A stretch of 34,185 nucleotides of DNA from positions 1-34,185 of the forward strand of contig QWPW01000017.1 in assembly GCA_003671025.1 (NCBI GenBank), in the 5' to 3' direction. Below are positions 1 to 34,185 of this stretch, piece by piece; position 1 is the first letter of the stretch, and each line of letters starts with the position of its first letter. The position numbers were made by a program, and so were the translations under genes. The notes beneath the pieces were generated by a model. The model worked only from the letters and a program-made list of their open reading frames with translations. It was not told where the DNA came from and did no database searches. Origin of the DNA: Planctomycetota bacterium. GTDB taxonomy: Bacteria > Planctomycetota > Phycisphaerae > Phycisphaerales > SM1A02.

Positions 1-102
1 GCAGCGTTTCAGCTGTACCTCACGATTCGCGGCACCAACGACTTCACCCGCTGGTGCTACACCCAGCTCTACAACACGATGATTCCGCAAGACGCGGTGT
101 GA
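1..102 (+). CDS. C-terminal fragment of an unidentified protein
   Basis: The frame is open from the first base and ends at a TGA at 100-102, giving the last 33 residues of a protein that starts outside the window. The fragment is rich in aromatic residues (Phe, Tyr, Trp) and contains RGTND. I do not recognise a family from so short a piece. That it is coding is supported by the open frame and by the strong hairpin terminator about 90 bases downstream on the same strand. Confidence 0.55.
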   Translation, partial: AAFQLYLTIRGTNDFTRWCYTQLYNTMIPQDAV

Positions 103-190
103 GTCGACATCGAGAACGGTGACGGTGCTGCGCGTTCGCCACTCAGTGAACTCTCACTGCCGACACGAATCTCAACAACCAACCAATCCT

Positions 191-226
191 GCCGCGCGGC
201 CATTCCAGCCGCGCGGCTTTCTTTTT
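191..226 (+). terminator. Intrinsic terminator after the partial gene
   Basis: A perfect 10-base GC-only stem (191-200 pairs with 208-217) encloses a 7-base loop and is followed by TTTCTTTTT. The T-run is on the + side, so it terminates the partial gene at 1-102. The minus-strand side has no T-run, so it is a poor terminator for tmk. Confidence 0.85.
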
Positions 227-338
227 GCGTGTGTCTCTGCGCGAATGGCAAAGGGGCAGCTCGTGCGAGGAAACGCATTGGATTCAATCACAGTGATTTG
301 ATTTATGCACGCGTTCGATGGCAGCGACGCCCGTCGCG

Positions 339-992
339 TTATCCACGTACGCGCGGAGCAATGCCAGCGTCCTTGCGACGCTCAAATGCTTCGATGAGTT
401 GGGCGAAGACTGCATCTGCTTCGACGCGCGCATCAATTGCGATGTAGCGCGCGGGATCTTCGCGACATTGCTGCAGATATCCCTCGCGCACACGCTCGTG
501 AAATGCGGCGTCCTTCTGCTCCATGCGGTCGAGCGTCGTGGGCAGTCGCTTCGACGCGGTGGCGAGATCAACATCAAACACCACGACTTCGTCGGGCCAC
601 ATCTCGCCCACCGCAACGCGCGCGACTTCGAGAATGTCCGCGCGGGTCATGCCGCCTCCCGTGCCTTGATACGCGAGCGTTGAGCTCACAAAGCGATCGG
701 CCAACACGAATTCGCCGCGCGACAATGCGGGACGAATGCGCTCCTCTAACAACTGCGCGCGACTGGCCATGTACAGCAGCATCTCGGCGCGAATGGTCAT
801 GGCGGTGTTGCGCGGATCAAGAAGAATCGCGCGCACTTGTTCGCCGATGTCGGTGCCACCAGGCTCGCGCACTTCGGTGACCACCACGCCTTGCGCGCGC
901 GCCCAGTGCGCGAATCGCCGAAACTGCGTGCTCTTGCCGCAGCCATCAGGACCATCAAACACCACGAAACGCCCCGAAAGAAACGTGTTCAT
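339..992 (-). CDS. tmk: Thymidylate kinase (dTMP kinase)
   Basis: This enzyme phosphorylates dTMP to dTDP with ATP in dTTP synthesis, in the cytoplasm. From the ATG ending at 992 the protein has 217 residues, close to the usual 210. It shows the P-loop GPDGCGKST at about 14-22, the REPGGT motif at about 42-47 and the DRFVSS segment from about 99, followed by the YQGTGGG stretch, all family hallmarks. The frame runs upstream to another ATG at 1040, which would add 16 residues rich in Ser and Thr. I prefer the inner start because the core normally begins a few residues before GxFxxFxG. Neither start has a clear Shine-Dalgarno sequence. The gene diverges from the next one. Confidence 0.95.
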   Translation of the reverse strand: MNTFLSGRFVVFDGPDGCGKSTQFRRFAHWARAQGVVVTEVREPGGTDIGEQVRAILLDPRNTAMTIRAEMLLYMASRAQLLEERIRPALSRGEFVLADRFVSSTLAYQGTGGGMTRADILEVARVAVGEMWPDEVVVFDVDLATASKRLPTTLDRMEQKDAAFHERVREGYLQQCREDPARYIAIDARVEADAVFAQLIEAFERRKDAGIAPRVRG

Positions 993-1122
993 TCCCGCGA
1001 TGCGTGGAGTGGTCGATGATGATTCCTGCATTGCATTCATGAAACGCGCGCCAACGGTGAAGTGACCTGTGTCGAACGAGAGCGCGTGTATGCGCGCTGA
1101 CGATGTGTTCGTAGGCGCAAAG

Positions 1123-1128
1123 TATCAT
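1123..1128 (+). promoter_or_regulatory. Possible -10 element (TATCAT), leaderless start
   Basis: TATCAT lies 8 bases before the ATG at 1137. No Shine-Dalgarno sequence is visible, and the same TANNNT arrangement precedes several other genes in the window. No convincing -35 box is seen. Confidence 0.45.
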
Positions 1129-1136
1129 GCGAACGC

Positions 1137-1649
1137 ATGCGCATCGAACCGCGCGACAACTTCGGACGACGACTGCCGCGCTTTGAGGTCGATGAGCGTG
1201 CGCGGCCCGCGCGTGTTCAGTCCGCGAGTGGTTCACCCGACATTTTTCTGCGTTGGGATGAGTCGATTGATGATGCGGGAGCGCTGCGCCGCTGCGTTCT
1301 CTGTAGTTGCAACGATCTCTATGTGCGCAAGAACATGCCGCGACTCACGCCGTTTGTGGTGGTTCTTGCGTTCAGCGGAAGCACCGTGGCATTGCTGGGA
1401 TACGCGACGAATCCACTCATCTACGGAGTGCTGGCCACCGTGTTGCTGGTGGACATCTTGACCTTAGTGTTGGCGACGCGGCAATTGGTGTGCTACGGAT
1501 GCGGTGCGGTGTACACGGCGTTGCTCATCGCGCGCTATCACCATCGTTGGGAGCGCACAGTCGCTGAACGCGTCGTACGCGGAGAGGTCGATTTTCCGAC
1601 GGCACTCATCGCCTCTGCGCCAACAGAGACTGAACAAAGGACTGCATGA
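1137..1649 (+). CDS. Two-CxxC membrane protein, unknown function
   Basis: A 170-residue protein. A charged N-terminal region of about 50 residues leads to CVLCSCNDLYVRK, then two hydrophobic segments (about 70-90 and 94-111) with a short turn, then CYGCGAVY and a cytoplasmic-looking helical tail. The two cysteine pairs flanking a membrane hairpin look like a split zinc ribbon on one side of the membrane. I do not recognise a characterised family. Its stop codon overlaps the start of the acyltransferase (ATGA at 1646-1649), so the two are probably co-translated. Confidence 0.75.
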   Translation: MRIEPRDNFGRRLPRFEVDERARPARVQSASGSPDIFLRWDESIDDAGALRRCVLCSCNDLYVRKNMPRLTPFVVVLAFSGSTVALLGYATNPLIYGVLATVLLVDILTLVLATRQLVCYGCGAVYTALLIARYHHRWERTVAERVVRGEVDFPTALIASAPTETEQRTA

Positions 1650-2302
1650 ATTCGCATCAATCATCGGCGCAACTCCTCATTCTTGGTGCGGGCGGTCACG
1701 CCGCAGTGGTGGCAGAGTCGGCGCAACGCGCGGGATTTGTACTGGTTGGAATTGCGTCGACAGAAGCGCCGTGCGTGGGCGCGCCATTGGACACGCTCAC
1801 GTTCGTTGGCGATCCCGATGGCGCGGGAGCTTCGCGCATCGACGCGTTGATTCGTGACGGAGTGCGACTCATCGCGGCGGTCGGTGATGCTTCGATCCGC
1901 GCGCGTTGGATGACGCGCTTTGGTCCTATCGCGTTTGCCACCATCGTTGATCCAAGTGCTGTGCTTTCTCCGTCCGCAACGTTGGGCACTGGTGTCTTCA
2001 TCGGCGCGCGCGCCGTGGTGCAAGCACGCGCGCGCATCCTCGACGGCGCGATTCTTAACACTGCGTGTGTGGTCGAACACGATTGCGTGATCGGTGTGTG
2101 CGCGCACATATCGCCCGCCGCGGTCTTGTGCGGAGGAGTGCATGTTGGCGCACACGCGCATGTTGGCGCGGGCGCAGTGATCATTCCCGCGATGGTGATC
2201 GGGGAACGCGCGCGTATCGGCGCGGGAGCCGTCGTCGTGCGCGAAGTCGAATCAGACACGACGGTGATGGGAGTTCCCGCACGGCGATCAACAACTTCAT
2301 GA
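1646..2302 (+). CDS. NeuD/PglD-type sugar O-/N-acyltransferase
   Basis: 218 residues. The N-terminus is a small Rossmann-like domain starting LLILGAGGHAAVV, the nucleotide-sugar binding part of the NeuD/PglD family. From about residue 100 there are left-handed beta-helix hexapeptide repeats (for example VDPSAVLSPSATLGTGVFIG and later GAGAVIIPAMVIG), ending with GVPAR, a common end of such acetyltransferases. His136 in VVEHDCVIG matches the catalytic histidine position of PglD. Members transfer an acetyl group from acetyl-CoA to an amino sugar or sialic acid. No glycan cluster surrounds it, so the substrate is unknown. It overlaps the upstream gene by 4 bases and converges on the next gene with an 11-base gap. 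Confidence 0.87.
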   Translation: MNSHQSSAQLLILGAGGHAAVVAESAQRAGFVLVGIASTEAPCVGAPLDTLTFVGDPDGAGASRIDALIRDGVRLIAAVGDASIRARWMTRFGPIAFATIVDPSAVLSPSATLGTGVFIGARAVVQARARILDGAILNTACVVEHDCVIGVCAHISPAAVLCGGVHVGAHAHVGAGAVIIPAMVIGERARIGAGAVVVREVESDTTVMGVPARRSTTS

Positions 2303-2313
2303 TGCGCTCACAC

Positions 2314-3048
2314 TCACGCGCCGGTTGACCACACCACAATCCACGCGCCTAACACCAACAGCATCATGCCCATGAGTGCGAAGCCGCCCGCGACTGCTGC
2401 ATCGCGCGGATGCAGGCGAAACATCGGTACCCAACACGCCGTTGCCGCGAGCGGAACCACCAACACGTTAAGTAGTTGTTTGATTATGCGAATCTCGCTG
2501 GGCACGAGCCACACCAACATCGCGATGGTCACGCTGGCAAGACACTTGGCAAACAACGCCCTGACATCGCCCACGGGTCGTTGATGGATGAAGGCCAGCG
2601 AGAGCAAGCCGAACACCGCGGCAAGTGTCGCAAGTGGCACGAAAACAAGCGTTCGCAGCGCACCACCGAGCCGATCACCCAATGAAAGTTCAGGAATCAT
2701 CATGCCGTTCGTGGTCGGAACTGGAAGCGCAAGTTGTGGTGCGCCCGCGAGCCAACTGATGCCGATCAGCGCCGCACACACGCTCGCGATGATGAGCCAC
2801 ATGCGCGGATCAGTCGCGCGCGAAATCGGTGGCGGGAGTGATTCGTGTTCCTCATCGTCTGCATCGAGGTCGTCCGAATCATCCGACTCGACTGTTGATG
2901 CGGGCGCAGTTTTTGCGCGAGATTGCGACACAATCAACGGCGCGCGTGTGAGATCAGCAGGGTCAGCCTCGACCGCATAGGTATCGGGGTGCTTGTCCAC
3001 ATCCTTTGATCCCGGCAAATTTTCGTTGCGCGCGTCGGTCATATGCAT
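2314..3048 (-). CDS. Acidic-tailed integral membrane protein, unknown function
   Basis: 244 residues. The first 80 residues are hydrophilic, with an Asp/Glu run around 55-70 (DDSDDLDADDEE). They are followed by about five hydrophobic segments: 84-102, 130-152, around 168-180, 190-207 and 220-240. The topology suggests a cytoplasmic disordered acidic domain plus a membrane core. I recognise no family. Two in-frame ATGs (3048 and 3042) are possible starts. A TAGATT hexamer on this strand (3062-3067) sits 13 bases before the first and may be its -10 element. It diverges from the DUF481 gene. Confidence 0.7.
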   Translation of the reverse strand: MHMTDARNENLPGSKDVDKHPDTYAVEADPADLTRAPLIVSQSRAKTAPASTVESDDSDDLDADDEEHESLPPPISRATDPRMWLIIASVCAALIGISWLAGAPQLALPVPTTNGMMIPELSLGDRLGGALRTLVFVPLATLAAVFGLLSLAFIHQRPVGDVRALFAKCLASVTIAMLVWLVPSEIRIIKQLLNVLVVPLAATACWVPMFRLHPRDAAVAGGFALMGMMLLVLGAWIVVWSTGA

Positions 3049-3139
3049 CTCAGTTTCGTTTAATCTAGTCTTGGACCCTGCATCAATCCATCATCGATGA
3101 TCGATGCGACTCATGAACTTCCGACATCGAGAACCAATC

Positions 3140-4141
3140 ATGCCCATTGTCTCACGATTCGCACCGCTCGCGTTACTCATCATCACCACATCTACGGCGC
3201 TCGCGGAGGGCGATGTGGTGAATCTGGTGGGCGGCGACACCTTGCGCGGCGTCATCGTCTCGCAAACGGAAACAACGATCACCCTCGATCATCCTGCGCT
3301 CGGGCGCATTGAATTGGCGATGAGTCGCGTTGCATCGATTGAGCGAAGCACGCCCGAGATCGTTGTTCCCCCGGCTGAACCGGTGCTCGTCGATGCGGCG
3401 CCGAGTGTTCCTCCCGTGGCTGCTCCCGCGAAGATTCCCACAGCGATTCTGCCCGCGCTCGCGCCGCCGCCGCCTGCGAAACCAAATGGCGAGTGGAAGT
3501 TCGCTCTCAACTTCAGTTTGACCGGATCGCAAAATGCTGAGGCTTCCAACCTCTCCTATCGCGCCGCCTTCGCGGCCAAGCGGGAAACCGAAGCTGATCG
3601 CACCACCGTTGGACTCGAGTACTACTTTGGCAGCGCCGCAGGGGCGCGCACCGACAACAACTTGCTCGTGAGTGCGATGGAAGAGTTTCTCTTCACCGAT
3701 TCGAAATGGGAAGTGTTCGTGCAGACGATCTTCCAGTACGACGAGTTTCAAGATTGGGAACAACGCGCGGGCGCCTACGCTGGTCCGGGATATCGCTTGA
3801 TTGAAAGTGAAGCGCTTGATCTCAAGCTTCGCGGTGGTATTGGTACGAGTTACGAATTCCCGAGCACCACTTGGACGCCGGAACTCCTCATTGCTAACCA
3901 GCTCAAGTGGACCATCGACGATCGCTCGACGCTCACTCAAGGCTTCGAGTTTTTCCCCGACATCTACAACTTTGGTGAGTACCGCTTCATCGCGCGCCTT
4001 GATTATGCCATCGAAATTTCTCCCAAGGGTGATCTCAAAGCGACTGCGGGCGTGCGCGACGAATTCGATTCGTTCATCGTAAACAGCACCGAGTCATCGA
4101 ATGACCTCAAGGTGTATGCAGGCCTCGCGGTTGAATTTTGA
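3140..4141 (+). CDS. DUF481 outer-membrane protein (YdiY-like)
   Basis: About 333 residues from the ATG at 3140. An n-region, hydrophobic core (FAPLALLIITTSTALA) and small-residue cleavage site form a signal peptide. Next comes a short beta domain (about 24-65) with GDTLRGVIVSQTETTITL and LGRIELAMSRVASI, then a Pro/Ala linker. The C-terminal 210 residues alternate aromatic and polar positions like an outer-membrane beta-barrel and end in VYAGLAVEF, with a terminal Phe. This matches the DUF481 family, in which some members are induced by salt; the transported substrate, if any, is unknown. Upstream in-frame ATGs at 3104 and 3113 would lengthen the n-region. I chose 3140 because GAGAA lies 6 bases upstream and the signal peptide is then of normal length. 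Confidence 0.8.
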   Translation: MPIVSRFAPLALLIITTSTALAEGDVVNLVGGDTLRGVIVSQTETTITLDHPALGRIELAMSRVASIERSTPEIVVPPAEPVLVDAAPSVPPVAAPAKIPTAILPALAPPPPAKPNGEWKFALNFSLTGSQNAEASNLSYRAAFAAKRETEADRTTVGLEYYFGSAAGARTDNNLLVSAMEEFLFTDSKWEVFVQTIFQYDEFQDWEQRAGAYAGPGYRLIESEALDLKLRGGIGTSYEFPSTTWTPELLIANQLKWTIDDRSTLTQGFEFFPDIYNFGEYRFIARLDYAIEISPKGDLKATAGVRDEFDSFIVNSTESSNDLKVYAGLAVEF

Positions 4142-4176
4142 GCCGAATTGAAGCCTGCGCGCGTTAGCGTGCGCAC

Positions 4177-4214
4177 AACGCCGTCTTGATCACGATCAAG
4201 ACGGCGTTTTTTTT
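4177..4214 (+). terminator. Strong intrinsic terminator after the DUF481 gene
   Basis: A perfect inverted repeat: 4177-4191 is complementary to 4194-4208, giving a stem of about 14 pairs with a 4-base loop, followed by eight T residues (4207-4214). Confidence 0.92.
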
Positions 4215-4537
4215 AAGCACACACGCCCCGCAGCACCTCAAACATCGCGTTTGCTTTGCGGACTGTGCACACGTCGCTTCGCCGCAATCGCGGACACATT
4301 CCCCCTGTGAACCGTTAGACTTGCGGTGCTGCGTGCTGTCTACTCCTCGGTCGCGGAGGTTGTCCGTGCATCAACCCGTGGTCGGACCGAATGCGTGCAG
4401 CGAGTGACCAAAATTTGTGTGTTGCACATCGTTGTCGCCATATGATTGCTCCTCCGTTGTACGAAGTCTGAACCACGTCAAGCCACGCAGCGCTTGACAC
4501 GAGTTCTCAGCCCGAGCCTTGAGCCTTAGGAGTCCGC
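4215..4537 (+). other. Non-coding region upstream of the desaturase
   Basis: About 320 bases with no convincing gene; small frames here lack a ribosome site and recognisable content. A TATGAT hexamer at 4441-4446 resembles a -10 box, but the nearby TTGCAC (4422-4427) is only 13 bases away and no good -35 box is placed at 17. A TTGACA at 4494-4499 has no -10 partner at normal spacing. If TATGAT is used, the desaturase mRNA would have a leader of about 85 bases. I see no clear riboswitch. Confidence 0.4.
4528..4532 (+). promoter_or_regulatory. Shine-Dalgarno AGGAG that fixes a GTG start
   Basis: AGGAG ends 5 bases before the GTG at 4538. It is one of the few good ribosome binding sites in the window and supports the GTG rather than a later ATG as the start of the desaturase. 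Confidence 0.75.
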
Positions 4538-5572
4538 GTGTTTGAACCGAAGCTTGACCAGTCCACTCTGGTTCTCGAACCCACCATTCTCACTTCACTC
4601 GATATTGCCGCGCCTGACGACGCGGTCGCGCCTGCCCGCCGTTACGACATGAAAGTTGTCGACGAAATCGCGGACAGCGCTGCGCGCGAGGCACCGATGT
4701 TCGTGCGTCTCGCCACCATTTCTGCCGTGGTTTTCCCGCCATTTGCCCTAGTTGCCGTGATGATCTTGGCATGGAACAGCTACTTCGGTTGGCTCGACCT
4801 CACCATGATGGGCGTGATGTACTTGCTCACTGGCCTGGGAATCACGGTGGGATATCACCGCCTCTACACGCATAAGTCGTTCGCCACGCGCGGCGCAGTT
4901 GCCGCGTTTTTCGCGGTGTGCGGCAGCATGGCCGCGCAAGGTCCAGTGATCTGGTGGTCTGCGATTCATCGCAAACATCATCAACATTCGGATCAGCATG
5001 GCGATCCGCATTCGCCTCACGCGGGTTGCGCCCCCGGCATCATCGGTACGCTCAAGGGCTTCGTGTACGCGCACATGGGTTGGCTCTTCGCCGACTTGCG
5101 CGCCGACATGCGTCGCTTTGTTCCCGACTTGCTCGCCGACAAAACCACAGTTCGCATCAACGAACTCTTTCCCGTGATTGTGCTTGCTGGGCTGATCATT
5201 CCCGCGATCATCGGTGGCTTGATCACGATGACGTGGATGGGCGCGCTGCTGGGATTCCTCTGGGGCGGAGTGGTGCGCATGTTCCTGTTGCACCATGTCA
5301 CGTGGAGCGTGAATTCGGTGTGCCACATTTGGGGCACGCGTGAATACGCCTCGGGTGATGAGAGCCGCAACAATCCGATCTTTGGCATTCTTGCGCTTGG
5401 TGAAGGTTGGCACAACAATCACCACGCGTTTCCTGCGAGCGCGCGCCACGGTCTCAAGTGGTGGCAGTTTGACATGAGCTGGGTCTTGATTCGTTCGCTC
5501 GAGCGTGTTGGACTCGCCAAGAAAGTTCGGCTTCCTGGCGTTGATCGCTTGGAGTCGCGTCGCGTGAAATGA
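4538..5572 (+). CDS. Acyl-CoA/acyl-lipid delta-9-type fatty acid desaturase
   Basis: 344 residues starting at GTG. It is a membrane di-iron desaturase that introduces a double bond into acyl chains, controlling membrane fluidity. All three histidine boxes of the stearoyl-CoA desaturase type are present: HRLYTH (107-112), HRKHH (144-148, followed by QHSD) and HNNHH (292-296). An extra histidine in SVCHIWG (263) is also family-typical. Hydrophobic pairs occur around 60-100 and 212-250, with a third short one at 120-140. The N-terminal 55 residues are hydrophilic. The exact position of desaturation and whether the substrate is acyl-CoA or lipid cannot be read from the sequence. It is monocistronic, flanked by terminators on both sides. 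Confidence 0.93.
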   Translation: MFEPKLDQSTLVLEPTILTSLDIAAPDDAVAPARRYDMKVVDEIADSAAREAPMFVRLATISAVVFPPFALVAVMILAWNSYFGWLDLTMMGVMYLLTGLGITVGYHRLYTHKSFATRGAVAAFFAVCGSMAAQGPVIWWSAIHRKHHQHSDQHGDPHSPHAGCAPGIIGTLKGFVYAHMGWLFADLRADMRRFVPDLLADKTTVRINELFPVIVLAGLIIPAIIGGLITMTWMGALLGFLWGGVVRMFLLHHVTWSVNSVCHIWGTREYASGDESRNNPIFGILALGEGWHNNHHAFPASARHGLKWWQFDMSWVLIRSLERVGLAKKVRLPGVDRLESRRVK

Positions 5573-5613
5573 CGGCGACGGCTGCGCAAATCGCACCTCA
5601 TCACAACACACTC

Positions 5614-5648
5614 ACGCCGCTCGGTTCACGCCGAGCGGCGTTGTTTTT
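5614..5648 (+). terminator. Intrinsic terminator after the desaturase
   Basis: An 11-base perfect stem (5614-5624 with 5631-5641) with a 6-base loop is followed by TTGTTTTT. Confidence 0.9.
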
Positions 5649-5838
5649 AGCATGTGCGCTCCAGGGTGAGCAGCGTGTCGTTTCCACAGAGCACAACTCA
5701 TCGGGGACTTTCGATGACGACCTTTCGCGGCAGTTGATTATCGTGAGCACTCTGGTGCTGCGGTCGCCGCCAACTGATGATCCACCTCCGTCACGAACCA
5801 ATCAGCCGGGTGCACGCAATGTCGATGGACGAATTCTC

Positions 5839-8800
5839 ATGATGAAGATCAGCGCATGCATCGTGAGTTTGATCGCCGCGCGATGCGGCGCGATGGTCGA
5901 AGTCCCACTCGATTTCAATCGCGACATTCGCCCGATTCTGGCGGAGAATTGCTTCGCCTGCCACGGTTTCGATGAGCACGCACGCAAGGCGTCGCTGCGT
6001 CTTGATGCCGCGGAGTTCGCCTATGCGCCGCGCGAAGGCATCACCGCAATTGTCCCAGGCGATCTTGCCGCGAGTGAATTGTGGGCGCGCATCAACGCAA
6101 CCGATGAAGACGATGTGATGCCGCCACCCAAGTCGCATCGCACGTTGACCGCGGCGCAGAAAGAACTGCTGCGTCAATGGATCGAACAAGGCGCGCCCTA
6201 TGCGCCGCACTGGGCGTTTGTCGTGCCAATCAAGCGCGCGCCGCCGACCGACATTGTCTCACCCATCGACGCATTTGTTCGCGCGCGTCTCGCGGACGAG
6301 TCACTCGAAGCAGCACTCACGCCTGCCGCACAAGCAGATGCCACCACCCTCATTCGTCGTGCCGCGCTCGATCTCACGGGGCTTGCTCCGAGCGCTGATG
6401 AAGTCGCGTCATTCATCGCGCAGTGTGAAGCAACATCGTTGGACGCGGCTTACGAGCTGCTCATCGATCGCCTTCTCGCAAGCAAACACTTCGGTGAACA
6501 GATGGCCTTGCCGTGGCTTGACGCGGCGCGCTACGCCGACACCAACGGGTTCTCTATCGACGGCGGTCGTCACGCATGGCTGTGGCGTGACTATGTGATC
6601 AACGCGTTCAACAGCAACAAGCCCTTCGATCAGTTTCTCATCGAGCAGATCGCAGGCGATCTCGTGACGGCCGCCAACGAAGAGACGCTGACCGCCACAG
6701 GGTTTCAACGCAACGCGATGGTGACCCACGAAGGTGGAACCATCGCCGCGGAAAACCTCGTCAATTACGGCGCGGATCGCGTGCGCACGTTCAGCGAAGC
6801 GGTGCTGGGATTGACCGTTGCTTGCGCGCAGTGCCACGATCACAAGTTCGATCCGATCTCGCAGAAAGATTACTACGGGCTGTTCGCGTTTTTCAACACC
6901 ACCAGTGAAGACGCGATGGGTGGCGATGGCGGCAACAACGCGGCGCCCGTGGCGCAAGTGCACTCCGTGTTGCGGACGGGTGAAGAAGACGCGTTGCGTG
7001 CGCGGATTGTGGCGCTTGAAGCAACGCTCGCGCATCCATCGCCGCAACTGCTCACGCAATGGGAAGCAACGCAACGCGACGCACTCGTGAAGCGCGGAAA
7101 AGATTTGTTGCTCCATCCCGTGAAGCTGCTCAAGATCAGCACGCCTAATTCAGGGAGCGGCTTCTCGATCGAGAACCAACAGTTCGCGTTGGTAGAGCGT
7201 CCAATGGGATTCGTCGCCTTCGATGTGTCGATGGAACTGCCGCCGCTTACCCAACCCATCACTGGACTGCGCGTGGTGATGCATCCATCACTTGATGCTC
7301 CTGCGGCGGGTTGGGGATGGAACATGGGTCAAGAGGGCAAGGGCAACTTTGTGCTCACTAGTGTTTCACTGAGCGCGGGAACGGTCGCGTCCGATCAAGT
7401 CAATCTCTATCGCATGATCGAGCCGAGCGGCGTGACCGCGAATACGTGGGAGCCGCAACATCCACCCGAAGGCGTGCTCAACACCAACGCCAGTGCTGCG
7501 TGGGTTCCCGATCTTGCACACGATGGACCCGTACAACTCACGGTGACATTCGCGCAGCCGTTGCGATCAGCCGACGCGACTCATCTCACCGCGCAGCTCA
7601 ACTTTGGTCGCGGCGGCAATGTCACCGCGAAACGTATGGAGTTCTTTGCGCTCACTGGAACTGACGATGACAGCAATCTTCCCGCGTCGATGATCGCAAT
7701 CGTTGCGAAAAATCCATCGCAGCGAAACGCGCAGGAAACCAGGGAAATCACCGAGTATTTCGCACAGCACAGCGCATTGATGGCCAGCACGCGCATCGAT
7801 CTCGCGAACGCCCGCGAGCGACTCGCCGCGCGCACGCAAGCGTTTGCAACGTTGGTGATGGACACCGCGCCGACGCCGCGCGAGACGTTCATTCTTCACC
7901 GCGGTGTTTACTCCGATCCCCGCGACAAAGTGTCAGCAGCGACTCCCGCAGCATTGCCGGCGATGGCCAGTGATGCGCCGATGAACCGTTTGGGATTAGC
8001 GCAGTGGGTCACCAGTCCCAGCAATCCGTTGACCGCGCGTGTCGCAGTCAATCGGTTGTGGCAGAGTTTTTTCGGCACTGGCATCGTGAAGAGCGTGGGT
8101 GATTTCGGCACGCAAGGTGAGTGGCCATCGCACCCCGAACTTCTTGATTGGCTCGCAGTCGACTTTGTCGAACACGGATGGGACGTCAAGCGATTAGTGA
8201 AATCAATCGTGTCTTCGCAGACCTATCGCCAATCCTCTGCATCGACCGCGAGCGCGCTCGAGCTCGATCCGCACAATCGCTTGCTCGCGCGTGGGGCGCG
8301 CTTTCGTCTCAGCGCTGAGTTGATTCGTGATGGCGCGCTCTCCACCAGTGGATTGCTCGTGACCGATCTCGGCGGTCCAAGCGTCAATCCATATACGCCC
8401 GGCGATCCGTGGCGCGAGATCAGTCACTATGGATCGAGCCCCGCAACGGCGCAGAGTTTCGAGCAGGATCACGGCGACAAACTCTATCGACGCAGTCTGT
8501 ACACCTACTGGAAGCGCACCATGCCGCCGCCGAACATGTCGGCGTTCGATGCACCCAATCGCGAGGTGTGTGCGATGGATCGCAGTGAGACCAACACGCC
8601 ATTGCAAGCGTTGGTGATGCTCAACGATGTGCAGTTCGTCGAGGCTTCGCGCGCGTTTGCCCAGCAGATACTTCATCGCAGCGGTGACGATGAAGCGCGA
8701 TTGCACTGGGCGTTCATGCAGGCAACCTCGCGACTTCCAACAGTTGACGAAGACGCAGTGTTGCGCGGCGCGCTGACTCGTGAACGCGCTCACTTCGCAT

Positions 8801-8940
8801 CATCTCCCGCCGATGCGCTGAGCATTCTCGAAGCGGGCGAGTCGCCGCGCGATGAATCGCTCTCAAGCACCGAACACGCTGCGTGGAGTCAAGTGGCCGC
8901 GTTGCTCCTCAACCTGAGCGAAACCATCACCCGCAATTGA
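5839..8940 (+). CDS. PSD1 protein: cytochrome c-like + DUF1549 + DUF1553
   Basis: About 1033 residues from the ATG pair at 5839. It begins with a short hydrophobic signal segment, then a planctomycete cytochrome C-like domain with CFACH at 38-42 in the setting FNRDIRPILAENC. DUF1549 follows, with a second heme-type CAQCH at 329-333 in a strongly conserved stretch (DHKFDPISQKDYYG). A variable middle region precedes DUF1553, from about 715 (NPLTARVAVNRLW, GDFGTQGEWPSHPELLDWLA, MDRSETNTPLQALVMLND). Such proteins are numerous in Planctomycetota, are predicted to be exported, and sit beside DUF1501 partners as here; their substrates are mostly unknown. The frame is open back to 5569, but that part covers a terminator hairpin, so I reject the longer start. 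A 266-base gap lies upstream. Confidence 0.9.
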   Translation: MMKISACIVSLIAARCGAMVEVPLDFNRDIRPILAENCFACHGFDEHARKASLRLDAAEFAYAPREGITAIVPGDLAASELWARINATDEDDVMPPPKSHRTLTAAQKELLRQWIEQGAPYAPHWAFVVPIKRAPPTDIVSPIDAFVRARLADESLEAALTPAAQADATTLIRRAALDLTGLAPSADEVASFIAQCEATSLDAAYELLIDRLLASKHFGEQMALPWLDAARYADTNGFSIDGGRHAWLWRDYVINAFNSNKPFDQFLIEQIAGDLVTAANEETLTATGFQRNAMVTHEGGTIAAENLVNYGADRVRTFSEAVLGLTVACAQCHDHKFDPISQKDYYGLFAFFNTTSEDAMGGDGGNNAAPVAQVHSVLRTGEEDALRARIVALEATLAHPSPQLLTQWEATQRDALVKRGKDLLLHPVKLLKISTPNSGSGFSIENQQFALVERPMGFVAFDVSMELPPLTQPITGLRVVMHPSLDAPAAGWGWNMGQEGKGNFVLTSVSLSAGTVASDQVNLYRMIEPSGVTANTWEPQHPPEGVLNTNASAAWVPDLAHDGPVQLTVTFAQPLRSADATHLTAQLNFGRGGNVTAKRMEFFALTGTDDDSNLPASMIAIVAKNPSQRNAQETREITEYFAQHSALMASTRIDLANARERLAARTQAFATLVMDTAPTPRETFILHRGVYSDPRDKVSAATPAALPAMASDAPMNRLGLAQWVTSPSNPLTARVAVNRLWQSFFGTGIVKSVGDFGTQGEWPSHPELLDWLAVDFVEHGWDVKRLVKSIVSSQTYRQSSASTASALELDPHNRLLARGARFRLSAELIRDGALSTSGLLVTDLGGPSVNPYTPGDPWREISHYGSSPATAQSFEQDHGDKLYRRSLYTYWKRTMPPPNMSAFDAPNREVCAMDRSETNTPLQALVMLNDVQFVEASRAFAQQILHRSGDDEARLHWAFMQATSRLPTVDEDAVLRGALTRERAHFASSPADALSILEAGESPRDESLSSTEHAAWSQVAALLLNLSETITRN

Positions 8941-8950
8941 GGACACACGC

Positions 8951-10441
8951 ATGGATCCTGATCACGCTCATCAACACGACCTCACGCGACGCATGTTTGT
9001 TGGGCACTCGGCGCGCGGCATTGGACAGATCGCACTCGCGTCACTCATGTTGCCTTCGTTGGCAGCGATGCGTGCGCCCAACGCGCGCGCGCTCGCAGCG
9101 CCGACGCGATTGCCTGGCGGTGGCCTCGCGGGGCTTCCACACTTTGCGCCCAAAGCGAAGCGCGTGCTGTGCCTCTTTCAATCGGGCGGCATGTCGCACA
9201 TCGATCTCTTCGATCAGAAGCCCGCGATGTACGACTTCGCGGGCAAAGAGATTCCGCCTTCGGTGAAGGGAACTCAACGGGTCACTGGCATGACCTCGGG
9301 GCAATCACAGTTCTTAGTGGTTCCGCCGATTGCGGGCGGAAAGTTGTGCGGCAAGAGTGGGATGTGGATCAGCAACTTGATGCCGCATCTTCAAACTGTC
9401 GCCGATGAGTTGTGCATCATCAAGAGCCTCAACACCGAGGCGATCAATCACGATCCCGCGATCACGTTCATGAACACCGGGAATCAGATTCCTGGTGCGG
9501 CGAGTATGGGCTCGTGGGTGTCTTACGGATTAGGTTGCGAGAATGAAAACTTGCCCGCGTTCATCTCGATGGTCTCGCAAGGATCAGGCAAGAATCCGGG
9601 GCAACCGATCTTTTCGCGGCTGTGGGGCAGTGGTTTCTTGCCATCGTCGCATCAAGGCGTGGCATTGCGGCCTGGCGCGAATCCCGTGTTGTATCTCGCG
9701 AATCCCGATGGCATTGATCGCGAGCATCGTCGCGGAATGCTCGATGATCTTGCGCAGCTCAATGAACTCTCGGCTGAGCAGTACGGCGATCCTGAAACGC
9801 GCGCACGCATCGCGGCCTACGAGATGGCGTTTCGCATGCAAGTGTCGGTGCCAGGGTTGCTCGAGACCAGCGATGAGTCCGCGCAAACACTGGAGAGCTA
9901 CGGACCACAAGTGCGCAAGCCTGGAAGTTACGCCGCGAATTGTTTGCTCGGTCGTCGTCTGTTGCAACGCGGCGTGCGATTCGTGCAGCTCTTTCATCGC
10001 GGTTGGGATCAGCATGTTGCGCTTGGACTTCAACTGCCGAACCAGTGTCGCGATGTCGATCAACCAACCGCCGCGGTGATTCGCGATCTCAAGCGCTGCG
10101 GAATGTTGGAAGACACGTTGGTGATCTTCGCCACCGAGTTTGGTCGCACCGCATACAGCCAAGGCGGTTTGGGTGACCCGGGTTCTGGTCGTGATCACCA
10201 CGGTCGCTGCTTCACGGTGTGGCTTGCGGGTGGCGGCGTGAAGGCGGGCATGGAGTACGGATCGACCGACGACTTTGCGTACAACATCACAGGAAACCCC
10301 GTGCATTTGCGCGATTTCCACGCCACGATTCTGCATTGCCTCGGGATTGATCATGCGCGTTTCACGGTGCGCGTGCGCGGACTCGACACCAAACTCACTG
10401 GCGTCGAAGAAGCCCATGTCGTGCACGATGTACTTGCGTGA
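8951..10441 (+). CDS. DUF1501 (sulfatase-like fold) exported protein
   Basis: 496 residues. The N-terminus has a twin-arginine-like motif (TRRMF, around residue 13) before a hydrophobic stretch, so Tat export is likely. The body carries DUF1501 features: LCLFQSGGMSHIDLFDQKP, GTQRVTGMTSGQSQF, EAINHDPAITFMNTGNQ, GRRLLQRGVRFVQLFHRGWDQH, ATEFGRTAYSQGG and RDHHGRCFTVWLAGGGVK. The fold is related to alkaline phosphatases and sulfatases. The start is supported by GAGGA at 8939-8943, seven bases upstream, overlapping the stop of the PSD1 gene. The 10-base spacing implies a two-gene operon, and the two proteins very probably act together outside the cytoplasm. Confidence 0.92.
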   Translation: MDPDHAHQHDLTRRMFVGHSARGIGQIALASLMLPSLAAMRAPNARALAAPTRLPGGGLAGLPHFAPKAKRVLCLFQSGGMSHIDLFDQKPAMYDFAGKEIPPSVKGTQRVTGMTSGQSQFLVVPPIAGGKLCGKSGMWISNLMPHLQTVADELCIIKSLNTEAINHDPAITFMNTGNQIPGAASMGSWVSYGLGCENENLPAFISMVSQGSGKNPGQPIFSRLWGSGFLPSSHQGVALRPGANPVLYLANPDGIDREHRRGMLDDLAQLNELSAEQYGDPETRARIAAYEMAFRMQVSVPGLLETSDESAQTLESYGPQVRKPGSYAANCLLGRRLLQRGVRFVQLFHRGWDQHVALGLQLPNQCRDVDQPTAAVIRDLKRCGMLEDTLVIFATEFGRTAYSQGGLGDPGSGRDHHGRCFTVWLAGGGVKAGMEYGSTDDFAYNITGNPVHLRDFHATILHCLGIDHARFTVRVRGLDTKLTGVEEAHVVHDVLA

Positions 10442-10512
10442 TCACGCCATGGGATCCGAAAGGAAGCGTGGTGAACATGCGCGATGCGTGAATCACGCTG
10501 CGTTCGAAATGA

Positions 10513-10553
10513 AACTCACCGCGTGCCGCTGTTGAAGCGCCACGCGGTGAGTT
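10513..10553. terminator. Inverted repeat between convergent genes, likely bidirectional terminator
   Basis: A 13-base perfect stem (10513-10525 with 10541-10553) and a further four inner pairs across one mismatch. It follows the DUF1501 gene on + and the PEP-CTERM gene on -. The T-runs are weak on both sides (GTTGTTG on +, TTTCATTT on -). Confidence 0.55.
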
Positions 10554-10639
10554 GTTGACGCCGTGTCCCGCGGCGCCCCCATGTCGTCTGTCCTGAGTCC
10601 TGGTCTTATGTCGTCCTCAGCGCGCGTGCTCGCGGCAAA

Positions 10640-11293
10640 TCAGCGTCGGCGTCGGCGCGCGATGAGTCCACTCAATCCCAGCAGCGCGCACGCGCCCGGC
10701 GCAGGAACTGCATCCGTGAGCACGCGCACTTCCGACATACGGTTTTGCATCGCCGCGTTCTGCGCCCACAGAGTGAAGTTGAGCGTGTTGCCAGAGACGG
10801 TGAGTTGCGAGAGCATCAACGCGGCAGCTTCGCTGCGAAAGGGATCGAACGTTGCATAGGTCGTGCCGAAACTTCCAAACTGAAGATCGGTCGCGTCGAG
10901 TAGAACGTTTTGATAGATCACCGCGCGAATCTGCGAAGAGAAGGTCACTCCGCCTGTCGCGTTGGCAACGCCAGACGAAGCATCGAAGTGAATGAAGTGC
11001 GAGTCGAACGTCCCCGAGACGACGCCCGTGAATGGTGCCGCGCCGGTGTAAAAACCGTTGCTCGTGATGTTCACGCCGACGCCCGATGCAGTCACGCCCG
11101 ATTGTTCGTCCCAGCAATACGCAGGCAATCCTGGCAGCGCGCCGTAAAGCGTGTTCACTGGAGCAGCGCCGAGAAAGAAGGCACTTCCAGAGGTTGAAGT
11201 GATCGCGCCGTGCGCGCTCGCGGCCGTCGCGAGAAGTGTGCCGATGGCGATGGTGAGTGTGTGCGAGTCAATGATGTTGATGCGAGTTTTCAT
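10640..11293 (-). CDS. PEP-CTERM sorted secreted protein
   Basis: 217 residues from the ATG ending at 11293, preceded by AAAGAG as a weak ribosome site. The N-terminus is a signal peptide (LTIAIGTLLATAASAHG). The middle is rich in Gly, Ser, Thr and Asn, looks beta-structured, and has one cysteine in PAYCWDEQ. The C-terminus has the sorting pattern VPAPGACALLGLSGLIARRRRR: a proline-containing signature, a hydrophobic helix and an arginine cluster. Proteins of this type are processed by an exosortase and linked to surface or polymer secretion. The frame could begin 27 codons earlier, but then the signal peptide would be internal. No exosortase gene is in the window. Confidence 0.83.
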   Translation of the reverse strand: MKTRINIIDSHTLTIAIGTLLATAASAHGAITSTSGSAFFLGAAPVNTLYGALPGLPAYCWDEQSGVTASGVGVNITSNGFYTGAAPFTGVVSGTFDSHFIHFDASSGVANATGGVTFSSQIRAVIYQNVLLDATDLQFGSFGTTYATFDPFRSEAAALMLSQLTVSGNTLNFTLWAQNAAMQNRMSEVRVLTDAVPAPGACALLGLSGLIARRRRR

Positions 11294-11454
11294 GGTGTGC
11301 TCTTTGAGTTCGATGCGCGGCGCGGAGTGCGTCGACATCAGAGTTCCGCAGAGCAGACGTTCGCCTCTCTTCACTCACTCACTTGTTGCTGTCGAAGTGG
11401 GCATGCGCCCTACGCGCTCGCCTGAGCCGTGCGCATGACGGCATCGGCTTGTGC

Positions 11455-11496
11455 AAAAAAAAGAACGCGCGCAGGTCGGAGAAACTGCGCGCGTTC
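11455..11496 (-). terminator. Intrinsic terminator of yggS (minus strand)
   Basis: A 12-base perfect stem (11463-11474 with 11485-11496) with a 10-base loop. Eight A residues at 11455-11462 read as T8 on the minus strand, directly after the hairpin. It lies 38 bases beyond the yggS stop. Confidence 0.9.
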
Positions 11497-11533
11497 AAAA
11501 AACTGTGAGGTTGCACCACTCTGTTGTGCGTCG

Positions 11534-12541
11534 CTACTTCGCGTGCGAAGCAGCGGTGTCGTCGCCCACGTCTTGCTCTGCTCCATCTGTTTCATTCGCA
11601 CTGTCCGCGCGCGCTTCGCCGAAGATGGCACTGCCGATGCGCACAAGATTTGCGCCGCACTCGATGGCGATCTCAAAGTCTTCGCTCATGCCCATCGAGA
11701 GAATGTCGAAGCGCTGGCCGCCTGATTGAATCGCGCGAATTTCATCAAACAACTCTTTGCAACGGGTGAACACGCGACGCGCGTCGTCTTCCTTGCCCTT
11801 CGCGGTGGGAGTGTTGGGCGCCATGCACATCAGGCCGCGCGGACGCAGTGCAATCATGGTGTCGATCATGTCGACCAAATGACGCGCCGCAGCGGGCGCC
11901 ACACCGTGCTTGGATCGTTCGCCCGCGACATTGACCTCGACCAAGACATCCATCGGCTCTGGTCGTGGATCATCGCGATCCTCGGCGAACTCTTGGATTT
12001 CTTCGGCGAGACGCAGCGAGTCGACGGAGTGAATCAGTCGCGACGCGTTGACCGCTTGCTTGACCTTGTTGCGCTGCAGCGAACCGATCATGTGCCAGCG
12101 CACTGGTTGAACCACGCTGCCACGCTCGCGCCGACGCGCATTGAACTCTTCGATGATCGCGGCGCGCTGCACCAGTTGCTGCACGCGATTCTCGCCAAGA
12201 TCGATGTGGCCCAGACTGACAATTTCGCGGATGTCTTCAATCGAAGCGTTTTTGGTGACCGCGACCACCATGATCTCGCTCGCGCGACGACCCGATTTCT
12301 CGGCGGCACGCGCCACACGAGCGCACACATCGAGGTAGCGCTCGCGCAGTGTGCGGGTGTCGGTCATGGTTGGCTCGGTGTTTGCAAGAGTGTTTGCAAG
12401 AGTGTTCGCAGCAGGGGAGCTCGCACTCTTCACTGCAGTAATTGTCGCGGGCTTCGCAACAACGCTCGTCGCCGCTGCGGCAGCCGCCGCATCATTTGCG
12501 GCGCGAATCGACTTCGATGTTTCTCGTGACGTACTGGGCAT
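11534..12541 (-). CDS. yggS: YggS/PROSC-type PLP homeostasis protein with N-terminal extension
   Basis: The conserved part is a fold-type III PLP-binding barrel of the YggS family, which buffers pyridoxal phosphate in the cytoplasm and has no proven catalysis. Motifs: VVAVTK with the PLP lysine (residue 97 from the start used here), LGENRVQQL, WHMIGSLQRNK, IHSVDS, VLVEVNVAGERSKHG, LMCMAP, LSMGMSEDFEIAIECGANLVRIGSAIFG. The start is uncertain. The family core begins at the ATG ending at 12367, giving 277 residues, but that site has neither a ribosome site nor a -10-like hexamer. The ATG ending at 12541 follows TACTCT by 11 bases and adds 58 residues rich in Ala, Ser and Thr with an ANTL repeat. 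The C-terminal tail is also extended and acidic. It diverges from gpmI. Confidence 0.87.
   Translation of the reverse strand: MPSTSRETSKSIRAANDAAAAAAATSVVAKPATITAVKSASSPAANTLANTLANTEPTMTDTRTLRERYLDVCARVARAAEKSGRRASEIMVVAVTKNASIEDIREIVSLGHIDLGENRVQQLVQRAAIIEEFNARRRERGSVVQPVRWHMIGSLQRNKVKQAVNASRLIHSVDSLRLAEEIQEFAEDRDDPRPEPMDVLVEVNVAGERSKHGVAPAAARHLVDMIDTMIALRPRGLMCMAPNTPTAKGKEDDARRVFTRCKELFDEIRAIQSGGQRFDILSMGMSEDFEIAIECGANLVRIGSAIFGEARADSANETDGAEQDVGDDTAASHAK
12378..12411. repeat. 12-base tandem repeat, about 2.8 copies
   Basis: Two identical units GTGTTTGCAAGA (12378-12389 and 12390-12401) are followed by a partial, slightly diverged third. Read on the minus strand in the yggS frame they encode Ala-Asn-Thr-Leu repeats in the N-terminal extension. 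Confidence 0.8.
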
Positions 12542-12552
12542 CGATGAGCGGG

Positions 12553-12558
12553 AGAGTA
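12553..12558 (-). promoter_or_regulatory. Possible -10 element (TACTCT) for yggS
   Basis: On the minus strand TACTCT lies 11 bases before the ATG ending at 12541. It fits the TANNNT pattern of other starts in the window, with a somewhat longer gap. Evidence is weak without a -35 box. Confidence 0.3.
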
Positions 12559-12624
12559 GCCGCGTGTTGCGCCGCACACAAGCGAGAAAGCAATTCGAGA
12601 TGCTCATGAGCGGCGCGCGTGAGT

Positions 12625-12630
12625 TAGCCT
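12625..12630 (+). promoter_or_regulatory. Possible -10 element (TAGCCT), leaderless gpmI
   Basis: TAGCCT ends 6 bases before the ATG at 12637, which has no Shine-Dalgarno sequence. Confidence 0.4.
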
Positions 12631-12636
12631 TTCGCC

Positions 12637-14283
12637 ATGTCGACACGAGCCGATGCGACCTCACCTCAACTGCGCAACACGCCGTGTGTTCTCATCATTC
12701 GCGATGGTTGGGGCGAGAGTCCTCATCGCGAACGTGATGCGACCAACGCCATCGTTCGTGCGGCCACGCCAGTCGATGCGCGATTGGCGCGCGAGTTTCC
12801 TCGCACGCTCATCGCAACCAGCGGTGAAGACGTCGGGTTGCCAGTTGGACCTGATGGTCCGGTCATGGGCAACTCTGAAGTGGGACATCAGAACATTGGG
12901 GCGGGACGCATCGTCGATCAAGAGTTGATGCGCATCACCAACGCGATTCGCCGTGGCGCACTTGCGACGCAGCCCACGCTCCTTGGGGCAGTAGCGCACA
13001 TCACGGCTACCGGAGGCAATCTCCATTACTTAGGACTGGTTTCCGATGGGCAAGTGCATAGCGATCTCGCACATTTGCTTGCGTTGATCGACTTTGCGCG
13101 CGACGCCAAAGTGGCGCAAAACCGCTTGTTTATCCATGCAATCACCGATGGGCGCGATACCGCACCAACGACGGCGCCGCGGTACTTGCGTCTGTTGACC
13201 GACCATCTTGCTGCGCGTGGGGTTGGCTCGATTGCCACAGTGATCGGGCGTTTTTACGCGATGGATCGCGATCATCGATGGGAACGTGTGCAGGCGGCGT
13301 ACTCCGCGCTCACTCACAACGTGACGCAACGCGCAGCGTCAGCACTCGCCGCTGTCGAAGCCTATTACGCGTCGCCGAGCGATGCCTCGCGCACGGGCGA
13401 CGAGTTCATTCTTCCCACCGCCATTGGCGACGCCGACGCGGTTGCGCGCTCACGGATCAAATCAGGTGACGCGGTGCTCTTCTTCAATTTTCGTGGCGAC
13501 CGCCCGCGCGAAATCACCAAGGCGTTTGTGCTCGAAGACGACGCATGGAGCGCGATGCCGCACGGAGGATTTGATCGCGGCAGCAAGCTCGACAAACTTT
13601 TCTTCGCCACACTCGCGCAGTACGAAACCGGTCTTCCCGTCGAGGTCGTGTTTGCGCGACCGTCGAAACTGCCTTCGATTCTGGGCGATTGGCTCTCGAC
13701 ACACGGCATCGCGCAGTTTCGCTGCGCCGAAACCGAGAAGTTTCCGCACGTCACCTTCTTCTTCAATGACTATCGCGAGGCGCCGTTTGCGGGCGAATCA
13801 CGCAACATCGTGGCCAGCCCGCGCGATGTCGCGACCTATGACCTCAAGCCGGAGATGAGCGCGGCGGGTGTGCGTGACGCGGTACTTACGCGTCTCGCTG
13901 CGCCCGATTGCGAGCCGGTGATCATCGTCAACTTCGCCAACGGCGACATGGTGGGACACACAGGCAACCTCGACGCGACGACGCGCGCCATCGAAGCGGT
14001 GGACGCGTGTGTCGGCGCCATCGTCGATGCCACGCTCGCACGTGGAGGCTCTCTCGTCGTGACCGCCGATCACGGCAACGCCGAAGAGATGTGGAACGTT
14101 GCGAGCAACTGTCCGCATACGGCACACACGAACTATCCCGTGCCCGTCATGGTGGTCGGAGAGGCGTTTCGTCGCCGCACATTGCGCACCGATGGACGCC
14201 TCGGAGATCTCGCGCCGACGATGCTCGAGATGATCGGACTTGCGAAACCTCCAGAAATGACGGGGAAATCGCTTCTCCTGTAG
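12637..14283 (+). CDS. gpmI: 2,3-bisphosphoglycerate-independent phosphoglycerate mutase
   Basis: 548 residues, slightly longer than the usual 510-515. It interconverts 3- and 2-phosphoglycerate in glycolysis using two Mn ions and a phosphoserine intermediate. Visible motifs: the metal aspartate in LIIRDGWGE (Asp23), the serine nucleophile in GPVMGNSEVGHQNIGAGR (Ser80), HAITDGRDT (167-175), IGRFYAMDRD(H)RWERV, then FANGDMVGHTG, VTADHGNAEEM and HTAHTNYPVP, which carry the C-terminal metal ligands. All key residues seem present, so it should be active. The der start codon lies 12 bases after its stop, implying co-transcription. Confidence 0.97.
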   Translation: MSTRADATSPQLRNTPCVLIIRDGWGESPHRERDATNAIVRAATPVDARLAREFPRTLIATSGEDVGLPVGPDGPVMGNSEVGHQNIGAGRIVDQELMRITNAIRRGALATQPTLLGAVAHITATGGNLHYLGLVSDGQVHSDLAHLLALIDFARDAKVAQNRLFIHAITDGRDTAPTTAPRYLRLLTDHLAARGVGSIATVIGRFYAMDRDHRWERVQAAYSALTHNVTQRAASALAAVEAYYASPSDASRTGDEFILPTAIGDADAVARSRIKSGDAVLFFNFRGDRPREITKAFVLEDDAWSAMPHGGFDRGSKLDKLFFATLAQYETGLPVEVVFARPSKLPSILGDWLSTHGIAQFRCAETEKFPHVTFFFNDYREAPFAGESRNIVASPRDVATYDLKPEMSAAGVRDAVLTRLAAPDCEPVIIVNFANGDMVGHTGNLDATTRAIEAVDACVGAIVDATLARGGSLVVTADHGNAEEMWNVASNCPHTAHTNYPVPVMVVGEAFRRRTLRTDGRLGDLAPTMLEMIGLAKPPEMTGKSLLL

Positions 14284-14286
14284 ACT
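14281..14286 (+). promoter_or_regulatory. TAGACT hexamer before der
   Basis: TAGACT overlaps the gpmI stop codon and lies 9 bases before the der ATG at 14296. It may give der its own leaderless promoter, but with a stop codon supplying TAG it could be coincidence. Confidence 0.25.
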
Positions 14287-14295
14287 GTGGGGCTC

Positions 14296-15780
14296 ATGCC
14301 ACTTCCAGAAATCGCGATCATTGGTCGCCCCAATGTCGGCAAATCAAGTCTCTTCAATAGGTTAGTAGGACGACGGGTCTCCATCGTTGATCCGACCCCG
14401 GGCACCACGCGTGATCGCGTGTCGCAATTGGTCGAACTCCTGCCGCCGACAGATCTTCCTTACGACGCAGCGCGCGATGCGGCGCCAAAACTTGCGGAAC
14501 TCGTCGACACCGGCGGCTTCGGCGTGTACATGGCTGAGGGCGGTCGCTTTGACGATGCTGGTGAAGATCTCAGCAGTCTCACGCCGTTCATCGAACAGCA
14601 AATCAAAGCGGGCGCCGAGCGCGCGACCCTCATCTTGTTTGTGATTGACGCGCAAACGGGCGTGACCAGTTTGGACCAGCGCATCGCGCAGATGATTCGT
14701 GAGTCGGGACGCGCCAATCGCGTGTTGCTCGTGGCGAACAAAGTGGATGACGACAGCTGGATCGGCGCCGCGCAAGATGCCGCACGTCTTGGCTTTGGCG
14801 AGCCGGTGATGACCAGCGCCACCAGCGCGTTTGGCAAGCGAACATTTCTTGAAGCGGTGTGGGAACGTCTGCCCGATCCCACCGAGGTGGTCGTTAATCC
14901 TGAGATGAAGGTCGCCATCGTCGGTCGCCGCAACGCAGGCAAATCGACGCTGATCAACGCCCTTGCAGGCGAGCCGCGTGTGATCGTGAGTGAGATCGCG
15001 GGCACGACGCGCGATTCAGTTGACGTGCGCTTTGAGATGGACGGTCACGCGTTTGTGGCCATCGACACCGCAGGCGTGCGCAAGCGCAAGAGCTGGTCTG
15101 ACGACATCGAGTACTACTCGCATCAACGGGCAAAATCAGCGATTACCCGCGCAGATGTGTGTGTTTTGCTGCTCGATGCCCGCGAAGAACTCACGCAAGT
15201 TGAGAAGCGCCTCGCGCTCGAACTGATCGAACAACACAAGCCCACGGTGATCGCCGTCAACAAGTGGGACTTGGTTGAAGGCAAACTCAAGACCAGCGAT
15301 TACCTCGACTACTTGACCCAACAACTCTTCGCGCTCGACTTCGCGCCCATCGTGTTTCTCTCCGCAGAAAAAGGCGAAGGCATCGTGCCGCTGATTCAAG
15401 TGTGCTCGAACTTGCACGCGCAATCGCAGCACCGTGAGACGACGGGTCGACTGAACGCGGTGATCAAAGGCATTCTTGCCGATCGCGGTCCGAGCTCGAA
15501 GTTAGGCACCAAAGCCAAGATCTTCTACGTGTCGCAGATTGGTGTCAGCCCACCAACGATTGCGATCGTGGTCAACAAGCCCGACTTGTTTGAGGGCGCA
15601 TACGAGCGCTATCTCAAGAACCAATTGCACGAGCAGTTGCCGTTCTCGGAAGTGCCGATCAAGATCATCTTCTCGGCCCGCAAGCGCATGACGCCCGAGC
15701 AATTGGCCAGCCGTGCCAAGAGTACGCGCCTCGCCGCCGAAGAAGGCAGCGACGATGAGGGCGAAGCGTCGGTCGACTGA
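14296..15780 (+). CDS. der: Ribosome assembly GTPase Der (EngA)
   Basis: 494 residues from the ATG at 14296; a GTG nine bases earlier is also in frame. Two tandem GTPase domains are followed by a KH-like C-terminal domain, the unique layout of Der, which acts in 50S subunit assembly. Domain 1 has the P-loop GRPNVGKS (10-17), DTGG and NKVD (148-151). Domain 2 has GRRNAGKS (210-217), DTAG and NKWD (322-325). The second P-loop has Arg and Ala where Pro and Val are usual, but the GxxxxGKS core is intact. Domain 1 has a loop insert between PGTTRDR and DTGG (PPTDLPYDAARDAAPK). The C-terminus ends in an acidic tail after FSARKRMTPEQL. Confidence 0.97.
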   Translation: MPLPEIAIIGRPNVGKSSLFNRLVGRRVSIVDPTPGTTRDRVSQLVELLPPTDLPYDAARDAAPKLAELVDTGGFGVYMAEGGRFDDAGEDLSSLTPFIEQQIKAGAERATLILFVIDAQTGVTSLDQRIAQMIRESGRANRVLLVANKVDDDSWIGAAQDAARLGFGEPVMTSATSAFGKRTFLEAVWERLPDPTEVVVNPEMKVAIVGRRNAGKSTLINALAGEPRVIVSEIAGTTRDSVDVRFEMDGHAFVAIDTAGVRKRKSWSDDIEYYSHQRAKSAITRADVCVLLLDAREELTQVEKRLALELIEQHKPTVIAVNKWDLVEGKLKTSDYLDYLTQQLFALDFAPIVFLSAEKGEGIVPLIQVCSNLHAQSQHRETTGRLNAVIKGILADRGPSSKLGTKAKIFYVSQIGVSPPTIAIVVNKPDLFEGAYERYLKNQLHEQLPFSEVPIKIIFSARKRMTPEQLASRAKSTRLAAEEGSDDEGEASVD

Positions 15781-15950
15781 GCATCGCTGCGCGTTTCGCG
15801 CTATTTTCCGCGGAAAACACGGGCAAAGTGCTGCGTGCTTGATGGTGCATGCATCCGATCCACTTCACGATCCATTCCGCGATCGGCTTGACGATCTGCT
15901 CAATGATGCGTTCATCGGATCGATGCGCGCGAACGCACACGCGTGATGGT

Positions 15951-15956
15951 TACACT
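15951..15956 (+). promoter_or_regulatory. Possible -10 element (TACACT), leaderless ricT
   Basis: TACACT ends 8 bases before the ATG at 15965 and no ribosome binding site is visible. It may allow expression independently of der, which ends 184 bases upstream. Confidence 0.45.
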
Positions 15957-15964
15957 TTGGACCT

Positions 15965-17581
15965 ATGTCGATCTTTCCGTTACCGATGTTTGAACGTGAT
16001 GCGGACCCGAAGTTCCGCGACGGATTGACGGACGAAGAGACCTACGCCAAACTCAAGCCACCGTCATCGATCGTGGTGAAGTTTGGACGAATGAAGTTGG
16101 TGGGCGAGTATCCCTACCGCGGCGATGCCAAGCCTGGCTGCGGTTCGAAGATGGTGGTGCGAACATTTCGCGCCATCGAATTCGCCGAGATGCTCACCAC
16201 CACTTGCGGAAATTCTGGTTGCGGCAAGAGCATCTCGCGCTCCGAGATGTTGACCTATGTCGAGAACTCCGGCGGCCGCGACTATCCCTTCCAGACCAAC
16301 GGCGAAATCCTGCGCGTCGCCACGATTGAAGATCTCAATCGTGCGTCGGCCGCCACCGATCGCAGCCGCGCCGAACTCGGCCACGTGCGTGAAATCGCTG
16401 CAGAACAGCGCTTTCCCGCCAAAATCGTCGACCTCGAGTTCACCTTCGATGAATCGCTCTTGCTGGTCTATTACCTGTGCGACGAGCGCATTGACTTCCG
16501 CGATCTCACCATGCGTTTGGCCAACGAGTACCACTGTCGCATCGAGATGCGTCAAGTCGGTGCGCGTGATGAAGCGCGTTTGGTCGCCGACTACGAGCGT
16601 TGCGGTCAGCACTGTTGCTGCAAGAACTTCCTCAAGGTGCTCAAGCCGATTTCGATGCGCTCTGCCAAAGTGCAGAAGGCCACGCTTGATCCGATGAAGA
16701 TCTCTGGTCGTTGCGGACGGCTCATGTGCTGCTTGCGTTACGAAGACGCGACCTACGAAGAACTGCGCAAGAAGCTGCCGAAAAACAAAACGCGAGTGGG
16801 AACCAGTGAAGGTCCTGGCATCGTGGTGGACTCGAAGATTCTGGTGCAGTTGGTGCTGGTGCGACTCGATGCGCCTGACGGCGAGTACGGTCGCGAGATC
16901 GCAGTTCCTGTTGAGGAACTCATGGATCCCAACGATTGCCCCGCGCCAGGCTCCGCCGAAGCAAAGAAGATGGCACCAGATCCGATGCGTGGCATGAGCA
17001 CGCGCACTGTGCAAGAAAAGCTCACGACCGAGCGCAACGCCAAGTTGGCCAAGCAAGATCGATATCGCGAGAAAGATGGGGCGATCAACCCCGAGAGCAA
17101 GTCCTCGCGCACCGATGCGCCGCGCACCAACGCAGCGCCTGGTGGTGCCAACACTGGTGCGAACACTGTGGCGAACACCGGCGCGACCTCTCCCGCAAAC
17201 ACGCCCGAGGGCAGCGGCGCTGGATCATCCGCAGGAACAGACGGCGCCAAGAAAAAGCGTCGGCGCAAGCGCAAGAAGTCGGGCGGTTCGCCTGATGGCG
17301 CGGCGCCTTCGTCGAACACTTCACCAAACTCAATGAATCCATCGGCGCGTGAAAACGCTGCGGATTCGGCTGATTCAGATGATGTGTCGGATGAAGGCGA
17401 CGACAACGCACGCGACGACACACGCGACGACACTGGCATCGAGTCAAGCGGCACAGGTGACTCGAGCACCAATGCTCCAGGAAACAACGCGGGCGGTCGC
17501 AAGCGTCGTCGTCGTCGGCGTCGCGGTGGTGGTGGCAACGATGCACCGCGTGATGGTGGCCCGCCAGCTCCAACGAACTGA
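15965..17581 (+). CDS. ricT: RicT/YaaT-type PSP1 domain protein with long charged tail
   Basis: 538 residues, about twice the size of Bacillus YaaT/RicT. The PSP1 core covers about 40-330 with the family cysteines: CGQHCCC (213-219) and GRCGRLMCCL (Cys250, 255, 256), plus ISMRSAKVQKATLDPMKISG and GPGIVV. In Bacillus, RicT forms an iron-sulfur complex with RicA and RicF that helps RNase Y process mRNA; those partners are not seen here. An additional CGNSGC pair (81-86) lies near the N-terminus. From about 340 the protein is low-complexity: ANT repeats, Lys/Arg blocks (KKKRRRKRKK; RKRRRRRRRGGGG) and an Asp-rich stretch, which suggests nucleic-acid binding or disorder. It sits between der and lepB on the same strand. 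Confidence 0.88.
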   Translation: MSIFPLPMFERDADPKFRDGLTDEETYAKLKPPSSIVVKFGRMKLVGEYPYRGDAKPGCGSKMVVRTFRAIEFAEMLTTTCGNSGCGKSISRSEMLTYVENSGGRDYPFQTNGEILRVATIEDLNRASAATDRSRAELGHVREIAAEQRFPAKIVDLEFTFDESLLLVYYLCDERIDFRDLTMRLANEYHCRIEMRQVGARDEARLVADYERCGQHCCCKNFLKVLKPISMRSAKVQKATLDPMKISGRCGRLMCCLRYEDATYEELRKKLPKNKTRVGTSEGPGIVVDSKILVQLVLVRLDAPDGEYGREIAVPVEELMDPNDCPAPGSAEAKKMAPDPMRGMSTRTVQEKLTTERNAKLAKQDRYREKDGAINPESKSSRTDAPRTNAAPGGANTGANTVANTGATSPANTPEGSGAGSSAGTDGAKKKRRRKRKKSGGSPDGAAPSSNTSPNSMNPSARENAADSADSDDVSDEGDDNARDDTRDDTGIESSGTGDSSTNAPGNNAGGRKRRRRRRRGGGGNDAPRDGGPPAPTN

Positions 17582-17679
17582 TCAATCGCGCATTGGACGC
17601 GTCGTGTCGATAGCACTCGCGCGCCGCACCCAACAACTGCCTCGACGGACAACTCACACTCACGATCCTTGAGCACGCC

Positions 17680-19332
17680 ATGACGACGAAGCCAGCGCCC
17701 GCAGCGCACGCGGAAGAAGACACCAACATTCCTCAGACGCTGCAGTCATTGATTGTGGCATTCGCGTTGGCGATGGCGGTGCGCAGCTTCGTGACCGAGG
17801 GATTTGTGATTCCCACCGGCTCGATGGCTCCGACGCTCATGGGCCAACATCTGCGACCGACGAGTCCCGCGACGGGATATTCGTTCGCCGTCGACGCAGG
17901 TCCTGCGTTTGACATGATGCGCATGCTCGGCGCGAATTACCGCGATATCGCGCGCCCGATGTACGACCCGATGTTGTCGCTCACCGACCAGATCGAGCAA
18001 GTGAGCAACACCGAAAGCGCGCAGAACTCGAGCATGGGTGACCGCGTGTTGGTGCTCAAGTACCTCTACGCATTTCAAGAACCAAAGCGTTGGGATGTCG
18101 TTGTCTTCAAGAATCCCACCGACCCCATCGGTGACTCGGCGAACTTCATCAAGCGTCTCGTCGGACTTCCACAAGAGCAGATTCTCTTCCTCGACGGCGA
18201 CGTCTTTACCGCGCCGCTAGGCAGTGGGCGCGATGCGTTCACCATTCAACGCAAGCCTGAGTACATCCAGCGCGCGGTGTGGCAGCCCGTGCATGACTCT
18301 GACTTTGTGCCCGTTGATCTCACGCGTCTCGCGCGCGTGTGGGGAAAGTCGTGGCCGGGACCGCCATGGCAGGGAACGGGTTTTGAGACGGGCGACAAGC
18401 GCGCGTGGCGTCATGACGGCGCCGACGCGGCATCGCTGCAGTGGCGCTTTGATTTGATGCCCATCACCGACTTCACCGCATACAACATTTGGCGCGATGT
18501 TCCCGTGACGCAGCGTTACAGCGTGAGCGACATTCGCGTCTCTGTTGCCATTGACGCCGACGATCCCGCCAAACTTTCCAGCGAATACACGCTGGAAACG
18601 CGTCGTCGCAACTTGCGTTTCATTATTGCGGATGGCAAGGCCACGCTGCGTATCGAGAGTGCGAGAGAAGGCGACGCCGATCCAATCACAGTGCTCGAAG
18701 AGCAATCGGTTGCCTTCACGCCGCGCACTGATGGAGCTGCGTTGGAAGTTGAATTTTGGCATGTCGATCAACGCATGTCGATGTTCATCGACGGCGAAGA
18801 AATCGTGTCGCTCGACTACGCGTTTGCCTCACTCGATGAGCGTTTGCTCGCGTCCTACAACGGGCGCACGGTCGAGGATTACACGCGCAACGCAACGTTT
18901 CAGCAGCCGACACCGCCGCAACTTTCGCTCTCGTTTGTTGGTTCACCGTTGACGCTCCATCGCGTACGCGTTGACCGCGATCTCTACTATCGACCCGCGG
19001 TGTTGCGCGAAGATCCCTACAACCAGCCACCGCAAAACGGAGAGGCCGTGAGTGGTGCCGCGTTCGCGACTGACTTCGAGAAACCCGCACAACTGCACAG
19101 CGATCACTTCATGATGTGCGGCGACAACAGTGCCGCCAGCCGCGACTCCCGATTGTGGGGACGACCAAGTCCGCTGGTCACGGCGATCTTCGGCAGTGAT
19201 GCGCCGTTCATCGTGCCGCGTCCGTTGCTGCTGGGCAAAGCGTGGTGCGTGTATTTCCCCGCGCCGGTGGCGGCAGTGGAGGGATGGACTAAGTTTGTTC
19301 CCGACGCGGGACAACTGCGCTTTATTCGCTGA
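17680..19332 (+). CDS. lepB: Signal peptidase I with a large inserted domain
   Basis: 550 residues, against about 180-320 in most bacteria. It removes signal peptides from exported proteins at the outer face of the cytoplasmic membrane. One N-terminal membrane helix (about 20-38) precedes the catalytic serine in PTGSMAPTL (Ser48). MGDRVLVLKYLY and WDVVVFKNP follow, and the lysine general base is in NFIKRLVGLP (Lys158). The last S26 box, GDNSAASRDSRLWG, starts at 481. Between about 175 and 470 lies an insert with alternating strands, including WRFDLMPITDFTAYNIW, VEFWHVDQRMSMFIDGEEI and SPLTLHRVRVDRDLYYRP, which resembles a concanavalin/laminin-G-like beta sandwich. The catalytic residues are intact. 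The end overlaps the convergent neighbour by 11 bases. Confidence 0.93.
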   Translation: MTTKPAPAAHAEEDTNIPQTLQSLIVAFALAMAVRSFVTEGFVIPTGSMAPTLMGQHLRPTSPATGYSFAVDAGPAFDMMRMLGANYRDIARPMYDPMLSLTDQIEQVSNTESAQNSSMGDRVLVLKYLYAFQEPKRWDVVVFKNPTDPIGDSANFIKRLVGLPQEQILFLDGDVFTAPLGSGRDAFTIQRKPEYIQRAVWQPVHDSDFVPVDLTRLARVWGKSWPGPPWQGTGFETGDKRAWRHDGADAASLQWRFDLMPITDFTAYNIWRDVPVTQRYSVSDIRVSVAIDADDPAKLSSEYTLETRRRNLRFIIADGKATLRIESAREGDADPITVLEEQSVAFTPRTDGAALEVEFWHVDQRMSMFIDGEEIVSLDYAFASLDERLLASYNGRTVEDYTRNATFQQPTPPQLSLSFVGSPLTLHRVRVDRDLYYRPAVLREDPYNQPPQNGEAVSGAAFATDFEKPAQLHSDHFMMCGDNSAASRDSRLWGRPSPLVTAIFGSDAPFIVPRPLLLGKAWCVYFPAPVAAVEGWTKFVPDAGQLRFIR

Positions 19333-21442
19333 GTGCATCGCGCGTTGAGGCGCGGTCCTTCACCGCGCACAAACTCTCGAGCAGCGTGATGTCCTCAACC
19401 GATCGCGCCATCGCCGCATCGACATCAAGCGGAACACTGAGCGTGAGTCCAACAAACGGCGAGCCCGCGAGCGCCTCACGCACCGGAAGTGTTCCATCGG
19501 CGAGCAACTTCTGCAGACGCTTGTGCAGCACGATGAGCTGCGCGTTGCTCAGCGTGAGCGCATCGAGATCAAACCACGGACGAAGATCGACCAGCGGGCC
19601 TTCGATCCACGCGTTGACGTGGTCGGGTGCGATGGTGCTTTGGGTGACGATGGTGCTCTCAATCACGCCCACGGACGGATCGATGTACGCGCGCGGCGTC
19701 GAAAGACCGAGCACGAATGACAGCGCGTGAACTGGCATTTTTTTCGCGTATTCAGGGGAGATCGGCGGCACTTGCTGCGCTCCCTCTTCCATCTCCACGC
19801 GGCAATTCCACTGGGTAATCCGTGCGCGTTCGGCGACGAGCGCGCGACGAAAGCCAAAGGGATCGTCGTGCGCGATACGACTCAACGCAGCGGTGAGTTT
19901 CTCTTTCGCGGGTTCATCGAGCACATTGCGTTGGGTGAGTTCGGTGAGCACGACCGAACAATCGCGCGCGATCTGTTGCGCCACCAACGCGCGGCCGAGA
20001 CTTCCACTTGCAGCAAACTGTTGCAGCACAGACAAGGCGACGACAACGCTCTCGACGGCGCTCATCGATTGCTCGGCGCGCGCCTGTGGCAGCAACGCGT
20101 CATAGAGAAGGACCCGCACTGCGCCATGCATGCCCACGACAGCGGTCATCAAGAACGTCGGGTCCCGAGTGACGCGATCATCAAACTCGCAGCGCGCACA
20201 TTGGACAGCGCGTGTGATTCGATCAATCACACCCGCGCGAAAGTCTTCGATCGTGCGTCGCACGTTGCGCTGCATCTCCTCGGGCATCTGCGCGCTGGCC
20301 AAGCGCACTGCTTCGATGTCGCACTGTTGCTCCTTGGTGAGGCGCGTCATCTCGCGCAGTGCCGCGAGGTAGAGCGGTGCTGCGTTCATAAAGTCTTCGG
20401 GTTGCTTGCTGCTGTCGGCGATCGCCTGCAAAACCGCTGCTTGCGCGGCAAAATCATGCTCAAGGCGATCAACATGATCGAGCGCGCGATCAAACGTCGG
20501 CGCGAAGTTTTTCAGCAGCGCGCCAAACTCACCACTCTCCATACGTGCATTCAGTGCGGCGACTTCCGCTCTTCCCGTCGCTCGATCGGGATTCGCCGCA
20601 GCGCTCGCCAGCGCGTCGAAGTAGGCACTCGATTTGTCGGTGCACTCTGCAAGGGCGCTGTCTGAAAGATCCATGGTTTGCGCATCCATGCCTATCTTGG
20701 CGAGACTCGCGGCACGCGCGTCGCTGTCCATCGTCGAGAGTTGCGCTAACTCGCCGCGCAACACTTCGCCTTCGCGTTGCGCGGATTCTTCGAGCGCAAA
20801 CACCGACCCATCATGCAGCGGCTTCGATGCTTCGAGTACAGCGCTCGCGGATTCTGCGTTGAGATCACCGCGGTCAATCGAATGTTGAATGCTCTGCTGC
20901 AACAATCGCGACTGCGCGATGGACACCAACGATGAGATGGTGATGCCATCATTCGCCACATCAAGCGCACTGCGAGTCTGCGCTTGAGTGAACTCGAGGA
21001 GCGCGTCGCGATCACCGCGAATCGCCGCGTCTTCAGCGAGTGCGGACAAACAGCGCGCGGTATCGCGCGAGATCTGCAGGTGCGGCATCAACAAAGCAAA
21101 GCCTTGGTCGTACTGCAACGCGCGTGGCGGAAGCTGCGTCGACACCGATTCGAGCTCCCGCACCAACGGACGCGACTCCGCGAGCCACCGCTGCGTGGCC
21201 TCATTGGCCTGTCCCGTTTGGCGATAAGTTTCCATGCCATCGGGACCACCGCCGAGGCTGTCCCAGTAGGCGCGTTCGAGTTGACGCAAACTCGCGTGAA
21301 GGCGAGCCATCGCGTCGGTAGGAGATTCGCTGCTAGGAGGAACGGTGGCCGATACGTGACTCGATGCCGCGCCACAAACCACGAGAAACGCCGCGATCCA
21401 ACTCAAACACGATGGGGACCATGCAGCGGACCAGCTCTTCAT
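19322..21442 (-). CDS. Exported helical protein of unknown function
   Basis: 706 residues with a signal peptide (CLSWIAAFLVVCGAASSHVSA). The rest is predicted almost wholly helical, rich in Ala, Leu, Glu, Gln and Asp, with repeated patterns such as LRQLERAYWDSL, DRALDHVDRLEHDFAAQAAVLQAI and EAVRLASAQMPEEMQ. No catalytic motif or cofactor site is evident, and I recognise no family. Two single Cys residues in a CARCEFD context are the only CxxC. It starts at an ATG preceded by GGGACT, and CATGAT six bases upstream of the ATG might be a -10 box. Its stop overlaps the lepB stop region by 11 bases in convergent orientation, so each gene reads into the other unless transcription stops promptly. Confidence 0.8.
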   Translation of the reverse strand: MKSWSAAWSPSCLSWIAAFLVVCGAASSHVSATVPPSSESPTDAMARLHASLRQLERAYWDSLGGGPDGMETYRQTGQANEATQRWLAESRPLVRELESVSTQLPPRALQYDQGFALLMPHLQISRDTARCLSALAEDAAIRGDRDALLEFTQAQTRSALDVANDGITISSLVSIAQSRLLQQSIQHSIDRGDLNAESASAVLEASKPLHDGSVFALEESAQREGEVLRGELAQLSTMDSDARAASLAKIGMDAQTMDLSDSALAECTDKSSAYFDALASAAANPDRATGRAEVAALNARMESGEFGALLKNFAPTFDRALDHVDRLEHDFAAQAAVLQAIADSSKQPEDFMNAAPLYLAALREMTRLTKEQQCDIEAVRLASAQMPEEMQRNVRRTIEDFRAGVIDRITRAVQCARCEFDDRVTRDPTFLMTAVVGMHGAVRVLLYDALLPQARAEQSMSAVESVVVALSVLQQFAASGSLGRALVAQQIARDCSVVLTELTQRNVLDEPAKEKLTAALSRIAHDDPFGFRRALVAERARITQWNCRVEMEEGAQQVPPISPEYAKKMPVHALSFVLGLSTPRAYIDPSVGVIESTIVTQSTIAPDHVNAWIEGPLVDLRPWFDLDALTLSNAQLIVLHKRLQKLLADGTLPVREALAGSPFVGLTLSVPLDVDAAMARSVEDITLLESLCAVKDRASTRDALSE

Positions 21443-21617
21443 AGTCCCATCATGTCACGGTGCTGGGGCGCGAACAAGCAGTTCCATCTGCGCCGTCACC
21501 GAAAAAGATCACTCAAATCCCTTCGATCAGGCGCATTCGTGGAGTAGATTCAATCGAACACGTACTAGTTTCAGTGCGCACTGCGCTGACACTGCGCTCA
21601 AGAACCCCGCCATCCCC

Positions 21618-23366
21618 GTGATCACCATGCAGATTACCGACCTCATTGTTCCTTCGTCACGCACACGAATTACGCAATCGATGACGCGGTCGATCACCGC
21701 ACTGATCGGTGCGAGCATCGGCTGCTCATGTTTGGTGAGCGGCGCGCACGCGCAACAGTTCGTCGATCAAACCAGCACGCGATTTCCTGTGCAAGCTGAG
21801 TACACCAATCAGTGCACCATCGTCGACATCGACAACGACGGCGACAAAGACATCGTGTGGGCGAACGGGCAGGGATACTCAACGTTGGGCACTCTGCTCA
21901 AGCCGCGCGTGTTCATCAACAACGGCACGGGAACTTTCGCTGATGAAACCGACACGCGTGCGTTGGGCATCACGGGATGCTTTCGCGGAGTCGAAGCTGG
22001 CGATGTTGATCGCGATGGCGACTGGGATCTCATTCTCGCGCAGGACTACAACCGTCGTCCGTTGTTGCTCATCAATGACGGCACGGGCAAGTTCACTGAC
22101 GCCACAGTCGCCCGACTTCCCAACGTCACCATGGGTTCGGCGCGCGCGCAGTTTGGCGACATCGACAACGACGGCGATCTCGACATTCTGATTTGCAATT
22201 CGGGAGCGAATCGTTTTTCCACCACCGGTCGTCCGCGCATCTTCATCAACAACGGCACCGGAGTTTTTGCCGACGCGAGCACGCTGCAGTTTCCTTCCAC
22301 CGCGCTTGCCGAGCAGATGGACTGCGTCTTCGGTGATGTCGACAACGATCTCGATCTCGACTTCCACGTGGGTACGCGCGCGTCTGGCGTGAACTCGAGC
22401 CAACTGTGGATCAACAATGGCGCAGGCACGTTTGCCAAGCTCACCACGTTTGTGACCGACGCCTCCGCGTACTCCTACGACTTTGGCGACATCGAAGGTG
22501 ATGGCGATCTCGATCTCATTGGAGTCAACGCGGGGTCGACCAACACTGAACTCTTGCTGCGCAACAACGGTGCGGGCACCTCGTGGACCGGCGTGAGTAC
22601 GCAGATTTCACCCAACCCTTCGGTGGATGACAACGACTCGCGCTTCATCGATTACGACATGGACGGAGATCTCGATCTCTTCATTGCGGCATTGGGCGCG
22701 GCGGATCGCATGTATCGCAACAACGGCGCGGGAACATTCGCGCAAGTGACCGGCGTCTTGCCTACCGCGAGCGACAGTTCGCTCGATGTGAAAGTGGGCG
22801 ACCTCACCGGCGACGGCAAGCCTGACATCATCACCGCGCAAGGCGAATCAGGCGCGTTTCAGAATCGCATCTACATCAACACTGGTGTCGCGGACACCAT
22901 CGCGCCCAACATCAAACTCGTTGAGCAAGTGACTCCAGCGGGAGTTGGTCCGTTCGTGGTGCGCACCGAAGTGTTTGATCAGATCACCAGTGATCGCGGT
23001 TACGACGACAACGGCGTCATGCTTCTTTACTCCATCGATGGCGCGAAACCCGTGAGCGTGCCTATGGCGTGGTCGGGCAATAGCCTGTGGCGCGGCGTGA
23101 TTCCAGCGCAAGCAGTGTGCGCGGAAGTGAGCTACTTCGTGCGTGCATTGGATGTCTCCAACAACATCTCGAACAGTCCGACGAAATTCTTCACCGTGCC
23201 AGGAACATGTGGTCCGATCGGTGACCTCAACGGCGACGGACGTGTCGATGGCGCGGATCTCGCCACGTTGCTCAACTCGTGGGGCAGCGGTGGACCTGCG
23301 GATCTCAACGGCGACACCGTTGTTGACGCCAGCGATATGGCGATTCTGCTCAACAATTTTGGTTGA
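21618..23366 (+). CDS. Secreted FG-GAP/VCBS repeat protein with dockerin-like end
   Basis: 582 residues. The signal peptide runs to about residue 45 (SITALIGASIGCSCLVSGAHA, then QQ). A shorter start at 21681 (Met22) would give a more usual signal length. Seven calcium-binding FG-GAP-type motifs follow, such as VDIDNDGDKDIV, GDVDRDGDWDLI, GDIDNDGDLDIL, IDYDMDGDLDLF and GDLTGDGKPDII, separated by repeats of INNGTGxF. This implies a beta-propeller on the outside of the cell. After an Ig-like stretch (about 430-530), the last 48 residues contain two EF-hand loops (DLNGDGRVDGADL and DLNGDTVVDASDM), a dockerin-like pair. The ligand is unknown. Confidence 0.87.
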   Translation: MITMQITDLIVPSSRTRITQSMTRSITALIGASIGCSCLVSGAHAQQFVDQTSTRFPVQAEYTNQCTIVDIDNDGDKDIVWANGQGYSTLGTLLKPRVFINNGTGTFADETDTRALGITGCFRGVEAGDVDRDGDWDLILAQDYNRRPLLLINDGTGKFTDATVARLPNVTMGSARAQFGDIDNDGDLDILICNSGANRFSTTGRPRIFINNGTGVFADASTLQFPSTALAEQMDCVFGDVDNDLDLDFHVGTRASGVNSSQLWINNGAGTFAKLTTFVTDASAYSYDFGDIEGDGDLDLIGVNAGSTNTELLLRNNGAGTSWTGVSTQISPNPSVDDNDSRFIDYDMDGDLDLFIAALGAADRMYRNNGAGTFAQVTGVLPTASDSSLDVKVGDLTGDGKPDIITAQGESGAFQNRIYINTGVADTIAPNIKLVEQVTPAGVGPFVVRTEVFDQITSDRGYDDNGVMLLYSIDGAKPVSVPMAWSGNSLWRGVIPAQAVCAEVSYFVRALDVSNNISNSPTKFFTVPGTCGPIGDLNGDGRVDGADLATLLNSWGSGGPADLNGDTVVDASDMAILLNNFG

Positions 23367-23405
23367 ATGAAGCATTGAAGAAACGGTGACTCGCGCGCAC
23401 TCGAT

Positions 23406-23438
23406 GCGCGTCGCAGTGATTCACATGCAACGACGCGC
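23406..23438. repeat. Inverted repeat upstream of the sdr gene
   Basis: GCGCGTCG (23406-23413) is complementary to CGACGCGC (23431-23438) with a 17-base spacer. No T-run follows. It could be a weak terminator of the FG-GAP gene or an operator upstream of the TATCCT element. Chance pairing is possible in this CG-rich DNA. Confidence 0.3.
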
Positions 23439-23461
23439 GAGCCTGAGCATGAGGCTTGTCG

Positions 23462-23467
23462 TATCCT
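23462..23467 (+). promoter_or_regulatory. Possible -10 element (TATCCT), leaderless sdr
   Basis: TATCCT ends 7 bases before the GTG at 23475. No ribosome site is present, and this is the only promoter-like signal ahead of the sdr-aldh-gnat unit. Confidence 0.45.
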
Positions 23468-23474
23468 CCGCGCC

Positions 23475-24275
23475 GTGAGCAACGACAACCCATTTTCACT
23501 TCACGACAAGACCGCAGTTGTGTGCGGCGCGACGCAAGGCATCGGCCGCGCGGCCGCGCTCGAGTTCGCGCGTTCAGGCGCACGCGTGGTCATCGTGGGT
23601 CGCAATCCCGATGGCCTGAGCAAAGTTCTAGCGGAGTTGCAAGCGATTTCCGCGCAAGCGCATCTCAGTGTGTGTTGCGACTTCGCCGATCTTGATGCGA
23701 CCGAATCAATCGCGCACGCAACGGTGAGCACACTCGGCGCCGTGCACATTCTGGTTAACAACACGGGCGGACCCGCGGCAGGCAGCGCGATCGAAGCGAA
23801 GCCGCGCGACTTTCTCGCGGCGATGTCGATGCACCTCGGTTGCGCGCAAGCGTGGACGCAAGCGTGCGCTCCATCGATGCGCGCTGAGGGATACGGCCGC
23901 ATCATCAACGTCACGAGCACTTCGGTGTTTACGCCGATCAAAGGCTTGGGCGTTTCCAACACGGTGCGCGCCGCGATGGCGAATTGGTCGAAGACGCTTG
24001 CGAGTGAACTCGGTCGCTTTGGCATCACGGTGAACAACGTCATGCCCGGCTTCACCAAGACTGCGCGACTCGATGCGCTGTTCAAAGGCAAGGCCACGCG
24101 CGGTGGCATGAGCATCGATGAAGTCGAGCGCGATGCGATCGCGACCATTCCTGCCGCGCGATTAGGTGACCCGCGTGAATTGGCGTTGGCGATGGTGTTT
24201 CTCGCCTCACCAGCTGCGAGCTATGTGAACGGTGTCAACTTTCCTGTCGACGGTGGTCGCCTCGCGGCGCAATGA
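23475..24275 (+). CDS. SDR-family protein with non-canonical active site
   Basis: 266 residues starting at GTG. It is a Rossmann-fold short-chain dehydrogenase/reductase with the nucleotide loop GATQGIG (18-24), VNNTGGP (95-100), INVTS (145-149) and the late motif NNVMPGFTKT; the end (YVNGVNFPVDGG) is also typical. The usual catalytic YxxxK is replaced: where it should be, the sequence reads GVSNTVRAAM (159-168), with Ser161 in the Tyr position and Arg165 in the Lys position. I remember a subgroup with SNxxRxA at this site, so this is probably a real subfamily rather than an error. Its stop overlaps the aldehyde dehydrogenase start (ATGA), so it belongs to the kynurenine cluster, but its reaction is unknown. 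Confidence 0.85.
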   Translation: MSNDNPFSLHDKTAVVCGATQGIGRAAALEFARSGARVVIVGRNPDGLSKVLAELQAISAQAHLSVCCDFADLDATESIAHATVSTLGAVHILVNNTGGPAAGSAIEAKPRDFLAAMSMHLGCAQAWTQACAPSMRAEGYGRIINVTSTSVFTPIKGLGVSNTVRAAMANWSKTLASELGRFGITVNNVMPGFTKTARLDALFKGKATRGGMSIDEVERDAIATIPAARLGDPRELALAMVFLASPAASYVNGVNFPVDGGRLAAQ

Positions 24276-25756
24276 AAGTTCAGTCGAGTCTTATGCGCGA
24301 AGTCGATCATTTCATCAACGGCGCGTTTGTTCCCGCGGCTTCGGGTGCGCGACTGACGCGCGAAAATCCTGCGACGGGCCAGCCACTGCGGCTCATCGCG
24401 CGCGGCGACAGTGTTGATGTCGCGCAGGCAGCCGACGCGGCGCGGCGTGCGTTTGAAGTGTGGGGCAAGACTCCTGCGAGTGAACGCTCGAGCATCTTGC
24501 TCGCGATTGCGGCGGGTATCGACGCGCGTCTTGATGAACTCGCGCAACTCGAATGCGAAGACACGGGCAAGCCGCTTTCACTCGCGCGATCGTTGGATAT
24601 TCCTCGCGCCGCAGCCAACTTTCGCTTCTACGCCACCGCGATCTTGCATGAGTCATCCGAGTCGTTCCTCACCGAACGTCCCGCGCGCGCGATCAACTAC
24701 GTGCTGCGCAAACCGCTGGGCACAGTCGCGTGCATCTCGCCGTGGAATCTTCCGCTGTATTTGTTCACCTGGAAGATTGCACCCGCACTCGCCGCGGGCA
24801 ACTGCGTCATCGCGAAACCAAGTGAACTGACACCGACCACTGCGACAGTGCTGTGCGATATCGCGCGTAACGCAGGATTGCCCGCGGGCGTGCTCAATGT
24901 GATTCATGGTTTAGGCGCGGAGGCCGGGCAAGCGATCGTCGATTGTCCGAGTGTGCGCGCAGTGACTTTCACCGGCGGCACGGCGACAGGACGACGACTG
25001 GCGGCGCGTTGCGGTGAACGGTTGATTCCGGTGTCGCTCGAACTCGGTGGCAAGAACGCCGCCATCGTGTGCGCCGACGCGGACCTCGCGGTGGCTGTGC
25101 CCGAGATTGCGCGCAGTGCGTTTCTCAATCAAGGCGAGATCTGTTTGTGCTCGTCGCGCATTCTTGTGCATCGCTCGCGCATGAAGGAATTCACTGAGCG
25201 CTTCATTGATGCGACGCGATCGTTGCGTATCGGAGATCCACTCGCGCCTGAGAGCGATCTTGGCGCGTTGATTTCTAAAGCGCATCGCGAGAAGGTGATG
25301 GCTGCGATTGAACGCGGCGTGGCTGATGGTGGTGTGATTGCTACCGGTGGCGAGATTCCGCGAGGACTTCCACCGCGTGTCGCCGACGGCGCGTTTCTGC
25401 AGCCGACCGTGTTGCTCGGCGTGCCTCACACGAGTGCGTGCGTGCAAGAAGAAACCTTCGGCCCCGTCGTGACCATCCACGGATTCGATGCACATCGCGA
25501 TGCGGTCACCATGACGAACGGCACGCGCTATGGACTCGCGGCAAGTGTGTGGACGCGTGATCTCTCGCGCGCGCATCGCTTCGCTGCACGCATCGATGCG
25601 GGCACGGTGTGGGTCAACTGTTGGATGATGCGCGATCTGCGCGTGCCCTTTGGTGGCGTAAAAGATTCGGGCATCGGTCGCGAGGGTGGAAACGAAGCAC
25701 TGCGATTCTTGAGCGATGTCTCCAACGTGTGTATCCACATGGGAGAAGCACTGTGA
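24272..25756 (+). CDS. 2-aminomuconate 6-semialdehyde dehydrogenase (ALDH8A1-like)
   Basis: 494 residues. It probably oxidises 2-aminomuconate semialdehyde to 2-aminomuconate with NAD+. All ALDH elements are present: Asn159 in SPWNLPLY, Lys182 in AKPSELTP, the FTGGTATG loop (233-240), Glu257 in LELGGKN and the nucleophile Cys291 in NQGEICLCSSRI. The stretch around the nucleophile and GALISKAHREKV closely resemble ALDH8A1 and bacterial 2-hydroxy/2-aminomuconic semialdehyde dehydrogenases (AmnC/NbaE). The ACMSD, RidA-type deaminase, KMO and kynureninase nearby support the aminomuconate role over hydroxymuconate. It overlaps sdr by 4 bases and the acetyltransferase by 4 bases. Confidence 0.92.
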   Translation: MKVQSSLMREVDHFINGAFVPAASGARLTRENPATGQPLRLIARGDSVDVAQAADAARRAFEVWGKTPASERSSILLAIAAGIDARLDELAQLECEDTGKPLSLARSLDIPRAAANFRFYATAILHESSESFLTERPARAINYVLRKPLGTVACISPWNLPLYLFTWKIAPALAAGNCVIAKPSELTPTTATVLCDIARNAGLPAGVLNVIHGLGAEAGQAIVDCPSVRAVTFTGGTATGRRLAARCGERLIPVSLELGGKNAAIVCADADLAVAVPEIARSAFLNQGEICLCSSRILVHRSRMKEFTERFIDATRSLRIGDPLAPESDLGALISKAHREKVMAAIERGVADGGVIATGGEIPRGLPPRVADGAFLQPTVLLGVPHTSACVQEETFGPVVTIHGFDAHRDAVTMTNGTRYGLAASVWTRDLSRAHRFAARIDAGTVWVNCWMMRDLRVPFGGVKDSGIGREGGNEALRFLSDVSNVCIHMGEAL

Positions 25757-26268
25757 GTGCATACGCCAGCGCCGAGGTGATCATTCGCGACGCGACTGAG
25801 GCGGATCTCCAATCCATTCTCGCGATCTACAACCAATCGATTCCCAAGCGCATCGCCACTGCGGATCTCGAACCGCAATCACTCGCCACTCGCCGCGCGT
25901 GGTTCATGAATCGCGATCGTGCGACGCGGCCGGTTCTCGTCGCTGAACTTGCTGGCCGCGTGGTCGCGTGGGGCAGTTACACGAACTTCAAAGATCGAGC
26001 CGCCTACGCGCCGACTGCGGAAATCTCGGTGTATGTCGCGGATGAGTGCGTGGGTCGCGGTGTTGGTCGCGCGATGTTGGATGCGTTGCTTGCGCGCGCA
26101 ACGAGTTGCGGCATCGATCGCATCCTCGCGATTTGCTTCGCGCACAACGAGCCGAGTTTGCGACTCTTTCGCGCGCGTGGCTTTACCGAGTGGGGCACGC
26201 TGCCCGATGCATGTGTCATGGATGATGTGCGCAGAAGCGTGGTGATTCTCGGCAAGTCGATGTCGTGA
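25753..26268 (+). CDS. GNAT N-acetyltransferase, phosphinothricin/MnaT-like
   Basis: 171 residues from a GTG that overlaps the aldehyde dehydrogenase stop (GTGA at 25753-25756). The sequence begins IIRDATEADLQSILAIYNQ and has RPVLVAELAGRVVAWGSY, TAEISVYV, the acetyl-CoA loop CVGRGVGRAML, FAHNEPSLRLFRARGF and VVILGK at the end, the pattern of phosphinothricin/methionine sulfoximine acetyltransferases. These acetylate the amino group of small amino-acid-like compounds. In this setting an amino intermediate or shunt product of tryptophan breakdown is a possible substrate, but that is inference. The frame is open further upstream inside the dehydrogenase gene; I reject that extension because the conserved domain starts just after the GTG. 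Confidence 0.88.
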   Translation: MSAYASAEVIIRDATEADLQSILAIYNQSIPKRIATADLEPQSLATRRAWFMNRDRATRPVLVAELAGRVVAWGSYTNFKDRAAYAPTAEISVYVADECVGRGVGRAMLDALLARATSCGIDRILAICFAHNEPSLRLFRARGFTEWGTLPDACVMDDVRRSVVILGKSMS

Positions 26269-26312
26269 AGTCATCATCGCGATGAACGCGCGCCGACATC
26301 TCTGCGCAACGA

Positions 26313-26750
26313 TCACTCATCAATGCGCGCGATGGCCTTCACTTCAACAGCGATCGGCGTAGGCAAGCAATCGATGCCCAAGGTTGTGCGCGTGGGATTG
26401 GGGTTTCCTGGCCCTGCGAAGTATTCGGCGTAGATGCGGTTGTAGATGGGAAAGTCGTTGGCCATGTCGGTGAGAAACACCGTCACGTCAATGAGGTTGA
26501 TCCACGGAACACCCGCGTCTTCCATGACCGCTTTGGTGTTGTCAAAGCACGAGCGACATTGCGCTTCGATGTCTTTGCCCGCGAGTCGTCCATCGGGCGA
26601 AAGCGTGACGCCGGGGATCTCTTTCGATCCACGCTTGCGCGGACCAATGCCCGAGAGAAACAGCAGATTTCCCGCGCGTTTCGCATGGGGATACGCGCCA
26701 ACAGGTTCGGGCGCGCGGCTCGACACTACCTCGTCACTGCGATTGGTCAT
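26313..26750 (-). CDS. RidA-family protein, probable 2-aminomuconate deaminase
   Basis: 145 residues. The RidA/YjgF/UK114 fold is recognisable from PVGAYPHAKRAGNLLFLSGIG, the FDNTKAVMEDAG helix, DVTVFLTDM and the active-site region NPTRTTLGIDCLP with Arg121 and Glu136 (in AVEVKAIA). It is longer than RidA (about 128) and matches the size and insert (RKRGSKEIPGV) of bacterial 2-aminomuconate deaminase (AmnD/NbaF), which releases ammonia to give 4-oxalocrotonate. The cluster context agrees. The ATG overlaps the end of kynB by 17 bases, so it is translated as the last gene of the kmo unit. The same frame is open far upstream inside kynB, which I regard as chance. Confidence 0.88.
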   Translation of the reverse strand: MTNRSDEVVSSRAPEPVGAYPHAKRAGNLLFLSGIGPRKRGSKEIPGVTLSPDGRLAGKDIEAQCRSCFDNTKAVMEDAGVPWINLIDVTVFLTDMANDFPIYNRIYAEYFAGPGNPNPTRTTLGIDCLPTPIAVEVKAIARIDE

Positions 26751-27396
26751 GCAAGGAGCGTAGCACGGCACGCACAGGACTCGCATCGAAGCCAACGAGC
26801 GAGAGCGGAAGCGCGATGAGTTCGTATGCGCCTTCCGCAACGTGGGCCAATCGCAGTCCCTCAAGAATCGAGACATCGCGCGCGAGAAAGCGTGCGTGCG
26901 CCATGAGAAGTTTGCACTCCTGCACATCAACGCTGGGCGTGTCAACGCCAATGAGTTCGACGCCGCGATCCGCAAGCGCATCGACCAACGCAGGATCGAG
27001 TCCCGCGAAGTCGCTGTTCCACTGCTCGAAATCAGGAAAGGTTCCAGTGGCGATGAGCACGCGCGGATGATGAATCGCGTTGAGCTGCGTCGCGAGATCC
27101 GCAACACGCACGCGCGCGCCACCGGGCACACGCTTCACGTTGGCGTGAATTACATGACATGGACCGAGGTAGCGCGCGAGTGGCATCGCATCGATGGCGT
27201 TCGCATGCACGCCGTAATGATTGGCGCCGTCGGCGTGTGCGCCCAGATGCACGGTCGCACGCATCGATGAGAGCGTGACTGTCGCGCCGTCTTTGATCTC
27301 GCACAACACTTCACGCGTGAGCGCCGTGTCGCCTGGCCACACATTGATGCTCGGTGTGAGCATCGGTGAGATATCGATGAGTGTGCGCGTCGACAT
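26734..27396 (-). CDS. kynB: Kynurenine formamidase (cyclase family)
   Basis: 220 residues. It hydrolyses N-formylkynurenine to kynurenine and formate. The metal-binding signature HLGAHADGANH (His50, His54, Asp56, His60) corresponds to the HxGTHxDxPxH motif of the cyclase family, with the Ala spacing found in some KynB proteins. ISPMLTPSINVWPGD at the N-terminus, GVDTPSVDVQECKLLMAH, ILEGLRL and YELIALPLSLVGFDASPVRAVLR are typical of KynB rather than other cyclases. It starts two bases after the stop of the zinc-ribbon gene and ends inside the start region of the deaminase gene, so it is in the middle of a tightly coupled operon. Confidence 0.94.
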   Translation of the reverse strand: MSTRTLIDISPMLTPSINVWPGDTALTREVLCEIKDGATVTLSSMRATVHLGAHADGANHYGVHANAIDAMPLARYLGPCHVIHANVKRVPGGARVRVADLATQLNAIHHPRVLIATGTFPDFEQWNSDFAGLDPALVDALADRGVELIGVDTPSVDVQECKLLMAHARFLARDVSILEGLRLAHVAEGAYELIALPLSLVGFDASPVRAVLRSLHDQSQ

Positions 27397-27398
27397 AG

Positions 27399-28193
27399 TC
27401 AGAAGCGATCCTTGGGCGCTGTTTGTTGCAACTCTTCAGCGACGCGATCGCGTGGTTTTCGAGCCAAAATCAAGGGAATTGCGGCGAGGAACGCAACCAC
27501 CAGCGCGATGGCAATGGTCCACCCGACTCCGTACTGAAGCCCAGGACCACCCGTCGATGGACCGAGCAGCCACGCGAATTGATCGAAGAGCGCGCGCGTC
27601 GCATCATCAGGTGTTCGTCCGAGCGTCCACGCATGAACGCCCTGTGCTTGACCGCCGCGCGCAAGCCAACCAATCGCGAGACCACCCTGAGCCAAGGCTC
27701 CGACGGCGAGACCACCGTTGGCCATCAGTCCAACCGAGAATCCGCCGAGACTGCTCCCGAGCAACGCGATCGCGCCACCACCAAAGGCCGCGAAAGTTCC
27801 AATCGAGAGACCGCCGAATGTGACGCCACCAACCGAGATGCCTCCCATCGCCACAACTCCGCGCGCGAGGCCACCGAGCGCGAACACTCCCGTGGCCACG
27901 TCGCCCACCGCGATGTAGCCCTTTGCTCTTCCCATCTTTCCCTCCGCGTCGGGGCCCGTGGCGATGGACAAGAGAGGGAGGCCCAAGACACGCGTGGGCG
28001 ATTCATATCGCCGCGTCATCTTGCTGAAACGTGGTTCGCGCGTGAGCACTTCAACGAGCGGTCGACCACACTCGGGACACACGGCGCTGTGCACTGCTCC
28101 GGTGAGATCGTGACCACACTTCGCGCAAAATGGGCGAGGCAACACGAGGTCTGCCTTGAGTGTTGGCTCGGGCGCTTGATTTTGATTGGTCAT
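27399..28193 (-). CDS. Zinc-ribbon membrane protein with ten-residue GG repeats
   Basis: 264 residues from the ATG ending at 28193, which overlaps the kmo stop (ATGA). A zinc ribbon (CAKCGHDL...CPECGRPL; Cys23, 26, 39, 42) is followed by a spacer. Then, from about 95 to 187, comes a Gly/Ala-rich stretch in which GG occurs at 107, 117, 127, 138, 150, 160, 170 and 180, a period of about ten with the pattern GGLAxGxxAx. One strong membrane helix lies near the end (about 224-244), with a basic tail. The repeat might form a beta-solenoid or a membrane-packed glycine-zipper structure. No enzyme motif is visible and I recognise no characterised family. Its place between kmo and kynB, with no spare bases, argues for a role linked to kynurenine oxidation, but that role is unknown. 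Confidence 0.8.
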   Translation of the reverse strand: MTNQNQAPEPTLKADLVLPRPFCAKCGHDLTGAVHSAVCPECGRPLVEVLTREPRFSKMTRRYESPTRVLGLPLLSIATGPDAEGKMGRAKGYIAVGDVATGVFALGGLARGVVAMGGISVGGVTFGGLSIGTFAAFGGGAIALLGSSLGGFSVGLMANGGLAVGALAQGGLAIGWLARGGQAQGVHAWTLGRTPDDATRALFDQFAWLLGPSTGGPGLQYGVGWTIAIALVVAFLAAIPLILARKPRDRVAEELQQTAPKDRF

Positions 28194-29641
28194 CGTGGGC
28201 TTCGTGACGTGCCGACCGAAGCGGCGACACGCTGTGCGATGACCAGAACCAAGAACACGAACAACGCACTCAGCGAATACTTCTGATGATTGAACTCGGC
28301 CCATTGCGCCAAGCTAAAAACAATCAGCGCAACTAACACGAGAACGACGCAGTACATCAGTCTCTTGATGAGAAGATCGTTGCGCAGTCCGCGCGCTTTC
28401 GCCTCTGCGTATGGCACCGTGGAAAAACTAACGAGGTCGTACAGAGGCACGAAGGTCTTGGGGAACAACACGTGCAGTGTGTGTTCGAGCTTCTTTTTCC
28501 AGCGAAAACTGCGGCGTCCAGTGAGATCGCGCATTTCGATGAAGTTGCGCAGCGCCATGTCGGCAATCGCGTTGCTGTTGTCGATGCGTGCGAGTTCGTA
28601 CGCGCGCAATGCGCCGCTCACCGTCGCTTCTTGCGTGAGTGCGTCGGCGAGCGCTTCGCAATCTTCGAAGCTCGCGTTCGCGCCTTGACCGTAGAACGGA
28701 ACCACCGCGTGCGCCGCATCACCTAGGAGTATCACGTTGTTGCGCGTCCATGGCGCGCAGCGCACCGTCACCATCGAACCAACGGGATTGCGCACAAAGT
28801 CCGCGGCCAATGTCGGCATCAGTGCCAACGCATCGGGATAGACCGCGCGAAAGTGCGCGAGCGCTTCATCGGCGGTGCGAATCGAAGCGAAGCTCGCACC
28901 ACCATCGGACGCAGTGTGCGGCCAGAACAGCGTGCACGTGAACGAGCCATCAGGATTGGGTAGCGCGATCATCATCGATGCGCCGCGCGGCCAGATGTGC
29001 AGGGCTTGCGGCTCCATCGCAAAGGGAGCGTGTGGACCAACGGCGACGGCGGGGATGTGCAGTTCTTTGTAGCCGTGCGTGAGAAACGCCTGCGAGTAAT
29101 CGAATCCCTCAAAGCGTTGCATCGCCGCGCGCACCGCGGAAAACGCGCCGTCCGCACCAACGATGAGATCAGCGGAAATCGTGCGCGTCTCGCCAGTGCG
29201 GTCGTTGATGAAGGTTGCTTCGCGCTTATCGAAGTCGATGGTGGTGGATCGTTGATCGAAGGCGACGCGCACATTCGCTTCTGCCGCGGCCGCGTCGAGT
29301 AGTCCCAGATTGAGCACGCTCCGTGACACCGAGTTGATCGCGCGCGTGGGATCGCTCGAGTAAGGCTGGAATCCACCGCTGCCCGCGACGAGATGAATCA
29401 TCCGCCCGCCCATGCGGATCGCATCCTTCATGATCACGTCAGTCAAACCCGCGCGCGTGAGTGCCTTGATGCCTCGGGCGCTGATGGCAAGATTGATGGA
29501 ACGCCCTGCAGCAAAGCGTTTTTCGCGCGGATCACTACGGCGCTCGACGAGTTCGACACTCCATCCCGCGCGAGCGAGATACACGGCGAGAAGACTTCCT
29601 GCGAGTCCCGCTCCGACGATGAGCACACGCGATGGCTGCAT
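28190..29641 (-). CDS. kmo: Kynurenine 3-monooxygenase with C-terminal membrane hairpin
   Basis: About 483 residues from the ATG ending at 29641. It is an FAD/NADPH hydroxylase that makes 3-hydroxykynurenine. GAGLAG (10-15) is the FAD dinucleotide motif, followed by the KMO signature GRSINLAISARG (around 46-57), GADGAF (DG motif, about 162-167) and GDAAHAVVPFYGQGANASFEDC (GD motif, about 307-328). FRWKKKLEH and the later segment also fit KMO. The end contains two hydrophobic helices, about 428-447 and 456-473, predicting membrane attachment as in eukaryotic KMO; the well-studied Pseudomonas enzyme is soluble. The start is chosen because TACGAT lies seven bases upstream. In-frame ATGs ending at 29650, 29674 and 29731 are alternatives. 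It diverges from kynU. Confidence 0.93.
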   Translation of the reverse strand: MQPSRVLIVGAGLAGSLLAVYLARAGWSVELVERRSDPREKRFAAGRSINLAISARGIKALTRAGLTDVIMKDAIRMGGRMIHLVAGSGGFQPYSSDPTRAINSVSRSVLNLGLLDAAAAEANVRVAFDQRSTTIDFDKREATFINDRTGETRTISADLIVGADGAFSAVRAAMQRFEGFDYSQAFLTHGYKELHIPAVAVGPHAPFAMEPQALHIWPRGASMMIALPNPDGSFTCTLFWPHTASDGGASFASIRTADEALAHFRAVYPDALALMPTLAADFVRNPVGSMVTVRCAPWTRNNVILLGDAAHAVVPFYGQGANASFEDCEALADALTQEATVSGALRAYELARIDNSNAIADMALRNFIEMRDLTGRRSFRWKKKLEHTLHVLFPKTFVPLYDLVSFSTVPYAEAKARGLRNDLLIKRLMYCVVLVLVALIVFSLAQWAEFNHQKYSLSALFVFLVLVIAQRVAASVGTSRSPR

Positions 29642-29648
29642 GCGTCGC

Positions 29649-29654
29649 ATCGTA
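29649..29654 (-). promoter_or_regulatory. Possible -10 element (TACGAT), leaderless kmo
   Basis: On the minus strand TACGAT ends 7 bases before the ATG ending at 29641. It would initiate the kmo-zinc ribbon-kynB-ridA transcript. Confidence 0.42.
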
Positions 29655-29677
29655 CTGATCTCGTTTACCTGCATGAC

Positions 29678-29695
29678 TGCGAGGATGTGTTCGCA
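29678..29695. promoter_or_regulatory. Dyad in the kmo/kynU divergent promoter region
   Basis: TGCGA (29678-29682) and TCGCA (29691-29695) form an inverted repeat with an 8-base spacer in the roughly 130-base gap between two divergent kynurenine genes. This is the right place for an operator serving both directions. Five-base arms are short, and no regulator gene is nearby. Confidence 0.25.
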
Positions 29696-29762
29696 TTGAT
29701 GAGATCCCAGTCGCGCTGCGCTTGATGGCACACTCGTTGCCGCGTCGGCACTGGCTGCGCGC

Positions 29763-29768
29763 TAATCT
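29763..29768 (+). promoter_or_regulatory. Possible -10 element (TAATCT), leaderless kynU
   Basis: TAATCT ends 6 bases before the kynU ATG at 29775. A TTGCCG at 29737-29742 is the only -35-like sequence and is spaced 20 bases away, longer than usual. Confidence 0.45.
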
Positions 29769-29774
29769 GCACCA

Positions 29775-31052
29775 ATGCCCACGCTGACCGCGGCCGATCT
29801 CTCGCATGAGCGCGCTTTCGCACAAACCCTCGATGCACAAGATGTATTGAGCCCATTTCGCACGCGATTCGCGTTGCCCGTGGAGCGACCGAGCGACATT
29901 TACTTCGTGGGCAACTCATTGGGGCCGATGCCCTGCGCGACTCGCGCGTTGGTGAATGAGGAGCTCGATGATTGGATGCGATTGGGTGTGCACGCTCATC
30001 ACGACTCGCGTCGGCCGTGGGTGAGTTACCACGAGCAACTGCGCGGGCCATTGGCTCGATTGGTGGGCGCGCGTGAGTGCGAAGTGGTCGCGATGAATTC
30101 ACTCAGCGCGAATCTGCACTTCTTGATGACGACGTTCTATCGACCTGCGGGAAAGCGCAGCAAACTGCTGATCGAGAAGGACGCGTTTCCCAGCGACACT
30201 TACGCGGTGATGAGTCACGTCGCGGCGCGCGGACTTGATGCCACGCACGAAGTGATCGAACTTGCGCCGCGCGCAGGTGAATGGACGCTGCGCGAGGAAG
30301 ACATCGAAGCCACCATCGCGCAACTCGGTGACACGCTCGCGCTCGCGCTGCTGCCTGGCGTGCAATACCGCACTGGGCAAGCGTTTGACATCACGCGATT
30401 GACCCGCGCGGTGCACGCAGTGGGCGCGCGGTGCGGCTGGGATCTCGCGCATGCCGCAGGAAATCTCGAGCTTTCGTTGCACGAGAGCAACGCAGACTTC
30501 GCGGCGTGGTGTTCGTACAAATATCTCAACGCTGGTCCGGGCGCGGTCGCGGGCGTGTTCATTCATGAGCGCAACGTGAATGATCTTGCGTTGCCGCGAC
30601 ACGCGGGTTGGTGGGGCAACGATCCTGCGACGCGCTTTCGCATGAGCAATCGGTTTGTGCCCACCGCGCATGCGGATGCGTGGAGCGTTTCCAATCCGCC
30701 CATCCTCGCCTTGGCGCCGCTCATCGCGAGTCTCGCGGAGTTTGACGCCGCGGGCATCAGCAATCTTCGAGCCAAGAGCGTGAAACTGACCGCGTTGTTT
30801 GAGTTTCTTCTGCGCTCGATTCCTGGTGTAGAGATTCTGACTCCCAGCTCCAGTGCCGCGCGAGGTTGTCAACTTTCGCTGTACTTCGCAGATCGCGCGC
30901 GCGCGCATTACGACTCGTTCATTGCCGCGGGTCTGTCGGGCGACTATCGCGAGCCGGGCATCGTTCGCTTTGCTCCGACTCCGCTGTACAACACATTTGA
31001 TGAAGTGTGGCGCGCTGCTGAAATCGTGCGAAAGTCGATGGCGAGTTTGTAG
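29775..31052 (+). CDS. kynU: Kynureninase
   Basis: 425 residues, the normal length. It is a PLP enzyme that cleaves 3-hydroxykynurenine (or kynurenine) to 3-hydroxyanthranilate (or anthranilate) and alanine. Motifs: IYFVGNSLGPMP near the N-terminus, PWVSYHEQL, the MNSLSANLHFLM segment, KDAFPSDTYAV, GVQYRTGQAFDI, GWDLAHAAGN with Asp223 that pairs with the PLP nitrogen, and the Schiff-base lysine in WCSYKYLNAGPG (Lys249). HAGWWGNDPATRFRM and the late GIVRFAPTPLYNTFDEV also match. Co-location with a monooxygenase (kmo) suggests 3-hydroxykynurenine as the substrate. It is divergent from kmo and faces the decarboxylase gene with a 15-base gap between stops. Confidence 0.96.
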   Translation: MPTLTAADLSHERAFAQTLDAQDVLSPFRTRFALPVERPSDIYFVGNSLGPMPCATRALVNEELDDWMRLGVHAHHDSRRPWVSYHEQLRGPLARLVGARECEVVAMNSLSANLHFLMTTFYRPAGKRSKLLIEKDAFPSDTYAVMSHVAARGLDATHEVIELAPRAGEWTLREEDIEATIAQLGDTLALALLPGVQYRTGQAFDITRLTRAVHAVGARCGWDLAHAAGNLELSLHESNADFAAWCSYKYLNAGPGAVAGVFIHERNVNDLALPRHAGWWGNDPATRFRMSNRFVPTAHADAWSVSNPPILALAPLIASLAEFDAAGISNLRAKSVKLTALFEFLLRSIPGVEILTPSSSAARGCQLSLYFADRARAHYDSFIAAGLSGDYREPGIVRFAPTPLYNTFDEVWRAAEIVRKSMASL

Positions 31053-31067
31053 TTCGCGCCCACCACT

Positions 31068-32102
31068 TCAGAGGCCGAGAAACTCTTCGGCGGTTCCCGC
31101 GAGCATGCGTGCGCGCGCAACTTCATCGATGTCGCGCATCGATCGCACCAAAGTGCCAGGCACACGTTCACCTAATGGAAACGGGTAGTCGCTGCCCAAC
31201 GCCAAGCGATGCGCGCCCACGGCGTCAATCAGAAATCGCAGCGCCGCTTCGTCATGCACCAGCGTGTCGAAATAGAACTGCGCCATTTGTGCGCGCGGAT
31301 TGACATCGCAATCGACCGCGCACAAATCTGGTCGTTCGCGAAACCCATGCTCGATGCGACCGATGGTGAAGGCAAGACTTCCGCCCCCATGTGCAAGACA
31401 CACTTTGAGTTTCGGCAGCCGTCTCAGCACTCCGCCAAACATCAGCGAACACGCGGCGCGCGTTGTTTCTGCAGGCATTCCCACGAGCCATGGCATCCAA
31501 AACTTTGGCGTGGATGATTGACCGAGCATGTTCCACGGATGAACAAACACAGCGGCGCCACGCTCGGCTGCGTGTTTGAAAAACGGAAACAACTCAGGCG
31601 CATCGAGGTTCCACTCACCACCCATGGTGTTGATGTTCGAACCGATCTCCACACCGCGCATGCCCAGCGTGTCCATGCATCGATCAAGTTCGCGGCACGC
31701 CATTTCGGGGTCTTGCATGGGCACGGTGCCAAGACCAGCAAATCGCGTGGGATGCGCGCGTGTGACTTCGCCGATGTGATCGTTGAGGTGACGTCCCAAC
31801 TCCAGCGCCGCGCTTGCAGGTTGGTGATAGGAAAACATCACGGGCACAGTCGACAGCACTTGCATGGAAACGCCATGGGCATCGCATTCATCGATGCGGA
31901 CTTTCGGATCAAAGCAGTTGGCCTCGATGTCGCGGAAGGGTCGTCCATCTATCGAGAGGCGCGCGCAGGCACAGCCCGAGGTCGATCCGCAGTCGCCCGC
32001 ACCGAAGTGAGTAATCGCGGGCCATCCGTTAGTTTGCGCCTTTTCCGCAAGATCGGGCCACGACGGCGGGAGGATGTGGGTGTGTAAATCGATAGTGCGC
32101 AT
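31068..32102 (-). CDS. acmsd: 2-amino-3-carboxymuconate 6-semialdehyde decarboxylase
   Basis: 344 residues, an amidohydrolase-fold metal-dependent decarboxylase that removes CO2 from aminocarboxymuconate semialdehyde and thereby diverts it from spontaneous closure to quinolinate. Metal ligands fit ACMSD: His7 and His9 (DLHTH), His188 in FVHPWNM, His238 in LAHGGGS and Asp305 in GSDYPFPLGE. The segments GRIEHGFRERPDLC and FDTLVHDEAALRFLID are family-specific. GAGGA lies 10 bases before the ATG and may serve as a ribosome site. It is transcribed towards kynU and away from kup, so it needs its own promoter. Its presence indicates a degradative pathway rather than NAD synthesis. Confidence 0.94.
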   Translation of the reverse strand: MRTIDLHTHILPPSWPDLAEKAQTNGWPAITHFGAGDCGSTSGCACARLSIDGRPFRDIEANCFDPKVRIDECDAHGVSMQVLSTVPVMFSYHQPASAALELGRHLNDHIGEVTRAHPTRFAGLGTVPMQDPEMACRELDRCMDTLGMRGVEIGSNINTMGGEWNLDAPELFPFFKHAAERGAAVFVHPWNMLGQSSTPKFWMPWLVGMPAETTRAACSLMFGGVLRRLPKLKVCLAHGGGSLAFTIGRIEHGFRERPDLCAVDCDVNPRAQMAQFYFDTLVHDEAALRFLIDAVGAHRLALGSDYPFPLGERVPGTLVRSMRDIDEVARARMLAGTAEEFLGL

Positions 32103-32228
32103 TGCGGCTCGATCCTCGCGGTGGCAACGAATTTCTGGCCCTGCAAATGATTTTCTGTTGCGCGGACGAAATCGTTCCGCACAGGCTATGCCAAACTCAC
32201 ATGCACCATTGCAGCCACTGAGTGTCGG

Positions 32229-34178
32229 ATGAGAGTTACACTCGCCGTTTCACTCGTGTCGCACCCTCGCGAACAGCATCTCTCGCTCAAGGCCACATCG
32301 GTCCTTGCCATCGGAGCCATCGGCGTCGTCTTTGGCGACATCGGAACCAGCCCGCTGTATGCGTTGAAGGAAGCCTTCATCCATCTCGGCACCTCAGGGA
32401 AAAACATCGACGAAGAGTTGATGCGCGGCATTCTTTCGATTGTGTTTTGGCTGCTGCTCTTTGTGGTGAATGTGAAATACATCTTCACCATCTGTCGCGC
32501 CTCCAATCGCGGCGAAGGCGGCATCTTCGCGTTGCTCTCGTTGATTCCGCGCGGACTTTCGGCGCAGGCGCGTCGCGGACGCTTCATCATGACCATGCTC
32601 GCCATCGCGGGCGCAGGCTTGTTGTTTGGCGACGGCATCATCACGCCGACGATGTCAGTGCTCTCGGCGGTAGAAGGACTGATCGTCTTCAACACATCGC
32701 TCACGCCAGTGGTGGTACCCACCGTGGTGGTGATTCTGATCGGCATCTTCTATGCACAGCAGTTTGGCACTGCGAGAATCGGCGCGCTCTTTGGCCCAGT
32801 GATGGTGGTGTGGTTTATCGCCATCGCAGCGCTGGGCATTGGTGGAATCATGCAGTTTCCATCGATCATGAGTTCGGTCAATCCCATGCATGCGATTCGC
32901 TTGATCATGCATCAGCCAGGCGAAACGTTCATGTTGCTCGGTGCGATTGTGTTGGTGGTCACGGGCGCGGAAGCGCTCTACGCCGACATGGGCCACTTCG
33001 GAATCAAACCGATTCGAATGGGTTGGTACCTGTTGGTCGCGCCCGCGTTGGTGCTCAATTATTTCGGTCAAGGTGCAGCGGTGTTGCATAGCCTCGAAGC
33101 GGGCACACTCGATCCGAACAAGGTCGCGACTTTCAATCCGTTCTATGCCCTGGTGCCCGAATCTCTGCTGATTCCCGCAGTGATTCTCTCGACTGCTGCG
33201 ACCATCATCGCGAGTCAAGCGATGATTTCTGGCGTCTTCTCAATGACGCGACAAGCGGTGCGCTTGAACATGCTGCCGCGATTGGAAATCGTTCACACCT
33301 CAGGCGAGCACGAGGGACAGATCTACATTCCGTATGTGAACGGATTGATGTTGGTCGGTTGCCTCTTCACCGTGTTGTTGTTTCCGACGTCCACAAGTTT
33401 GGCTAGCGCGTACGGCATTGCGGTGACGGGATTGATGGCGATCACCACGATGCTGTTTGCGGTGGTCGCGCGCGGACTGTGGCGCTGGAAGAAGCGCTGG
33501 GTCATGTTGTTGGCCGGCGCGTTCTTGTTGGTCGATGTTGGTTTGTTTGCAGCGAACGCGCCCAAAGTTTTGACCGGCGGTTGGTTCGCGCTTGCCATCG
33601 CTGCGCTGGGCGCGCTGGTGATGACCACGTGGGTGCAAGGCACGTTCTTCATCGGCCGCAAGTTGGCCGAGGAGAATCAGTCGATCCACGACTTCCTCGC
33701 GGAGTTGTGGACGGACGCGATTCCTCGCGTGCCCGGCAGCGCGGTGTTTCTCACCACCAACTACAACACGCCGCTGGCACTCAAGCACTTTGTCGAGCAC
33801 GCGCATGTGTTGCATGAGCAAGTTGTGCTCATGACCATCGTCTCCTCAAACCTTCCTGTGGTTCCGGTGGCGCGGCAGATTCGCGTCGAGTGGCTACCCG
33901 ATGGTGTGTGGAAAATCACTGCGTTGTGCGGCTTTATGGAGAGCCCCAACATTCCGCGATTCCTCGAGCGTGCGCGCGCGCACGGCTTCAACTTCGAGCC
34001 GCTACACACCACCTATTTCGCGCGACGCACCGCGGTGATTCCTACGGGCAAGTCAAAGATGGCGAATTGGCGCAAGCGCTTGTATGCAGCGCTCTCGCGC
34101 AACTCAGTCGATGCGTCGCGCTCGTTTAGTTTGCCGCACGACCGCGTGGTTGACTTCGGCGCGCAAGTCGAGCTGTGA
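32229..34178 (+). CDS. kup: Kup-family potassium uptake transporter
   Basis: 649 residues. It imports K+ across the cytoplasmic membrane, probably with protons. The N-terminus has the Kup hallmark AIGVVFGDIGTSPLYALKEAF, followed by about twelve membrane helices to about residue 470. Within it are NRGEGGIFALLSL, GDGIITPTMSVLSAVEGL, GAEALYADMGHFG and TIIASQAMISGVFSMTRQA. The last 170 residues form the usual hydrophilic C-terminal domain, starting near PRVPGSAVFLTT. An in-frame GTG at 32256 is an alternative start and would remove nine residues; TACACT (32237-32242) precedes it. No kynurenine link is evident. The stop lies 7 bases before the end of the window. Confidence 0.96.
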   Translation: MRVTLAVSLVSHPREQHLSLKATSVLAIGAIGVVFGDIGTSPLYALKEAFIHLGTSGKNIDEELMRGILSIVFWLLLFVVNVKYIFTICRASNRGEGGIFALLSLIPRGLSAQARRGRFIMTMLAIAGAGLLFGDGIITPTMSVLSAVEGLIVFNTSLTPVVVPTVVVILIGIFYAQQFGTARIGALFGPVMVVWFIAIAALGIGGIMQFPSIMSSVNPMHAIRLIMHQPGETFMLLGAIVLVVTGAEALYADMGHFGIKPIRMGWYLLVAPALVLNYFGQGAAVLHSLEAGTLDPNKVATFNPFYALVPESLLIPAVILSTAATIIASQAMISGVFSMTRQAVRLNMLPRLEIVHTSGEHEGQIYIPYVNGLMLVGCLFTVLLFPTSTSLASAYGIAVTGLMAITTMLFAVVARGLWRWKKRWVMLLAGAFLLVDVGLFAANAPKVLTGGWFALAIAALGALVMTTWVQGTFFIGRKLAEENQSIHDFLAELWTDAIPRVPGSAVFLTTNYNTPLALKHFVEHAHVLHEQVVLMTIVSSNLPVVPVARQIRVEWLPDGVWKITALCGFMESPNIPRFLERARAHGFNFEPLHTTYFARRTAVIPTGKSKMANWRKRLYAALSRNSVDASRSFSLPHDRVVDFGAQVEL

Positions 34179-34185
34179 CTTGCAC

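Follow-up and report, generated by a model that had tools for sequence, protein, structure and literature searches.

A gene for a 264-residue membrane protein, here called ZnGG, lies between the kmo and kynB genes of a kynurenine (kyn) operon in a planctomycete of the order Phycisphaerales. It is confirmed as a real gene whose product carries a zinc ribbon, a glycine repeat and a C-terminal membrane helix, and its genomic link with the kyn genes is real but local. Our leading, still tentative, reading is that the operon has recruited ZnGG as a membrane-proximal adaptor, which would hold a soluble partner, perhaps KynB. The window (the whole analyzed stretch of DNA, 34,185 nucleotides of contig QWPW01000017.1) places ZnGG among the following features.

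24272–25756, plus strand: muconic-semialdehyde-type aldehyde dehydrogenase (TIGR03216, E 1.3e-167, below its cut-off)
26313–26750, minus strand: RidA-family protein, probably 2-aminomuconate deaminase (best PDB match 6izh, E 9.5e-20)
26734–27396, minus strand: kynB, kynurenine formamidase (arylformamidase; PDB match E 5e-49; TIGR03035 below its cut-off)
27399–28193, minus strand: ZnGG gene, zinc-ribbon/glycine-repeat membrane protein, 264 residues (open reading frame; conserved family)
28190–29731, minus strand: kmo, kynurenine 3-monooxygenase (PDB match E 2e-91; Pfam FAD_binding_3)
28223–28360, minus strand: two C-terminal hydrophobic segments of KMO (coordinates by residue counting)
29775–31052, plus strand: kynU, kynureninase (TIGR01814 above its cut-off)
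31068–32102, minus strand: ACMSD, 2-amino-3-carboxymuconate-6-semialdehyde decarboxylase (PDB match E 1.5e-109)

The cluster at 23475–32102, which also holds an SDR gene, reads as tryptophan catabolism via 2-aminomuconate, judging from known pathways; tryptophan dioxygenase is absent among the window proteins scanned. KynB scores 191 against the NCBIfam arylformamidase model TIGR03035 (E 2.3e-56), whose cut-off is 223, and its relatives are described as binuclear zinc enzymes in the excerpted text of PMC4243253. For the RidA-family gene, generic Rid proteins stand close behind the 2-aminomuconate deaminase 6izh with similar E values. The true start of kmo probably lies inside the open reading frame, with homology running from about residue 30–35. 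As the preliminary description had it, the ATG of ZnGG overlaps the kmo stop by four bases (ATGA), and the ZnGG stop stands two bases from the ATG of kynB. A large protein encoded at 21618–23366, by eye of a secreted FG-GAP/dockerin-type repeat kind, adjoins the cluster, and a relative of it also adjoins the kyn cluster at two other loci (L005 and L074).

The ZnGG protein is laid out in three parts, all encoded on the minus strand.

28053–28136, minus strand: zinc ribbon, residues 20–47 (invariant cysteines; sub-threshold Pfam zinc ribbons)
27630–27983, minus strand: GG repeat domain, residues 71–188 (alignment, periodicity, hydropathy)
27459–27533, minus strand: C-terminal membrane helix, residues ~221–245 (Kyte-Doolittle mean up to 2.78)

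This layout defines a family to which ZnGG belongs, unnamed planctomycete-type membrane proteins with an N-terminal ribbon, a five-residue glycine repeat and a C-terminal helix; no publication on a ZnGG-like protein, alone or in a kyn operon, was found among the titles and abstract openings covered. The zinc-ribbon pattern noted at the outset (C23xxC26 and C39xxC42) is present, and its four cysteines are invariant in all 23 homologue rows of the alignment; the Pfam zinc-ribbon matches all fall under their curated cut-offs (best 18.5 bits versus 27.3). The repeat domain is entered through a conserved motif, GLPLLSIATGPD, followed by RAKGYIAVGD. The helix near the C terminus is, as also described before, the single clear membrane segment, two windows within the repeat (from residues 103 and 113) barely exceeding 1.6 on the Kyte-Doolittle scale. 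It is followed by an Arg/Lys-rich tail, with 87 Lys and Arg residues after the helix and 7 before it, summed over the 23 homologues. The dN/dS ratio of ZnGG is 0.09–0.42 and below 1 in all nine pairs compared, values that are approximate given that five of the nine have a dS greater than 1; dN is higher than that of KMO in every pair, so ZnGG evolves faster than the enzyme. An N-terminal C4 ribbon like that of ZnGG (CGYDLxG/CPECG type) recurs in the window genome on at least three further proteins, and the three identified lack the repeat domain.

The recurrence of GG at ten-residue intervals, on which the preliminary description had remarked, exceeds chance. Within residues 92–188, glycine pairs at lag 10 number 20 versus 7.6 expected (z 6.2) and at lag 5 number 18 versus 8.0 expected (z 4.9; 2000 shuffles per lag). 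GG starts at residues 107, 117, 122, 127, 138, 139, 150, 160, 170, 180 and 215. The true period is five, arranged in two halves with a phase shift around residues 137–149, and the ten-residue spacing is its alternate-unit form, GG occupying alternate units over most of the length. The unit G-x-[VFLI]-[AST]-x begins with glycine, continues with G/V/L/D, a large hydrophobic residue and Ala/Ser/Thr, and closes with a mostly large residue, giving a hydrophobic, charge-poor, glycine-rich stretch of ~95 residues that no Pfam or NCBIfam model matched in the scans run.

Side-chain volume carries a strong signal in this stretch. Each half of the repeat gives a power of 9.9 at period 2.5, more than any of 1772 control windows (maximum 6.4; membrane part of Kup 5.3), where the controls are overlapping windows from the other proteins of the window and the period was picked post hoc. 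At period 3.6 the volume power is 0.5 or less. The beta-like period is less clear in hydropathy, the C-terminal half giving 1.89 at 3.6 versus 0.83 at 2.5. Such periodicity speaks against plain helices and in favor of a turn at each fifth residue, short of proving a fold, and we consider the repeat probably a solenoid at or in the membrane. AlphaFold models of the whole protein and of the repeat alone, built on two-row alignments, reached mean pLDDT values of 42.6 and 38.2, and where these low-confidence models draw secondary structure in the repeat it is helical. PDB sequence searches returned MinC (E 0.029, single protein) and a lipoprotein (E 0.56, profile), matches that are non-significant, were not reproduced between searches and were set aside. 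The C-terminal domain of MinC is a beta-helix. A report on knotted solenoids, considered for a related fold, mentions planctomycetes or zinc nowhere in its excerpted text (PMC13123833).

Pentapeptide repeats (PF00805) offer a comparison, sharing with ZnGG a five-residue unit in which large and small residues each keep a fixed phase; one such protein, HglK, combines membrane regions with the repeats (excerpted text of PMC8145042). By the measure of at least eight contiguous five-residue repeats ZnGG qualifies, with glycine at nine successive positions across residues 92–132 and at eight across 150–185. Its consensus and its residues by phase differ from those of PF00805, few of the residues being polar at any phase; no pentapeptide model appears among the ZnGG hits at E 1, nor among the 22 Pfam families listed for 23 ZnGG members at E 0.1. 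Pentapeptide repeat proteins fold as a right-handed quadrilateral beta-helix; in ZnGG the volume periodicity agrees better with beta structure than with helix, and hydropathy agrees only in part. In the xNxGx (MPTR) repeats of PPE proteins from mycobacteria, as in ZnGG, glycine returns at every fifth residue and the second position before it is a conserved small or polar residue. That residue is Asn in the PPE repeats and Ala/Ser/Thr in ZnGG, and the context of the PPE repeats is unrelated.

Linkage to the kyn genes was followed through the order, with genes in relatives called by a codon-usage program trained on the window and the kyn loci and with approximate starts. Within the window's family (f1), 151 genomes were searched, and 32 of them yielded 40 places. 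Twelve weak places were dropped (best E 5.3e-8), mainly zinc-ribbon matches or, in G076, a bare repeat, and the three of these that were read (L032–L034) show no kyn genes. Of the 28 retained hits, 25, spread over 12 genera, adjoin kmo and/or kynB, related genomes being non-independent samples behind that count. Nineteen adjoin both genes, one adjoins kynB alone and five adjoin kmo alone, a contig end cutting the kynB side in each of the five. Four of the linked hits are incomplete: G095 is a remnant, contig ends truncate G024 and G014, and part of G106 is masked. The three hits without such linkage are those of G021 and G028, the latter with a match that starts near a contig end, and an additional copy in G020.

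Across the order, 34 of 251 genomes searched had a hit. In family f2, five of seven ZnGG genes directly precede kynB, and three of those five also adjoin kmo. The other two are G293, in which 3.3 kb separate the relative from kmo and kynB is on a different contig, and G311, whose genome has neither kmo nor kynB above threshold. Families f5 and f6 contributed nine hits; no kyn genes occur in the stretches fetched around them, and those that could be read have a different architecture. A four-base stop/start overlap between ZnGG and kynB is possible at 17 of 26 loci and an overlap of 1 or 4 bases with the kmo stop at 14 of 30, start codons being picked mechanically in both counts. In G303 and G280, ZnGG and kynB stand together with kmo on a separate contig; at three loci a gene of cluster c11 lies between kmo and ZnGG, and the one tested (L062) is tryptophan 2,3-dioxygenase. 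KynB would be the partner of choice because ZnGG stays with kynB when kmo is elsewhere or a gene intervenes, and the G293 layout counts against a strict tie between the two. The expected enrichment near kmo or kynB thus holds for families f1 and f2, where ZnGG is a recurrent operon member, and fails at the loci fetched outside the order.

Full-length relatives do exist in other families, one of which (L125) is 57% identical to an f1 member (L018) over ~200 residues. Class and phylum searches covered 298 and 294 genomes, 61 and 23 of them with hits, our own order included. Among 46 new loci from these searches (L125–L170; best matches only, two of them overlapping; flanks extend at most 1.5 kb and in some cases stop at a contig end), none carries a kyn-cluster gene in its flank at E 1e-5, so that for the wider family homologues do sit beside unrelated genes, the outcome named beforehand as speaking against a kynurenine role. 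Class-level relatives share no common neighbor beyond small clusters. Clusters c7, c9 and c10 we take by eye to be generic (PQQ-repeat-like, GlmS-like and HDOD-like). A search of plasmids turned up a single partial match, in Allochromatium (54% over 21% of the query). When 20 genomes were tested for the pathway genes, a kmo match was missing in seven, kynB in six and both in six, single absences being soft because the genomes are drafts. Relatives without kmo or kynB above threshold are thus found in six of the 20, long ones in G311, G462, G402 and G518 and shorter ones in G324 and G377. In two genomes of one genus (G385 and G375; L180 and L181), a shorter relative lies ~11–12 kb from kynB on the same contig, with kmo beside kynB.

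ZnGG is also frequently missing where the enzymes are present. A kmo gene occurs in 107 of the 151 f1 genomes (E 1e-60) and ZnGG was found beside kmo or kynB in 25, its absence from the remaining kmo genomes being read from searches that scored limited candidates per genome. Twenty-seven kmo loci from genomes without a linked hit were read directly; none has ZnGG beside kmo, and kynB lies within the stretch in 22. At one of the 27 (L058) a separate ribbon-sized match sits past kynB on the opposite strand. In G045, of the window's own genus, kmo runs into kynB with a four-base overlap and without ZnGG between them. In G095 (L030, from position 1477 onward) a leftover zinc ribbon, without repeat or helix, continues in frame into KynB (308 residues); either a deletion fused the two genes or the assembly is faulty here. 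ZnGG is therefore an accessory, optional insert, since many relatives have the enzymes without it. The grouping of the kyn-linked proteins as a single exclusive clade was rejected (AU p 3.5e-6, 43-row tree). A clade of all f1 and f2 members is compatible with the tree test (p 0.22) on a weak backbone, and a single recruitment with some departures and several recruitments both fit.

KMO itself bears the two C-terminal hydrophobic segments that the preliminary description had called a hairpin and had joined with ZnGG into a membrane-bound assembly; mammalian KMO is described as a membrane-embedded mitochondrial enzyme in the excerpted text of PMC7862291. At least one such segment is present at 27 of 30 kmo loci of the ZnGG set and at 34 of 35 kmo loci without ZnGG alongside, some of the latter (class genomes, G280, G021 and G028) holding a ZnGG relative elsewhere. 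The four KMOs without a segment all come from ZnGG-carrying f2 genomes, one of which has kmo apart from ZnGG; in the ZnGG set of f2, three of four kmo loci lack it. Because KMO is anchored with or without ZnGG, the two membrane features are not coupled. A channel or a complex co-anchored with KMO was rejected as a specific claim, since KMO anchors occur regardless of ZnGG.

The repeat domain recurs in other contexts. At six loci in two other families of the order (L112–L117) it follows a HAAS/permease-prefix-like domain, and the gene stands right after a PadR-cluster gene. PadR scored above cut-off in both loci tested; the permease-prefix domain scored above in three of six and below in three, and the HAAS Pfam match fell below cut-off in one. 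Three protein kinases (L118, cut by a contig end, L188 and L190) end C-terminally in the GG repeat domain. In the excerpted text of PMC11237479, HAAS-PadR pairs are described as coupled to Toastrack, an intracellular platform of beta-helical fold, as well as to pentapeptide repeats, and Toastrack is proposed as a platform for sub-membrane complexes. The repeat of the ZnGG family is similarly joined to HAAS-type domains, PadR genes and signaling modules; ZnGG is likened to Toastrack here by context and not by fold or homology. The window protein itself gave no HAAS match, and no PadR partner gene was found for it. Because the repeat occurs with HAAS/PadR and on kinases, in the kind of slot held by Toastrack and pentapeptide repeats in the excerpts of PMC11237479, we read it as a membrane-proximal platform. 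The scaffold suggested earlier thus survives as the best guess, its original grounds replaced by these domain contexts.

Topology bears on how such a platform might sit. The tails after the last helix are positive both in ZnGG homologues and in the six HAAS relatives (23 Lys and Arg after versus 9 before), so the C terminus should be cytosolic, and the N terminus of the HAAS relatives should be as well, because it needs to meet PadR. With both termini cytosolic, the repeat itself would have to cross the membrane, despite its non-helical volume periodicity. This is the argument for a bolder form of the proposal, which strikes us as improbable: the repeat would be an unnamed domain, a hydrophobic beta-solenoid of the pentapeptide type embedded in the inner membrane, and in the kyn operon it would dock KynB beside KMO.

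On the adaptor reading, then, a member of a general membrane-platform family would have been recruited beside kynB in the window's order and would be made together with the enzymes. As a dispensable accessory, ZnGG might tether a soluble protein, perhaps KynB, to the membrane in which KMO usually has its anchor. Nearly as likely is that ZnGG is a passenger with a general envelope or membrane-stress role independent of kynurenine, which landed in the kyn operon of an ancestor and stays there for steady expression only. The other neighbors of fetched relatives outside the order, some of them in genomes without the pathway, agree with this, as do the PadR/HAAS and kinase contexts, which suggest signaling or envelope biology, and the repeated absence of the insert with kmo-kynB undisturbed. 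A mere lodger fits less well with the persistence of ZnGG beside kynB or kmo in 12 f1 genera and in f2, through rearrangements, and with the recurrence of its start/stop overlaps.

A regulatory sensor, in which the ribbon would control kyn expression in response to what the repeat and helix sense, either a metabolite or the membrane itself, as a one-protein analogue of HAAS-PadR, appears unlikely. It draws on the sensor-module slots that the repeat occupies next to PadR and behind kinases, and on weak, non-significant PDB matches of the ribbon that include RNA-binding and transcription proteins. Against it, ZnGG holds no Pfam DNA-binding domain above cut-off, no PadR-cluster gene occurs among the kyn loci included in neighbor clustering, and ribbons of the same kind stand on the repeat-free proteins of the window genome. 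The substrate conduit for kynurenine intermediates first proposed is the least plausible reading, and very improbable. Nothing was found in its favor as a specific role beyond the hydrophobic, charge-poor character of the glycine-rich stretch; it is opposed by relatives in genomes without pathway genes above threshold, the non-helical volume periodicity, the fusion of the repeat domain to kinases and the cytosolic location of the KynB and KMO substrates.

The repeat domain of ZnGG, unmatched by any Pfam or NCBIfam model in the scans run, is spread across the phylum in zinc-ribbon proteins, beside PadR genes and on protein kinases, and the kyn operon offers a testable setting with known enzymes for it. 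If ZnGG docks KynB at the membrane, it would be a bacterial accessory of tryptophan catabolism; if it does not, it would be an example of a general membrane protein lodging in a metabolic operon.
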